Source of the DNA: a virus
Virus record (IMG/VR): IMGVR_UViG_3300020109_000040
Span: 1 to 45,515 of that record
Length of the DNA stretch: 45,515 bases
Strand: one strand, 5' to 3'
Shown here: one piece after another, positions 1-45,515 of the stretch
How positions within the stretch are numbered: position 1 is the first letter of the stretch
How the letters are laid out: the number at the start of each line of letters is the position of its first letter
Notes under the pieces: generated by a model
What the model was told of the DNA's origin: nothing
What the model saw: the letters and a program-made list of their open reading frames with translations, nothing else
Databases searched by the model: none
Program-made: the position numbers and the translations under genes

Positions 1-10
1 TGCAGCGCTT
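1..10. repeat. Terminal direct repeat, left copy
   Basis: TGCAGCGCTT is identical to the last ten bases of the window (45506-45515). Removing one copy joins a gene in frame across the ends, so this is best read as the overlap of a circular sequence rather than a biological repeat. The position lies inside the early operon, far from the terminase genes where a packaging site would be expected, so a natural virion end here is unlikely. Confidence 0.75.
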
Positions 11-55
11 GAGGCTCGCCATCCGTGGCTGATCGAACGGGAGAATGGGCTGTGA
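1..55 (+). CDS. 3' part of small early gene that starts at 45387
   Basis: If the 10-base terminal overlap is collapsed, the frame open at the right end of the window continues here from base 11 and stops at TGA 53-55. The complete protein is 57 residues, hydrophilic, ending in WLIERENGL. The TGA overlaps the GTG start at 52 (GTGA), the same translational coupling seen in nearly every gene of this operon. That is strong support for the junction being real. No function recognised. Confidence 0.7.
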   Translation, partial: AALEARHPWLIERENGL

Positions 56-513
56 AATACTATCTCGACTGCGAGTTCGACGGCCACAACGGCGCGCTGC
101 TGAGTATGGCGCTGGTCCGCGAAGATAGCCGCAGCATCCACATCGAAACGAGCGCCGTCGCAACCGATCCATGGGTTGTCGCCAACGTCGTGCCGTTGAT
201 GGACAAGAACGAGGCCACCACCCACCCGCTGGTAAATCCGAACGGTGTCGGTGTGCTGGTCCGCGAGTTTATGGCCGACGACGATCATCCGGTCGTCATC
301 GCCGACAGCCCGGTCGATATTGGCCGGTTCTGTCAGGCGGTCATGACCAGCTTGGGCGGCAACTACATGCCGAACGAATGGCCGCGACTGACCTTCGAAG
401 TTCACGATGTTGATTGCTATCCGACCACGCTGCCGGGTGCTGTCCAGCATAACGCTTGGTGGGATGCCATGGCCCTGCGCGATACCCTCACCACCCAAGG
501 CCAGCCCGCATGA
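52..513 (+). CDS. DEDD-type 3'-5' exonuclease-like protein
   Basis: The N-terminus YYLDCEFDGHNGALLSMALV resembles the first acidic motif (DxEF-D) of RNase H-fold, DEDD-type 3'-5' exoribonuclease-like proteins found in phages and actinobacteria. Further acidic positions suit the fold (D near IADSPVD; H/D near QHNAWWDAMALRDT in the last 25 residues, the usual place of the final HxxxxD motif). GTG at 52 is preferred over GTG at 25 because GGGAGA lies 8 bases upstream and because it overlaps the stop of the preceding gene. It is the first sizeable gene of the small-protein run. Nucleic-acid trimming is a family-based inference. About 153 residues. Confidence 0.55.
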   Translation: MKYYLDCEFDGHNGALLSMALVREDSRSIHIETSAVATDPWVVANVVPLMDKNEATTHPLVNPNGVGVLVREFMADDDHPVVIADSPVDIGRFCQAVMTSLGGNYMPNEWPRLTFEVHDVDCYPTTLPGAVQHNAWWDAMALRDTLTTQGQPA

Positions 514-851
514 CCCGCGTATCGCAGGTGCTGAGCGAGGCGGCTGATCTGCTGGAGAAGCCGGGGGCTTGGACGCAGGGCGAGTATGCGCGCGGGAAAT
601 CGGGGCGTCCGGTGAAGCGTCGGTATGCTGCCGTATGCTTCTGCGCGCTCGGTGCGATTGATGCTGCGCATGGCGAAACGGACATTGGCAACGAGGTCGA
701 TGTGGAGGCTGCCCGCTTCGTTACGTCCGTAGCTGTCCCCGAACGGGTGGGTAACCTCGCCTTATGGAATGATGCCCCTGAGCGGACCCAAGCGGAGGTA
801 GTCGATGCTTTCCGCCGCGCCGCCGCCCTAGCCAAGGCGCAGGGGCGATGA
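510..851 (+). CDS. DUF6197-like hypothetical protein
   Basis: The protein has 113 residues. The pattern (helical start, LLEKPGAWTQGEYAR, then a CFCALGAIDAAHG segment and a C-terminal helix AEVVDAFRRAAALA) matches my memory of the DUF6197 family common in actinobacterial and alphaproteobacterial phages and genomes; its function is unknown. The ATG at 510 overlaps the previous stop (ATGA). The cysteine pair in CFC is the only notable chemistry. Called from the ORF pattern and operon position, so function is not assigned. Confidence 0.6.
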   Translation: MTRVSQVLSEAADLLEKPGAWTQGEYARGKSGRPVKRRYAAVCFCALGAIDAAHGETDIGNEVDVEAARFVTSVAVPERVGNLALWNDAPERTQAEVVDAFRRAAALAKAQGR

Positions 852-1045
852 TGTGGCAATCGCGGTCCTACACCGCTGACCAACACCGTCGTCTGACGGT
901 AGAACCCGCCGTGATGCGCCGCCAAGTCGAGCGCCAGCAGCAGTCAATGCCGCTGGTGGTCGAGAAGATCGCCGGGACCAACGTCGGCGACTGGATATGC
1001 GGGCTTGGGCTGGTGGCGTTCTTCGTCGGGATGACGGTTATATGA
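848..1045 (+). CDS. Small protein with C-terminal membrane segment
   Basis: Sixty-five residues. The first 45 are polar and basic with an RRQVERQQQ stretch. The last 18 (about 47-65) are hydrophobic (ICGLGLVAFFVGMTVI) and could be one transmembrane helix, giving a tail-anchored, cytoplasm-facing protein. The start overlaps the preceding TGA; tandem ATG codons at 848 and 851 leave the exact start open. It ends 1 base into the next gene region. No family recognised. Confidence 0.55.
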   Translation: MMWQSRSYTADQHRRLTVEPAVMRRQVERQQQSMPLVVEKIAGTNVGDWICGLGLVAFFVGMTVI

Positions 1046-1278
1046 TCGTCACCCTGCAAGCCGCGCAGATGTACATCGAGCGCGTGAACCCCAAAGCGTC
1101 GCTGCATCAGGCTTGGGCGGCTTTGCAGCCGTGCGAGCGGGTGGCCAACTATCTGCGCCACCAGTCCGGCCGCTGCCAATTCCTCGCCCGTGATGCCCGT
1201 GCCGTCTGTGTCGGGGGTCGGGTCGTGCAGGCTTGGAATCGGGATACCATTGTGAGTGGAGGGCCTATCCGTGGATGA
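1042..1278 (+). CDS. Hypothetical early protein
   Basis: Seventy-eight residues from the ATG at 1042, which overlaps the previous stop (ATGA). The central segment ASLHQAWAALQPCERVANYL reads as an amphipathic helix. The 3' end overlaps the start of the exonuclease gene by 8 bases, so translation of the two may be coupled. I do not recognise a family. Confidence 0.5.
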   Translation: MIVTLQAAQMYIERVNPKASLHQAWAALQPCERVANYLRHQSGRCQFLARDARAVCVGGRVVQAWNRDTIVSGGPIRG

Positions 1279-2176
1279 CGCAGCATTCCGCCAATCGGTG
1301 GTCGGTGCGGCCGAGGTCGCCGCCCTGTTTGACGCTAGCCCATGGGTGACGCGGTACGAGCTTTGGCACCGCAAGCGCGGGACGATCGCGACGCCCGACT
1401 TCAATGCGGTGGTCGACGGCAAGCCGGAGAACGAGCGAATCTATTTCGGCGTCAAGCTGGAGCCAATCGTGATCGAAGCGGCCTGCGAACGCTGGGGCTA
1501 TGTGCCCGAGCCGACGCCGGAACGCCTGACCAACGGCAAGGGGCTGGGCGGGCATCCGGACCGGATCGTTACCTGCCCCGAACGCGGGCGCGGCATCTTG
1601 GAGGTCAAGACCGTCGATTGGCTGGTCGAGAAGTCGTGGGGTGATGAACCGCCGCTGCACTACCTGCTGCAAGCGCAAGCTTATGCCGGCCTCGCGGGTA
1701 CGGACTGGTGCGATATCGTCTGGCTGACCAGCGGCAACCGTCTGTCCCGCCATCGAGAACCGTTCCGCCCCGCCCTGTTCGCCGAGATCGAACGCCGCGT
1801 CGCTGCTTTCTGGAACGACGTGCGCGAAAGCCGCGAACCGCCGGTCGATTACACTCGCGACGGCAAGACGCTGGTGGAGGTGCTGGGCGATCCGACCGAG
1901 GAATTGGCGGACCTCCGCGACGATTTGACCGCCGAGCAGTGGGCGATCGAATTTGCTGCCGGCAAGGCAATGCGGGACGCGGGTGAGGCGCAGATGGAAG
2001 CCGCCAAGACCCGGCTGATCGAGCGCATCGGCACCGCGGGCAAGGCGCTGCTGCCGTCTTTCCGGCTCGCCGCCAATCGCACCAAGGACACTCCCGATCG
2101 CGTCGCGAAAGAGGGCGAAATTATCAAGGGGCGGCGGGGCTACCGGCGCTTCGACCTACGGGAGATCGCAGCGTGA
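1271..2176 (+). CDS. YqaJ-family viral recombinase exonuclease
   Basis: A PD-(D/E)XK exonuclease of the YqaJ/lambda-exonuclease type. Visible motifs (numbering from the GTG at 1271): GVKLE around residue 60-64, GHPDRIV with the catalytic Asp at 97, LEVKT with Glu 111 and Lys 113, and HYLLQAQAY (130-138), the conserved Gln helix. It would resect double-stranded ends 5'-3' to expose single strands for the RecT protein encoded two genes downstream. GTG 1271 is preferred because GGAGGG lies 7 bases upstream; GTG 1256 is an alternative adding five residues. About 301 residues, normal for the family. The pair forms a Red/RecET-like recombination module. Confidence 0.9.
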   Translation: MDDAAFRQSVVGAAEVAALFDASPWVTRYELWHRKRGTIATPDFNAVVDGKPENERIYFGVKLEPIVIEAACERWGYVPEPTPERLTNGKGLGGHPDRIVTCPERGRGILEVKTVDWLVEKSWGDEPPLHYLLQAQAYAGLAGTDWCDIVWLTSGNRLSRHREPFRPALFAEIERRVAAFWNDVRESREPPVDYTRDGKTLVEVLGDPTEELADLRDDLTAEQWAIEFAAGKAMRDAGEAQMEAAKTRLIERIGTAGKALLPSFRLAANRTKDTPDRVAKEGEIIKGRRGYRRFDLREIAA

Positions 2177-2394
2177 AACGGAAGGAAGCATTCTACATCG
2201 TCTGGAACCCGCAAGGCTCGCTGCCACCCCGCGCTACACACGACACCTTTGAGAAGGCGGCGGCGGAGGCCCAACGCTTGGCACTGGCCAACCCGGGCAA
2301 CGATTTCTTCGTCATGCAGTCCCACCGGCGCGTCCGCACGGTTCGGCCTGTCGAGATCGAAGATTACCACACCGACCTTGATATTCCGTTCTGA
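2173..2394 (+). CDS. Hypothetical protein between YqaJ and RecT
   Basis: Seventy-three residues, GTG start overlapping the exonuclease stop, GGGAG upstream. The body reads as a small alpha/beta protein (FYIVWNPQG, then TFEKAAAEAQRLALANPG, then FFVMQSHRR), a pattern often seen in phage proteins that sit next to recombination genes and pair a beta strand with one helix. No catalytic motif. Its position between the two recombination genes suggests an accessory role, but that is only context. Confidence 0.6.
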   Translation: MKRKEAFYIVWNPQGSLPPRATHDTFEKAAAEAQRLALANPGNDFFVMQSHRRVRTVRPVEIEDYHTDLDIPF

Positions 2395-2405
2395 AAGGAC
2401 ACCCC

Positions 2406-3272
2406 ATGGCTACGCAATTGACCGTTCAGCAGCAACGCCAGTCGGAGACGCAGGCACTGCGCCAGACCCTCGACAAGATGGGCGGGCAGATCAAGATGGC
2501 GCTGCCCGCGCATATCAGCGTCGAGAAATTCCAGCGGGTGGCAATCACCGCCGTGCAGACGAACCAAGACCTTCTGACGTGCGATCGCGCCTCGCTGTTC
2601 GCATCGCTGATGAAGTGTGCGCAAGACGGCCTCTTACCCGATGGTCGTGACGCCGCAATCGCGATCTTCAAGGGGCAGGCGCAGTATATGCCGATGGTCG
2701 CCGGCATCATGAAGAAGGCTCGGCAGTCCGGTGAAATCTCGTCGTGGTCCGCACATGCCGTCCACGCCAACGACGACTTCGAATATGTGTTGGGCGACGA
2801 TGAGCGGATCATTCACAAGCCGACCATGGGCGAGCAAGGTCCGGTCATCGCAGCCTATTCCATCGTGAAGCTCAAGGACGGGACGGTCGCCCGGGACGTG
2901 ATGACGCGCGCCGATATTGAGAAGCGCCGCGCGATCAGCCGGCAGTCGAATAGCTTGCAATGGACGACCTTCTACGAGGAAGGAGCGATCAAGACGGTCA
3001 TCAAGCATCATGCCAAGCGGCTGCCGTCGTCCACTGACATCGACAAGCTGATGGAGACGCTCGACCGGGACGACATGATCCGGGTCCAAGACAGTGCCGC
3101 AGCCGTCATGGTCGGTGATCGCGGCGACCGGGAAGCTACCCCCGTGTCCCGCCTCGATGCGCTTGAGCAGTCCTTCACCCCGAACGACGGCACCCTGTCC
3201 CCCGACAACCCGACCGCCGCCGAAGGACGCGACGACACCGACCACGGCGAAGACACGCAGGGGGATGCGTGA
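2406..3272 (+). CDS. recT: RecT-family single-strand annealing protein
   Basis: A 288-residue protein typical of RecT: N-terminal TLDKMGGQIKMALP, then ITAVQTNQDLLTCDRASLFASLMKCAQDGL in two pieces of the conserved recruiting core, and GQAQYMPMVAGIMKKARQSG, the family signature. RecT coats ssDNA made by its partner exonuclease and anneals it to homologous strands. The C-terminal 60 residues are acidic and disordered (many D, T, P), as usual. ATG 2406 follows AAAGGAC. Lies directly downstream of the YqaJ nuclease, so the two are probably co-expressed early after induction. Confidence 0.93.
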   Translation: MATQLTVQQQRQSETQALRQTLDKMGGQIKMALPAHISVEKFQRVAITAVQTNQDLLTCDRASLFASLMKCAQDGLLPDGRDAAIAIFKGQAQYMPMVAGIMKKARQSGEISSWSAHAVHANDDFEYVLGDDERIIHKPTMGEQGPVIAAYSIVKLKDGTVARDVMTRADIEKRRAISRQSNSLQWTTFYEEGAIKTVIKHHAKRLPSSTDIDKLMETLDRDDMIRVQDSAAAVMVGDRGDREATPVSRLDALEQSFTPNDGTLSPDNPTAAEGRDDTDHGEDTQGDA

Positions 3273-3472
3273 TGGAGTGGCAGGACATCGCCAGCGCGCC
3301 GAAGGATGGGACGCGAGTGCTTCTGTTCGCGCCAACGCGCGCATTCCCAGAGGCAATTATCGTTGGTTGGTACGGCGTTCGTGGGTCTAGCTGGATGTCA
3401 GAACCAGGCATGTGGACCAGGAACCCCACCCACTGGCTACCCCTCCCCACACCCCCGGAGACGACGGCATGA
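3272..3472 (+). CDS. DUF551-like small protein
   Basis: Sixty-six residues. The start MEWQDIASAPKDGTRVLLF followed by a W-rich C-terminal half ending HWLPLPTPPE is the layout of DUF551 and related phage proteins (W-x-I-x-x-APxDG near the start, HWxPLPxPP near the end). Function unknown in the family. ATG at 3272 overlaps the RecT stop (TGATG). Confidence 0.65.
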   Translation: MEWQDIASAPKDGTRVLLFAPTRAFPEAIIVGWYGVRGSSWMSEPGMWTRNPTHWLPLPTPPETTA

Positions 3473-3753
3473 GCGAGGAAGCGGGAAAGGTGTGGAAATG
3501 CACCGTCACCGATGGACGGTTCGTGGAGGCTTGCTGGCCTTTGGAAGAGAACGTCCAAAACAACACGCCAGGGTTCAGCAAGGCCAAGGGCATCGCGGTC
3601 TGGAACTTGACCAACATGACCACGCACAACCCGTCGCGGCGATATTACGGGGTCAAAACCCCTGCCCATCCGAATGGCTTCCTGTTCAACTTCTGTCCGT
3701 TCTGCGGGGAGCGGATCGACGCGCCGTTCGTGGATAAGGAAGATGCCGCATGA
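3469..3753 (+). CDS. Hypothetical protein with C-terminal CxxC
   Basis: Ninety-four residues from the ATG overlapping the previous stop. The C-terminal half contains FNFCPFCGERID, a single CxxC knuckle that looks like half of a zinc ribbon; such short restriction-alleviation (Lar-like) or ribbon proteins are frequent in phage early operons. There is no second CxxC pair, though Cys 10 and Cys 21 could complete a site. Function not assigned. Confidence 0.55.
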   Translation: MSEEAGKVWKCTVTDGRFVEACWPLEENVQNNTPGFSKAKGIAVWNLTNMTTHNPSRRYYGVKTPAHPNGFLFNFCPFCGERIDAPFVDKEDAA

Positions 3754-4082
3754 CCGATCGGAGCAAGCTGCTGGCAAGCGCGGCTAAGACGGATGCTGCG
3801 TCACCTGCTGGTGACGGGGTGCCGGGTGTCGACTTCTTGGAAGCGTGCGCGGCCGAGGCCATTACCGATTACCCGGTGCTATCGGCGAAATGCCGCGATT
3901 GCGCTTTCCGACATGGTACCGAGGCAAACGGTTACTGGCTGACGCGCATTACGGCGGCCGGCTGCGTCGAAGCCAGCCACCCGTTCTGGTGTCATAAGGC
4001 GACCGACCGGCGGGGCGAGACGACGCACCTTTGCGCTGGCTGGGCCGATGCTATCGTACAGCGAGCGGAGGCCCTGTCATGA
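3750..4082 (+). CDS. Hypothetical cysteine-rich protein
   Basis: One hundred ten residues. Residues from about 47 on hold KCRDCAFRHG, then GCVEASHPFWCHK and HLCAGW: five to six Cys plus His residues spaced as in a compact metal-binding fold. The first 35 residues are Ala/Gly/Asp-rich and probably flexible. ATGA-coupled to both neighbours. No named family recognised; zinc binding is inferred from the Cys/His spacing alone. Confidence 0.55.
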   Translation: MTDRSKLLASAAKTDAASPAGDGVPGVDFLEACAAEAITDYPVLSAKCRDCAFRHGTEANGYWLTRITAAGCVEASHPFWCHKATDRRGETTHLCAGWADAIVQRAEALS

Positions 4083-4357
4083 CGCGGGAGGAAAGGGCGC
4101 GGGAGGTGCGCGAGCAATATTCCGGCAGCATCCACGGCTTCGACGAACAGGCCCAGATCGCCGCCATGCTCGCCTTCGCCGACGCAGAAGCCGCAGCCAT
4201 GCGCGAGCGGGCGGCGGGGCACATGCGTAAGCGTGCCGAGGAACTTCGGGAGAAGTCTACGAACCTCAGCACCGGAGCCATGATGTACGCGATCTACATG
4301 GAAGAAGCGGACAAGATTGCCGCTCTGCCGGCGACGGGGGAGGTGGGGCGTGGGTGA
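4079..4357 (+). CDS. Hypothetical helical protein
   Basis: Ninety-two residues, nearly all predicted helix: TREERAREVREQY, then a long AQIAAMLAFADAEAAAMRERAAGHMRKRAEEL stretch broken by charged residues every 3-4 positions, consistent with a coiled coil. Start ATG overlaps the previous stop; an in-operon GGGAGG precedes the next start within its 3' end. Function unknown. Confidence 0.5.
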   Translation: MTREERAREVREQYSGSIHGFDEQAQIAAMLAFADAEAAAMRERAAGHMRKRAEELREKSTNLSTGAMMYAIYMEEADKIAALPATGEVGRG

Positions 4358-4658
4358 GAAACCGTCGCTGCATGAAATAGCAGCCATGCCCTACCCGGCT
4401 TCGGTGATGGCGATGCGCGAGCACTACAATTCGGGGTGGGGCAAACCGCTGCCAGATGAAAAGTACGACGAGCCGCGCACCTTCAAGGTCCGGATCGACT
4501 ACTCATTCACGACGCAGGGACAGCGCTCCTACACGGTCGAGGCTCTGTCAGAAGAAGAGGCAGAAGAGATGGCGGTGAACGAGTTTGATAACGACCGCCA
4601 GGTCGAGACCGACGCCGAGATTGACTTGGTGCGCGCTAAGCTGGCGACTGACGCATGA
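4350..4658 (+). CDS. Hypothetical acidic protein
   Basis: One hundred two residues. GTG at 4350 is chosen because GGGGGAGG stands 6 bases upstream. The C-terminal half (FKVRIDYSFTTQGQR, then ALSEEEAEEMAVNEFD) looks like a strand-helix-strand unit with a strongly acidic helix, as seen in phage proteins that use an -EEAEEMA- helix in protein contacts. Coupled at both ends by short overlaps. Confidence 0.55.
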   Translation: MGEKPSLHEIAAMPYPASVMAMREHYNSGWGKPLPDEKYDEPRTFKVRIDYSFTTQGQRSYTVEALSEEEAEEMAVNEFDNDRQVETDAEIDLVRAKLATDA

Positions 4659-4813
4659 CCCCCACCCAACACCCGCAAGCGGCGGTGAATGTGATGCAGT
4701 ACCGCCAGACGGCGACGGCCACGGCGTTTCCGATCGAGGGGACGCGGGAGGTTGTTGTGCAGACCGTCGATGTCGCCAAGGCGCGTGGTGTGGTGGAGGG
4801 GTGGCATGGGTGA
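4655..4813 (+). CDS. Very small early protein
   Basis: A 52-residue frame (ATG 4655, TGA 4811-4813) fills the space between two overlapping genes, with ATGA overlap on its 5' side and an 8-base overlap on its 3' side. The sequence begins MTPTQHPQAAVNVMQYRQ and ends in ARGVVEGWHG. The spacing and the lack of any other frame in this interval argue it is real. No function recognised. Confidence 0.5.
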   Translation: MTPTQHPQAAVNVMQYRQTATATAFPIEGTREVVVQTVDVAKARGVVEGWHG

Positions 4814-5105
4814 CATTCTGAGCCTGTCAAAGAAGCTGGAGCGCGCTCGCCGCAATGGAACCGGCTTCCAGGTATCCGCCGAAGAGGTGGACACCATTTT
4901 CGAAAATGAGATCGCGGACGCCGTGTTCGCCGCCAAGTTGAGAAAGTTGAAGTCCGAGTGTCACGCGAAACCAGCGACCACATCTACGGCGAGTTCTGGC
5001 TCGATTTCCGGCGGGACGGAGCCGCCAAGGGAATATATCAGATCGCCCGGTACGCGCCCGGTTCTCGATCGGTCATCTATAGCAGCACTCGCACGAAATG
5101 CCTGA
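4806..5105 (+). CDS. Hypothetical protein overlapping integrase start
   Basis: Ninety-nine residues from the ATG at 4806. The first 55 residues look like a genuine helical protein (ILSLSKKLERARRNG, then SAEEVDTIFENEIADAVFAA). The rest runs in a different frame over the first 148 bases of the integrase and has the Ser/Thr/Pro-rich texture of an out-of-frame read. Possible explanations are a true long overlap or a later integrase start. Its place before int suggests a directionality factor, but no excisionase helix-turn-helix is evident. Confidence 0.45.
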   Translation: MGDILSLSKKLERARRNGTGFQVSAEEVDTIFENEIADAVFAAKLRKLKSECHAKPATTSTASSGSISGGTEPPREYIRSPGTRPVLDRSSIAALARNA

Positions 5106-6178
5106 CGACCGCGATCAAGGTCATAGAGGCCCACTATGAAACCGAGCGAGCAAGAGGCAAGCAGGACCCGCGCGAGGCGTTGGTCGTACCCATGCTGCTG
5201 CTCTACTGGGACGAGAAGGGCCGCAAGAACAAGAACCGCGATCAGACAGCCCGTAGCTTGCGGACCTTCATCGGCTTCCTGCTACAAGACCGCGTCGGAG
5301 CAAACGCCGTGGTGACGGACCTCGTGCCTACCGTGTTCGAACGCTTCCGCGAATGGAGGATGGGAAAGCACGGGTTCGACGTGGGCTGGGGCGGCAAGGA
5401 TTACGTCTATCAGTCGGATGGAGTGGCCGGCGACACGGTGGATCGCAATCTCAACGACATTCGGGCCGCGATCAATCATGCGCAGGACAACATGCGTATC
5501 CCCTACGCCCCGAAGGTACGCGCCGTCTCGCAGGTTCACCTCAACCCGTATCGGGAGCGCGTGCTGACAATCGAAGAACTGGGGCGGATGGCTTGGTACT
5601 GCGCCCACTTCAAACCGCTGTTCCGATTTTTCGCGTTGCAGCTTTGCACCAGCGTTCGGCCGGAAGCGGCGAAGGCGTTCAATCCAGTCACGCAATACGA
5701 CGATCGGTTCGGCCTGATCGATTTGCAGCCGGATCAGAAAGGTCGGACGAAAAAGCGGAATGCGATCATCCCGGCAATTCGGCCCATGCGTGTCGTTTTG
5801 AGACAATGGGCAAAAGAAGGATACGCGCCGGTCGCGTCGAACAAAACGGCATGGCGGAAAATGCGACGCGTGCTGAGGCTGTCTGACGACGTGTTCCCCA
5901 AGACGATTCGGCACACGGTCGCCACGTGGCTCTACAACGACCCTTCGGTGCCAGAGCGGCAGGTCAGCGAAATGCTGGGCCATGAAGGCAAGTTGTCGAG
6001 GACGACGCGCCTGTACGCCAAGTACGATCCGAACCGGATGGCAGAGGCTGTGCGGGCGCTGACCAGAATTTGGATCGCTGTGTCAGCAGAGGCGCGCCGT
6101 TACGGCGCTGACCATCTGCTGACCAACGAGCGAGACGCGGGTGGGAAATGGATTGCCCGCGAATCAGTGAAAGTGTAG
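4958..6178 (+). CDS. int: Tyrosine-family site-specific integrase
   Basis: A 406-residue tyrosine recombinase that would insert the phage at the adjacent tRNA-derived attP. The arm/core-binding part covers about residues 1-195. The catalytic part shows Arg 234 (CTSVRPEAA), Lys 315 and Arg 318 (PKTIRH), the GH at 341-342 (EMLGHEG) and nucleophile Tyr 353 (RLYAKY). The box II residue, often His, is Lys here; the family signature allows H/K. GTG 4958 has no strong ribosome site and overlaps the previous frame by 148 bases, so a later start is possible. The gene ends only 22 bases before the tRNA fragment, the usual arrangement. Confidence 0.93.
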   Translation: MSRETSDHIYGEFWLDFRRDGAAKGIYQIARYAPGSRSVIYSSTRTKCLTTAIKVIEAHYETERARGKQDPREALVVPMLLLYWDEKGRKNKNRDQTARSLRTFIGFLLQDRVGANAVVTDLVPTVFERFREWRMGKHGFDVGWGGKDYVYQSDGVAGDTVDRNLNDIRAAINHAQDNMRIPYAPKVRAVSQVHLNPYRERVLTIEELGRMAWYCAHFKPLFRFFALQLCTSVRPEAAKAFNPVTQYDDRFGLIDLQPDQKGRTKKRNAIIPAIRPMRVVLRQWAKEGYAPVASNKTAWRKMRRVLRLSDDVFPKTIRHTVATWLYNDPSVPERQVSEMLGHEGKLSRTTRLYAKYDPNRMAEAVRALTRIWIAVSAEARRYGADHLLTNERDAGGKWIARESVKV

Positions 6179-6182
6179 GATT

Positions 6183-6202
6183 CCACTGCGTTTCGGCAGT
6201 GG
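6183..6202. terminator. Stem-loop directly after integrase
   Basis: CCACTGC (6183-6189) pairs perfectly with GCAGTGG (6196-6202) around a GTTTCG loop, 5 bases after the integrase stop. There is no clear T-run after it on the plus strand, so it may be a weak terminator, an RNA-stabilising structure, or part of the attachment site: its right arm includes the CCA end of the tRNA fragment. Confidence 0.4.
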
Positions 6203-6244
6203 TGGGCGCGACAGGGATTGAACCTGTGACCCCACCCGTGTGAA
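6200..6244 (-). other. attP: attP core: 3' part of tRNA-Val(CAC)
   Basis: Read on the minus strand, 6244 to 6200 gives an anticodon loop TTCACAC (anticodon CAC), a 3' anticodon stem GGGTG, a 5-base variable loop, a perfect T arm (ACAGG-TTCAATC-CCTGT), the acceptor 3' strand CGCGCCC, discriminator A and CCA. The 5' half is missing: 6245-6275 has no D-arm AGCTCAG or matching GGGCGCG acceptor. This is what a phage carries when it integrates into a tRNA-Val(CAC) gene and restores its 3' end. The core identical to the host may be shorter than the interval given. Confidence 0.85.
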
Positions 6245-6309
6245 GGGCCATACGGCCTACGAAACGCCCGATAAAGCGCCGATCGATTGATCGAACATGG
6301 AGCGTTCAA

Positions 6310-6852
6310 ATGGCGAACAAACTGGCAATTGCTGACCATTTGCGGACCATCTCCCCGTGGGAGATCGGACAGGCAAATTATGACGTTCTAGATGCGGTGG
6401 CGTACCGCGAAGGCCGCGAGTTGTCCTTCGAAATGGGAGCGCCGCTGCACCGGGTGTTCATCGGTCGAGTGCAGGTTGGGTTCGTTCACGCCCAGTCGTT
6501 TGGTTTCGTCACGTGGCCATACATCTACCCCGCGTCGTTCAGCGGCGTAACGCCGGAGATGCTCCACGAGGAGGCTGACCGGTCCACCGATCTAGCGACT
6601 TGCTATTTCATCGGCGGGGAAACCGGTCCGGTAAAGATCGGCTACACCCTCGATGTTCGGGCGCGGCTGTCCTCGATTCGCTCGCATTCACCGGTGCCCG
6701 TTGGACTGCTTGCTACCCGTGCTGGCGGCAGGGCGCGCGAGTATGCCTACCACGAACAGTTCGCCGCCCATCGCCTCCACGGAGAATGGTTCGAGCGCGT
6801 CCCGGAGATCGAAGCGGAGATCGCCACCCTCACCGAAGGATCCGCAGCATGA
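6310..6852 (+). CDS. GIY-YIG / T5orf172-like nuclease-domain protein
   Basis: A 180-residue protein. Residues about 97-165 carry CYFIGGETGPVKIGYT, then a helix with ARLSSIR and a distal EWFER: the core of the T5orf172/Mug113 branch of GIY-YIG nucleases (Y-F-I and K-I-G-x-T in place of GIY/YIG; Arg in the next helix; conserved Glu). The first 90 residues are unrelated and may bind DNA or a partner. ATG 6310 follows GGAG. It is the first gene beyond attP. A second protein of the same type is encoded at 42323-42946. Catalytic activity is inferred from family only. Confidence 0.7.
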   Translation: MANKLAIADHLRTISPWEIGQANYDVLDAVAYREGRELSFEMGAPLHRVFIGRVQVGFVHAQSFGFVTWPYIYPASFSGVTPEMLHEEADRSTDLATCYFIGGETGPVKIGYTLDVRARLSSIRSHSPVPVGLLATRAGGRAREYAYHEQFAAHRLHGEWFERVPEIEAEIATLTEGSAA

Positions 6853-7109
6853 CGGACTATCCGCAAGGTCGCGCCTTCAACGTCAACGATTACGTCTGGG
6901 TCCGGCTGACGGACGCCGGCCGCAAGCATCATCGCGAGTGGTATGAGGCCATGGACCCGATGCTTCCATACCGCGCGCCCGACGAGAGCGCAGGCGGATG
7001 GAGCAAGTGGCAGCTTTGGGCGCTGATGAAGGAAATGGGGGACGCCTGCGTGATGGGTATGCCGCTTCCGTTTGAAACGTCCATCCGCCTATCAGGCCCC
7101 TCGGCATGA
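6849..7109 (+). CDS. Hypothetical protein
   Basis: Eighty-six residues, starting MTDYPQGRAFNVNDYVWVRLTD and containing a Trp-rich middle (EWYEAM, GGWSKWQLWALMKEMG). The first part resembles short phage proteins with an -NDYVWVKLT- strand. Coupled to both neighbours by ATGA overlaps. Function not recognised. Confidence 0.55.
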   Translation: MTDYPQGRAFNVNDYVWVRLTDAGRKHHREWYEAMDPMLPYRAPDESAGGWSKWQLWALMKEMGDACVMGMPLPFETSIRLSGPSA

Positions 7110-7492
7110 GCGGGGGTGTGCCTGCGGGCTGGGTGCTGGTGCCGGAAGTGGCGACCGAAGCCATGGAACGTGCCGCTTTTGATCACCTCCGCCCTTACCA
7201 TGATCTGGGCGACGACTGGCAGATGGTCATGCCGGGAGATCTATTTCGATTGGCGTGGCCAGCCATGCTCGCCGCTGCTCCTGCCACCCCCACCCCGCCG
7301 ATCGAAGGCCGGGATGCGGACGTGGAGCGGGTGGCTCGGGCGTTGTGCGAGTACCAGATACGGCAAGCGCGGCGCTGGGACACCGATGCCGACGTGCTGG
7401 AAGCCATGCTGCCCGCAGCCATCACCCATGGTTGGCCTAGCTTCATGCCCCAAGCCCGAGCCGCCCTCCAAGCCCTCGGAGAACGCCCATGA
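7106..7492 (+). CDS. Hypothetical protein
   Basis: One hundred twenty-eight residues. It starts SGGVPAGWVLVPEVATEAM, the kind of opening (PxGWVLVP..PT..M) found in many phage early proteins, followed by a Pro/Ala/Thr linker near residues 55-68 and a C-terminal helical unit with DVERVARALCEYQIRQ. The linked two-part layout recurs in this operon. No enzymatic motif. Confidence 0.6.
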   Translation: MSGGVPAGWVLVPEVATEAMERAAFDHLRPYHDLGDDWQMVMPGDLFRLAWPAMLAAAPATPTPPIEGRDADVERVARALCEYQIRQARRWDTDADVLEAMLPAAITHGWPSFMPQARAALQALGERP

Positions 7493-7665
7493 CGGACGAA
7501 GAACTGACGGCCTTCGCATGGCCGGATGCGACACCAGAGGAGGCCGCGATCCTGTGTGCGAAACTGTCGCCTGATAAGCGGGCGGTGTTCGAGCATATGG
7601 CATGGGTCGCCGACGAATTGAACGCGGGTCGTGTCCCACCCGGTGTGATGGTGACCCGCCCATGA
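7489..7665 (+). CDS. Very small early protein
   Basis: A 58-residue frame (ATG 7489, TGA 7663-7665) with ATGA overlaps at both ends. Sequence is acidic and helical, with PEEAAILCAKLSPDKRAVFE as its core and a short basic end. It fills the only gap between two otherwise coupled genes. Function unknown. Confidence 0.55.
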   Translation: MTDEELTAFAWPDATPEEAAILCAKLSPDKRAVFEHMAWVADELNAGRVPPGVMVTRP

Positions 7666-8015
7666 CGGACGATCTTGTGGGGCGGCTGCGCAAAGGGCGG
7701 CTGATCCAGGCAAACCGAACCCGGATCATGACATGCGGGATCACCGGCCTGCCTATTGAGGTGGGCACTGGCGAAATCCGAGAGGTGTCACACCCCGATG
7801 CCCTTGAAGCCGCCGCCCGCATCGAAGCGCTTGAGGCTGAGAACCGGAAGCTGCGGGAGGCGATCAAACCTTTTGCTGATTGCGCCGACGAACTCGACGG
7901 ATCGGAATGGACGCCACGCGCCCCCGATGGGGAGTGGGCTAAGTTCCGCTTGCTGACCGACGACTATCGCGCCGCCAGAGAAGCACTAACCCCGGAGGCA
8001 TCCCATGCAGACTGA
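7662..8015 (+). CDS. Hypothetical coiled-coil protein
   Basis: One hundred seventeen residues. The middle (ALEAAARIEALEAENRKLRE) is a clear coiled coil of about three heptads, followed by AIKPFADCADELDG. This coiled coil plus IKPFAD layout is very common among phage early proteins of unknown role. It overlaps the next gene by 11 bases. Confidence 0.6.
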   Translation: MTDDLVGRLRKGRLIQANRTRIMTCGITGLPIEVGTGEIREVSHPDALEAAARIEALEAENRKLREAIKPFADCADELDGSEWTPRAPDGEWAKFRLLTDDYRAAREALTPEASHAD

Positions 8016-8247
8016 CGCAGAGGTCGCAGCGATTGCGCGGCAAATGTCGCGGAAGGTGCGACAGGTCATCATGACGACCGGCGATGGCGAGCAGCGGCCC
8101 TACACCGACATACCCCAGCCAGTCCGTGTCGCAATCTTCAGAACAGATGCCGTCGAATACGTGCCCCGCAGCGACCCGCCCCGCTTTCGTCTGACGAAGT
8201 TCGGCTCACGCGTCGCCCAGCACCTGAAACAGGAGAATGCGAAGTGA
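8005..8247 (+). CDS. Hypothetical protein
   Basis: Eighty residues, starting at the ATG preceded by GGAGG six bases upstream, which decides the start inside the previous gene. Composition is mixed alpha/beta, with a C-terminal segment FRLTKFGSRVAQHLKQ that could be a recognition-type helix of a small winged-helix protein. That DNA-binding idea is weak. GTGA overlap with the next gene. Confidence 0.55.
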   Translation: MQTDAEVAAIARQMSRKVRQVIMTTGDGEQRPYTDIPQPVRVAIFRTDAVEYVPRSDPPRFRLTKFGSRVAQHLKQENAK

Positions 8248-8480
8248 GCGAGGAAGAACGGGTCGTCGAGGTTGCGACCAGCCTTACCCCGTTGCAGCGT
8301 CAATGGCTGCTGAACCCGGAATGGCGAGGAAGTGGCGTGACGCAATTTGCGTTGGTCGACGCGCTCGACACAAAGTTCGGGCCACCAATGGTCCATATCT
8401 TCACCCTGCGCTGGGACCGGCTGACCGACTTCGGCCACCTTGTACGCAGGTATGTGCAGGCACAGGAGCAAGCCGCATGA
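8244..8480 (+). CDS. Hypothetical protein
   Basis: Seventy-eight residues from a GTG that overlaps the preceding stop. The sequence LTPLQRQWLLNPEWR then TQFALVDALDTKFGPP and FTLRWDRLTDFGHLVRRY suggests a compact helical fold. The C-terminal L-T-x-x-G-x-L-V-R pattern resembles the last helix of small MarR- or winged-helix-like phage proteins, as in the preceding gene. No firm assignment. Confidence 0.55.
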   Translation: MSEEERVVEVATSLTPLQRQWLLNPEWRGSGVTQFALVDALDTKFGPPMVHIFTLRWDRLTDFGHLVRRYVQAQEQAA

Positions 8481-9010
8481 CCCACACGACGAACGACGCG
8501 CCGGTGACGGTGGAGGAAGCGCTCCGCTGGTATGCGGAGAATACAGTCGGTTGCCGTAAGATCGGCCGCGATGGCGATATCTTCCGCCAAGCGCTCGACG
8601 CCGACGGTGGGAAGCGCGCCCTTGCCGCCCTCGCCTCCGCGCCTGCCGGGGATGGTTACGGCAAGTGGCACCCGATGCTGCTTGACATCGTGAATGCCAT
8701 CCACGGGGACCGGGGGGAGAAGACGCAGGCCATCGGCATTGACCTGTCGTACCAACAGGCGCTCGCCGCAGCCCTCGCCCGCCCGCGCGCAGCGGTGGGG
8801 GAGCAAAGCCGGGAATGGTGGACGCTGGAATGGATCGGTGCGCCTCGCCCGCCTGTCCATCCCAACCCGATGAAGGGGAAGCAGTCGTTCGACACCGCCG
8901 ACAAGGCGCTGGCATTCTGGCGCAAGCAACCCGCCGACGCGACCTATGTGTCACTGACCAAGCATACCGAAACGATCGCCCTGCAATTACCGCCCGCGAA
9001 GGTGGAGTGA
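8477..9010 (+). CDS. Hypothetical protein
   Basis: One hundred seventy-seven residues. The first part (VTVEEALRWYAENTVGCRKIG) is helical, a middle Ala/Arg/Pro linker follows, and the C-terminal part (WWTLEWIGAPRPP, then FDTADKALAFWRKQP) looks like a strand-helix unit similar to that in the gene at 2173. No catalytic motif and no named family recognised. ATGA coupled on the 5' side; next gene starts at its last base. Confidence 0.55.
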   Translation: MTHTTNDAPVTVEEALRWYAENTVGCRKIGRDGDIFRQALDADGGKRALAALASAPAGDGYGKWHPMLLDIVNAIHGDRGEKTQAIGIDLSYQQALAAALARPRAAVGEQSREWWTLEWIGAPRPPVHPNPMKGKQSFDTADKALAFWRKQPADATYVSLTKHTETIALQLPPAKVE

Positions 9011-9159
9011 TGCTCTGCTGGCACCGCTGGAGGCCTTGGGAGGTCGAGGGCCGCACAGAAGAAAACGATGGCTTCGCGCGGGCGTTCGGAAACGTGCTGC
9101 TGGCGAAGCGCTGTGAGAAGTGCGGCAAGGTGAAGCGGCAGGGCATGTATCAGCGTTGA
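9010..9159 (+). CDS. Small CxxC protein, last gene of the block
   Basis: Forty-nine residues. LCWHRWRPWE is followed by a C-terminal KRCEKCGKVKRQ knuckle, with Cys 3 and His 5 near the start that could complete a CHCC zinc site. Such proteins (C-x-H-x-W near the start, CxxCG near the end) are frequent in phage operons. It is the last plus-strand gene before the convergent late operon. Confidence 0.55.
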   Translation: MLCWHRWRPWEVEGRTEENDGFARAFGNVLLAKRCEKCGKVKRQGMYQR

Positions 9160-9211
9160 TGGTAGCGGGCTGCTGCTCGGCTAGCGTCAACGCGGGTTGG
9201 TGATAATCACC
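9153..9211. terminator. Possible bidirectional terminator between convergent operons
   Basis: The 47-base space between the plus-strand early genes and the minus-strand lysis genes contains an inverted repeat GCGTTGA (9153-9159) / TCAACGC (9187-9193) and a near-perfect palindrome GGTGAT-A-ATCACC (9199-9211) over the stop codon of the minus gene. No long T-run is present. The location is where convergent transcription must end, so a termination role is reasonable but weakly supported. Confidence 0.3.
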
Positions 9212-9368
9212 GCTTCCCAGCAGCCGCCACGATGATCGGCACGACCTTCGGTGCCAGCTTGCGGAACAGCCCCGGCGCGATCAGGCTGACGAGCGCCAGC
9301 GCGGTTTCGGGGTTCTCCTTCGCCTTGGTGGCGACCGTCTTGGCGATGCGGCCGATGGTGGTTTTCAT
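9207..9368 (-). CDS. Small basic protein, end of late operon
   Basis: A 53-residue frame with ATG at 9368 overlapping the stop of the holin-like gene (ATGA). The N-terminus is basic (TIGRIAKTVATKAKENP) and the rest hydrophobic (TALALVSLIAPGLFRKL, VVPIIVAAAG). It could be a small membrane-active lysis accessory or a peripheral membrane protein. Function inferred from its place only. Confidence 0.5.
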   Translation of the reverse strand: MKTTIGRIAKTVATKAKENPETALALVSLIAPGLFRKLAPKVVPIIVAAAGKR

Positions 9369-9661
9369 GGCTTGGGTTCCTCGGTTACGGAAACAGGATC
9401 ATCCGGCGTACCAGCAGGACGGACAGGCGACGCAGCCGCAGCCAGTTCGCCCAGCTTGTCGGTGCCGCGCTGTTCCCACCGCTTTTGCACCGCCTCGACG
9501 ATGCGCTGTAGGACCAGCAGGAACGCGGCCACGTCGATGCCGGTCTGCCCGGTAAGCTGGCCCTTGAACGCCGCGATGATGAGGACCGCCAGTACGCCAG
9601 TGCCGAGCCAGCCCAGCAGGCCGATTTCGCTGACGTGATCGGAGACGTTGGGGAGTTTCAC
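9365..9661 (-). CDS. Holin-like membrane protein
   Basis: Ninety-eight residues. Residues about 13-31 (GLLGWLGTGVLAVLIIAAF) form a clear transmembrane segment; a second, weaker apolar stretch (VAAFLLVLQRIVEAV) follows; the C-terminus is polar and charged. Size, topology and position next to the endolysin fit a holin, which would let the endolysin reach the peptidoglycan. No family signature, so the call is mostly from context. Start overlaps the endolysin stop (ATGA). Confidence 0.6.
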   Translation of the reverse strand: MKLPNVSDHVSEIGLLGWLGTGVLAVLIIAAFKGQLTGQTGIDVAAFLLVLQRIVEAVQKRWEQRGTDKLGELAAAASPVRPAGTPDDPVSVTEEPKP

Positions 9662-10368
9662 CGCAGCACCTCCAACAGCTTGGCTCGGTACGCATTGACG
9701 TGATCCAGGCCGATCGGCTTCACCAGCTTGCCTTTGGCATCCTTGGCGTAGCGATTGCCGACGTTGGTCATGCGACGCGCGCCGTCCGTGTCGCCGTCAT
9801 CAAGCGCATCGAAGACCCTGTTGGTGCGATAGAAATCACACGCGATAAGCAGGCTGAGCGCCGGCACCGCAGCAAGGTCAGGGTTCGTATCCAGCCCGAT
9901 ACCAAGCCGCCGGTCCGCCGCTTCGTAATTCGCGCGGCCGGTAAGCTGGAGCATACCCCTGCCCCGGAACGCCCAGCCATCTCCAGGCCGCGTGTTCCCC
10001 ATGCGACCGTCATAGACGCGGCTCGCGATCAGTTCGGGCTTGCGAGCGACGGTCGCCGCACTGGCAGGCGTGAAACGCGACGGCCACGTCCGCACGAGCG
10101 CCTCGCTGCTGTAATTCAGGTTCTCGACGAACACCCGGTAACCGCCCGTCTCATTGGCGGTCTGGGCGATCACGTCAGCTAGCCGTGTCACCGTCCTGTC
10201 GACTTCGTACGCCGGGAAGTGGATCGTGCAGGCATTGGCCAGCGACTTGATGACCGCCGCGTCCGCATTCGGCCCGACGACCCGCAACAGCGCCGTATAG
10301 GTGCCGCGACCGGGGATGCCGTCAGGCGTCACGCCTAGCCGCTTCTGGGGGGCTTTCCAGTCGATCAT
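9658..10368 (-). CDS. Endolysin, GH19 chitinase/lysozyme-type
   Basis: A 236-residue peptidoglycan hydrolase. Residues 1-30 (APQKRLGVTPDGIPGRGTYTALL) look like a short peptidoglycan-binding unit of the PG_binding type. The catalytic part shows AQTANETGGYRVFVENLNY, with Glu 73 as probable general acid and Glu 82 as the second acidic residue, and RGRGMLQLTGRANY, the GH19 signature. It cleaves host cell-wall glycan at the end of infection. No signal peptide, so it depends on the holin-like protein next door. Confidence 0.88.
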   Translation of the reverse strand: MIDWKAPQKRLGVTPDGIPGRGTYTALLRVVGPNADAAVIKSLANACTIHFPAYEVDRTVTRLADVIAQTANETGGYRVFVENLNYSSEALVRTWPSRFTPASAATVARKPELIASRVYDGRMGNTRPGDGWAFRGRGMLQLTGRANYEAADRRLGIGLDTNPDLAAVPALSLLIACDFYRTNRVFDALDDGDTDGARRMTNVGNRYAKDAKGKLVKPIGLDHVNAYRAKLLEVLR

Positions 10369-10766
10369 TCCCCGCCCCCATTGATAGCGTCCAAGCTGTT
10401 CAGCGCGGCCCGCGTCGCCGGCGGCACGGCGTCGCCCAGCTCCCGCGCTACGACCGTCTGCACAGCAAGCTGGCCGGTCAGGGCCTCACGTCGCATGCCG
10501 TCGATCACGCCATGCAGCGCCCGCACCTCTGCCCGCAGATTCGTGTTTTCCTCACGCAATCCTGCCACTTCGTCGCGCAGGCCCTTCATCTCGGCAGCAA
10601 TCGCCTCACGTAGAATTCCTCCTTCGCTGATATCGAGTTGACGCATTTGTGGCGCCTGCGTGAAATGGATGCGCGCCAGCAAAATCACCCCCGCTAGCGC
10701 CAACACGCATAGAGTCCACCCGCTGGGTGTCCCGCGCGAGATGAAGGCGGCTATCCCTGCTTCCAT
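10365..10766 (-). CDS. Membrane-anchored coiled-coil protein, lysis cassette
   Basis: From the ATG at 10766 the protein has 133 residues: one transmembrane segment (about 14-34, WTLCVLALAGVILLARI) and then a heptad-rich coiled coil (MKGLRDEVAGLREENTNLRAEV). This is the layout of an inner-membrane spanin (Rz-like) or a holin partner. Longer starts exist at 10787, 10802 and 10814; 10766 is chosen because AGGGG lies 8 bases upstream. The 12-mer ATGGAAGCAGGG occurs twice around the competing starts, so two products may be made. No partner lipoprotein was found. Confidence 0.6.
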   Translation of the reverse strand: MEAGIAAFISRGTPSGWTLCVLALAGVILLARIHFTQAPQMRQLDISEGGILREAIAAEMKGLRDEVAGLREENTNLRAEVRALHGVIDGMRREALTGQLAVQTVVARELGDAVPPATRAALNSLDAINGGGE

Positions 10767-10871
10767 ATGCGTAGCCCCTGCTTCCATTGTGGCGATGTTC
10801 ATCAGTACGCGCACCAGCGCGCCCGGAAGGGCGTGGTCATAACGACAGTCCTTTGGCGAATATTGGGGCGA

Positions 10872-12425
10872 CTACCCGAAGATGACGCGGCGACCTAAAT
10901 CACCCTCGATCCGATGCTGCCGAATGCCCGGATGGCTCGCGGCATTCGCAAGGCAGTAATCGGTGGCTACGATGCCCATCGATCCCATCCCTGCGCCATA
11001 GCTCACGAGCGTCGGATCAATGAAGGCGGCGGTCCGTCCGCCCCAGCCCGGCGTCATCGCCGCCTGCCGCAGGACGCGATTCACGGTCAGGAAATCGGTG
11101 ACGTCGGACCCGATGTCATTGGGTCGACTGCATCCCCATACGATCACGCCTTTCGCGCCGCCGCTATATTTGGCGTCGATCAACTGGCGGATTCGATTGA
11201 AAAGCAAGGTCACGCCCACGTTGCGGCTGTTCATTCCGTCTAGGATAATGCCGAGGTCAGAGCCGTCCTGTGCCCATGCGGCGAGGCGGGCCGGGTCGGT
11301 CATGCCATCGGGGCTATCGTCAGAATTCGTCCCCGCCACAGAATAATTGCGGTAAGTGACGGGGCCCGCACATGCCGCGACAAGCTCCCACATTCGCCCG
11401 AAATGCGTATGCACCGGGCCCGCACCATCGCCATGGTCGTAATCGTCTCGGACCGCATCGATCAGTGACGGTGCGATTATACCTTCGCGCAAATAGCCGT
11501 AGGTCGCACCTGCCGCCGTAGCCCGGTCGCGATACGGACCATCAGGCACCGTGAGGCTCGGCTCCTCACTCTGGATAGCGGAGATGCTGTCGCCATTGGA
11601 GCTCCAGACAGTCCCCTGTCCCGCCTCTACCATTTGCAGAAATGGACGGATCGCTTCGCGGTTGCGCCGCAGATCGGCTGCAACCTGAGCTTCATATTCC
11701 CGCGCGATCCCATCGCGAATATTCCAAAGCTTGACCAAGTCGACCCTGTCCCCTGCCGTGCGGGCATGGAACAGCGGCATTCGCATCGGAATGCTCGATT
11801 GGCCGTTCTTGGTGCCGGTCGTCGGTATCCGCTCGGCCGCATCGCGGATGCCGACGCCACCCGGCACTTTGTAAAGGACATGAAATTCGGGGTCGCAGCA
11901 AATAAGATCGTAGCGCTCTTCGGACCCGGTATAGCTGATCCGCACAGCGCGATCGGGACCAGCGGATTTGAGTGCGAGAGCACCAAGCTTCCTGTCCAGA
12001 ATATAGTCGACGGACTCTGCCAGGACGGCACCGCTGGCGACATCTGTCACCGTGATCTGCGTCACATTACCATAAGCCAAGCGTGCCGGCAGATACGACC
12101 AATAGCCTTGGCCGTTGACGAACGTGAGCGTGTGCGGCTCGTCCACGATCACATGCGATGCAGTCGCATCCAGCGTGACCGATCCGCCAAAAGGTACGAC
12201 CCCATCATAGCGAGCGATCCTGCCATCGCCGATACTCACGGTCCGCCCAGCGACGATGGGTGTCGCGGCGACCACCTCGTCGAAGGCACGCACGCCGATC
12301 GAAGCCGCCTCTGCCCGGTCTGCCGCCGCTTGCGCACGCACGGCCTGCCGCGCCGCCTCCGCCTCAGCGTCACCCCGCTCCACAACAAAGGCCTTTCCGA
12401 CCGTCTTCACGATGATGTCCGCCAT
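10872..12425 (-). CDS. SGNH-hydrolase tail fibre protein
   Basis: A 517-residue protein. The N-terminal 45 residues are an Ala-rich helix typical of tail-attached proteins; a beta-rich middle follows. The C-terminal half is an SGNH/GDSL hydrolase: block I SNGDS (nucleophile Ser 280), block II Gly 365 (SVAGTN), block III Asn 399 (DGMNS), block V His 498 (SHPG). The Asp usually three residues before the His is Ala here, so a Ser-His dyad may do the work. It probably de-esterifies surface polysaccharide during adsorption. End of the tail operon, where receptor-acting enzymes usually sit. Confidence 0.75.
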   Translation of the reverse strand: MADIIVKTVGKAFVVERGDAEAEAARQAVRAQAAADRAEAASIGVRAFDEVVAATPIVAGRTVSIGDGRIARYDGVVPFGGSVTLDATASHVIVDEPHTLTFVNGQGYWSYLPARLAYGNVTQITVTDVASGAVLAESVDYILDRKLGALALKSAGPDRAVRISYTGSEERYDLICCDPEFHVLYKVPGGVGIRDAAERIPTTGTKNGQSSIPMRMPLFHARTAGDRVDLVKLWNIRDGIAREYEAQVAADLRRNREAIRPFLQMVEAGQGTVWSSNGDSISAIQSEEPSLTVPDGPYRDRATAAGATYGYLREGIIAPSLIDAVRDDYDHGDGAGPVHTHFGRMWELVAACAGPVTYRNYSVAGTNSDDSPDGMTDPARLAAWAQDGSDLGIILDGMNSRNVGVTLLFNRIRQLIDAKYSGGAKGVIVWGCSRPNDIGSDVTDFLTVNRVLRQAAMTPGWGGRTAAFIDPTLVSYGAGMGSMGIVATDYCLANAASHPGIRQHRIEGDLGRRVIFG

Positions 12426-12823
12426 CAGATCGCACCTATCAGGGTAAAATTGCCGCCAAAGAGCGGAGCCGCGGGAGCGTTCGGCGGCACCAGAATCAAA
12501 AGGAAAGGATAGCGGTCCACCTGCGCCTCACTTCCTCCCGGGAAGTTGGCCGTACCGTTGCCCGAAATGCTCATTTCCCAAAGGGTATTGCCTTCATGCA
12601 ATACTGGACCGAAAGCCTCCATGCTGGCAGTCGGCGATCCGCTATCCGGACCGATAGCCACGCGGCCGAGCAATTGGCTGCCAATGTGATTCCCCTCAAC
12701 TGACACCGACATCTTCCACGAGAACCCTCGCATAGCGAAAGGAACAGCTTCATCCGGGACGCGGCGCCCTTCTCGCGCCAGTACTGACATCCACTCTTGC
12801 CAACGGTCCATTTGGTCACCCAT
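12425..12823 (-). CDS. Hypothetical tail protein
   Basis: One hundred thirty-two residues. A short helical start (QMDRWQEWMSVLAREGRRV) is followed by a beta-rich body with Gly/Asn turns (ISGNGTANFPGG, NAPAAPLFGGNFTLIG). It overlaps both neighbours by a few bases within the tail fibre cluster, so a virion role is likely. I do not recognise a family. Confidence 0.6.
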   Translation of the reverse strand: MGDQMDRWQEWMSVLAREGRRVPDEAVPFAMRGFSWKMSVSVEGNHIGSQLLGRVAIGPDSGSPTASMEAFGPVLHEGNTLWEMSISGNGTANFPGGSEAQVDRYPFLLILVPPNAPAAPLFGGNFTLIGAI

Positions 12824-13733
12824 TGTTGAGACGCAGCAACCAGTTATCGAACGAATAGCTGGTCAGTGCGGTTATTGCGGGGAGTGTAAGATCGACCGTA
12901 AGCTCGCGCACCTTGGTCGCCCATGCCGCCTGAACGATGTACCCGGCCGGCGGCGGGGCCTTCGGGATCAATAGCAGCGGCGCGCCGATCGGGAGGTCGA
13001 AAGTGGTCGTGATCACGCGGCGACGGACGCCAGCGCTCACCGATAGCAGGTTGCTTTCCGAGAGCGTTACGGAACCGAGCAGGGTCGTGGCTGGTGCGCC
13101 AGCGGCGCCAACCGGCACGCCAAGGTTCAGCTTCGGCGCCCCCGCCGTGCCCGAAAGACTGGCGGTCGCCGGCGATCCCGCGGCGAGCGTCGTGACCGTC
13201 CCGACCGACAGGACAGGCGACACGCCATCGGCACCTTTCAGCGTAGCCAGCCATTGCGCCTCGGTCCCGCCGTAGCCGCCGTCTCGCGCTAACTGATAGG
13301 CGGACCTTCCCGCTGGCCCGACCAGCGTCGTCAGCCATTGCGCTTCCGTTCCACCGTAGCCCGCAGCGCGGGCAATCTGGTAAGCTGATGCCCCGTTCAC
13401 GCCGTCACGCGGCGCCGGCAAGGTGAAGTCGAAAACTGCGGCGCTTTCCGAGCCGCTGTTCACGACTTTTGGTGCCGACCCTACCGGGCCGGAGATGACC
13501 GCACCGGCCCTGATCGTCGCATCCTTGCCCTTCATCGCAGGATTCTGGGTCGGATCGCTGACGAGCAGCATCGAGAACGGCTGCCCCATCGGCATCACGC
13601 CGCGCGACAGCAGGACCAGCAGCGGTTCATCATAGGCGGGTGGGGTTAAGGAGGCGTGAAGCTTCGCCATCCCCTGCCCCGGATAGCTCATCCGAATGTA
13701 GATCCGCTGAAGGCGGGGCGTGGTTTCCCTCAT
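12816..13733 (-). CDS. Tail fibre-like protein with GYGGTEAQWL repeats
   Basis: A 305-residue protein. Residues about 78-110 resemble the beta-rich connector of tail fibres (VNSGSESAAVFDFTLPAPRDG). Two copies of a 21-residue unit, SAYQ(I/L)AR..GYGGTEAQWL.TL, lie at 116-136 and 144-165. Collagen-like GAP/GAPA turns follow near 195-215. These EAQWL modules are a known feature of fibre and fibre-adaptor proteins. The C-terminal 80 residues form a distinct beta domain, possibly receptor- or fibre-binding. Confidence 0.75.
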   Translation of the reverse strand: MRETTPRLQRIYIRMSYPGQGMAKLHASLTPPAYDEPLLVLLSRGVMPMGQPFSMLLVSDPTQNPAMKGKDATIRAGAVISGPVGSAPKVVNSGSESAAVFDFTLPAPRDGVNGASAYQIARAAGYGGTEAQWLTTLVGPAGRSAYQLARDGGYGGTEAQWLATLKGADGVSPVLSVGTVTTLAAGSPATASLSGTAGAPKLNLGVPVGAAGAPATTLLGSVTLSESNLLSVSAGVRRRVITTTFDLPIGAPLLLIPKAPPPAGYIVQAAWATKVRELTVDLTLPAITALTSYSFDNWLLRLNNG

Positions 13734-16015
13734 ACCGCCTCCTGCGCCAGTTTGTTGTGGCTGATGAGGCGTCGTCCTGCGTCGTCGACCAGCACATAGG
13801 TTGCGGCGTCGGCAACGGTCAGCGCGACGACCCGGCCGCTACCGGCGGGATTGCCGAGCACGTCAGACCGCGACCAGCCCTGATCCCACCACAGATGCGA
13901 CGGGGAGGTGAGTGGCCGATTGCCAACAGCATAGAGCGGGCTGTCGAACACGCGAGTGAAGGTGACGAGATACGCGCCCCACTTACCGGTCCCGAGGTCC
14001 GCTTCACGCTGTGACCAGACCCACATGCCTGCTTCGATCTTGCCGGCTTCGATCGTTTCACCGGGGCCAGTACGGTCGGCATTCGCAAGTAGGATGCGCG
14101 CGGTAATGATCGGGCATCCACCGCCGCCATAACCGCCGCCATTGTCGCCGCCCGGAGCCGTTGGGTAGGTCGGATAGGTGCCGTCAGCATTCGAGGTCGT
14201 CGTCTCGCGGATGATGACGTAGCGGTCCGATGCGACCTCGTTGAGTGCCGGCGACGACACTGCGGCGAAGGTAGAATTGTCCAAATCCCACAGCACAAGA
14301 TAAGTCGAAGCCGCCGTCAGGCCGGTGATCGTCTGCGCCGGAAACGTCAGCACCCGACCATCATCGATCGTCGCTTCAAATGCCTCGATCGTGATCGTCG
14401 TGTCGTCGCTGTCGACCGGATACGCCACCGACTGCCGGACGATAAGATGCGCAGCTCGGGTCGAAGGGGGCAGCGAATAGTTGCCGGGCACGTCTGGCCG
14501 GTCCACGCCCGGCACCGGCGGCAGCGTCCCCGTACGTGCGAAAACGCGGCCATGTTTCGTCGGGTCTTCGGTCCGCATGGTCATCGGCACCATCCCCGTT
14601 GCAGGATCGAGCGAGCGCTTCAGCAGGATCATCTGCTTGCCAGCCAGCCCGCGCACCCCATCGTCGATTTTGACACAGTCGCCAGCCTTGAAGCCGAGCC
14701 ACCGCAGCTTGAGCGGCATCGTGATTGGCCCAGCCTCGCGCGCGTTTTCCAGATCGTAGCCGGCAAGCTCGACCGTCTGCGACACGTCCGACCCGCCCTC
14801 GACCTGCACCAATCCGTAGGGGACTTCCTTCGTCCGCTCGCCGCCGTCCTTGGCGAGCATTGCCGTGTCGCGCACGACATCGCCAGGGATCACCTCCCAC
14901 CAGTGCGCCTCGCTGCGGAACGTCGGGATGATGCCGTTGATCCGATCGCGGCGCGGCTGAGTCTTCGGCGCGTTGATTTCGCCCACGATATCGTCGCGCG
15001 TGATAGTCGCGATCGGCACGCGGGGCGCATTGACCATGCAGGAGAGCGTTGCGCCGTCCTTGATTGGCTCGCCACCACCCGCTTGCAGGATCGACTTCAG
15101 CACCTGCCACTTGTCATCGCCGGTCGATACCTCGCCGCCGCAGGTCCAGCCATTGAAGTCGGCGATGTTTGCGCCCTCGACATAACGGGCCACGTCGATG
15201 CTGCGGATATCGATCCCGACGCCAGCGACGCGTACGCCGTTCGCCTTCCACCCGATCGCCCACGTCAGGCCGACGACGTACGGGTTTTTGCTGAAGCCCC
15301 AGGTCGACTGATCGAACCACCGTTGCGGACCGCTGCCGCCGGGATAGGTGTCGTCCTTGCGCGGATCGTAGCAACGGACTCCCCGTGTGACCCAGAGCAT
15401 GTTCGGCTCGGTCATGAAGGTGCCCTTACCCTTGCTGTCGTAGCGAAGGGTCGTCTGCACCGCCGCGAGACCGGACAGCTTGTGCGACGCGCTCCAACCG
15501 GGCTTATTGCCCACGCCGGTGTTCAAGGCGTTCGGTTCAGGCGTCAGGCCAAGCTGGCGGACCTCCCACAGCCAGCCCGCGAAAGGCGCGGTCGCTGCGG
15601 CGCCGCTGAAGAATAGTTGCTTCTTGTCGGCATAGCTGCCCTCGATCGCATCGATCGGCCCGGCACCTGACAGGACGGTGGTCAGCGTCTGGTACTGGTT
15701 CTTGTCAGCCTCGCCACTGCCCTTGCGGTAGACGATTTGCCCTGCGCCACCGGTGCGCCCGAAACGAATCGGGATCGCGGCACGTGGATCTGCCGACCAA
15801 TCGGTTTGCGTGCCGCCGCCGGTCGCGCCACCTGCCCCTGACTGTAGCAGCGACGCGCCTAGAGATGCACCAATCGCGATCGCCGCAACCGCGGTCGCGC
15901 TCAACGCCACGCCAGTACCGGCCAGCACGCCCACGGCCAGCAGCGACGTGCCGCCAGAAGGTATCGCAGCCGCCACCGCAATGACGGTAGCAGCGATCTT
16001 CGCGACATGTCCCAT
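13730..16015 (-). CDS. Tail tip attachment protein with C-terminal Hint domain
   Basis: A 761-residue tail tip/central fibre protein (gpJ-like role). Residues 4-55 are strongly hydrophobic. The middle carries the beta-rich tip domains (WVTRGVRCYDPRKD, then ELAGYDLENAREAGPITMPLKL in part). After a Gly-rich linker, residues 634-754 look like a Hint (intein/hedgehog) domain: Cys 634 (GGGGCPIITARILL), IEAGMWVWS, SPSHLWW with His 707, a TYVLVDD strand and final SHN with His 753-Asn 754. Only seven residues follow, and the +1 residue is Lys. This is closest to bacterial intein-like domains. Tail role by position and content; autoprocessing is inference. Confidence 0.8.
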   Translation of the reverse strand: MGHVAKIAATVIAVAAAIPSGGTSLLAVGVLAGTGVALSATAVAAIAIGASLGASLLQSGAGGATGGGTQTDWSADPRAAIPIRFGRTGGAGQIVYRKGSGEADKNQYQTLTTVLSGAGPIDAIEGSYADKKQLFFSGAAATAPFAGWLWEVRQLGLTPEPNALNTGVGNKPGWSASHKLSGLAAVQTTLRYDSKGKGTFMTEPNMLWVTRGVRCYDPRKDDTYPGGSGPQRWFDQSTWGFSKNPYVVGLTWAIGWKANGVRVAGVGIDIRSIDVARYVEGANIADFNGWTCGGEVSTGDDKWQVLKSILQAGGGEPIKDGATLSCMVNAPRVPIATITRDDIVGEINAPKTQPRRDRINGIIPTFRSEAHWWEVIPGDVVRDTAMLAKDGGERTKEVPYGLVQVEGGSDVSQTVELAGYDLENAREAGPITMPLKLRWLGFKAGDCVKIDDGVRGLAGKQMILLKRSLDPATGMVPMTMRTEDPTKHGRVFARTGTLPPVPGVDRPDVPGNYSLPPSTRAAHLIVRQSVAYPVDSDDTTITIEAFEATIDDGRVLTFPAQTITGLTAASTYLVLWDLDNSTFAAVSSPALNEVASDRYVIIRETTTSNADGTYPTYPTAPGGDNGGGYGGGGCPIITARILLANADRTGPGETIEAGKIEAGMWVWSQREADLGTGKWGAYLVTFTRVFDSPLYAVGNRPLTSPSHLWWDQGWSRSDVLGNPAGSGRVVALTVADAATYVLVDDAGRRLISHNKLAQEAV

Positions 16016-16429
16016 TTATGCGCGCCACGCGGCGATAGGAGGCGCGAGAGCCTGCATCACGCTCAATGCTTCCTGTCCCTCGAAATAGCCCATCACCCGT
16101 CCGTTGCCGACCGCGATGCACAGCGCGCCGAATGCGTCGCTGTCGCTCGGCAATTCCACCACGTCGCCGATGATCGCCTCGACCGGCAGGATCGCCGGCA
16201 GCGTGGCGTCCATCATCGCCGCGAGATTTTCCCAGCCTCGTGACCGCAGCGCCTCGCGCGCCGTCAGCGCCGACCGGAAGCGCGGCATCGGCGGCACCTT
16301 GTGGCCCATCGCTGCGACATGCCGCCGGACCATATGTGCGCAAGTCGCAGCCTTGGCCCAGTTGAACGGCTTGGCGGCGAAGTGCTGCATGGTGGCCTGC
16401 GTCACATCGCGGCGGTCGACGAGATTCAT
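16016..16429 (-). CDS. DUF6950/NlpC-like tail protein
   Basis: One hundred thirty-seven residues from the ATG at 16429 overlapping the previous stop (ATGA). FNWAKAATCAHMVRRHVAAMG holds a Cys at the start of a helix, as in the nucleophile helix of NlpC/P60-like proteins and in the related DUF6950 family. DUF6950 proteins occupy this place, just before the tip protein, in alphaproteobacterial siphoviruses. A peptidoglycan-cutting role is possible, but a clear catalytic His is not evident. Confidence 0.6.
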   Translation of the reverse strand: MNLVDRRDVTQATMQHFAAKPFNWAKAATCAHMVRRHVAAMGHKVPPMPRFRSALTAREALRSRGWENLAAMMDATLPAILPVEAIIGDVVELPSDSDAFGALCIAVGNGRVMGYFEGQEALSVMQALAPPIAAWRA

Positions 16430-17031
16430 ATTCGCACCCCGCTTGGCGTCGACTGGCCCCAGAAAACCGGGTCGGGAACGCCGGTGATGAAATCGAGCCC
16501 GAGTTCGCCCGGCCAAACCCGCCTGTGGAAAGCCGGCGCCAGCCGAATGCCTTCCTCGTTCTCAAAGAACCGCTCCATTCCGCCCACGCAATCGAAGTCG
16601 ACGCGGAGCGACGCCTGCGCGATCACCAGAGTCGGCACGTCGATCTCCCCGTCGAACAGCAGCAGCGGATCGCCGATCACGACGCCGCTATTCGGGTCGA
16701 CCGCGCCGATCCAGAACCGAACGCGGGTGCCTTGCATGTCGTCGGTCGCGATCGCCTCCGGGTCCGCGTCGACCGGCGGTAGCAGCGAGAAACTGAAGCT
16801 AGGCGCCTCATCGCCGGCACCGTCCGAATAGTCGTCAATGCCGTCCCATGTGCCCCAGGTGGGATGCTCGCCGGCGAAGGTAGCGGACGCGCCGTCGACC
16901 GTGAACGTCGCCATACCCGCACCGTCGAGCAGCAGCGCCGGGTCGCCATTGAAGTCGACATGCAGCGCGGCGAAGATCAGGACGCGATCGGCGGAGAGTG
17001 CCGCATCGAGCGCAGGGTGGAACGCGGTCAT
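16426..17031 (-). CDS. Distal tail/baseplate protein
   Basis: A 201-residue beta-rich protein between tape measure and tip genes. The opening (ALSADRVLIFAALHVDFNG) and the interior WGTWDGIDDYSDGAG and RFWIGAVDPNSGVV segments fit a baseplate hub or distal-tail ring protein of the type fused as DUF2163 in gene transfer agents. Exact family not certain. Coupled to both neighbours by ATGA overlaps. Confidence 0.6.
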   Translation of the reverse strand: MTAFHPALDAALSADRVLIFAALHVDFNGDPALLLDGAGMATFTVDGASATFAGEHPTWGTWDGIDDYSDGAGDEAPSFSFSLLPPVDADPEAIATDDMQGTRVRFWIGAVDPNSGVVIGDPLLLFDGEIDVPTLVIAQASLRVDFDCVGGMERFFENEEGIRLAPAFHRRVWPGELGLDFITGVPDPVFWGQSTPSGVRI

Positions 17032-17618
17032 GCTCGCTCCGCAATCGTGAATGACAGGCCCACCGTCCGGCTGCGCTCAAGCGTCCATTCGTAGCCATCG
17101 CCGGATAGCCACCCCTCAATGACCGGCTGCGCGAGTTCGACCGCGTCACCGACCGAAAGCGGCGACCGCAGCAGTACGTCGACGGGGATCGATCCAGCTC
17201 CGCTGCCGTCCAGCACGACCTGTTCGGTGGCGCAGTAGAGGTACGACCGGCCGGCATGCGTTACGGACAGCCATTGGCCCTCGCGCAGGGCGTAACGCGG
17301 CGTTGCGCCGGTGATCTCGATAGTCCGGCCAGACTTTGCTGCTGTCGCGACCGTTGGCCTGCCGCACGGTCCTGGCTCGAATTCGACCTGCGGGAAGGCG
17401 ATGCGCCCGCCTTCCTGCTTGGCGCGCAACAGGCGGGCGATCCAGCGCCGGCCTTCCGCTTCGACCCGCATCGGCGGCATCTGCACGTCGATCGCGTGCC
17501 GGCTGCCGAGCCGATCCAGGCGCTGCGTCACGCCGCCCAGCGTTGGGGTCAGTTCCGAGCCCCATTGAAGAAGGCGGGGCACGCTCTCTGCGATTGGCGC
17601 GGCGGTCAGGTCAATCAT
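17028..17618 (-). CDS. Distal tail protein
   Basis: A 196-residue beta-rich protein, first gene downstream of the tape measure, in the place held by the distal tail protein (Dit-like or lambda gpM-like) in siphoviruses. Gly/Asp turns (LDGSGAGSIPVDVLLRSPL) and the C-terminal LERSRTVGLSFTI strand are consistent with a ring-forming tail adaptor. No diagnostic motif; role comes from gene order. Confidence 0.55.
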   Translation of the reverse strand: MIDLTAAPIAESVPRLLQWGSELTPTLGGVTQRLDRLGSRHAIDVQMPPMRVEAEGRRWIARLLRAKQEGGRIAFPQVEFEPGPCGRPTVATAAKSGRTIEITGATPRYALREGQWLSVTHAGRSYLYCATEQVVLDGSGAGSIPVDVLLRSPLSVGDAVELAQPVIEGWLSGDGYEWTLERSRTVGLSFTIAERA

Positions 17619-20146
17619 CGGCCACCCCGCCCCATGGTATTGCGTGCTCGCTTCGTCTGCGTCCGCTGGCTATCGATCGAGACCGCCGTTGCCTGCGTTC
17701 GCGCTTCTTCGCGGACCGTGACCTCGAACAGCGGGCTCTTCTCGACCATAACCATCATTTGACGGTCGTTCGCGGGCCGCGAGTTCGGGTCGACGCGGAT
17801 ACGCTCGCCGCGGTTCACCCGAGCCGCCGGCATACCGTTGATGCTCAGCAGGTTGGTATCCAGGCCACGGTTCCCAAGGACCGACAATACGCCGCCCCCG
17901 GCAAGCTTAGGGAAGCCTTTGAATATAGGCGCACCCATGCGGGTCGGGTCGCCGAACATTCCGCCTTCGCCCATGAGGCTGTTCCCAGCCCCGGCAGCGC
18001 CACCAGTAATGCCGCCGAGCGCGCCGCCGATGCCCTTCGTCAGCAAACCGGCGAGCGCTTTCTGAAGCTGGATACGCAACAGGTCGCGAATGATCGACTG
18101 CGCGACCTGCTTGAACACGTCCCCAAGCGAACGGGCGCCGGTCATCGCATCGGCAAGGCCGTCGACCATGTCGGACAGCCCGCCAGCGGCAACCTGTTCG
18201 AACGCCTCGTTTGCCTTTGCTGCGGTGTTCGGCAGACTGGCGAGAAATGATTCCCACGGTCCCCGGGTCTGCTGCATGACGCCGGCGCGATCGCGGGCGT
18301 AATTGCCCGGCAGCGCGCGCTCACGCATTGCGGCTTCCTGCTGGTCTTCATACGACCCGCGCTTCAGGCGCTCGATCTTCGCGCGCTCTTCCTCATAGGC
18401 GAGGTCGAGGATCCGCATTTCCACTTCCCGCCGCTCGGCAGCCGTCTCGGCGAGGTTCGCCTCGCCCTGCAAAGCGCGCTGGCGCAGGTCGAAACCGGCA
18501 TCTTCCAACTGGTCGATGCCCGCGAGGCGGCGGAGTTCTTCTTCCTGCCAAACCCTCTGCTTGTCGAGCACGGCAAGCTGATCGGCCAGCGCGCGGCGGC
18601 GCTCGGCTTCCTTCGCGTTGATGTCGCCCATCGCCAGATCGAGCGCGATCTGCTTGTCTCGCGCCTGCCGTTCAAGATCGATAAGCTGTACCGAAATACC
18701 AGCGCGATCGGTAGCGTCCTTTAAAAGGTCCCGTTTCGCGGCCAACAGTTCGCGCTGCCCATCGATTTCCTCGCGATCCAGCTGGTATTTGTCGCGCAGA
18801 GCCTTTTCGCGTTTCCTCTCCGCCTCGCGTGCTTTCTTCTCGGCCTCGCGCTTGGCCTTATCCGCCGCCTTCTTGGCCTTTTCGTCGTCTCCGGCCGACT
18901 GAGCTACCGCACCGCCGCTTCCGTTGTTCCGAGCATTAGCGGCGTTCCGCGCCGCCTGATCGGCACGGAGGCGGGCTTGAGACGCCTTGAAGCCTTTATC
19001 AAAATCGGCCGCTAAGTTGGTGCGGGTTGCCTGCTGGCCAAGTATGCCGCCGTTGTAAGTGCCGGCGGTCGATTTGCGCTGGCCGAGAGGATCAGCGAGG
19101 TAGGCGCGAACCTTATCTGCCTTTGCTGTAACCTCATCAATTGCTGCGAAGATCTGACGGATTTCCTTGGCCCCATCAGCCGAAAACTGGCTAATTTTGA
19201 TGCCAAGCGCGTCGAACACGGCTGTCCCAGACGCCAAAATCGGATCGAACGCATTGCTCAGACCATCCAGCACCGAGCGCATGTTGATGCCGAACTCTTC
19301 GGCGGCCTTTTCCAAACTGGCGAACCCGTCGCCGCCTTGGGTCACAAAATCCGCCAGAGCCTTGGAGAATTGGCCGCCACGATCGAACGCACCGAACGTG
19401 ATGATTGCCGCGTTCTCGACCTGCTGCACCGCTTCGGCGAACGTGGTGCCGAGTGTGCCGAACTCCTTGTTAATCTGCTGGATGATCTCCGGCTTGTTCA
19501 GCGCGTCGAACATCATCTTGCCAGACAGTTTCCCGTCTTCGGCCATTTTCTTGAGTTCGGTGCGGGTCACGCCGAATGCGTCGGTCAGTACCTTGGCAAT
19601 TCGCGGCGAAGCCTCAAGAATCGGCCCAAGTTCTTCCCATTGGACCGTCGCTGAGGATAGCGCCTGCTTCATTTGCAAGGTAGCTGACGCAACGGCAGAC
19701 GTATCCGCGCCGCCGATCTTGAGCGCCTTGCTGAACGTTTCCGTAGCCTGTGCTGCGTCACGCTGGCTACGGCCGATTTCCTGCGAGGTACGCAGGAAGG
19801 CGGTGTAGAGCGTGGCGGTTTCGACCAGCCCGCCGCGTGCCTCCTGCGCGATCCGCCGGCTATCTTCCTGCGCCTCATTGAAGCTGCCGAACGAGGCGGT
19901 CGCTAGCCTCAGCTGCGCGTCCATGCCCTTCGCCTTGTCGGCGATCGTCAAGAACGCTTGCGCCGCAGCCATGGCGCTGAACCCGGCGGTCAAGCCCGCG
20001 ACGGCTCGACCGATGCCGCTAAGCGAGCGCTCAATGCCGCTTGAGGCGGTTTTCGCCTGCCGCTGCGCACGACCCAGTCCGTTCGTGAACTGAGCGCTGT
20101 CGATACCGAGTTGGACCCGGAGCGCACCGATAAGTGCTGATGGCAT
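17615..20146 (-). CDS. Tail tape measure protein
   Basis: An 843-residue protein, the longest of the tail genes. It opens with ALRVQLGIDSAQFTNGLGRA, the usual tape measure start, followed by a tape-measure domain (about residues 60-250, EELGPILEASPRIAKVLTDAFG). A strongly charged coiled coil (KKAADKAKREAEKKAREAER) lies near 415-445. The C-terminal end has the Gly/Ala-rich apolar segment GIGGALGGITGGAAGAG. It sets tail length and plugs the tube. ATG 20146 has AAGGAG upstream. The 42-base gap upstream is unusual for this operon and is next to a reverse-strand insert. Confidence 0.93.
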   Translation of the reverse strand: MPSALIGALRVQLGIDSAQFTNGLGRAQRQAKTASSGIERSLSGIGRAVAGLTAGFSAMAAAQAFLTIADKAKGMDAQLRLATASFGSFNEAQEDSRRIAQEARGGLVETATLYTAFLRTSQEIGRSQRDAAQATETFSKALKIGGADTSAVASATLQMKQALSSATVQWEELGPILEASPRIAKVLTDAFGVTRTELKKMAEDGKLSGKMMFDALNKPEIIQQINKEFGTLGTTFAEAVQQVENAAIITFGAFDRGGQFSKALADFVTQGGDGFASLEKAAEEFGINMRSVLDGLSNAFDPILASGTAVFDALGIKISQFSADGAKEIRQIFAAIDEVTAKADKVRAYLADPLGQRKSTAGTYNGGILGQQATRTNLAADFDKGFKASQARLRADQAARNAANARNNGSGGAVAQSAGDDEKAKKAADKAKREAEKKAREAERKREKALRDKYQLDREEIDGQRELLAAKRDLLKDATDRAGISVQLIDLERQARDKQIALDLAMGDINAKEAERRRALADQLAVLDKQRVWQEEELRRLAGIDQLEDAGFDLRQRALQGEANLAETAAERREVEMRILDLAYEEERAKIERLKRGSYEDQQEAAMRERALPGNYARDRAGVMQQTRGPWESFLASLPNTAAKANEAFEQVAAGGLSDMVDGLADAMTGARSLGDVFKQVAQSIIRDLLRIQLQKALAGLLTKGIGGALGGITGGAAGAGNSLMGEGGMFGDPTRMGAPIFKGFPKLAGGGVLSVLGNRGLDTNLLSINGMPAARVNRGERIRVDPNSRPANDRQMMVMVEKSPLFEVTVREEARTQATAVSIDSQRTQTKRARNTMGRGGR

Positions 20147-20188
20147 CGGGCGCTCCTTGTGGCAGTCTGCTAGGCAGAGGAGTCGGCA

Positions 20189-20587
20189 ATGAAATTACCG
20201 TGGTGGATGGGCAAAATAGAGTTTTGGATTGGTGTCGCGGTGGTAGGCCTCTTCACCTACGCTCACTACACCGACCCACCGCGCAAACCAGAACCGCGCG
20301 CTGCCAAACCAAAGGAAGCGCCGGCGGAGCTGTCGGACTTCAGCCGCGTCCTGACCGCTCAAAGAGAAGTGGGCCGCTTGCTCAAAGACCCGGAATCCGC
20401 ACGTTTTGGAGACACTTACGTCAGTCGACGCGGCGGGGTTCCGGTAGTCTGCGGCACCGTCAACGCCCGCAATAGCTTCGGTGGAATGAGCGGTTCGCAG
20501 CGGTTCATATCCAACGCAGGAATGTCGGCTTTGGAAGAGCAAGTGGAAGACGGCGGGTTCAACGACGTCTGGCGTAAGATGTGCTAA
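20189..20587 (+). CDS. Reverse-strand cargo gene (moron), membrane-anchored
   Basis: A 132-residue protein on the opposite strand to the whole late operon, wedged between the tail chaperone and tape measure genes. It has its own good ribosome site (AGAGGAG). One apolar segment near the N-terminus (about 10-26, IEFWIGVAVVGLFTYA) would anchor it; the rest holds LLKDPESARFGDTYV, then VVCGTVNARNSFGG, a pattern I know from small sphingomonad and other bacterial proteins (LKDPxSAxF...VCGxVNAxNSFGG). The layout fits a lysogenic-conversion gene expressed from the prophage. Molecular role unknown. No convincing promoter seen. Confidence 0.8.
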   Translation: MKLPWWMGKIEFWIGVAVVGLFTYAHYTDPPRKPEPRAAKPKEAPAELSDFSRVLTAQREVGRLLKDPESARFGDTYVSRRGGVPVVCGTVNARNSFGGMSGSQRFISNAGMSALEEQVEDGGFNDVWRKMC

Positions 20588-20877
20588 TGCAGCTTCCTGA
20601 TATTCATCGGCACGCCATGCGCCTGCATGGTCATCATGGCGTCGAGGATCACTTCGGGCTGCACCGGCTCGCCAGCCCCTTCGGACGGCAGGTAATGCTT
20701 CAGGCTTTCCAGCTTCTTGGCGCGGGCAAAGGCTTCACCGTGCCACGCTTGATATAGCGCCAGTTCGTATTCGGATTTCGCCGCGAGGGCACGTCCGCGC
20801 ATGATCGCGAGGAAGGTGCGAGGGGTCTGCTGCCAGAAGTCGGACGGCGGCAGCCCCTGCTCGCACCACGCGGTCAA
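20584..20877 (-). CDS. Tail assembly chaperone, C-terminal (GT-type) extension
   Basis: The only start in this frame is TTG at 20877, which overlaps the stop of the upstream frame. The frame is open further upstream, and those codons read WSIADFLTAWCEQGLPPSDFW, which fits the second tail chaperone domain better than a TTG start does. The likely product is therefore a -1 frameshift fusion with the gene at 20874-21275, as in the lambda G/GT pair. Later sequence FLAIMRGRALAAKSEYELALYQAWHG is typical of chaperone C-terminal parts. It would bind the tape measure during tail assembly. Confidence 0.75.
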   Translation of the reverse strand: MTAWCEQGLPPSDFWQQTPRTFLAIMRGRALAAKSEYELALYQAWHGEAFARAKKLESLKHYLPSEGAGEPVQPEVILDAMMTMQAHGVPMNIRKLH

Positions 20878-21275
20878 GAAGTCGGCGATGCTCCACGCGG
20901 CTCGGGAGGGTTTGCGGCCTTCGCTTTCTCGGCCGCCGCTTCAGCCGGCGGGAATGCCGCGGCCATCAGCTTCGCGATCGCGGCGCCGATCTTCGCGCTG
21001 GTCGGGCCGAACAGCAGCCCGGCGACCTGATCGAGCGAGAGTTCCGGGTGGTGCTGGCGGAGCAAGCCCCAGACCACCTTGCCCTGCAACGCCACCCCCG
21101 GCTCTTTGGCAGGACGGCCGGGCTCGCCTTCGTCGGTAAACTCGGCGAGAATGCGATCGAACGAACGCCCCGTCAGCGACTCCACCGCATCGAGCGCCGC
21201 GAAGTTAATGACCAGACGCAGCGTCTCGTCGCCGACCGTTACCTGCTCTTCGTGATAGAAGGCGGCGATGGTCAT
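20874..21275 (-). CDS. Tail assembly chaperone, N-terminal (G-type) protein
   Basis: A 133-residue protein from ATG 21275, overlapping the tail tube stop. TVGDETLRLVINFAALDAVESLTGRSF is characteristic of the GTA-like tail chaperone family (DUF3168-adjacent gene order). The C-terminus is Ala/Lys/Pro-rich (AEAAAEKAKAANPPE) and is where the slippery heptamer lies. Follows the tail tube and precedes the tape measure (apart from the insert), the conserved chaperone position. Confidence 0.8.
   Translation of the reverse strand: MTIAAFYHEEQVTVGDETLRLVINFAALDAVESLTGRSFDRILAEFTDEGEPGRPAKEPGVALQGKVVWGLLRQHHPELSLDQVAGLLFGPTSAKIGAAIAKLMAAAFPPAEAAAEKAKAANPPEPRGASPTS
20907..20913 (-). promoter_or_regulatory. 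Predicted -1 frameshift slippery site AAACCCT
   Basis: On the minus strand the codons GCA AAC CCT give A AAC CCT, an exact X XXY YYZ heptamer in the reading frame of the upstream chaperone gene, 11 codons before its stop. A -1 slip places ribosomes in the frame of the downstream chaperone domain with no stop in between, making a fusion of about 230 residues. Chaperone pairs of long-tailed phages very often use this mechanism. Efficiency is not predictable by eye. Confidence 0.65.
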
Positions 21276-21700
21276 GCGGCCGGACCCTCTTCGGCGATGC
21301 CCGACCACTTCACGGTCAGCGTCGCCATCCGCAGATCAGTCTTAGGGTTCGTGCGCGCATAGCCGCGGACGACCAGATTGCCGGTGATCTCGTACATGGT
21401 GCCGTCGGCAAGCGGCAGGGTCATCTCATACGGGATCTGCTCACCGCTGGCATGCGCTTCACGGCAGGCGATGTCGCTTGCCGAACCAAGTTCGATCTTC
21501 ATGACCAGATCGCTTTCGGCGCCATCCTTCAGCGGCGCGCCGATGTAGGTCATGAATCCACCGGTCGTCTTGTAGTGCGTCGTGTCCAGCAGGTCGCTGG
21601 TGAACGACGGAAGGTCGGGAAACTCTTCGATATTGGCAATCTCGACCAGCGGGTTGCCCATCTTGAACGTCGAGCCAAAGCCCGTGAACTCTCCTGCCAT
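21272..21700 (-). CDS. Major tail (tube) protein
   Basis: A 142-residue protein from the ATG at 21700. Content such as MAGEFTGFGSTFKMGNP, LVEIANIEEFPDLPSFTSDLLDTTHY (in part) and YEMTLPLADGTMYEITGNLVVRGY is the typical tail tube fold: a beta sandwich that stacks as hexameric rings. It stands between the tail completion protein and the tail chaperone, as expected, and overlaps the chaperone start by 4 bases. The longer in-frame upstream extension is basic, Arg-rich and not part of the gene. Confidence 0.85.
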   Translation of the reverse strand: MAGEFTGFGSTFKMGNPLVEIANIEEFPDLPSFTSDLLDTTHYKTTGGFMTYIGAPLKDGAESDLVMKIELGSASDIACREAHASGEQIPYEMTLPLADGTMYEITGNLVVRGYARTNPKTDLRMATLTVKWSGIAEEGPAA

Positions 21701-21711
21701 AACAATGCTCC

Positions 21712-22104
21712 TCAGGCTTGGCCGTAGAAAAAGGTGAAGTCGATCGACGGCCGGAAAATGGTTTTGGTGTCGCCACGCTCGCTCAGGTCGCGGGCGTCGG
21801 GAAAGGCGCGGGTGAAGCGGATGCCATCCTGCTCGCCGGCGGGGGCCAGCGCGGCGATCGCAGCCTCCTTGATCGCCTTCCCTTTCGCATAGCTGGATGC
21901 CCACACATCGGCCTGAACGTAGCCGGGCTGCATCCCGTCGAAGTCGCTGTAATTCGTGCGCCGCTCGTCGGTGACGTGCTGAAGCGTGATCGCTTCCAGC
22001 TGCGATTCCTGCGGTCGCTCAATCCAGTAAATCCGCTGGCCGACCAGTGCAGCAACGGCGGGGTTCGCCAGCAGACGGGCGCGCATAGCAGTCTCCATGT
22101 CCAT
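21712..22104 (-). CDS. DUF3168-type tail completion protein
   Basis: One hundred thirty residues. The pattern TAMRARLLANPAVAALVGQRIYW, then SQLEAITLQHV and YVQADVWASSYAKG, is that of DUF3168, a tail terminator/completion protein of siphoviruses and gene transfer agents. It caps the tail tube at the head-proximal end. Gene order (HK97 gp10-like, then this, then tail tube) agrees. Confidence 0.88.
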   Translation of the reverse strand: MDMETAMRARLLANPAVAALVGQRIYWIERPQESQLEAITLQHVTDERRTNYSDFDGMQPGYVQADVWASSYAKGKAIKEAAIAALAPAGEQDGIRFTRAFPDARDLSERGDTKTIFRPSIDFTFFYGQA

Positions 22105-22107
22105 GCG

Positions 22108-22551
22108 TCACCGCCCCCTTGCCTGCCGCGCTGCCAACCGGCGCGCTGCCTTCGTAATTTCGTTGCCGAGCTCGCGTTTGATGACGTCCAGAACTTCGTC
22201 CTGCGTCTCCGCCCATGCCGGCCGGGCGAAAGGCTGCGCGCTCTCCTTGAAAGTGCCGAACTCCTGCGGGATCGCCGCCGGGTTGCTCGATCCGACATGC
22301 CGGGTCGCGAACGCCTTGCCGTCCTTCTTGACCATGCGCGCCTGCCGACGGGTCAGTTTCGTGCCGTCGACAATCGACTCTTCCAGATCGCGGGTCAGCT
22401 TCGGCGCCTTCGCCTTCATCGCCTGCTTGAGCGGCTGCGCCGCCTTCTTCAGCGTCGCCTGTAGTGCCGCCCGGGCCGTCGACTTCGGCAATTCGCCGAG
22501 CGCTTGGTCGAGCGCGCGAAGCCCTTCGACCTTAACCGTCCGCGTCGCCAT
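22108..22551 (-). CDS. HK97 gp10-like head-tail/tail protein
   Basis: One hundred forty-seven residues. KVEGLRALDQALGELPKST and the basic KAAQPLKQAMKAKAPKLT stretch, followed by HVGSSNPAAIPQEFGTFKE and QPFARPAWAET, are signatures of the HK97 gp10 family, which acts in head-tail joining or neck assembly. ATG 22551 is used; the preceding ATG codon is an alternative. Confidence 0.87.
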   Translation of the reverse strand: MATRTVKVEGLRALDQALGELPKSTARAALQATLKKAAQPLKQAMKAKAPKLTRDLEESIVDGTKLTRRQARMVKKDGKAFATRHVGSSNPAAIPQEFGTFKESAQPFARPAWAETQDEVLDVIKRELGNEITKAARRLAARQARGR

Positions 22552-22871
22552 CACGCAGCCCGCGTAGCCGTAATATCCCGTCCCTCGCGCCCATACGGCA
22601 CGCTGCTGACGATATCCCAGACGCCCAGATCAAAGCTGATCCGATCCAACGGACCAATCGATCGCGCGTCGTCGCTGTCACGAATGCGGAAGGTGGCCGA
22701 CAGCGTCGCACTCTCCTGTGCCGCGACCCGACGTTCGTTGCCCGTACCGTAATTCACCGCGGCCCATTCGGTGACGAACGGCGTCCAGGTCTCAACCTCG
22801 CCACCATATCCATCGCTCTCGACCGTCTTGCGCTCGATCTGTATCAACCACCGACGATTGCCGGCCTTCAT
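22551..22871 (-). CDS. Head-tail joining protein (head closure type)
   Basis: One hundred six residues from ATG 22871, overlapping the previous stop. The motif LIQIERKTVESDGYGGEVETW, then TEWAAVNYG and a beta-rich C-terminus (DRISFDLGVWDIVSSV), belongs to the SPP1 gp16/HK97 head-closure family (Phage_H_T_join). It closes the portal-connector channel after packaging. A longer frame upstream is an Arg-rich out-of-frame read of the neighbouring gene. Confidence 0.85.
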   Translation of the reverse strand: MKAGNRRWLIQIERKTVESDGYGGEVETWTPFVTEWAAVNYGTGNERRVAAQESATLSATFRIRDSDDARSIGPLDRISFDLGVWDIVSSVPYGREGRDITATRAA

Positions 22872-23338
22872 ACCAGCACCCGGCGATAGCGATCGATCAG
22901 CGCCGCAACGCCGAAGGGCAGGGGAGTGGCCCCCTCTGCGGTTGCCTCGCGGTTCGCATCCCAATTCCCGGCGAGCAGGAGCGCGGCGACGAGCAAATCC
23001 TTCGGCACCTGCTCCGGATCGGAATAGCCCGCCTGGTAGACGGCGACCGCGTTGCAAGGGTACCGGCGGGAGACCCGGCCGCGCACGATCGTCGCCACCT
23101 CGCTTTGCACGCCGGCCGCATCTGACCATTCGATTGCCACGTCTCCTTCGACGGGCCCGAAGCTCAGGAAGTCGAGCCCGTAAAGCGGCTGCCGCACCTC
23201 ACGCCGCGCGAATAGCTGCCCGGTCTGACCCTCGATGTGCTCGACCGCCGCGCCGAGCATCGCGTCGAGGATCACGTCCTCATCGGCGTGCCGGACGCGA
23301 ATCCAGTTCTTGAGCAGGTCGAGCGTCAGGGCGGTCAC
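22868..23338 (-). CDS. Head-tail connector, gp6-like
   Basis: One hundred fifty-six residues. LDLLKNWIRVRHADEDVILDAMLGAAVEHIEG is the helical start of HK97 gp6/phiSPP1 gp15-type connectors, with a beta segment in the middle and a C-terminal helix (LIDRYRRVL). It forms the ring beneath the portal. Fits the conserved order connector, head closure, gp10-like, DUF3168. Confidence 0.87.
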   Translation of the reverse strand: MTALTLDLLKNWIRVRHADEDVILDAMLGAAVEHIEGQTGQLFARREVRQPLYGLDFLSFGPVEGDVAIEWSDAAGVQSEVATIVRGRVSRRYPCNAVAVYQAGYSDPEQVPKDLLVAALLLAGNWDANREATAEGATPLPFGVAALIDRYRRVLV

Positions 23339-24297
23339 GCGACGACCACCTCATACTCGACAACATGCGTCACCGACTGACCCGGAGCGAGCGTGGCACG
23401 CGGGAACACCGCCTGCACGACCTCATCGGCGGTGCGGGACACACCGACCTCGCGACGCGTGCCGATGTTCGGTGCCTTGTCGTAGGTCGTGACGTGGATC
23501 TCGGCACCCGGCGCGCGGATCACCAGCTTGCCGCCCTTCACCGAGCACTCGACCACGCCCGCCGACACGACCTTGTTCGTGGTGTTGAAGGCGTCCGCTT
23601 GGTCCGGGTCGATCGAGCGGAACAACTGCACATCGATCGGCGCGCCGGAGGCATTGCGCAGCGTCATCGCGAGGCGGATCGCCTTGCCAGACATGCTGAC
23701 GCTCTGCGCCACCTCGACGCTCGACACGCCACCTTCCCACGTTACGGGATCGGTGAAGCCACCGGGGACCTGGTTGTAGCCGGTCAGCAGCATGTTGGCG
23801 TAGCGCTTGCCCCCGATCATCAGGCCGAAGCCCTCAATTGCGCGGCCTTGCAGGACCAGATCGTCGAGCGGCGGGACGAACATGCCGATGCGCGCGAGGC
23901 CGCTCGCCTTGTCGCTGCGATAACCGGTGGGCGACGTGTTCGCCGACGTGCCGATACCGCCCGCCGGGTTGAAGCCGACCGTCATGTCCACCGTTTGCAG
24001 GTAGCTGTTGCCGTTCTGGATGCCGGCGGTTAGGTTGGCGCTTGCTGGCGGCGTGGGTGTGGGCGCTGGCGTGGGCGTCGGGGTCGGGGCCGGAGTGGGC
24101 GTCGGGGCGGGCGTCGGTCCCGGCGCAGGCACCTTCGCCGGTTCCACGTCGGTATAGGTGAAGTCCGGCGCGCCCTTCACCAGCCACCAGTTGCCGGTGC
24201 TGGGTAGCCCGTACTTCTTGGCACCCGCAGCGGATACCTTGATGACGCCATCGTTGTTGCTGTCGGGGATGGCCTTCTTGAGCGTTACCGTGGTCAT
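23335..24297 (-). CDS. Virion surface protein with Pro-Thr linker
   Basis: A 320-residue protein between the capsid and connector genes. Residues 1-52 are a small N-terminal domain (VTLKKAIPDSNNDGVIKVSA, NWWLVKG), about 53-85 are a PAPTPTP linker, and 90-320 are a beta-rich domain ending in VTHVVEYEVVVA. The linker is shared with the 947-residue neighbour, so both are probably displayed on the virion, perhaps as capsid decorations. The linker DNA is an imperfect GGCGTG-type repeat, prone to slippage. No named family for the C-terminal domain. Confidence 0.65.
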   Translation of the reverse strand: MTTVTLKKAIPDSNNDGVIKVSAAGAKKYGLPSTGNWWLVKGAPDFTYTDVEPAKVPAPGPTPAPTPTPAPTPTPTPAPTPTPPASANLTAGIQNGNSYLQTVDMTVGFNPAGGIGTSANTSPTGYRSDKASGLARIGMFVPPLDDLVLQGRAIEGFGLMIGGKRYANMLLTGYNQVPGGFTDPVTWEGGVSSVEVAQSVSMSGKAIRLAMTLRNASGAPIDVQLFRSIDPDQADAFNTTNKVVSAGVVECSVKGGKLVIRAPGAEIHVTTYDKAPNIGTRREVGVSRTADEVVQAVFPRATLAPGQSVTHVVEYEVVVA

Positions 24298-24309
24298 GGG
24301 GTGCTCCCG

Positions 24310-27153
24310 TTAGCTGATCTGGGTTGCGGTGATGGGTCCGACGAAGCCGATACCGGTGTTCGCGGCACTGGTCGCCGCGACGTGCCAAAGATCGACCGAA
24401 CCAACCTGCATTTGCTTGCTGGCGGAGGTGTCCTTGAATTGGAGCGCCACCGCGCCATTCACTTCCAACGTCAGTTCCGGGCATGGCGTGGGGTCGGTAT
24501 CGCTGGTCGGAACGTCGCGGACTTGGAAAGCCCAAGAAACGACATGCGCAACCGGTATGTTGTAAGCGAATGTCGACGTTAGCGTGTTCGTTCCAGCATT
24601 CCGGCGTTCAAGGCGGAAGCCCTTGTCGTTTGCCGAATACAGCATCGCATAGCCGTCATCGTTCACACCGGGCGTGGCACGAAGCATGACGCGCAACGAG
24701 TTTTGAACGCTGTCGCTATCCCGACGAATCTTACCTTCAACCCGGTAGTTAGCGGTGGGTGGCGTGGCCGGAATGGCGACGCGGCGCTGCTGCCCGGTGC
24801 AGTACGTCTTGCCGTTCGGGGCAATGAAGATCTGACCCGACGTTCCGCTGACGGTTTTTTGGATGTATTCCCCATCAGCTGGCGTGTTCGTCTTATGACC
24901 GCCCGGAGCCAGAACTTCGGCAGTAGAAACGGAAAGGTTATCAACAAAGAACGGTGCGACGTTCTGGTTGATCGTGACTTTCTTGGTTTCGGTCCGCGAT
25001 GCAGGCGTAAGGCCAGCCTTGTCCTGCTTGATCGTATAGTTGAGGTCGACGCCGACATTTGCCGGGGTCCATTTGCCCGATCCGCTCGACAGGTCCACGA
25101 CCTGACCGCCCGGCGAAGTGAAGGTGATGGTAGAGCCGGCCGACCGGTTCGTGACCGTGATCGTGGTTTCGACGCCCTGCTTTGGCGCGGGGTTGAAGGC
25201 AACGTTCAACTGGCGGAGGTAATCGGGTACGACGTAGCCAGTGTCAGCCACCAGAATGGCCAACATGCTCATCCACAAGTCATTGACCGTGGTGTTGGTC
25301 GAAACCGGGCTTTCGCCTGCCAGCAACAGGTTCGCTTGGCCGATCGCAGCATCAATCGCGGCTTGGTCAGGTAGCAGGCCGCCGACTTGAAGGTCGCGGA
25401 ACCCGGTGTTGACGATAGCTCGCTGCGCCGCCGAAAGCGTGATGGTAGCCTGTGCCAGCCATTGGGTCATGGCAGGTTCGGGCAGGACGCCAGCGATCCC
25501 CGCGCCGCCATTGATGAACTCGATGCGAGCGCCCGTGATCTGGTCATATTCGGTGATGTCGCGGGTGCGCTGTATCCAAATCGGCGTGTCCGCTGCGCCA
25601 TTGAACGCGATCGACGGGCGAACGACGTTGTCATACAGCGTCGAACCAGAAGTGATACGGGTAGACGTCCAAACAGTGCCTTCTGCGTTGCCGTCCCAGC
25701 GCTCGAATACCCAGCGTTCGGCTTGACCGCCCGGCGCGTGGCTCGACGGGTAATCGAACTTGACGGCCCGTGCGGCATAGAAGCGGTTCGGCTGCGTAAG
25801 ATCGTACACGATGCCCGGAGGCGCATTGAACGACCCATAAGCAAGGCGCGCCCCGATATTATACAGCGGCGTTTTGGTGTAGGACGCACCGTTATATCGA
25901 TCCTCAGGCGTCGGGCATTGCCAGAACTCGACCTGCGTATCGGGCAGGTTGGATTTGTTGATGAGATAGACAGCGAAGCGGTCGCCGCGTTCGTCAAAAT
26001 TCTGAATGTCCACGACCCGTCCCGATGGCGGAACCGTAACGTCGCCCAAATCTTCGATATCGAACGGAAGAACCTTTCCGTTCGCCGACGCCGAACCCAA
26101 CCGACCGAGCGCGCCGCCCCCGTGGCTGAACTCCATGGTGGCGCAATCGAATTCGAACAGCTTCAGGCCCTTGCCGAAAACCTCGTCCGTCGACAGGTAT
26201 TCGGCGTAACCATAGAACTTGTGCTTGGCCTTGTTGAAGCGAACCAGTCCATAGACCTTGGTGCTGCCAGTGCCGCGCGTGTTGATGATATATGGGAATT
26301 CTTCAGTGAAAGTCTGACCACGATCGTCAGAATAACGCATTACATACTGCGTATCCGAGATACGATAGTTCAGCCAAACACGATCGTTCTTATCAACAAA
26401 TACACCCGGATAAGTCGTGTTACCGCCTGCTACAAGAGTAGTGAGCTTAGACCATGTTCCGTCTGGAGCACGATAATCGATGATTACACGTGCGTTATTA
26501 TTGTGACCCATCGACACCCACAATTCCGCACCGTCGCTGAATGGCGAGCCGGACGGGATATTGTGGTCGTCCATCTGGAACGACGTGTTGGTCGTGCGCT
26601 CGACAACCGCCGTGCCAGCGGCATAGTCCATCGCGTAAACGACCTGATTGCCGTTCGCCAGCACCGCACCAAGCGCCACGACCTTGCCGCCACCCGCGCG
26701 TAAATGGCCGGACGGGTAGCAGATATGATTGCCGGTAATGCCGGGAACATGGGCGGGCAGCACGTATCCCGGTGTCGGCGTAGGCGTAGGCGTCGGCCCC
26801 GGGGTGGGGGTGGGGGTGACTGCCGCGGCGGTCGTCACGGTGAACGCGCGTACCTTGCCGTCGATCGTCGCGGTCGCGGTTGTCGCCGTGCCGTTGCTCC
26901 CCGACGACGTGACGCGCAGGCGCAGGGTGTCACCGTCGCTAACGGTCGTCGCTGCGTTCGAATAGGCCGCGCCGTTCTTGGAATAGGAGCCGCCGCTGAT
27001 CGTCAGCGGCACACCGTTGCCGATGTTGCGCAACGTGACGACGTTGCTCTCGATCGCGCTCGACAGCGCGGCGCCAGTGACGGGCAGGAAGCCGCCGCCA
27101 ATGACCACGGCAACAGTCCGGTTGAGCCGGGCGCGGAGTCTCGAAATTGCCAT
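24310..27153 (-). CDS. Large BNR-4 propeller protein in capsid cluster
   Basis: A 947-residue protein. Residues 1-110 form an Ig-like beta domain; 113-128 are a TPTPTPGP linker; about 140-500 look like a BNR-4-type beta-propeller: MDDHNIPSGSPFSDG and WVSMGHNN, a pair of family hallmarks, plus an Asp-box SDDRGQTF (275-282). A helical segment (590-640) and another Ig-like unit with NRSAGSTITF come next, and the last 200 residues resemble a concanavalin-like lectin fold. Such propellers bind or cleave polysaccharides. Its position between major capsid and connector genes suggests a head-borne adhesin. Enzymatic activity is not established. Confidence 0.7.
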   Translation of the reverse strand: MAISRLRARLNRTVAVVIGGGFLPVTGAALSSAIESNVVTLRNIGNGVPLTISGGSYSKNGAAYSNAATTVSDGDTLRLRVTSSGSNGTATTATATIDGKVRAFTVTTAAAVTPTPTPGPTPTPTPTPGYVLPAHVPGITGNHICYPSGHLRAGGGKVVALGAVLANGNQVVYAMDYAAGTAVVERTTNTSFQMDDHNIPSGSPFSDGAELWVSMGHNNNARVIIDYRAPDGTWSKLTTLVAGGNTTYPGVFVDKNDRVWLNYRISDTQYVMRYSDDRGQTFTEEFPYIINTRGTGSTKVYGLVRFNKAKHKFYGYAEYLSTDEVFGKGLKLFEFDCATMEFSHGGGALGRLGSASANGKVLPFDIEDLGDVTVPPSGRVVDIQNFDERGDRFAVYLINKSNLPDTQVEFWQCPTPEDRYNGASYTKTPLYNIGARLAYGSFNAPPGIVYDLTQPNRFYAARAVKFDYPSSHAPGGQAERWVFERWDGNAEGTVWTSTRITSGSTLYDNVVRPSIAFNGAADTPIWIQRTRDITEYDQITGARIEFINGGAGIAGVLPEPAMTQWLAQATITLSAAQRAIVNTGFRDLQVGGLLPDQAAIDAAIGQANLLLAGESPVSTNTTVNDLWMSMLAILVADTGYVVPDYLRQLNVAFNPAPKQGVETTITVTNRSAGSTITFTSPGGQVVDLSSGSGKWTPANVGVDLNYTIKQDKAGLTPASRTETKKVTINQNVAPFFVDNLSVSTAEVLAPGGHKTNTPADGEYIQKTVSGTSGQIFIAPNGKTYCTGQQRRVAIPATPPTANYRVEGKIRRDSDSVQNSLRVMLRATPGVNDDGYAMLYSANDKGFRLERRNAGTNTLTSTFAYNIPVAHVVSWAFQVRDVPTSDTDPTPCPELTLEVNGAVALQFKDTSASKQMQVGSVDLWHVAATSAANTGIGFVGPITATQIS

Positions 27154-27160
27154 GGATTTT

Positions 27161-27198
27161 CCCGCTGAAAAGAGCGGGCCGCCACATCAGCAGCGGCC
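27161..27198 (-). other. Two overlapping hairpins ahead of the 947-residue gene
   Basis: CCCGCT (27161-27166)/AGCGGG (27173-27178) and GGCCGC (27177-27182)/GCGGCC (27193-27198) are perfect inverted repeats sharing two bases, so the RNA structures compete at their edge. The first lies just before the start codon. They may limit translation or stabilise a processed transcript; there is no T-run for termination. Confidence 0.35.
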
Positions 27199-27217
27199 CA
27201 GGTAGAGAGGGTGGCGA

Positions 27218-27502
27218 TCAGCCGTTCAGGTTCGCCGCGACCGCTTCCTCGTCGGTCGCGGTCGGATCGTTGAAGTCGATCCGGTTCGAGATGACCGGCT
27301 GACCGGCGCGCGGCGAATTGTCGACGGCCGGGTGATCGGTATCGATCCGCTCAACGATCGTCGGCTCGATGAACGCGCCGGATGCGGCCATATCGGTTGC
27401 CGGTTCCAGCTGGTCGACCTGCGCCATCGAGGTATCGGCGGCGCCGGGGGTGTCCGACAGCTTCACGTCGCTGGTATCGACGCTGTTCTTACGTGCAGCC
27501 AT
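27218..27502 (-). CDS. Small acidic protein downstream of major capsid
   Basis: Ninety-four residues, Asp/Ala/Thr-rich, with no hydrophobic core evident and probably mostly unfolded (TSDVKLSDTPGAADTSM, PAVDNSPRAGQP). ATG 27502 follows AAGGACAG. Sits in the head gene cluster between the major capsid and the propeller protein; could be a minor decoration or accessory protein. No family recognised. Confidence 0.6.
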   Translation of the reverse strand: MAARKNSVDTSDVKLSDTPGAADTSMAQVDQLEPATDMAASGAFIEPTIVERIDTDHPAVDNSPRAGQPVISNRIDFNDPTATDEEAVAANLNG

Positions 27503-27532
27503 GGGGCTGTCCTTTCCGTACGAGGGGGAAGG

Positions 27533-27555
27533 GCGGGGCGCACACGGCGCCCCGC
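27533..27555 (-). terminator. GC hairpin after the major capsid gene
   Basis: GCGGGGCGC (27533-27541) pairs perfectly over 9 bases with GCGCCCCGC (27547-27555) around a 5-base loop, only 2 bases beyond the capsid stop codon. The downstream tract on the transcribed strand is CCTTCCCCC, with few T residues, so full termination is doubtful. A partial terminator or 3' stabiliser would give more capsid mRNA than downstream mRNA. Confidence 0.5.
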
Positions 27556-27557
27556 GG

Positions 27558-28817
27558 TTACGCTGCGACCTTGAGCGCGCGCATCGGCTCGGGGTTCTTC
27601 ACACCGCCGCCGACGCGCTTGGTGGTGTAGAAGTGGACGAACGGCTTGTTCGTGTACGGGTCGCGCAGCACGCGAACGCCGGTCCGGTCGACGACCTGGT
27701 ACGTGGCCGCCATGTCGCCATAGAGCGCCGCGATGTTGCCGGCGGCGACGCTCGGCATGCCGGGAATGTCCGCGATCGGTACGCCTGCGATCGTCGAAGG
27801 CTGGCCCGCCTCATAGCTCGGCTGCCAGATATAGTTGTTGCCGGCGTCCTTCAGCTTGCGCAGTTCGCGGACGCTGCCACGGTTGATGAACAGACGCGCA
27901 TTGCCCTCGAACTCGACCGGAAGGTCATACACGAGGTTGAGCACGCCATCGGTGGTCAGCTTATCGGCCGCCCCGGTGGTGACGACCTTGATCGCGCCGA
28001 ACGGATGGCGGGTCGCGAAGGTGCCGCCTTCGACATAGGTCAGGATGCCGTGCGGCTTGTTGTTGCCGTCGCCGGACAGGAAAGCGATCCCTTCCTGCCG
28101 ATCGAACTCGGTACTCACCTCGTCAGCGAGCCACGCCTCGATATCGACCTCGGCGTCGTCGATCAGACCCTGGCTGGCCGCCGGGTTGGCGTAAAGTTCG
28201 CCCAGCGGGAAGTCGAGCGAGGTCAGGCCGGGCGTGGTGGTCGCCGGGCGCGCGGCGGTCTCGCCGACCCAGCCCGAACCGACGACGCGGTCCGAGAAGA
28301 CCTTCTTGAAGCCGGCGCCGCTGATCGAGATGACCGACGCATAGTTGCGGATCGCCGAGACCTGCTTCAGTCGCTTCGTGATCGACCGGTCCCATTCGAT
28401 CGGTGCGAGGTAACCGCCTTCACCGTCGGTCTTGGTCGCGGCCGCGCGGATCTCTTCCATCTTCGCGGTTGCCTCGCCGCGCTTGAAATACGCTTCGAAC
28501 TCTTTGGTCGCCTCGGCGTCCCGGGGGGCGGGCTTGCCGTCATCGGATAGCAGTTTTGCCGCGATGTTGCGGTTCAGGTCGTCGAGCGCGGACTGCAGCT
28601 TGTCGACTTCGCCGTTGATGCGATCGACCTTCTCGTTCGTCACGACGTCGGTCTTGCCGGCCTTGATGTCGTTCAGCTGCTCGGTGTGAGCGGTCTTGAA
28701 CGCTTCGAACGCAACGGCGAGGTCGTCGAAAGTGGCGGGCTTCTTTGCTTCGGCGCGAACGGCGACGAGGCCCCGCACCGGCGCGGTCGAGCCGCGCAGG
28801 CTGGTCATCATGTTCAT
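27558..28817 (-). CDS. Major capsid protein, HK97 fold
   Basis: A 419-residue major capsid protein. Residues about 25-100 are the helical delta/scaffold domain (DKLQSALDDLNRNIAAKL) that the prohead protease would remove; the mature shell part begins near residue 105-125. EGGYLAPIEWDRSI, then LYANPAASQGLIDDAEVDIEAW and FDRQEGIAFLSGDG, are classic HK97-type segments. Final residues VHFYTTKRVGGGVKNPEP match the family C-terminus. Follows protease and portal as in HK97. Delta domain processing is inferred from the family. Confidence 0.95.
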   Translation of the reverse strand: MNMMTSLRGSTAPVRGLVAVRAEAKKPATFDDLAVAFEAFKTAHTEQLNDIKAGKTDVVTNEKVDRINGEVDKLQSALDDLNRNIAAKLLSDDGKPAPRDAEATKEFEAYFKRGEATAKMEEIRAAATKTDGEGGYLAPIEWDRSITKRLKQVSAIRNYASVISISGAGFKKVFSDRVVGSGWVGETAARPATTTPGLTSLDFPLGELYANPAASQGLIDDAEVDIEAWLADEVSTEFDRQEGIAFLSGDGNNKPHGILTYVEGGTFATRHPFGAIKVVTTGAADKLTTDGVLNLVYDLPVEFEGNARLFINRGSVRELRKLKDAGNNYIWQPSYEAGQPSTIAGVPIADIPGMPSVAAGNIAALYGDMAATYQVVDRTGVRVLRDPYTNKPFVHFYTTKRVGGGVKNPEPMRALKVAA

Positions 28818-28827
28818 GTCTGTTCCT

Positions 28828-29703
28828 TCAGACTTTTAGGGCGGAGAAGAGCCGCGACGGGTCGCCGCGCTCCGGGTCGTCGCCAGCGCGAGGCGTGGCA
28901 GGGTCGGGATCGGCAGCGGTCCGCGTGCCTTCCCCCATCGCGCGAAACAGGTCGCGCCGCTGCGATCGCGGCATGTTCTGTTTCGCGAGAAAGCGGTCAA
29001 GGGTCGCCTTGTCGGTCGGGAAGTCGCCCGCCTCGGCATAGACGGGCATTTGCGCGTCCCGCTCCATCAGCGTGTCGGCGAGACCCGCGTCGATGGCTTC
29101 CTGCCCCCGGAAATAGACGTCCTTGCCGGCGATCATGGCGGCGAACTCTTCCGCCGGCCGGCCCGATCGCGCGGCATAGGTGGTGACCATGCTATCGTCG
29201 ATGTGCTGCAACGTCGCGACGGCGTCGGCCATCTCCGACTTCGTGCCGATGAACACGCCGGTCGCTTCGTGAATCATGATTTCGGCATTGTGTGCGATCG
29301 CGATCGTGTCGCCGGCCATGGCAATGACCGATGCTGCGGACGCGGCGATCCCGAGGATTTCGACATGCACGGCCTGCGTGTGACGCCGAAGGAGGTTGTA
29401 GATGGCGACGCCTTCGAAATAGTTGCCGCCCGGCGAGTTCATCTCGACCTTGATCGGCTTGTCCCCGATCGAGCGCAGCGCCGCGGCGATACGCTTGGTG
29501 GTGACGCCGCCGCCCTCACCATCATCACCGATATAGTCGAAGATCGACACGGTCGGCATATCCGACGCCAGTGCAGTGACTTCGAAATGCCGAAAATCCT
29601 CGGCGAGCGCCTTCATCTCGAACTGCCACCCGGTGCCGCCGCCGACGCCTGTAATTTCCGGTGGACGGCCCGCATAGACCGCCATCAAACCGCGCTTACG
29701 CAT
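28828..29703 (-). CDS. ClpP-type prohead maturation protease
   Basis: A 291-residue ClpP-fold serine protease. VEMNSPGGNYFEG (87-98) is the oxyanion-hole segment, GIAASAAS (119-126) holds the nucleophile Ser 122, and EIMIHEATG (141-149) holds the catalytic His 145. It would cleave the delta domain of the capsid protein made by the next gene. The C-terminal 60 residues are acidic and Pro-rich, probably a scaffold-like tail. Overlaps the portal stop by 8 bases. Confidence 0.93.
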   Translation of the reverse strand: MRKRGLMAVYAGRPPEITGVGGGTGWQFEMKALAEDFRHFEVTALASDMPTVSIFDYIGDDGEGGGVTTKRIAAALRSIGDKPIKVEMNSPGGNYFEGVAIYNLLRRHTQAVHVEILGIAASAASVIAMAGDTIAIAHNAEIMIHEATGVFIGTKSEMADAVATLQHIDDSMVTTYAARSGRPAEEFAAMIAGKDVYFRGQEAIDAGLADTLMERDAQMPVYAEAGDFPTDKATLDRFLAKQNMPRSQRRDLFRAMGEGTRTAADPDPATPRAGDDPERGDPSRLFSALKV

Positions 29704-30955
29704 CCGCCGCTCCTTGAGGCTGGGTTGTCGGGGCCGTTCCCCAGTTCGGCTCGTCGCCGCCCGGCTTCGGCCCCATGTCCATCTTCTCGCGAGCCTCGTT
29801 CGGGACCATGAACCCGGTCGTTCCGGGGCCGCCCAGCGCCTTCGCCAGAAATTCGGCTTGGTCCTTCAGCGAGCCGCGCAGCAGGGCGGCCTCGTTGAAC
29901 TTGGCATAGTGCGTTTCGCGCTCGCGCTCGGTCAGAAGCGACTGCGCGATGACCTCTTCCCACGCGACGAACCACGGCATGAGGCAATAGGTGATGAGGA
30001 ACAGGCCAAGCTGCTCAATGCCGCTTCCCCAACTGGTCTCGTCGAACATCAGCAGAGGCCGCGGGACACCGGTATAGCGCGAAATCTCTTCGGCCTGATG
30101 CTTGCGCTGCGCTAATCCCTCGGCGTCCTTGCCGCTCATCCCGAACGGGTGGGGGTCCAGACCCTCCTCAGCAACCATCCAGCGGCCGGCGTTCTCGGCG
30201 CCCTCAAACCGCTCGCGGAACTGCTCTTTCAGCCGATCGATCGCGTCTTTCGATAGCGTTTTTGGGTGCTTCAGGACGCCGCCGACATAGGCGCCGTTCC
30301 GCAGTAGCCGGGCGGCGGCCTCGTCGGTCAGTTCGGCAAGGCCAAGGGCTTCGGCCGCCACCTTCAGCAACGCGTCGCCGGTGATACCGTCCGACGACCA
30401 CGGCGCTCGAAGGTGGAACACCTCGTTCTGCTGCAACGTTCGGGCGGCACCCTTCGAGCGCTGCCATTTGTACGTCATCCGCCAGTCGTCGGACAGTTCG
30501 GCCGTCACCTTGCAAGGATCGAGCGGGATCAACGCCTGCACACCCTGAACGCCGGGCACTTTGTAGGCGTAGGCATTGCCGTAGAGGATCGCCCGGCCTT
30601 GCATGTACGCCTTGAACTGAAGCGGCGTCTGCCAGCTGTTCGGCTGCTTACGCAGCAGCCGATGGACGGCATGGTCCGACGCCTTCACTGCGCCGCCGTT
30701 GCCGTCCTGCCGCATCAGGTTGAGCGGCAACATGCCGACCGAGCTTGCGATCAGGTTGACCGCCCGGAAGAACGTGGCGTTCGCCAGCGCCGACTGCTCG
30801 TTCACGGACTTGCCCGACGCGGTCGGACGGCCACTCATGAAGGCGCGCAGGGCCGGGTCGGCGATGTCGATCGACGAAAGCGCTCGGAACTCGCGATCGC
30901 GGGAGGGCGACAGGTCGTTGCCAAAGCCCGAGACCAGGCGGTTCCAGAAACCCAT
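29696..30955 (-). CDS. Portal protein, HK97 gp3 family
   Basis: A 419-residue portal. ATG 30955 is used; the upstream frame to 31102 is His/Arg-rich and is an out-of-frame read of terminase. SALANATFFRAVNLIASSVGMLPL, then QTPLQFKAYMQGRAILYGNAYAY and VPRPLLMFDETSWGSGIEQL, are textbook HK97-type portal segments. It forms the 12-mer packaging channel and binds terminase. The C-terminal 50 residues are Asp/Gly/Pro-rich. Confidence 0.93.
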   Translation of the reverse strand: MGFWNRLVSGFGNDLSPSRDREFRALSSIDIADPALRAFMSGRPTASGKSVNEQSALANATFFRAVNLIASSVGMLPLNLMRQDGNGGAVKASDHAVHRLLRKQPNSWQTPLQFKAYMQGRAILYGNAYAYKVPGVQGVQALIPLDPCKVTAELSDDWRMTYKWQRSKGAARTLQQNEVFHLRAPWSSDGITGDALLKVAAEALGLAELTDEAAARLLRNGAYVGGVLKHPKTLSKDAIDRLKEQFRERFEGAENAGRWMVAEEGLDPHPFGMSGKDAEGLAQRKHQAEEISRYTGVPRPLLMFDETSWGSGIEQLGLFLITYCLMPWFVAWEEVIAQSLLTERERETHYAKFNEAALLRGSLKDQAEFLAKALGGPGTTGFMVPNEAREKMDMGPKPGGDEPNWGTAPTTQPQGAADA

Positions 30956-30966
30956 TCCGCCTCCTG

Positions 30967-32844
30967 TCAAAGCATCACGACGCCGCGGGTCTCGTAGACT
31001 GAGCGGTTCGAAGATTTCGGCATGGCCATGGCCACGCCCAAAGCCATGGCCATGGCGACGGCGGCGTCGATCTTGTTTGCGGCCCGCTCCTTGGCGAGCC
31101 ATCGGTTTTCCCAGCGATCCTCGTCGGTCACCGCCGACATCACCGCCGAGATAAAGACGGGGTTGCGCTTGAACCGGATGCGCCGCTCGAGCATCGCCTC
31201 TTCAAGCGCGCGCAGCGACCCGGGCATCCATAACCCCTCGGGTTCCCGGCCCTCGTCTTCGGCCGCTTCCTTCATCTCCGCGGTCGGCTTGCCCTTCTTG
31301 GTGCCGCCTTGAGGGTGCTCGACGAAGTTGATCGCCAGCCCCAGCTGATGAACCTCTTCTTCGAACCGTCGGAACGCATATCGGTCATACCCGACCATGC
31401 CGATGTCGAAGTCGCGGGCGTCATCGGCAAGCGACTGCGCGACGTGGTCAAATCGGATGCTCTGACCCTTCGGCGCGTTCAGGTAGCCGTCGCGCGCCCA
31501 AACCTCATACGGCGCCTTGTCGCGGTCCGAACGGGCCTTGATCGTGTCTCCCGGCGTCCATGCTTCGATCCACGCGTCATAGGTCGGCTTGTTGACCGTC
31601 ACACGCTGGCCGTCGACCTCGACCTCAACCGGCACGCTCCCGGTTTCAACCACGCTTGCCTTAGCCGTGATGTCGCGGCTCTGAGAAAGGTCGAGCCCCT
31701 GCGCAATCCGCTTGCCGTGATGGATCGACGGGTCGAAGTCCGCCAAACACGGTTCCAGAACCTCGCGGCTCATCCATGCCGTGTCGGCCTCGGTCCAAAC
31801 GCAGAAGTGCAGCCGCAGAATGTTGTTCAACTTGCCCGGCAGCGCCTTTGCCTGCGCAACGACGCCAGCGAGATATTCCTCGGTCAGGATAGTCCCGAGC
31901 AAAGGGTTCGCTTTAGCCCAGCACGTCGGGTCTTCCAGCGGATCGTCGCCCGGATCCAACGAGCAGATAAACGAGAAAGTCGTGTCGTCGATCGGCTCGC
32001 CAACATAAGCGAAGGTGTCGCCCGGCGTCAGTGTGCCTGCCGCGACCTTGACCGCATGTTCGTGCTCTTCGAAGCAGATCGACTGGCGGTCGGTGCCGCT
32101 GTTCGTAATCATCAGCAGCAGCGGTTGTCGCCGAAACTTGAAACCGCGCTCAATCATCTCGACCGCGTCGCGGTTCGGATGTTCGTGCAGCTCGTCCGCC
32201 AATCCGATATGGGGCCGGAGCCCCGACCCGGACTTGCCCGCCGACTTGCTCAGCGGCCGAAAGAACGAGCCCTTCGGCAGCCAAGCCATGTTGTAGACCC
32301 GGCCCGGTCCGCCGCTTGGTGTAATCCGTGACGACAGGTCCGGTGACTGCTCCATCATCGACACAGCGTCGTTGAACAGGATCTTCGCCTGATCGCGATG
32401 CGCCGCGACCGCGTAAATCTCCGCGCCCGGCTCGTCGTCCGCCATCATGCCGTACAGGCCGATGCCGCCAGCGAACGGCGACTTCCCGTTGCCCTTTCCC
32501 TCTTCGATGTAGGCCCGACGAAACCGGCGCGTCCCGTCCGCCCGCTGCCACCCGAAGATATTTCCCAACTTGAACGCTTGGCTGGGATGCAGGAGGAACG
32601 GCTTACCCTCGAATTGACCGCCGTTCAGCCGCAGTTTCTGCTCGTAGAACCGGATGACACGATCGGCCTTCTCGACCGAGTAACGCAGCCCGCGTTCATG
32701 CCCGCGTTCAAGATCGTCGAGATGACGGCGGCAGGCGTTCCGAACGTGCGGCCCGGCGACGAACTTTCCAGCGAGCACGTCACGCGCGTATTGCGTCGCG
32801 CGGTCAGCTATCGCCGAAGAACTCGTCGCGTTCCTTCTCGTCAT
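30967..32844 (-). CDS. terL: Terminase large subunit
   Basis: A 625-residue packaging motor of the Terminase_1 (HK97-like) type. ATPase part: EEGKGNGKS (Walker A, 114-122) and IGLADELHEH (Walker B, 213-222, with Asp 217/Glu 218). Nuclease part: QGLDLSQSRD near 382-391, where Asp 385 is a probable metal ligand, and IGMVGYDRYAF for the second acidic site. Overlaps the small subunit by about 40 bases. An HNH gene lies just upstream, a pairing found in phages with cohesive ends. Confidence 0.95.
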   Translation of the reverse strand: MTRRNATSSSAIADRATQYARDVLAGKFVAGPHVRNACRRHLDDLERGHERGLRYSVEKADRVIRFYEQKLRLNGGQFEGKPFLLHPSQAFKLGNIFGWQRADGTRRFRRAYIEEGKGNGKSPFAGGIGLYGMMADDEPGAEIYAVAAHRDQAKILFNDAVSMMEQSPDLSSRITPSGGPGRVYNMAWLPKGSFFRPLSKSAGKSGSGLRPHIGLADELHEHPNRDAVEMIERGFKFRRQPLLLMITNSGTDRQSICFEEHEHAVKVAAGTLTPGDTFAYVGEPIDDTTFSFICSLDPGDDPLEDPTCWAKANPLLGTILTEEYLAGVVAQAKALPGKLNNILRLHFCVWTEADTAWMSREVLEPCLADFDPSIHHGKRIAQGLDLSQSRDITAKASVVETGSVPVEVEVDGQRVTVNKPTYDAWIEAWTPGDTIKARSDRDKAPYEVWARDGYLNAPKGQSIRFDHVAQSLADDARDFDIGMVGYDRYAFRRFEEEVHQLGLAINFVEHPQGGTKKGKPTAEMKEAAEDEGREPEGLWMPGSLRALEEAMLERRIRFKRNPVFISAVMSAVTDEDRWENRWLAKERAANKIDAAVAMAMALGVAMAMPKSSNRSVYETRGVVML

Positions 32845-33181
32845 CAGGCACCGCCACCTTGCTCCGATCGGCCGGCGACCCGCCCAACTTGCTCAGGATC
32901 GACTGCAACATGCTGAGCGCCGTTATCCCAACGTCTTCGCCAGCCAACAGCCGACCGCGCACGCTCGACGCGATTTCAATCAGCGCCCGGTCCGATTCCA
33001 TCAGCCACGGCAGTTCGCGGCGGAAACCTTCCCATGCCTGCTGGCCATTCACGTCCAAAAACTGCGACGGCTTGCCGAGAGTAGCCGCTTGGGGCGCCTT
33101 GCGAGTGACGTGCCGACCTGGATTCTTGATATCCGCCCCGGTTGCCCTGGCTTTCGCCGTGGGCGTTCGTGGGTTGGCCAT
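32804..33181 (-). CDS. terS: Terminase small subunit, P27-like
   Basis: A 125-residue protein. Basic N-terminal 35 residues, then LGKPSQFLDVNGQQAWEGF and LMESDRALIEIASSVRGRLLAG, followed by an acidic C-terminus (DDEKERDEFFG). The arrangement is that of P27-family small terminases, which recognise the packaging site and stimulate the large subunit. Role supported chiefly by position immediately upstream of terL. Confidence 0.8.
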   Translation of the reverse strand: MANPRTPTAKARATGADIKNPGRHVTRKAPQAATLGKPSQFLDVNGQQAWEGFRRELPWLMESDRALIEIASSVRGRLLAGEDVGITALSMLQSILSKLGGSPADRSKVAVPDDEKERDEFFGDS

Positions 33182-33269
33182 GGGGTCGAACTTTCAACTG
33201 TGGAACCGTGAAATTCGGGTCGGCGTCGGTGTCCAGCCCGAAAGGCCCCAGACTTCTCGCCCCCCCCGG
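33182..33269. other. Candidate packaging (cos) region
   Basis: The 88 bases between the HNH and small terminase genes contain no gene. They hold an 8-base C run (33260-33267) and the left arm of a GGCCCC (33244-33249) / GGGGCC (33278-33283) inverted repeat. In HNH-containing phages the cohesive-end site often lies here. Overhang sequence cannot be read from the DNA alone. Confidence 0.35.
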
Positions 33270-33539
33270 TCAGGGCAGGGGCCACCCGTCGAGGCCGATG
33301 GCGGCCTGCTGGCGCTGCCCTAGGTCAACCCTCGTCTTCGCGTCGTGGCATGGCTCGCACAGGCTCTGGACGTTGCTGTCGTCGTCCGTGCCGCCATTCA
33401 CGAGCGCGACGATATGATCGACACGTGTTGCCGCGACGATGACGCCCTTGCTGCGACAGATGCGACACGTTGGCTCAGCGGTCAGACGTCGCTTGCGTTG
33501 GGCAACCCCTGCCCTGCCTCGTAAGCGTGCCGCCATCAT
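33270..33539 (-). CDS. HNH endonuclease, terminase-associated
   Basis: Eighty-nine residues from the ATG at 33539 (another ATG at 33536), preceded by GGGGGA. TCRICRSKG holds one CxxC pair, followed by TRVDHIVALVNGGTDDDSN with the catalytic DH, and LCEPCHDAKT with the second CxxC pair and final His. This is a complete zinc-HNH. In HK97 and many others the HNH protein next to terminase is required for cos cleavage. Extra N-terminal sequence in the longer frame is low-complexity and likely not translated. Confidence 0.88.
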   Translation of the reverse strand: MMAARLRGRAGVAQRKRRLTAEPTCRICRSKGVIVAATRVDHIVALVNGGTDDDSNVQSLCEPCHDAKTRVDLGQRQQAAIGLDGWPLP

Positions 33540-33621
33540 TCCCCCGCGCGAACAATGCCGACCGCTGCTGATACGCTTGCTGCTGTGTCGCGTCGGTTGA
33601 TCGGCGGGGCCGGCTAGGCCG

Positions 33622-33661
33622 GATAAAGGAAGCGCCCGCAAGCCGGTAGGCCGCAGGCGCT
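33622..33661 (-). terminator. Probable intrinsic terminator before the HNH gene
   Basis: On the minus strand AGCGCCTGC (33661-33653) can pair with GCGGGCGCT (33639-33631), 9 bases with one G-T pair, around a 13-base loop, followed by TCCTTTATC. This hairpin plus T-rich tail resembles a rho-independent terminator between the regulator gene upstream and the packaging genes, which would separate the two transcription units. Confidence 0.5.
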
Positions 33662-33710
33662 GTAATCCAAGTTGACGTTTCGTCGCATATTCTGCGTTCA
33701 GCGTCAACGG

Positions 33711-34238
33711 CTACGTGCGGAAATAATCCGCGAGAAGATCGAGGCAGTTGCGGACACTCGACACCAGCTGGTGATGCTTCTTCCCGCCATAGCGCGGGAG
33801 GCTGTCATGCAGCAGGAACCGATCGATCATGCCTCGGTCTGCTGCGGGGATAATACCGCGCACCAACCGCATACGACTTCGGGCGTCTGCCTGAGCACTG
33901 AGCCTGGGCAGTCCGTACCCGAAGTCGCCGGGGTTGGCCGCAGCGCCGATCCTTTCACCGTATCCCGCAGTCACCTTGGGTTCCAAGAAGCACCGCTCAT
34001 GCAGTGCTGAATATGCCTGCCCAGCCCGATGCTGCCTAAGGTCGATCATCTTAGCGCGATGCCAGCGATCTAGCGGTGGGGTTATCTTCCGCACCAACGG
34101 TGTCCGTTCGCCGGCCCGATCGATGATCCCGTTCGCCAGCTCATGATCCCCATGCGCCAGACGCTGCGGGGTCGCATCCTCACCGGTCGGGCATGGAACC
34201 CGCACCGGACGTACCTTGCGCTTCATTGCCTTACCCAT
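33711..34238 (-). CDS. DUF6456-like putative late regulator
   Basis: One hundred seventy-five residues. TPPLDRWHRAKMIDLRQHRAGQAYSALHERC, broken here into its parts, then DARSRMRLVRGIIPAADRGMIDRFLLHD and SVRNCLDLLADYF, recalls DUF6456 proteins, which are often annotated as regulators in alphaproteobacterial phages. The N-terminus is basic (KAMKRKVRPVRVP). It lies between the replication and packaging genes, where a late activator would be expected. The assignment rests on a loose pattern and context, so it is tentative. Confidence 0.5.
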   Translation of the reverse strand: MGKAMKRKVRPVRVPCPTGEDATPQRLAHGDHELANGIIDRAGERTPLVRKITPPLDRWHRAKMIDLRQHRAGQAYSALHERCFLEPKVTAGYGERIGAAANPGDFGYGLPRLSAQADARSRMRLVRGIIPAADRGMIDRFLLHDSLPRYGGKKHHQLVSSVRNCLDLLADYFRT

Positions 34239-34242
34239 CCCC

Positions 34243-34389
34243 CTACCCCTTTCGCAAATCGATGTAGCCCCGGGCGTGCTCCGGGCTGATGTTGTACTTG
34301 GCGGCCAGTTTCTCCGGATCGGCCTTGGCGAGCCGAGCGGGGTCGGTGGCCATCAGGGCGATCAGGAATTTGGTGAGCGGGGAGGTCAT
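34243..34389 (-). CDS. Small helical protein next to the repeat array
   Basis: A 48-residue frame with ATG 34389 and an excellent GGAGG site. TSPLTKFLIALMATDP, then ADPEKLAAKYNISPEHARGYI reads as a helical DNA-binding unit (LAAKYNIS-HARGYI resembles a helix-turn-helix). First gene downstream of the 9-mer array, on the same strand as the late genes. Could bind the array or act on the promoter there; that is inference. Confidence 0.6.
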   Translation of the reverse strand: MTSPLTKFLIALMATDPARLAKADPEKLAAKYNISPEHARGYIDLRKG

Positions 34390-34410
34390 GCTGGCCTCCT
34401 GGCAAAGGCC

Positions 34411-34687
34411 TGTCCACACCTCAGGGTGTCCACACCCCTATCGTTGAACAGGCGGCGGCTTTCAGACCCCCTATATACCCCGCTTTTACGACCTATCCCT
34501 TTATATCCATTATAGGGTGTGGACAGTGTGGACAGGGTAGTGAAAGCGCCGAAAAACTGCGGATTTTTGTGTCCACACCGGGGCGTGGTCAGACTGTGGA
34601 CAAGCGTGTGGACACAGTTTCTAAGTGCAACTGAACTGTCCACGGTGTCCACGGATCGGCCACGCTTCGGACTGGGGGGCGTGGACA
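34411..34687. repeat. ori: Iteron array, TGTCCACAC: probable replication origin
   Basis: About ten copies of a 9-mer TGTCCACAC/GTGTGGACA or one-to-two-base variants lie in 277 bases without genes. Exact copies: 34411, 34427, 34517, 34526 (tandem), 34570 and 34606. Variants: 34594 (CTGTGGACA), 34637 and 34646 (tandem TGTCCACGG) and 34680 (CGTGGACA). They are in both orientations. An AT-rich segment (about 34470-34515) lies within, as expected of an unwinding element. The repeat resembles but does not equal a DnaA box. It sits directly downstream of the VapE-type helicase gene. It could instead be a promoter control region. Confidence 0.65.
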
Positions 34688-34690
34688 GCA

Positions 34691-35881
34691 TCATTCTGCG
34701 ATCCTCCAGACCCGCATGCTCTTGCGCGTGCCGTCGTTCTGGCGCTCTTTCGCCCATGCCTGCGTCCAGCCAAGATCGGCCATGATCGCGGCAACCCGAT
34801 CCTTCGCGCGTTGATCCTGCCGCTCCGGGGCCATCTTCAGAATGTCGTATAGGATCTGCGCCGACGTATAGGTCAGGTGCGGGAAAACGGCGTTCGCGAT
34901 CGTGTCTTCCCAGATGTCGCCCTGCATCCGCGATAGCTGCTCGCGCTCGGCAAGGCGGGATTCGTCATCGGTCAGCCACCATTGCTCGCCTTCGCGGAAC
35001 CGGGTGACGGCTTCGGCCCATAGCTGGTCACGCTTCCGCTCCAGTCGGTCGAGATCGATCGCGGTGCAGGCGACTGGCCAGAAACGGCGGTTGCCCGTGC
35101 TGTCGGTGAGGTAGCCCTGACCAGCCTTCGGGTTGACCGACGCAGCCAGTACGCATTGCCGGGCATACTCGACGGTATTGCGCCCGTAGGACGGCCGGGT
35201 CTTGTCGACCTGCATTGTGATGATCGCCTTGACCAACTCGACGTCGGCCTTGCGCAGCGCGGACAGCTCGGCGAATTCGACGACCCATTTCCCAGTGATT
35301 TGCTCGACGAAGCGCTTATGGTCGCGCAGTTCGTTGACCATTTCGGTGAAGTAGGAAGCGCCGAACAGCAGGCGAAGCGCGGTCGACTTCTTCAGACCTT
35401 GCGGCCCCTCCAGCACCAGCATGGTGTCCATCTTGCACCCAGGCTGGTAGATGCGAGCAACAGCTCCGATCATCCATTTTGCACCGACCGCACGTTCGTA
35501 TGGCGTGTCAGGCGCACCGAAGAGGATATGCAGGAACCGGTCGAGCCGCTTGGTGCCATCCCAGCGGAGGCAGTCGAGATAGTCCCGCACTGGGTGATAT
35601 TTGTTGAACAGGGCGGTGCGATTGACCGCGGCCGGGATGTCCGTCTTACTCGGCGCGAAGCCCGCGTGCTCGATCATCGTCTGTATGTCGACGTAATCGG
35701 CATCGGTCAGCGGCTCGCCGTGCCATTCGACTTGACCGGTAAGTTCATTGTGCCGGATCTGCGTGCCGAGGCCGGGCAGGTTCCGCATATATTGCATCAG
35801 ATTGAAAAGGGTTTTCTTCTCCCCCTTCTGCCCGATCTGAAGTTTTCCGCGCCAAGCGTTGAGTGGGATCGGCTCAGCCAC
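34691..35881 (-). CDS. VapE/virulence-associated E-type helicase
   Basis: A 396-residue superfamily III-like ATPase from GTG 35881, overlapping the VRR-NUC stop. Walker A is LEGPQGLKKSTALRLLFG (GPQGLKKS at 159-166). Walker B-like WVVEFAEL follows, then a sensor Asn in VLAASVNP and the C-terminal DSTGNRRFWPVA signature typical of the VapE family. Together with the zinc/Toprim primase it would form the replication initiator-helicase pair. The longer upstream frame is Ser/Arg/Pro-rich and not credible. Normal length for the family. Confidence 0.92.
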   Translation of the reverse strand: MAEPIPLNAWRGKLQIGQKGEKKTLFNLMQYMRNLPGLGTQIRHNELTGQVEWHGEPLTDADYVDIQTMIEHAGFAPSKTDIPAAVNRTALFNKYHPVRDYLDCLRWDGTKRLDRFLHILFGAPDTPYERAVGAKWMIGAVARIYQPGCKMDTMLVLEGPQGLKKSTALRLLFGASYFTEMVNELRDHKRFVEQITGKWVVEFAELSALRKADVELVKAIITMQVDKTRPSYGRNTVEYARQCVLAASVNPKAGQGYLTDSTGNRRFWPVACTAIDLDRLERKRDQLWAEAVTRFREGEQWWLTDDESRLAEREQLSRMQGDIWEDTIANAVFPHLTYTSAQILYDILKMAPERQDQRAKDRVAAIMADLGWTQAWAKERQNDGTRKSMRVWRIAE

Positions 35882-36194
35882 GGATCGCCTCCAGCGTATG
35901 CGCGACCGCATCGTCACCGGTGCCATCGGTGGAGCGCGCGAGGATGTAGGTGCCGCCGGCCGCGCGGACTGCCGCCATGAAATCTTTCTGGCGACGGCGC
36001 TGCGGATCCTTGCCGACCTTGGCCTCGATGCCGAAGAACCGGCCACCGATGCAGGCCAGAATGTCGCTCGACCCGACGAGGCCGTAGCGGATCATGCGTC
36101 CGTCGACCTTGATCGCGCCGGTCTGATTGGACCACGCGAGACCGAGTTCGGACACGGCAATAAGCAGCCGGTTGACGAGATCGGTATGCGTCAT
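35874..36194 (-). CDS. VRR-NUC domain nuclease
   Basis: A 106-residue protein, the whole of which is a VRR-NUC fold: GSSDILACIGGRFFGIEAKVGKD with Asp 44, Glu 57 and Lys 59, and RRRQKDFMAAVRAAGG with Gln 69. These are the PD-(D/E)XK metal ligands. Stand-alone VRR-NUC nucleases cut branched DNA and are frequent in phage replication modules. ATG 36194 overlaps the helicase stop by 4 bases. Confidence 0.9.
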   Translation of the reverse strand: MTHTDLVNRLLIAVSELGLAWSNQTGAIKVDGRMIRYGLVGSSDILACIGGRFFGIEAKVGKDPQRRRQKDFMAAVRAAGGTYILARSTDGTGDDAVAHTLEAIRG

Positions 36195-37570
36195 GCGTTC
36201 GCCCTCCACTGCTCACGCTGGCGCATGATGTGACCGGCCCACGCCACCGGGTGCCGGTATCGACGCTGCTTGCCGAGCGCGATCAGGTCTTGGAGCGTGC
36301 GCGCGGACTTCAGCTCCTGCTTTTTCCGCGCGCGAATTGCGTCGAGGTCGACCACCTCCAAAGTGCCTTCGACCTGCTCGACCTCCCGGCTCTGCACTGG
36401 ATAGGCGTACATGCATGAAGGGCACGATGGCTGGGGCGCATGGACGCGGAAGCACTTCGGGCACTGCTTGACCGGCACTTCGGATTTCTGTCCGCGCTTC
36501 TTCTTCGGCCGATCTTCCAGCGACCATTCCCGATCGTCGTCGGGCAGGCCGTGCCGCATGGCATTGCCGGCATGGTCAAGAATGATGGCGTGCGGCTTGC
36601 CCTCAGCGGGACGAAGCGCACGCCCGATCTGCTGAAGGTGCAGCGACAGCGATTGCGTCGGGCGCAGAAGGATCACGGCCTCCACCGCTGGCACGTCGAA
36701 ACCCTCGCCGAACAGATCGGCATTGCTCAGGACTTGAAGCGCGCCTTCGGAGAAGTCGCGCACGATCGCGTCGCGCGCGCCGGTATCCATGCTGCCGTCA
36801 ACATGCGCCGCAGCAATGCCAGCAGCGCGGAATTGCGCGGCCACGTTCTGGCTATGCTCGACCGACACCGCGAAGACGATCGCCCGCTTGCCTGGTGCAA
36901 TGCGCTGATAGTGCTGCACAGCGTCGCCGACGATGGACGGCTTGTCCATCAGCTTCGAAAGCTGGTCGCGCTTGAAGTCGCCACCTTGCGTCGCGATTGC
37001 GGAGGTGTCAGCCGTCGACGGGGCGAACAGCTTGTAATCGCACAGCGCGCCGCGCTCCATCAGGTCCGCGACGCTAGGCCCCTGCACCATGCCGTCGAAC
37101 CATGCGCCCAGCCCGCGCCCGTCGAGCCGCCAAGGTGTCGCGGTCAAGCCGACGACCTGCGCGCGCGGGCAGGCTTCGTATATCTGCTGATACTGCGACG
37201 CGCCCATGTGGTGACATTCGTCGAAGATAATGAGATCGGGCGGTGGCAGCTTGCCGAGCCGGCGGGCCAGTGTCTGGACAGAGCCGACCTGCACCATGGC
37301 GTCGCGGTCGGTGATGTTTCCGCCCATGACGAGGCTATGAGGAATTTCCATCGACCAGAAGGTGCGGCTTGCTTGGAGGATGATTTCGCGCCGATGCACG
37401 ACCCACCAGCAGCGCCGGCCACGCTCGGCAGCGGTCTTGACCATGTACGCGCTGGTGACCGTCTTGCCGCCGCCGGTAGCGAGCTGCACCAGCACGGTAC
37501 GGTCGAGGCTTCGGAAGCGCTCGCGAATGTCGGTGATAAGCGCCTGCTGATAGGGTCGCAACTCGATCAT
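36191..37570 (-). CDS. DEAD/DEAH-box helicase
   Basis: A 459-residue superfamily II helicase. Motif I is ATGGGKT (31-37), motif II DECHH (117-121), motif III-like TATPW, and the second RecA-like domain has FAVSVEHSQNVAAQF, then LFGEGFDVPAVEAVI and QIGRALRPAEGK (motif VI). Near residues 375-400 a CPKC...CPSC knuckle follows, adding a zinc-binding tail. Related to the RAD3/UvsW-like helicases common in phage replication blocks; probably restarts or processes forks. ATGA overlap with both neighbours. Confidence 0.93.
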   Translation of the reverse strand: MIELRPYQQALITDIRERFRSLDRTVLVQLATGGGKTVTSAYMVKTAAERGRRCWWVVHRREIILQASRTFWSMEIPHSLVMGGNITDRDAMVQVGSVQTLARRLGKLPPPDLIIFDECHHMGASQYQQIYEACPRAQVVGLTATPWRLDGRGLGAWFDGMVQGPSVADLMERGALCDYKLFAPSTADTSAIATQGGDFKRDQLSKLMDKPSIVGDAVQHYQRIAPGKRAIVFAVSVEHSQNVAAQFRAAGIAAAHVDGSMDTGARDAIVRDFSEGALQVLSNADLFGEGFDVPAVEAVILLRPTQSLSLHLQQIGRALRPAEGKPHAIILDHAGNAMRHGLPDDDREWSLEDRPKKKRGQKSEVPVKQCPKCFRVHAPQPSCPSCMYAYPVQSREVEQVEGTLEVVDLDAIRARKKQELKSARTLQDLIALGKQRRYRHPVAWAGHIMRQREQWRANA

Positions 37571-38067
37571 GAGCGCACCCGCTTATTCTTCTGCTGTTCC
37601 GAGAGCGTAGCCCACCGGCAGTTTCCGGGTTCGTAGTTGCCATTCACATCAATCCGGTCGAGAGTCATTCTCTCTGGCCGCTCACCCATATCTGCAAGGA
37701 AGGTTGGAAAATCTTTCCATCGTTCGCAAAGTTTGATGCCGCGACCGCCATAGCTGTCCCAGTCTGTATTGTTGGGGTTGGTCGTCCGCTGAACCATGGC
37801 AGTCCATGATTTATGCGTTCGGCTTTGCGAGCCTACCCGGTTATGTCCGTGGCGAAGATTGCGCGCTGTCGCTGAAGCGGACAAAAGTTCACGCCGCAAG
37901 CACCCACACGATTGAGATTTCCCAGACCTAAGCGAACGCGAAGTCGTGGCGGTATGATTTCCGCAATCGCATAGACAATTCCAAAGCCGGAAATTTCCAC
38001 GACGGCCAATATCTTCGATAGCCGTAAGCCGCCCGAAGCGCTCCCCGGTAATATTAACAGCTCTCAT
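37567..38067 (-). CDS. AP2/HNH-type homing-like endonuclease
   Basis: One hundred sixty-six residues. N-terminal part: RFGRLTAIEDIGRRG and a NCLCDCGN...SCGC zinc-ribbon-like segment of the AP2-adjacent type (WNCLCDCG, SGKSQSCGCL). C-terminal part: TLDRIDVNGNYEPGNCRWATL, the HNH-like signature of phage homing endonucleases. The DNA here is visibly less GC-rich than its neighbours, consistent with recent arrival. It interrupts an otherwise continuous primase-helicase pair. Activity and target are unknown. Confidence 0.82.
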   Translation of the reverse strand: MRAVNITGERFGRLTAIEDIGRRGNFRLWNCLCDCGNHTATTSRSLRSGKSQSCGCLRRELLSASATARNLRHGHNRVGSQSRTHKSWTAMVQRTTNPNNTDWDSYGGRGIKLCERWKDFPTFLADMGERPERMTLDRIDVNGNYEPGNCRWATLSEQQKNKRVRS

Positions 38068-38975
38068 GCCGTCACCTCGTCAGCCCAATCGTGCCCGATC
38101 GTTTCGGGGATCTTGACCGTCACGGCGCGCGGGTCGCGTCCGGTCGCGAGGCGATGCGCGAGCGCATAGGCCGCAGCAGCACCGCCGAATTTCTGGTCGT
38201 TGTCCCCGAACACGACGACGGTGCGTGTGCCCGCAGGCGGCTGCCACTTCGACAGCATCGTGGAATTGATCGCGGCCCAAACCGGGATGCCGAACAGCTT
38301 GCTGGCGGCGAGCGCCGTCTCGATGCCTTCGGCGATGCCGAGCGTCACAGCAGGACCGGTAAGGCGGATTGCGGCGCCGTCCGGGATCGCGCCAGGCATC
38401 GTCGCGCGCGGTTCGTCAAGGTCAGCTTTGCCGTTCGGCCCGAGAAACGTCCGGTGTAGCGATGCAGGTTTGCCGTCCGTGTCCGCGATCATCGCTACCA
38501 TGCAAGGGTGCGTGCTGCCGGCCGGAGCGCGGGTGCTGGCGACGTAGCGCAGGACACGCGGGTTAGCCGGCAGCGGCAGTCGGCGGGATGCAAGGTAGCG
38601 GGCGATTGCGTCACCGGGTGCCGCAGGCGTTCCAGAACGCCATAGGTCATTCAGCAGTCGCGTCCGCTGGGCGGCATCGAGCGCCGGCTTCGGCGCGACG
38701 AAATCGACATTGCCGACGATCTTGTCGATTTCACCGGCGGCGGTGCGGAAGTCCCAGCCATTCAGCTTCTGGACTAGATCCATGCCGGTGCCAGCGCCGC
38801 ATCCGGAGCAGAAGTATGTGCCCTTCCCTTCCTTGTCGTCGAAGCGGAAGCGATCCTTGCCGCCGCACATCGGGCAAGCGGTATGCTTGCCAGACAGGAA
38901 GCGCGTCTCGACGCCCAGACAGGCGAGGATGCCGCGCCATTTGCCGTGCGCCTGATCGATCGTACGCGGCCGCAT
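38064..38975 (-). CDS. DNA primase with zinc-binding and Toprim domains
   Basis: A 303-residue primase. N-terminal zinc-binding site: HTACPMCGG (Cys 34, 37) with FCSGCGAG (Cys 56, 59), the gp4/primase zinc finger. C-terminal Toprim: GIAEGIETALAAS (Glu 216, 220) and VVVFGDND (Asp 258, 260) as metal ligands. It would make primers for phage replication and works with the VapE helicase. A conserved middle (RYLASRRLPLPANPRVLRY, then HRTFLGPNGKA) matches the DUF7146-containing phage primases. Confidence 0.92.
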   Translation of the reverse strand: MRPRTIDQAHGKWRGILACLGVETRFLSGKHTACPMCGGKDRFRFDDKEGKGTYFCSGCGAGTGMDLVQKLNGWDFRTAAGEIDKIVGNVDFVAPKPALDAAQRTRLLNDLWRSGTPAAPGDAIARYLASRRLPLPANPRVLRYVASTRAPAGSTHPCMVAMIADTDGKPASLHRTFLGPNGKADLDEPRATMPGAIPDGAAIRLTGPAVTLGIAEGIETALAASKLFGIPVWAAINSTMLSKWQPPAGTRTVVVFGDNDQKFGGAAAAYALAHRLATGRDPRAVTVKIPETIGHDWADEVTA

Positions 38976-39610
38976 CAGTAACGGCTCGCCAGATCGCGAG
39001 CGTGCTTCTCAGCCATCGCGCGCTGCCGAGCGGCAACTTCCCGCTTCGCCTGCACGCGGACGGTATCAAGGATCATTGCCTTAGCGTCTTTCGCCAGCGT
39101 CCCGGCGCTCAGCATCCGGCGATAGCTGTCGCGCCATTCCTCCGGGCACCACGCCAGCTTCGTATTGGTCACTGAGCGACCGCGCCGCGCTCGAGCATCT
39201 GCCGAATGGGTCAGGGCCTTGATGTCAGACCTTGCCAGCACTTCCCGCGCCGCGCGCTTGCCCGACGCTACCCGCGCCAGCACAGCCGCCGGGGTTGAAG
39301 CGTTCACCGCCATCCGCGCCGCCTGTTCAGCCTTAAATTGCGGATCTTCCGCAAACTTGCGGTGAATACCCGCGATCCGTCGCGCATGGATCTCCGGATC
39401 GCTGTTAAGATGCTTTGCCGAGCATGGCCGGCACCATCCCGTGCGGCTCTTAGCCGTGATCGGCGCCGCGCAGTCGCTGCACACCCGGCCAACATTCGAG
39501 ATATGCGCGATCCGACCCGGCGCGGGCGGCTCGACCCGGTGCACGGTGAAGCGGCCGGCACGACCTTCCACGACCATCGCGGGTCGCGGCGATACGAAGG
39601 CGGGCATCAT
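38975..39610 (-). CDS. Zinc-finger hypothetical protein
   Basis: A 211-residue basic protein. VCSDCAAPITAKSRTGWCRPC is a CxxC-CxxC knuckle (about residues 43-63), followed by long Arg/Lys/Ala-rich helices. The last 60 residues contain LAWCPEEWRDSYRRMLSAGT, a conserved-looking unit that I know from several alphaproteobacterial phage proteins. DNA binding likely by composition. Start ATG 39610 overlaps the previous stop. No specific function. Confidence 0.6.
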   Translation of the reverse strand: MMPAFVSPRPAMVVEGRAGRFTVHRVEPPAPGRIAHISNVGRVCSDCAAPITAKSRTGWCRPCSAKHLNSDPEIHARRIAGIHRKFAEDPQFKAEQAARMAVNASTPAAVLARVASGKRAAREVLARSDIKALTHSADARARRGRSVTNTKLAWCPEEWRDSYRRMLSAGTLAKDAKAMILDTVRVQAKREVAARQRAMAEKHARDLASRY

Positions 39611-39885
39611 GCCTCATCCTCCAACCGCTTCTCGACAAGCCGGGCATACCCTTGGATGTCGTGCCAGTTGTCGAGGTAGGTCGGGTCGCCGTTCAAAATT
39701 CGGGCGATCTTGTCCGCAATGACCGTCAGCGCCTGCGCCATGTCCGGTGCCAGGTACGCCCACTTCGTCGGCGCGGTGTCGGTGCCGCGCATGACATGTT
39801 GCAGGTTCTGCGCAATCGCCGCGTGATCGGAAAAGCTGCCGTAGCGGTTGCCGCGTTCGGCAAGTGTGTTGTTGAGGTCGGTCAT
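39607..39885 (-). CDS. DUF6378-like protein
   Basis: Ninety-two residues. ERGNRYGSFSDHAAIAQNLQH, then DMAQALTVIADKIARILNGDP and DNWHDIQGYARLVEKRL, is the full DUF6378 pattern, a small helical phage protein that often sits in replication blocks and has been linked to nucleotide-binding MazG-like folds. The fold idea is a recollection, not shown here. ATG 39885 overlaps the previous stop. Confidence 0.8.
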   Translation of the reverse strand: MTDLNNTLAERGNRYGSFSDHAAIAQNLQHVMRGTDTAPTKWAYLAPDMAQALTVIADKIARILNGDPTYLDNWHDIQGYARLVEKRLEDEA

Positions 39886-40304
39886 CACGCCACCGCCTTC
39901 AGCGCAGCATACTTGCCGCCCAGCTTGGCCCGCTCACAATCGGCGATCTCGCGACCACCGGGCGATGCGGGATGATGCGCGGCACCCTTTGCCGCCAGAT
40001 AATCGCGCGCCATAGTTTCGATCGCGTCGTGATCCAGATCATCCGGCACGCTGACGATCGACCGCCCTTCCGGCAGCAGCAGCGACAGAAGTTCGTCGGG
40101 TATGACACCGACCAACTCGTACAGCGCGTCGACCGGCATGATCGAGGTCGCGCCGTTGTTGCCCGCATAGGTGCGCAACGTCGAATACGGGATGCCGCTG
40201 TCGAGGCTGATCGCCTTTAGCGTCAGGCCGTTCGCTTTGGCGACCCGGAACACCAGCTCTTGGTTCTTTCGGATGATGCCACCGATGTCGCAATTACGCG
40301 CCAT
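39885..40304 (-). CDS. CII-like/XRE-type transcription regulator
   Basis: One hundred thirty-nine residues. IRKNQELVFRVAKANGLTLKAIS, then GIPYSTLRTYAGN, forms a helix-turn-helix, followed by MPVDALYELVGVIPDELLSLLLP and LDHDAIETMARDYLAAKGAAHHP. This is a phage regulator pattern in which the N-terminal helix-turn-helix is followed by a region with -SLLLPEGRxIV- and a C-terminal -HHPxSPGGREI-. Placement in the region where CII-type regulators lie in lambdoid phages suggests the same kind of role. ATG 40304 has GGGAG upstream. Confidence 0.68.
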   Translation of the reverse strand: MARNCDIGGIIRKNQELVFRVAKANGLTLKAISLDSGIPYSTLRTYAGNNGATSIMPVDALYELVGVIPDELLSLLLPEGRSIVSVPDDLDHDAIETMARDYLAAKGAAHHPASPGGREIADCERAKLGGKYAALKAVA

Positions 40305-40482
40305 GATGTTGCACTCCCGGAACGGTATCCGATCCACCATGGATATCACGCAAATTGCGGGAAACGGGGGTGCCGGTATGAAACCCGGCCTCGTCCTGAT
40401 AACCGAAGGGCGCGGTTTCGATCTCGACGGCCAGCCACAGGGCGGGCACGCCGAAGACAAGCGCCAGGGTCGCGATAAGCAT
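40294..40482 (-). CDS. Small protein with N-terminal membrane segment
   Basis: Sixty-two residues. The first 20 (MLIATLALVFGVPALWLAV) are a strong transmembrane or signal-anchor segment; the rest is polar. GAGGT lies 9 bases upstream. It overlaps the start of the regulator gene by 11 bases and follows the methyltransferase after a 42-base gap. Function unknown. Because it overlaps a confident gene only slightly, it is likely real. Confidence 0.5.
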   Translation of the reverse strand: MLIATLALVFGVPALWLAVEIETAPFGYQDEAGFHTGTPVSRNLRDIHGGSDTVPGVQHHGA

Positions 40483-40524
40483 CTACTGTACCTCGCTGTT
40501 TGGGGTGATGACGGGCGGGCGCAT

Positions 40525-41790
40525 TCAGGCGGCCGCCTCGAAGAGATTGCCTTGGGCGTCAGCGGCGACTGCCTCCGAGGCGACACGAGCCTCGGCTGCT
40601 GTGATGCGCGCTCTGGCGATGGGCAGGTATTCAGCGGTCAGCTCGCAGCCGACGAACTGCCGTCCTTCGAGGATCGCAGCCTTCCCGGTCGAGCCGGATC
40701 CGGCGAATGGATCAAGGACGGCACCGCCAACCGGAGTGACGAGGCGGACAAGCCAACGCATCAGCGCTTCGGGCTTCACTGTTGGGTGCGTGTTCCGGTA
40801 TTGAGTCTCTCGACCAGCGCTGAGGCTGGACGCTTGACCGCTTTCACCGTTACCGGTCTGGAACTGGACGAACGACTGCGGTTCGAATTGACCGAGTCCC
40901 TCGTCGCGGTCGGCCTTGCTGGCCTTTGCGCAGTAGAAGAACCGGGCGGCGCTGCCGCTGTCGTTCCGCCGCTCGCCAGGGCGCATTTGGAATCCGACCG
41001 TTCCAGCGTTCTCGCTATTGGCGCTCGCCTCGCCCGGTCGCCCCCGCAGCAAACTGCCGTAGACATTCTGTGCGCCACGGGGCGCCGAGGAACTGCTGGC
41101 GCCCGCGATCTGGCCGGGGGCATCAGGGAAGGCAGAGAGCACTTCGTCGCTGCCGTCGTGGATGACATTGGCAGGCCAACGCCCCTTACCGTAATCGACA
41201 GCGGTAGTAGCGCCGATGTGGCCGTAAATGCCGTTGGTGCCGGCCTGCCGGCCGTTGTTCCGCGCGCCGGTATCGCCAATCCGCGACGCATCGATATTCA
41301 GCTTGCCGGTGCCGAACTGCGCAACATTCGCCAGCGCCGATCCGATCAGCGGCTTACGCGCAAGAACGATCGGCTCGTGTGCGGGCTTCAGGCAGGTGCC
41401 GCGACCTTCATCGTCCAAGCCACCCTTCGGAAAACCGCTGCCATAGATCCACATGATCTGGTCGCGGATTTCGAAGCCCGCATCCTCGATCGCGCAGGCC
41501 ATACGGTGATAGGTGCGCGACCCGGAGAACGCGACGAGCCAGCCACCCGGCTTGAGAACGCGAAGGGCTTCGGCCCACATGGCCGGATCGAAGGCTACGC
41601 CCGACCCGTCCCACTCCATACCCATGAAGCCCTTCATCACCTTGCCTTGAGTGGCAGGCGACCGACCGCCGGGGCGGGCCGAAGTCAGCTCATACGGCGG
41701 GTCGGTGACGATGCTGTCGACAGACGCGTCGCCCATCGCCGCCATCAGCGTCCGGCAATCGCCGTGCCGAAGGTTCCACGCGCCGCTCAT
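40525..41790 (-). CDS. DNA adenine/cytosine-N4 methyltransferase
   Basis: A 421-residue N6-adenine or N4-cytosine methyltransferase. Catalytic DPPY at 30-33 precedes the AdoMet motif DPFAGSGST at 360-368, the beta-class order. Between them is a 200-residue insert rich in Gly, Ser and Asn, probably the target-recognition region. It may protect phage DNA from host restriction or modify the genome for packaging. No partner restriction gene is nearby, so it is an orphan. Target sequence cannot be read from the protein. Confidence 0.92.
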   Translation of the reverse strand: MSGAWNLRHGDCRTLMAAMGDASVDSIVTDPPYELTSARPGGRSPATQGKVMKGFMGMEWDGSGVAFDPAMWAEALRVLKPGGWLVAFSGSRTYHRMACAIEDAGFEIRDQIMWIYGSGFPKGGLDDEGRGTCLKPAHEPIVLARKPLIGSALANVAQFGTGKLNIDASRIGDTGARNNGRQAGTNGIYGHIGATTAVDYGKGRWPANVIHDGSDEVLSAFPDAPGQIAGASSSSAPRGAQNVYGSLLRGRPGEASANSENAGTVGFQMRPGERRNDSGSAARFFYCAKASKADRDEGLGQFEPQSFVQFQTGNGESGQASSLSAGRETQYRNTHPTVKPEALMRWLVRLVTPVGGAVLDPFAGSGSTGKAAILEGRQFVGCELTAEYLPIARARITAAEARVASEAVAADAQGNLFEAAA

Positions 41791-41942
41791 GTCGCCGGCC
41801 AGAAAACAGAACCGTCACGCTCATCGCGCTCGCCGGTTACGTTGCACTTCGAACAACGGACTTCCGTCTGATGCTCATTCGAGAACATGCTTTCGACTTC
41901 GCGCCAGTCGTGGGTGCACTCTGCTGCCGCCTCCCCACTCAC
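41787..41942 (-). CDS. Small zinc-ribbon-like protein
   Basis: A 51-residue frame from GTG 41942, with GGGAG just upstream and ATGA overlap with the methyltransferase start. ECTHDWREVESMF is followed by VRCSKCNVTGERDE: Cys 9, His 11 and CxxC could bind zinc, as in the small C-x-H-x-W...CxxC phage proteins also seen at 9010-9159. Function unknown. Confidence 0.5.
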   Translation of the reverse strand: MSGEAAAECTHDWREVESMFSNEHQTEVRCSKCNVTGERDERDGSVFWPAT

Positions 41943-42007
41943 CTCCCAGCCCCCCGATCACGACGGGCGGAAGTTGACTCAGAGCCAACGACGGGCAGGA
42001 TCGCGGA

Positions 42008-42286
42008 ATGGCGAACCGTACTGGCGACTCGATCGCAAATCATGTGGTGGCCCTCACGACGGCGCGGGCATTCGTCCGGTTGTGCGGCTTGCTGCGGCAT
42101 GGCGGCAGGCTCAGCGACGACGAATACGAAGGGATGCGGGCCGCGTTCACCGCTGACCTCGACGTGTGGACCGCCACCATGTGCGGACCCGACGCAAAAG
42201 CCGAAGCGCCCGTTGCCATGGCCAGGCTGGAAGAGGCCCGCCAACTTCTCGACGATCAGTGGAGCCGGTCAGGCCCTCGCGATTGA
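42008..42286 (+). CDS. Reverse-strand hypothetical protein in replication block
   Basis: Ninety-two residues on the opposite strand to its neighbours. VVALTTARAFVRLCGLLRHGG and SDDEYEGMRAAFTADLDVW read as natural helices, and the C-terminal MARLEEARQLLDDQWSR is amphipathic; the opposing frames are Arg/Pro/His-rich. A weak AGGA lies 8 bases upstream of the ATG. It may be a second moron. It overlaps the 3' part of the minus-strand frame at 42147-42326. Confidence 0.55.
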   Translation: MANRTGDSIANHVVALTTARAFVRLCGLLRHGGRLSDDEYEGMRAAFTADLDVWTATMCGPDAKAEAPVAMARLEEARQLLDDQWSRSGPRD

Positions 42287-42326
42287 GGTAGCGGCGCGCA
42301 TAGTCGCGCAGGTTGTCGTCGCTCAT
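42147..42326 (-). CDS. Short frame, possibly truncated gene
   Basis: A 59-residue frame from ATG 42326, which has GGAG..GGAGG upstream and an ATGA overlap with the GIY-YIG gene stop. The first 20 residues (SDDNLRDYARRYLNREGL) look like a genuine helical protein. The rest turns Arg/Trp-rich exactly where the plus-strand gene begins to overlap. Either a small true gene or the 5' remnant of one cut short by the insertion on the other strand. Confidence 0.35.
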   Translation of the reverse strand: MSDDNLRDYARRYLNREGLTGSTDRREVGGPLPAWPWQRALRLLRRVRTWWRSTRRGQR

Positions 42327-42946
42327 GCCTCCGCTCCCCGGCGTCGGGGGGAAGTGGCGGGAGTGCGGGGCTTAGGCTTGCGTGCGAGCGCGGCATGGTA
42401 ACGAGCGCGGGTTTCCGTTGCTCGCGGCCAGTCGATTGGAGTGCCGTGCAGGTGCGGCGCGGCAACGAAGGCGTTGACGATCTGCATTGCGGCAACGTCG
42501 TTCGCCGCAACGATGCCATCAGTCCGCACCGGGCAGCGGTAACCGCTACGCTTCTGTGCGTGACTGGCGCGCAGCGAGTAGCTGACCTGCTTACGCTGCT
42601 GTTCGGTTTTCGGAATGGCCACGCCGGCCACCTTGCCAGCCAAGCACTTTGGCTCAGGCAAGGAAGCGAGATCGAAGTTGCCCGAATTGATGCTGGCGAT
42701 CACAGCCAGCAAGCGGTCCGTAACGTTGAACCATTCTCGACGAACATGGTCCGCTTCGAACATCGCGTGGAAACGGCGTTCGCATTCGAACCCGCCTTCA
42801 ATCTCGGCAAGCACTTCCAACGGAAACGGGCACCAGTTTTCGAGAGCGGAGCGCCGCTGCTCGGGCGAAACGCTGCATCCGATCTTGATCGGGCCGTCAA
42901 ACCCTACCGGCTTGATGAAGTAGACGAACTGGCTGCGGCGGGTCAT
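42323..42946 (-). CDS. GIY-YIG / T5orf172-like nuclease-domain protein
   Basis: A 207-residue protein. Residues 6-75 carry FVYFIKPVGFDGPIKIGCSV, then QRRSALENWCPFPLEVL and HVRREWFN: Y-F-I, K-I-G, a helix with Arg and a late Glu, the T5orf172/Mug113 version of a GIY-YIG nuclease. The C-terminal 100 residues are basic and Pro-rich, probably DNA-binding. ATGA overlap with the Cro-like gene. Paired in type, not in position, with the protein at 6310-6852. Activity is inferred. Confidence 0.75.
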   Translation of the reverse strand: MTRRSQFVYFIKPVGFDGPIKIGCSVSPEQRRSALENWCPFPLEVLAEIEGGFECERRFHAMFEADHVRREWFNVTDRLLAVIASINSGNFDLASLPEPKCLAGKVAGVAIPKTEQQRKQVSYSLRASHAQKRSGYRCPVRTDGIVAANDVAAMQIVNAFVAAPHLHGTPIDWPRATETRARYHAALARKPKPRTPATSPRRRGAEA

Positions 42947-43164
42947 GCCGACACCTGCTGTTCCGATGTCCCGGCGGCGATGATGCTATCGACGTCAACG
43001 CGGATCTTCGCAGCGCGCGCGGCCAGCTTCAAATGAGCCAGTCGCGACGCCGGAATGCCGTTCTTACGCCAGCTATGCACCGTCGAGAGCGGAATGCTTG
43101 TGAGCTTAGCGACGGCGGTCGTGCCACCAATCGCGTCGATGATCTGGTTCGCTACCGTCTGCAT
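42943..43164 (-). CDS. cro: Cro-like repressor
   Basis: A 73-residue helix-turn-helix protein. IIDAIGGTTAVAKLTSIPLSTVHSWRKNGIP is the YdaS/Cro type: A-x-L-x-x-I-x-x-S-T-V-H-S-W-R-K-N-G-I-P with the recognition helix at TVHSWRKNG. ATG 43164 is used; longer frame upstream is Cys/Arg-rich and crosses the promoter. Divergent from the S24 repressor with shared operators, so it should repress the repressor promoter and limit its own expression, as in lambda. Confidence 0.85.
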   Translation of the reverse strand: MQTVANQIIDAIGGTTAVAKLTSIPLSTVHSWRKNGIPASRLAHLKLAARAAKIRVDVDSIIAAGTSEQQVSA

Positions 43165-43171
43165 GAACCGC

Positions 43172-43200
43172 AATATGCGACAATCGCAGACGCATCGCAA
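43172..43200 (-). promoter_or_regulatory. cro promoter
   Basis: On the minus strand TTGCGA (43200-43195), 17-base spacer, CATATT (43177-43172) gives a sigma70-like promoter 8 bases before the cro start codon region. The perfect operator at 43176-43188 overlaps the spacer and -10 box, so bound repressor would block it. Match to consensus is moderate. Confidence 0.55.
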
Positions 43201-43237
43201 GCACTAATCTGCGATTTTCGAAGTTGCGATATTCGGA
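43176..43237. promoter_or_regulatory. Operators in the cro-repressor space
   Basis: One perfect TGCGA-N3-TCGCA palindrome at 43176-43188 (TGCGACAATCGCA) and two copies with one mismatched arm base each at 43210-43222 (right arm TCGAA) and 43225-43237 (right arm TCGGA). Two more perfect copies lie at the early promoter. A graded set of three sites between divergent repressor genes parallels lambda OR. Confidence 0.7.
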
Positions 43238-43257
43238 GAAGCGGGCTTCACGGAAGC

Positions 43258-43842
43258 ATGACCCCGGCTGAAATTCGCGCCGAGCTAGACGCTCGCAATC
43301 TGTCGATCCGCGATCTGGCGGACATGACCGGCATTGATGAGAACAAGCTGACCAAATCGCTCGGCAAGCAGGGTCGCCGTTTCCAGGTTGAGGAAATGCG
43401 GCGGATTGAGGAAGCACTCGCGCCAGAACAGGGCGATCACGAGCCCATCCGCACGATCCCCTTGCTTGGTGACGTTCCCGCAGGCGCCTTCCAGCCCGGC
43501 GAGCAGAAGGGCGGCAAGCGCGTCGCGGTGTCCGACCCGGACACTCCGGCGCGCGCCTATGCGTTGCGGGTGAAGGGGGACTCGATGGACCTTATCGTCA
43601 ACGACGGCGACACCTTAGTCATTGATCCAGACGACAAAGTGCTGTGGCCGGGGCGGCGCTATGTGATCCGAACGGATGACGGCCAGACAACCTTTAAGGA
43701 ATTTCAGGCTGACCCGGCGCGCCTAGTGCCCTGTTCCAGCAACCCGGAACATCGCGAGATAATGATCGGCAGCGAGCCAATCACGATCGAAGGCCGAGTG
43801 TTTTCGTACTCGATGCGGGATGTCCCACGCCGGAACGGATAA
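43258..43842 (+). CDS. cI: CI-like S24 (LexA-type) repressor
   Basis: A 194-residue prophage repressor. Residues 1-55 hold a helix-turn-helix (IRDLADMTGIDENKLTKSL). The C-terminal S24 domain shows the Ala 75-Gly 76 cleavage site (GDVPAGAFQPG), the nucleophile Ser 109 (VKGDSMDLI) and the Lys 147 base (TTFKEF). The spacings (33 and 38 residues) match LexA/CI closely, so RecA-stimulated self-cleavage after DNA damage is expected. ATG 43258 has GGAAG upstream. It should bind the TGCGA-N3-TCGCA operators at both promoters. Confidence 0.92.
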   Translation: MTPAEIRAELDARNLSIRDLADMTGIDENKLTKSLGKQGRRFQVEEMRRIEEALAPEQGDHEPIRTIPLLGDVPAGAFQPGEQKGGKRVAVSDPDTPARAYALRVKGDSMDLIVNDGDTLVIDPDDKVLWPGRRYVIRTDDGQTTFKEFQADPARLVPCSSNPEHREIMIGSEPITIEGRVFSYSMRDVPRRNG

Positions 43843-44014
43843 GGTCGTTCTCGTGGCGGGCCTCGATGTCAGCGAAGGCGTCGAGATAGAACGACCCCCA
43901 TTCGTCACGCTCGCCTAGATCGGCCGAAGCGGCATCCGCTTCCGCTTGTTTCCGAGTCGGGCGCCACGGCCCCTTCGGCTGCCCCAGCAAAACCACGCGA
44001 TACCACAGACACAC
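43781..44014 (-). CDS. Hypothetical protein convergent with the repressor
   Basis: Seventy-seven residues from GTG 44014, chosen because AGGAGG lies six bases upstream. The start CLWYRVVLLGQPKGPWR is followed by an acidic helix TRKQAEADAASADLG and WGSFYLDAFADIE. It overlaps the 3' end of the repressor gene by 62 bases in a convergent sense and is divergent from the early operon across two operators, so its expression may be tied to the same switch. Function unknown. Confidence 0.6.
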   Translation of the reverse strand: MCLWYRVVLLGQPKGPWRPTRKQAEADAASADLGERDEWGSFYLDAFADIEARHENDLIRSGVGHPASSTKTLGLRS

Positions 44015-44083
44015 GCTAACCTCCTGCAATACGGGGGCAATGAGAACATAAACAGAACGCCCGCACAACCGGCGAAATATTTC

Positions 44084-44130
44084 TGCGATGATCGCAGATT
44101 GTGCATTGACGAACGTCTGCGATAATCGCA
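44084..44130. promoter_or_regulatory. Two perfect repressor operators at the early promoter
   Basis: TGCGA-TGA-TCGCA at 44084-44096 and TGCGA-TAA-TCGCA at 44118-44130 are perfect palindromes with a 34-base centre-to-centre spacing. The second lies inside the spacer and -10 region of the early promoter. They match the perfect site in front of cro, which identifies the likely recognition sequence of the S24 repressor and/or the Cro-like protein. Confidence 0.75.
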
Positions 44131-44134
44131 TAGT
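44106..44134 (+). promoter_or_regulatory. Early operon promoter
   Basis: TTGACG (44106-44111), a 17-base spacer and CATAGT (44129-44134) make a good sigma70-type promoter. It is the only obvious promoter ahead of the plus-strand early operon starting at 44188. The operator at 44118-44130 covers its spacer and -10 box, so repressor binding would exclude RNA polymerase. Confidence 0.65.
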
Positions 44135-44187
44135 CCTTCCATCAGCTCCGAACCGGGGCGACCGCCACGGCGGGGACGGAGGACAAC

Positions 44188-44403
44188 ATGGCTTCCAACA
44201 ACAATAGCATGACCCAGGCAGATGGCGGGGCGGCGGGGGTGACGATGAACGTCACGCAAAAATCGCTGCTGGCGTGGGGCAATTATGAGCCGATGCATGA
44301 CGCAGTAGGCGATCAGTCGCTTGCCTACATTGTCGGCGTTATGCGCCACGCTTTCCTCTGCGGGTACGCGGCTGCCGAGCGTGACCAGGGCGGTGCGAAG
44401 TGA
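44188..44403 (+). CDS. First gene of the early operon
   Basis: Seventy-one residues, ATG with GGAGGA six bases upstream. The first 20 residues are Asn/Ser/Gly-rich and flexible; the rest (LLAWGNYEPMHDAVGDQSLAYIVGVMRHAFLCGYAAAER in parts) appears helical. Being the first gene after the operator-controlled promoter, it should be made at once on derepression. No family recognised. Confidence 0.6.
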   Translation: MASNNNSMTQADGGAAGVTMNVTQKSLLAWGNYEPMHDAVGDQSLAYIVGVMRHAFLCGYAAAERDQGGAK

Positions 44404-44648
44404 GCATCCACACCCGCATCGAAGCCGCCAACGACCGGCTGACCTATGTCGAAGCCGCGATGATCGTCGCAGCCGAGCGTGGTCCGCGCCCGGTCGTCCG
44501 GGTGCCTTACTCGACTGGCTATCCAGGCATGTCGAACGAGGCTTTGCTCGAACAGCAGTACCGGATGCACGACGGCATCACCGCCCGCGAGGAATGGGAC
44601 CGCGCTGTCAAAGCCGTCCTTGCCCGCCCCTCCCCGACCGCATCCTGA
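44400..44648 (+). CDS. Hypothetical early protein
   Basis: Eighty-two residues from a GTG overlapping the previous stop (GTGA). RIEAANDRLTYVEAAMIVAAERG is helical; YSTGYPGMSNEALLEQQYRMHD and ITAREEWDRAVKAV follow. Natural amino acid composition and the coupled start support it. No function recognised. Confidence 0.55.
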   Translation: MSIHTRIEAANDRLTYVEAAMIVAAERGPRPVVRVPYSTGYPGMSNEALLEQQYRMHDGITAREEWDRAVKAVLARPSPTAS

Positions 44649-44659
44649 CGGAGGAAGAT

Positions 44660-44917
44660 ATGTCTTACGACCAGATGAAACGCGACGGCATCAAACGCCT
44701 TAGCGCATGGTCCAAGCCGAAGAGCATTGGTTTTGCGACCATTCAGGGCCGTGTCGAGCGTCCCAAGTGCGGCCGCTGCAATATTGTCGCGTCTTACTCG
44801 ACGCCGATCGGCCCGCGCTGCTTCACGCACGCTACCGAGTACGCAGCGAAATTGCAGGATGGTCGCGATGCAGCCGCCCGCGCCGCCATCGCCAAAGCGT
44901 CCGGAGCCGGGGCGTGA
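44660..44917 (+). CDS. Small protein with CxxC
   Basis: Eighty-five residues, start chosen at the ATG after GGAGGAAG. RVERPKCGRCNIVASYSTPIGPRC holds a CxxC plus a third Cys and a later His (FTHA), a possible three- or four-ligand zinc site. The C-terminal helix is Ala-rich. Function unknown. Confidence 0.6.
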   Translation: MSYDQMKRDGIKRLSAWSKPKSIGFATIQGRVERPKCGRCNIVASYSTPIGPRCFTHATEYAAKLQDGRDAAARAAIAKASGAGA

Positions 44918-45390
44918 GCGCCGTTACCCCACCCCGTCAGTTGCAAGGCGCAAAGTACAGCCCGAACCTGGGCCGCTGGCTTGCACGCAACAGACGCCAG
45001 TTCGGCGATCGTCCCGGCGTGTACCGCGACGCTGACAGTGTCCTGTTCTTCGGCAAAATAGAGGATCACGGCTTTTTCATCGGCGCTCGCATGTGGGGCG
45101 TCTTGGCCGGCAACAAGCGCGGATCGATCTACGCCTACGAGCCGCGCATTGGCCTCGAACTGACCGAAGTCGAAGGCTTCTGGGACCGCTACGCCGAACA
45201 AGGCCGGTGCGCAATGGACCCGGAACACCGGACCAGCTTCATCGGCGATGACACGCGCTGGCAGGTCGATGGCGATCATCGCGAGTGCCTGTGGTGCGGC
45301 CAATGTTCGCAGACCCTTCGCCGTTGGACCGAACATGTCGAGCGATCGGCTTGGGCCATCGCAACCCCCACCGAAGGGATCGCAGCATGA
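44914..45390 (+). CDS. Hypothetical protein with C-terminal cysteine cluster
   Basis: One hundred fifty-eight residues from GTG 44914, overlapping the previous stop. The middle is rich in aromatic residues and Gly (VLFFGKIEDHGFFIGARMWG, then YAYEPRIGLELTEVEGFWDRY), and near the end RECLWCGQCSQTLRRW has three closely spaced Cys. It is the largest of the first early genes. I recognise no family; a metal-binding role is possible. Confidence 0.6.
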   Translation: MSAVTPPRQLQGAKYSPNLGRWLARNRRQFGDRPGVYRDADSVLFFGKIEDHGFFIGARMWGVLAGNKRGSIYAYEPRIGLELTEVEGFWDRYAEQGRCAMDPEHRTSFIGDDTRWQVDGDHRECLWCGQCSQTLRRWTEHVERSAWAIATPTEGIAA

Positions 45391-45515
45391 TACCCGAAAG
45401 CGCGAACCGGGCGCGTGTCGAGCGCTCCGTAGCACCCGCGCTGGCTTGGGACGACCGTCAGCTAGACCGCCTGACGCGCGGTTTCCACCGCTTCACCGCT
45501 GACATTGCAGCGCTT
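45387..45515 (+). CDS. 5' part of small gene crossing the window ends
   Basis: ATG 45387 overlaps the previous stop (ATGA). The frame is open to the last base: 43 residues, including RARVERSVAPALAWDDRQLD and GFHRFTADIAAL. With the 10-base end overlap removed it continues at base 11 of the window for 14 more residues to a stop that overlaps the next start. Total 57 residues, helical, function unknown. Confidence 0.65.
   Translation, partial: MIPESANRARVERSVAPALAWDDRQLDRLTRGFHRFTADIAAL
45506..45515. repeat. Terminal direct repeat, right copy
   Basis: Identical to bases 1-10. See the left copy: the most likely reason is circular overlap of an assembled or excised phage genome. Confidence 0.75.

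Follow-up and report, generated by a model that had tools for sequence, protein, structure and literature searches.

P947, a 947-residue protein encoded in the head module of the phage studied here, is likely to be a late virion protein that acts on glycans, and we put at about one half the probability that it is a spike or fibre of the virion, attached most likely to the head, carrying an anchor at its N-terminus and turning a domain of the PL24/25 type toward host polysaccharide. Attachment to the head is favoured by the position of the gene in its operon, by the spike-type content of the corresponding slot in related prophages, and by a domain of P947 that is linked to spikes elsewhere.

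Gene order and domain layout

The window, by which we mean the whole stretch of DNA analysed, spans all 45,515 bases of a virus record. The preliminary description had placed a protein of 947 residues between the genes for the major capsid protein and the head-tail connector, and both points are borne out: the open reading frame runs from an ATG to its own stop without an internal stop, and family matches identify the neighbours on both sides (Table 1). The genes are transcribed in the order TerL, portal, ClpP-type protease, HK97 major capsid protein, p94, P947, p320, and head-tail connector, where capsid, protease, and connector were named by family match and TerL and portal by eye; the interval between capsid and connector holds p94 and p320 in addition to P947. 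Of 80 capsid relatives, 75 have a portal homologue in this position. In Burkholderia phage Bcep176, whose capsid protein is 52% identical, a single small gene of 165 bases separates capsid from connector; compared with cultured phages whose capsids are related, P947 and p320 are additional genes. Relatives of p320 were looked for and none was found.

Table 1. Features in and around the P947 gene (positions in the window)
Feature	Position	Strand	Basis or remark
HK97-fold major capsid protein	27558..28817	minus	Phage_capsid 5.6e-72; phrog_10
p94, small protein 3′ of capsid gene	27218..27502	minus	94 residues; conserved there in 68/80 viral relatives
GC-rich hairpin, terminator-like, in the p94-P947 gap	27175..27200	minus	sequence
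P947 (P0001), 947 residues	24310..27153	minus	putative anchor, then Ig-like domain, Pro/Thr linker, BNR_4/PL24-25-like propeller, and more beta-rich domains
Proposed virion anchor, N-terminal ~21 residues, MAISRLRARLNRTVAVVIGGG	27091..27153	minus	conserved in L002; function proposed
Ig-like domain, residues 22-110	26824..27090	minus	recurs in 6/396 Sphingomonadales genomes, in 3 beside a spike-base gene
Pro/Thr-rich linker, about residues 113-129	26767..26817	minus	sequence
BNR_4/PL24-PL25-like propeller region, residues 131-560	25474..26763	minus	detectable homology only about residues 167-325
Catalytic-type motif D195-x-H197 ... H217 ... T-Y248 ... R264	26362..26571	minus	BNR_4 alignment
C-terminal beta-rich region, residues 736-947 (lectin-like in the preliminary description)	24313..24948	minus	no family match
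p320, second cargo protein, 320 residues	23335..24297	minus	PTP linker between a small N-terminal part and a beta-rich domain (by eye)
Head-tail connector (Ad1/gp6-like)	22868..23338	minus	Phage_connect_1 5.9e-9; phrog_40

The phage looks temperate, since the record encodes an S24 repressor (2.4e-18) and a protein with an integrase-like match just below the cut-off (8.9e-6). Its capsid relatives in sequenced genomes are nearly all alphaproteobacterial, many of them from Sphingomonadales, and we would take it for a temperate siphovirus whose host is an alphaproteobacterium and probably belongs to the sphingomonads.

Two other proteins, both from the tail region of the window, may be recorded here. 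The last ~130 residues (13730-14200) of a J/TipJ-like tail protein of 761 residues (13730-16015) resemble by eye a Hint/intein-type domain, with Cys at the start and His-Asn near the end; Pfam gave no match within that stretch. A 517-residue protein (10872-12425) shows by eye a GDS-like motif, perhaps that of an SGNH-type esterase, has weak family matches only, and is possibly a tail receptor-binding protein.

The propeller-like region and its catalytic-type residues

The suggestion of a BNR-4-like propeller has gained support from the sequence. P947 matches the Pfam family BNR_4 (PF15892) with an E value of 7.4e-4 and 19.4 bits, short of the curated cut-off of 27.3 bits, yet it stands above every decoy when scored with a local BNR_4 profile, which we built from 19 domains (16 from genome searches and three from phage records). 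The test set of ~5,500 sequences comprised P947, its reversal, 2,000 shuffles, 1,773 open reading frames of at least 300 residues (P947 among them), and the reversals of these frames; P947 was best with 19.7 bits, and the runner-up reached 5.8 bits. In the PDB, BNR_4 profiles lead to structures of PL25, PL24, L-rhamnose-glucuronate lyase, and related proteins. Over the second half of the propeller there was no alignment to BNR_4 domains, and AlphaFold2, run on the single sequence without relatives, returned pLDDT values of 33.8 for the whole protein and 33.4 for the domain, too low for a usable model.

Alignment with the PL25 structure 5uam sets H197, H217, Y248, and R264 of P947 at the places of His123, His143, Tyr188, and Arg204 (the chain numbering of 5uam has an offset of 24, checked by 5uas, which has Asn at the His123 place). 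P947 has, in other words, counterparts of the PL25 catalytic residues His123, Tyr188, and Arg204 and of His143 as well, and its His-His spacing of 20 and Tyr-Arg spacing of 16 are identical to those of 5uam. In PL25, the base is Tyr188, the acid is His123, and Arg204 is the neutraliser (PMC8377490). The motif is found in 17 of the 19 BNR_4 domains, in two of the 2000 shuffles, and in one other among the 1773 long open reading frames. Because the PL25 catalytic residues are conserved, catalysis by P947 is favoured, and a glycan-acting protein of PL24/25-like type is the supported reading of its sequence. Set beside the seven-bladed BNR_4 propellers of PL24, PL25, PL42, and GH145, P947 has in common with the PL25 protein PLSV_3936 the catalytic-type His, His, Tyr, and Arg at equal within-pair spacings; it differs from the group in scoring below the family cut-off, in aligning by its first half alone, and in embedding the domain in a 947-residue multidomain phage protein.

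The same residues bear on whether P947 could be a head-displayed adhesin without catalysis, its lyase-like propeller kept for binding only, as in the head fibre of RcGTA. Head-borne glycan binding is established for RcGTA, whose head fibres bind capsule (PMC10218006, PMC7296036); certain BNR_4-type GH145 proteins are reported to lack activity owing to the loss of a residue (PMC8377490), and P947 has Trp at a place where ten BNR_4 domains all have His. Pure binding, however, would not need all four PL25 catalytic or active-site positions to be kept with their within-pair spacings equal, and we think an adhesin of this kind improbable.

Phage-encoded BNR_4-type domains, as in P947, are found in the Klebsiella phages MY01 (a tail spike), RothC, and RothD (hypothetical proteins). 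The MY01 protein is annotated as a tail spike and that of RothD lies near a tail-spike gene, whereas P947 occupies a head slot; the RothD and MY01 loci (L203, L204) place such domains in tail-region proteins of these phages. We found no BNR_4-type lyase in a head slot in the open-access literature. After the propeller region of P947 come, by eye, a helical stretch and then beta-rich C-terminal parts, for which there were no matches; nothing obtained speaks for or against the lectin-like end first described. Searches by six exact peptides, in which relatives are easily missed, gave no relative of P947 in phages, none in viral contigs (whole protein, propeller, and C-terminus), none of the propeller or of the C-terminus in 396 Sphingomonadales genomes each, and none in 398 genomes of the phylum; a plasmid search gave a single partial match, to residues 22-80.

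The capsid-connector slot and its spike-type contents

The junction between capsid and connector genes is a variable slot in related prophages. From 80 viral and 80 genome loci with related capsids, removal of 12 duplicates and of 10 loci without a detectable connector left 138 gaps: 115 of at most 600 bp, one of 600-900 bp, 19 above 900 bp, and three negative ones that reflect over-long or misplaced reading frames (the connector call in L178 is doubtful). The cargo of the 19 large slots, ten proteins of which were run against Pfam, includes laminin-G (L002; weak in L154), a sialic-acid-type acetylesterase (L180, 4.6e-16), and an S74 chaperone (L161), as well as, by eye, collagen-like proteins (L054, L124) and HNH-like genes (L004, L025, L063). 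P947 had been proposed to be a head-displayed adhesin or glycan lyase in a rare arrangement. Action on glycans, as indicated by the PL24/25 catalytic residues, and the head-module slot with its spike-type occupants in related prophages speak for the proposal; the rarity is unsupported, in view of the appreciable minority of relatives whose slot encodes large surface-type proteins and of head-borne adhesins or enzymes known from RcGTA, from HFTV1 with its enzyme-like capsid turrets (PMC12494034), and from phage 7-7-1 with its vertex fibres (PMC12796354).

The spike-type occupants are of two sorts. In L015, whose major capsid protein is 63% identical, the slot encodes a 222-residue protein (L015:11640-12305) with the RcGTA spike-base domain NF048002 fused at its C-terminus (E 4.5e-10, 39.7-41 bits, cut-off 28). 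RcapMu gp58 matches the slot proteins of L169 (42% over 138 residues, 8e-23) and L146 (41% over 66 residues, 1e-5), and gp57, directly before gp58, belongs to NF048002 (5.3e-21). One RcapMu gene, for which the passage gives no number, matches rcc01080, the RcGTA head-spike fibre (PMC8601537); we take it to be gp58. A spike-base profile made from five sequences (L231, L233, L234, RcapMu, and RcapNL) matches the PDB entry 'Head spike base Rcc01079' (2.8e-24); against 230 other loci it matched L015 (also numbered L235) and otherwise nothing but the sequences from which it was built (RcapMu, RcapNL, and, as L228, the L233 region). No NF048002 protein was found in the window or in the contig of L002, and among 14 records searched only that of L015 has one, so P947 would attach by another partner.

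That absence counts against a head spike, as does the lack, at the N-terminus of P947, of the Leu-Gly repeat seen in RcGTA and RcapNL. Gene position, moreover, is a weak guide to location, since the RcGTA spike genes lie outside the structural cluster and the spike-base genes of RcapMu and RcapNL stand at the tail end of their late genes. The latter point would suit a fibre attached to neck or tail, the slot beside the connector then encoding parts of the head-tail joint or tail appendages and not capsid ones. The cargo of L161 and L178 resembles tail-fibre proteins (L178 by eye), with the S74 chaperone in L161, and a 94-residue family that lies beside the large slot proteins of six loci (L141, L146, L153, L154, L161, and L180), before the connector, matches PDB 8jou chain D, 'Virion-associated phage protein' (4.8e-8), which we take to be the fibre-tail adaptor of phage GP4. 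P947 does not adjoin this family, however, and no domain library searched recognised a tail-attachment domain in it; the slot protein of L015 has the base domain of RcGTA, whose spikes sit on capsid pentamers. We regard a neck or tail fibre as unlikely.

Two parts of P947 itself bear on attachment to the head. Its first 21 residues are basic and then hydrophobic or Gly, and the nearest relative, L002 (capsid 76% identical), has a slot protein of 679 residues with the same start point, MARSALRTRLNRTVAVVVGLGGGG. The two bodies diverge after ~20 residues (an 83-column local match, 39.8%, E 1.3e-4), that of L002 being unrelated to that of P947 and ending in laminin-G. Two degenerate anchor patterns, run over all viral contigs, met the right context only in the L002 contig; 20 of the 21 matches to the shorter pattern were unrelated, and the longer pattern had one match. 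From this one pair, the N-terminus would look like a retained attachment peptide with a swapped payload. The conserved stretch VAVVIGGGF / VAVVVGLGG resembles, without repeating, the IALGLGLGL of RcGTA. We do not regard a five-point-star anchor as in RcGTA as shown: a motif scan of the major capsid protein loci for an anchor of the RcGTA type gave no convincing case, the window has no base homologue, and in 149 Paracoccus-family genomes the RcGTA-type peptide had no N-terminal match (a match anywhere in 12 of 149, with 5 for the backwards control).

The second part is the Ig-like domain. Of the Ig-like parts described at first, residues 22-110 hold up as a recurring domain, to which Pfam gives no Ig name. 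In L231, L233, and L234 an NF048002 gene lies directly upstream of the gene that bears this domain (E 1e-27 to 4e-30), with glycosyltransferase-like genes nearby (by eye). The domain comes late in these fibres and not at the N-terminus; two of the fibres begin MGRFGFGFGAGM and MPRLGLGFPAGR, resembling the RcGTA anchor peptide I-A-L-G-L-G-L-G-L (PMC7296036) and RcapNL gp30 (MGLGLGIGLGL). The domain is thus an accessory of spike fibres like these, though not exclusively: the other three loci with the domain (L230, L232, and L236) have no spike-base gene, and a Thiothrix glycosyl hydrolase matches it as well. L231, L233, and L234, in which spike-base genes are followed by large multidomain fibres, are possible head-spike loci of gene transfer agents.

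We suggest tentatively, at slightly less than even odds, that in this group of alphaproteobacterial prophages the junction serves as a slot for cassettes that encode interchangeable appendages of the head, in which a short conserved anchor stays and whole ecto-modules are swapped (the PL-type propeller, other enzyme-like bodies, esterase, laminin-G, and spike-base and RcapMu gp58-like domains), and that the head of this phage displays an active polysaccharide lyase, so that capsule would be attacked at a second site in addition to the tail.

Expression, known head spikes, and a proposed role

P947 is part of the morphogenesis operon, on the same strand as the head genes and coupled to them, because the stop of p320 overlaps the connector start (GTGA), with P947, p320, and connector closely packed, and no promoter-like site was found on the minus strand over 23000-29000. 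The hairpin between p94 and P947 may lower downstream expression. Hairpins of differing sequence follow p94 in many capsid relatives, whether cargo is present or absent; the hairpin therefore belongs to the capsid unit, and we rejected it as the mark of a cassette. As a recurrent GC-rich element after p94, it may serve as an attenuator located between the capsid gene and the connector gene. GC3 is 0.85 over residues 1-130 of P947, 0.67 over 131-560, and 0.71 over 561-947, compared with 0.86 for the capsid gene and p320; since the tape measure (0.73) and one tail gene (0.70) are likewise low, the split hints, short of proof, at a separate acquisition of the enzyme part. It is very unlikely that P947 is a moron, made and secreted by the lysogen for capsule remodelling or exclusion and acting outside the virion: temperate life, the hairpin, the deviating codon usage of the propeller, and a basic then hydrophobic N-terminus readable as a signal peptide would fit, but the gene is coupled to the head genes, such hairpins occur without cargo, and the N-terminus matches residue by residue that of L002, which runs into GGGGS and not into a signal cleavage region (read from the sequence by eye).

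The closest parallel to a head-attached P947 is the head spike of RcGTA, with its base Rcc01079 (GhsA) and fibre Rcc01080 (GhsB). Like RcGTA, the phage would form an HK97-type particle from an alphaproteobacterium, and P947, like the RcGTA fibre, would be an N-terminally anchored, glycan-facing protein; the slot of the capsid relative L015 holds a protein with the base domain, and the Ig-like domain of P947 recurs in spike-base cassettes near polysaccharide-type genes. By their numbers, the capsule genes rcc01081-01086 of R. capsulatus come next after its spike genes rcc01079-01080 (PMC10218006, PMC8601537). RcGTA differs in having a separate base protein, of which none was found in this window, in a fibre of 325 residues with the I-A-L-G-L-G-L-G-L anchor, for which the passages mention no lyase domain, and in spike genes that lie away from the capsid cluster, whereas the P947 gene is within the head module. 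The turrets of HFTV1, built of a TBP hexamer and a THP trimer with galactose-binding-like and deacetylase-like domains, are likened to P947 by description: enzyme-like and carbohydrate-binding-like domains are displayed on the head and proposed to make first contact. HFTV1 is an archaeal virus, however, and has a deacetylase-like fold and a hexamer-based turret.

In the mechanism that we infer for P947, from virion membership, head location, and anchor function to catalysis and substrate, the first ~20 residues would fix the protein to the particle, and the Ig-like domain and Pro/Thr linker would form a flexible stalk. The propeller would bind, and probably cleave by beta-elimination, a uronic-acid-containing capsule or exopolysaccharide of the host, with His197 and Tyr248 as the acid-base pair and Arg264 as charge neutraliser, by analogy with PL25, while the C-terminal domains may add glycan binding. 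P947 might thereby provide a reversible first contact with the capsule, or passage through it, before the tail engages.

Should P947 prove to be an active enzyme on the head, the degradation of capsule would not have to be a function of the tail, and the host specificity of these phages could shift by the swap of a single cassette in the head operon. Such a role would connect phage heads with the head spikes of gene transfer agents. It would also offer a clear, testable place in which to search for capsule depolymerases overlooked by annotation that centres on the tail.

Follow-up and report, generated by a model that had tools for sequence, protein, structure and literature searches.

An Iteron Array Downstream of a VapE Helicase Gene as the Likely Origin of Replication in a Temperate HK97-Like Phage

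Comparison with related phages and with known replicons indicated that positions 34411 to 34687 of the window (the whole analysed stretch of 45,515 nucleotides, from a 45.5-kb IMG/VR virus record) are very probably the site at which a temperate HK97-like phage, presumably of a sphingomonad, initiates theta-type replication, with VapE as a self-loading initiator helicase. The original prediction had called this segment an undescribed origin. The assignment as an origin was strongly supported by the comparison, and the origin is undescribed for this particular sequence, but its kind is already known from SaPI/PICI elements and from phage Sfi21. In the proposed mechanism, VapE would bind the 9-bp units of the array via its C-terminal winged helix, and by analogy with SaPI Rep, two VapE oligomers would assemble on the sets of units which flank an AT-rich core. 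The core would then melt, VapE would load as the helicase, and the Toprim primase of the phage would start synthesis.

Genomic Context

The window codes for an integrase (4958–6178) and an S24-type repressor (43033–43842), which together with an HK97-type capsid and protease, portal, TerL/TerS and tape measure identify the virus as a temperate siphovirus; tail genes are also present. PICIs lack structural and packaging genes of their own and depend on a helper phage, which does not apply to the virus in the window. Alignment of close relatives against genome contigs (7 loci) revealed that Sphingomonas abaci and S. parapaucimobilis carry close relatives of VapE, so that a sphingomonad is the likely host.

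On the minus strand, the genes are ordered primase, HNH-like, SF2 helicase, endonuclease-like, VapE, array, 48-aa ORF, unknown ORF, HNH, TerS and TerL. The genes surrounding the array are the following.

38064–38975, minus strand: Toprim/zinc-ribbon DNA primase, separate from the helicase
36191–37570, minus strand: SF2 DEAD/ResIII helicase
35874–36209, minus strand: endonuclease-like ORF (phrog_93), overlapping the VapE start
34691–36046, minus strand: VapE-like SF3/AAA+ helicase (PF05272; Pfam 9e-77), the proposed initiator
34243–34389, minus strand: 48-aa ORF directly beyond the array, with a strong AGGAGG-like ribosome site

For the 48-aa ORF, with the sequence MTSPLTKFLIALMATDPARLAKADPEKLAAKYNISPEHARGYIDLRKG, no family match was obtained. 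It is conserved at 44–68% in L004, L007, L008, L058, L146 and L154, and its product may be a small helix-turn-helix protein. The early operon is headed by a gene for an N6/N4 DNA methyltransferase (40525–41790, minus strand).

Sequence and Layout of the Array

A gene-free cluster of repeats in both orientations, partly arranged as 9-bp tandems, had been predicted, and this description was confirmed. The array is composed of the following elements.

34411–34687, both orientations: whole iteron array, with 10 exact copies of TGTCCAC and 1 degenerate copy (TGACCAC)
34411–34435, plus strand: right set, distal to VapE, with two TGTCCACAC units at 34411 and 34427
34436–34516: AT-rich core without repeats, the proposed DNA-unwinding element, containing most of the 60% A+T 50-mer at 34471–34520
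34517–34534, minus strand: 9-bp tandem TGTCCACACTGTCCACAC at the border of the AT core, the most conserved element among relatives
34570–34654: left set, with units at 34570 (plus), 34585 (minus, degenerate), 34596 (minus), 34608 (minus), 34637 (plus) and 34646 (plus), the last two forming the second 9-bp tandem
34681–34687, minus strand: last unit, adjoining the VapE stop codon

The ten exact copies of TGTCCAC compare with three in the other 45.2 kb of the window. With the density outside the array taken as the expectation, the Poisson probability of at least 10 copies is about 1e-24, and among 2000 dinucleotide-shuffled versions of the segment no 7-mer reached more than 4 copies; chance is thereby excluded as an explanation. 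The degenerate eleventh unit reads GTGGTCA at 34585–34591. The longer unit TGTCCACAC occurs exactly at 34411 and 34427 (plus), 34517 and 34526 (minus), 34570 (plus) and 34606 (minus), and with one mismatch at 34594 and 34679 (both minus). In the window as a whole, its count at up to one mismatch is not unusual (12, with 7.1 expected), and it is the clustering which is exceptional. Exact 9-bp tandems are found at 34517–34534 (TGTCCACAC twice) and at 34637–34654 (TGTCCACGG twice).

As predicted, an AT-rich stretch lies amid the repeats. Positions 34471–34520 contain 60% A+T compared to 37% in the neighbourhood, which places them among the 2–7 most AT-rich 50-mers of the window, and the core is flanked by nine units on one side and two on the other. 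The helicase gene indeed ends at the array, with the first unit 3 bp past the VapE stop codon at 34691. A comparison to Rfam gave no match.

VapE as the Proposed Initiator

In phages, VapE is annotated very frequently, as "virulence-associated" or "DNA primase/helicase", and 947 phage records were found to match. The true start of VapE in the window is probably the GTG at 35878, giving a protein of 395 aa, rather than the one at 36046, since the alignments of relatives begin there and residues 1–61 of the long ORF were modelled with a pLDDT below 50. In the AlphaFold model (mean pLDDT 78, with 83–91 for most of the C-terminal part), a helicase core is followed by a C-terminal winged helix of H-H-H-S-S topology at residues 378–449. 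The VapE profile matched the SaPI initiator PriRep1 (7pds) with E=4.3e-83, and the fold was similar to the PriRep1-dsDNA structure 7pds with a TM of 0.72 (1e-26). By profile and fold, VapE is homologous to the SaPI initiator helicase Rep, and the winged helix of the model would be its C-terminal DNA-binding domain.

Arrays in Close Relatives

In the VapE phages nearest to the window (60–90% identity), the position of the array is unchanged. The original prediction would have been contradicted by the loss of the repeat from relatives with the same replication genes; instead, an array was identified at the equivalent site in L004–L008, L058, L146 and L151. The right set is kept as two inverted units in L004–L008, L146 and L151, and the invariant heart among the nearest relatives consists of CTGTCYACACTGTCYACAC with a TAT/TAA-rich stretch after it.

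The unit itself is spelled differently among these phages. TGTCCAC is shared by the window and L006, while TGTCTAC is the unit in L007, L008 and L151, predominates in L004 and L146 and is mixed with others in L005; L058 contains TGACCAC. Between relatives, the letters switch in most copies of an array at once, which is how sites bound by a single protein with a shifting specificity behave. Among the close relatives, WA is found as the wing residues together with TGTCCAC, and VG, IG or YG together with TGTCTAC or mixed arrays. With few independent changes available, this pairing of wing residues and unit spelling is suggestive only.

The same relatives bear on a host DnaA-dependent origin, in which the unit would be a high-GC variant of the DnaA box. 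The actinobacterial DnaA box, for comparison, is TTGTCCACA, and GTGTCCACA differs at only two positions from the consensus TTWTNCACA. However, no exact TTWTNCACA is present anywhere in the window, in line with the earlier statement that the repeat is not a standard DnaA box, and the orthologous arrays change wholesale to TGTCTAC, TGACCAC or TGACTAC, away from DnaA boxes, at a constant position. A DnaA-dependent origin is therefore extremely unlikely.

Several proteins had been listed as candidates for binding the repeat. The 48-aa ORF was not detected by alignment in L005, L006 and L151, all of which keep the array, and in the Pseudomonas phage U5 region an array is present without a neighbouring SF2 helicase. 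Both observations favour VapE, which would most likely be the protein bound to the array. An operator for a transcription regulator, acting in a late-gene switch or in autoregulation and possibly recognised by the 48-aa protein, is very unlikely in view of the same relatives, even though the 48-aa ORF and the late genes come immediately after the array and sites in both orientations are common among operators. Eleven sites flanking an AT core also exceed what is usual for operators, and no sigma-70-like promoter above chance was identified in 34100–34900, a weak argument given that the consensus may not suit the host. It is possible that the array serves both replication and regulation.

Distribution of Arrays among VapE Loci

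The association was examined in 88 loci with VapE relatives of 34–100% identity, each of about 13 kb. The 500 bp past the VapE stop obtained the top repeat score of the locus in 49 of the 88 and ranked in the top 5% in 57. As in the window, where the array lies directly 3' of VapE, the most repeat-dense 350 bp begins between −100 and +400 bp from the VapE stop in 56 of 88 relatives, with only a few expected. In about 32 of the 88 loci an adjacent array is absent, and owing to these exceptions and to a lineage with a displaced array, the rule that the array always adjoins VapE was dropped.

Units were extracted from 64 arrays. They differ by lineage (TGTCTAC, TGACTAC, TGTCCCAC, TGTCACCAC, TGGAACAAC, TGTACCCAG, GTTACCACC, TTGGCAACC and others) but are homogeneous within an array, and have a loose TGTnnnAC(C) appearance in common, the commonest spacing of units on the same strand being 9 bp. 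The AT-richest 50-mer is located inside the array in 57 of the 64, and in 51 it is flanked by at least two units on both sides. For 56 non-redundant arrays, the similarity of the units correlated with the similarity of the VapE C-terminus after removal of the core (partial Spearman 0.16; 0 of 1000 permutations), and the reverse partial, for the core with the C-terminus removed, was not significant (0.06; 63 of 1000 permutations). This suggests that the unit tracks the C-terminal winged-helix domain of VapE more than its ATPase core, the effect being small and relatedness being only partly removed.

GC skew had been proposed as a further check. A mild step was identified at the array in the window, but over 53 loci no general change at the array was found (Wilcoxon p=0.53), and GC skew was dropped as support for an origin. 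In IMG/VR, the raw count of the 18-bp tandem was rejected as evidence for enrichment, with 44 matches compared to 39 for the reversed pattern. The difference was confined to the local density, with at least 7 local copies at 16 of the 44 matches versus 1 of the 39 for the reversed pattern.

Displaced Arrays and Arrays with Other Helicases

In the L021/L029/L038 lineage, the sole TGTCYAC array is located about 11–12 kb from VapE and close to the terminase, which points either to a movable origin or to another role for that array. A TGTCYAC array with TerL and a DNA-methyltransferase-like gene nearby was also observed in L218 (G008:1-14500) at 12909–13186, in L219 at 3381–3661 and in L021 near 648. 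In these three, VapE lies about 11–12 kb away and is without a downstream array of its own; the array may be a displaced origin or have another function.

Further TGTCYAC arrays were found in L041, L022, L052, L016 and L030, in which the helicase is of the DUF5906/D5 type and not VapE. The array is immediately downstream of this helicase in L016 and L030, and 1.7–2.5 kb off in L041, L022 and L052. In L022/L032 (IMGVR_UViG_3300044806_000029), the same tandem occurs near both contig ends, which suggests that the genome is terminally redundant or circular and was cut close to the array.

The arrays close to terminase genes raise the question of a packaging site, pac or cos-flanking, to which the small subunit of the terminase would bind. 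The replication and packaging modules of the window lie on either side of the array, with the TerS gene about 1.2 kb further on, and a TGTCYAC array adjoins terminase genes in L010/L029/L034/L038/L050 and L041/L052. Nevertheless, an HNH gene and two further ORFs separate the array from TerS in the window, the StAB and Javan405 arrays follow VapE with the terminase about 8 kb off or on the opposite arm of the record, and the unit type goes with the VapE C-terminus. In addition, phage Sfi21 has its cos site (40722–40736) annotated separately from its origin (34487–34784). A packaging site is considered very unlikely.

Comparison with Known Origins

For SaPI and PICI elements, the origin is located immediately 3' of the rep/initiator gene and consists of an AT-rich region flanked by two sets of iterons, and pri-rep-ori segments of PICIs were shown to replicate plasmids (PMC6092414). 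SaPI Rep recognises the origin iterons via its C-terminal domain (PMC7581432). The Pri-Rep-ori replicon (PriRep1, 7pds) shares with the window the homologous initiator helicase, the repeats 3' of its gene and their division into two sets by an AT-rich region (PMC6092414, PMC7581432). In contrast to these satellites, the window represents a complete temperate tailed phage with a separate Toprim primase and its own 9-bp unit. The homology of VapE to PriRep1, combined with the location of SaPI origins just 3' of rep, makes it very probable that the array belongs, as a new member from a phage, to the "rep-then-iterons" replicons of the SaPI/PICI and Sfi21 type. SCCmec Cch2 likewise binds repeats 3' of its own gene via its C-terminal domain (PMC7581432), and its putative origin (AAGTG iterons) resembles the window in that an initiator-type helicase gene is directly followed by repeats on its 3' side. 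Cch2 differs in belonging to the SaPI5 Rep/D5_N branch and in having only three 5-nt iterons.

Streptococcus thermophilus phage Sfi21 served as a positive control. Its record (NC_000872) annotates a non-coding "origin of replication" of 302 bp at 34487–34784, right after a DUF5906/Pox_D5 helicase, and among 1616 windows the blind repeat statistic placed this origin first with 7-mers and second with 8-mers, with 11 copies of GTAAC compared to 0.7 expected. Both origins comprise about 300 bp of non-coding sequence after an SF3/D5-type helicase gene, with about 11 short units in both orientations around an AT core; the tandems in Sfi21 are of 8 bp. The differences are that the Sfi21 helicase is DUF5906/Pox_D5 and not VapE, that the unit is (A)GTAAC and that the host is of low GC content. 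Iteron plasmids and the lambda ori also have repeats, bound by the initiator in those systems, next to an AT-rich unwinding region. They differ from the window in that their iterons are longer and their RepA- or O-type initiators are not helicases and require loading of host DnaB.

Implications

In the literature searched, no origin was found that had been ascribed to the VapE phages collectively. As far as can be judged from sequence comparison, the new part is the breadth of the arrangement across VapE phages and the lineage-specific re-spelling of the unit. The comparison predicts origin, unit and binding protein for dozens of uncultured phages.

As a tentative proposal, for which the chances are somewhat below even, VapE initiators and their arrays may make up a large family whose origin specificities have diversified naturally and are mutually orthogonal. 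A common scaffold, roughly TGTnnnACC at a pitch of 9 bp, would change its spelling in all copies once a few residues of the winged helix are altered. An example is TGTCCAC with WA versus TGTCTAC with VG, IG or YG, in VapE proteins which are 75–90% identical to the one in the window. If such orthogonal specificities exist, they could be driven by replicon exclusion or by origin-targeting by rivals, the latter being documented by PLE and the Odn nuclease (PMC8263062). The way in which wing residues and repeat letters vary in pairs would offer a direct route to a protein–DNA recognition code and to orthogonal mini-replicons for sphingomonads.
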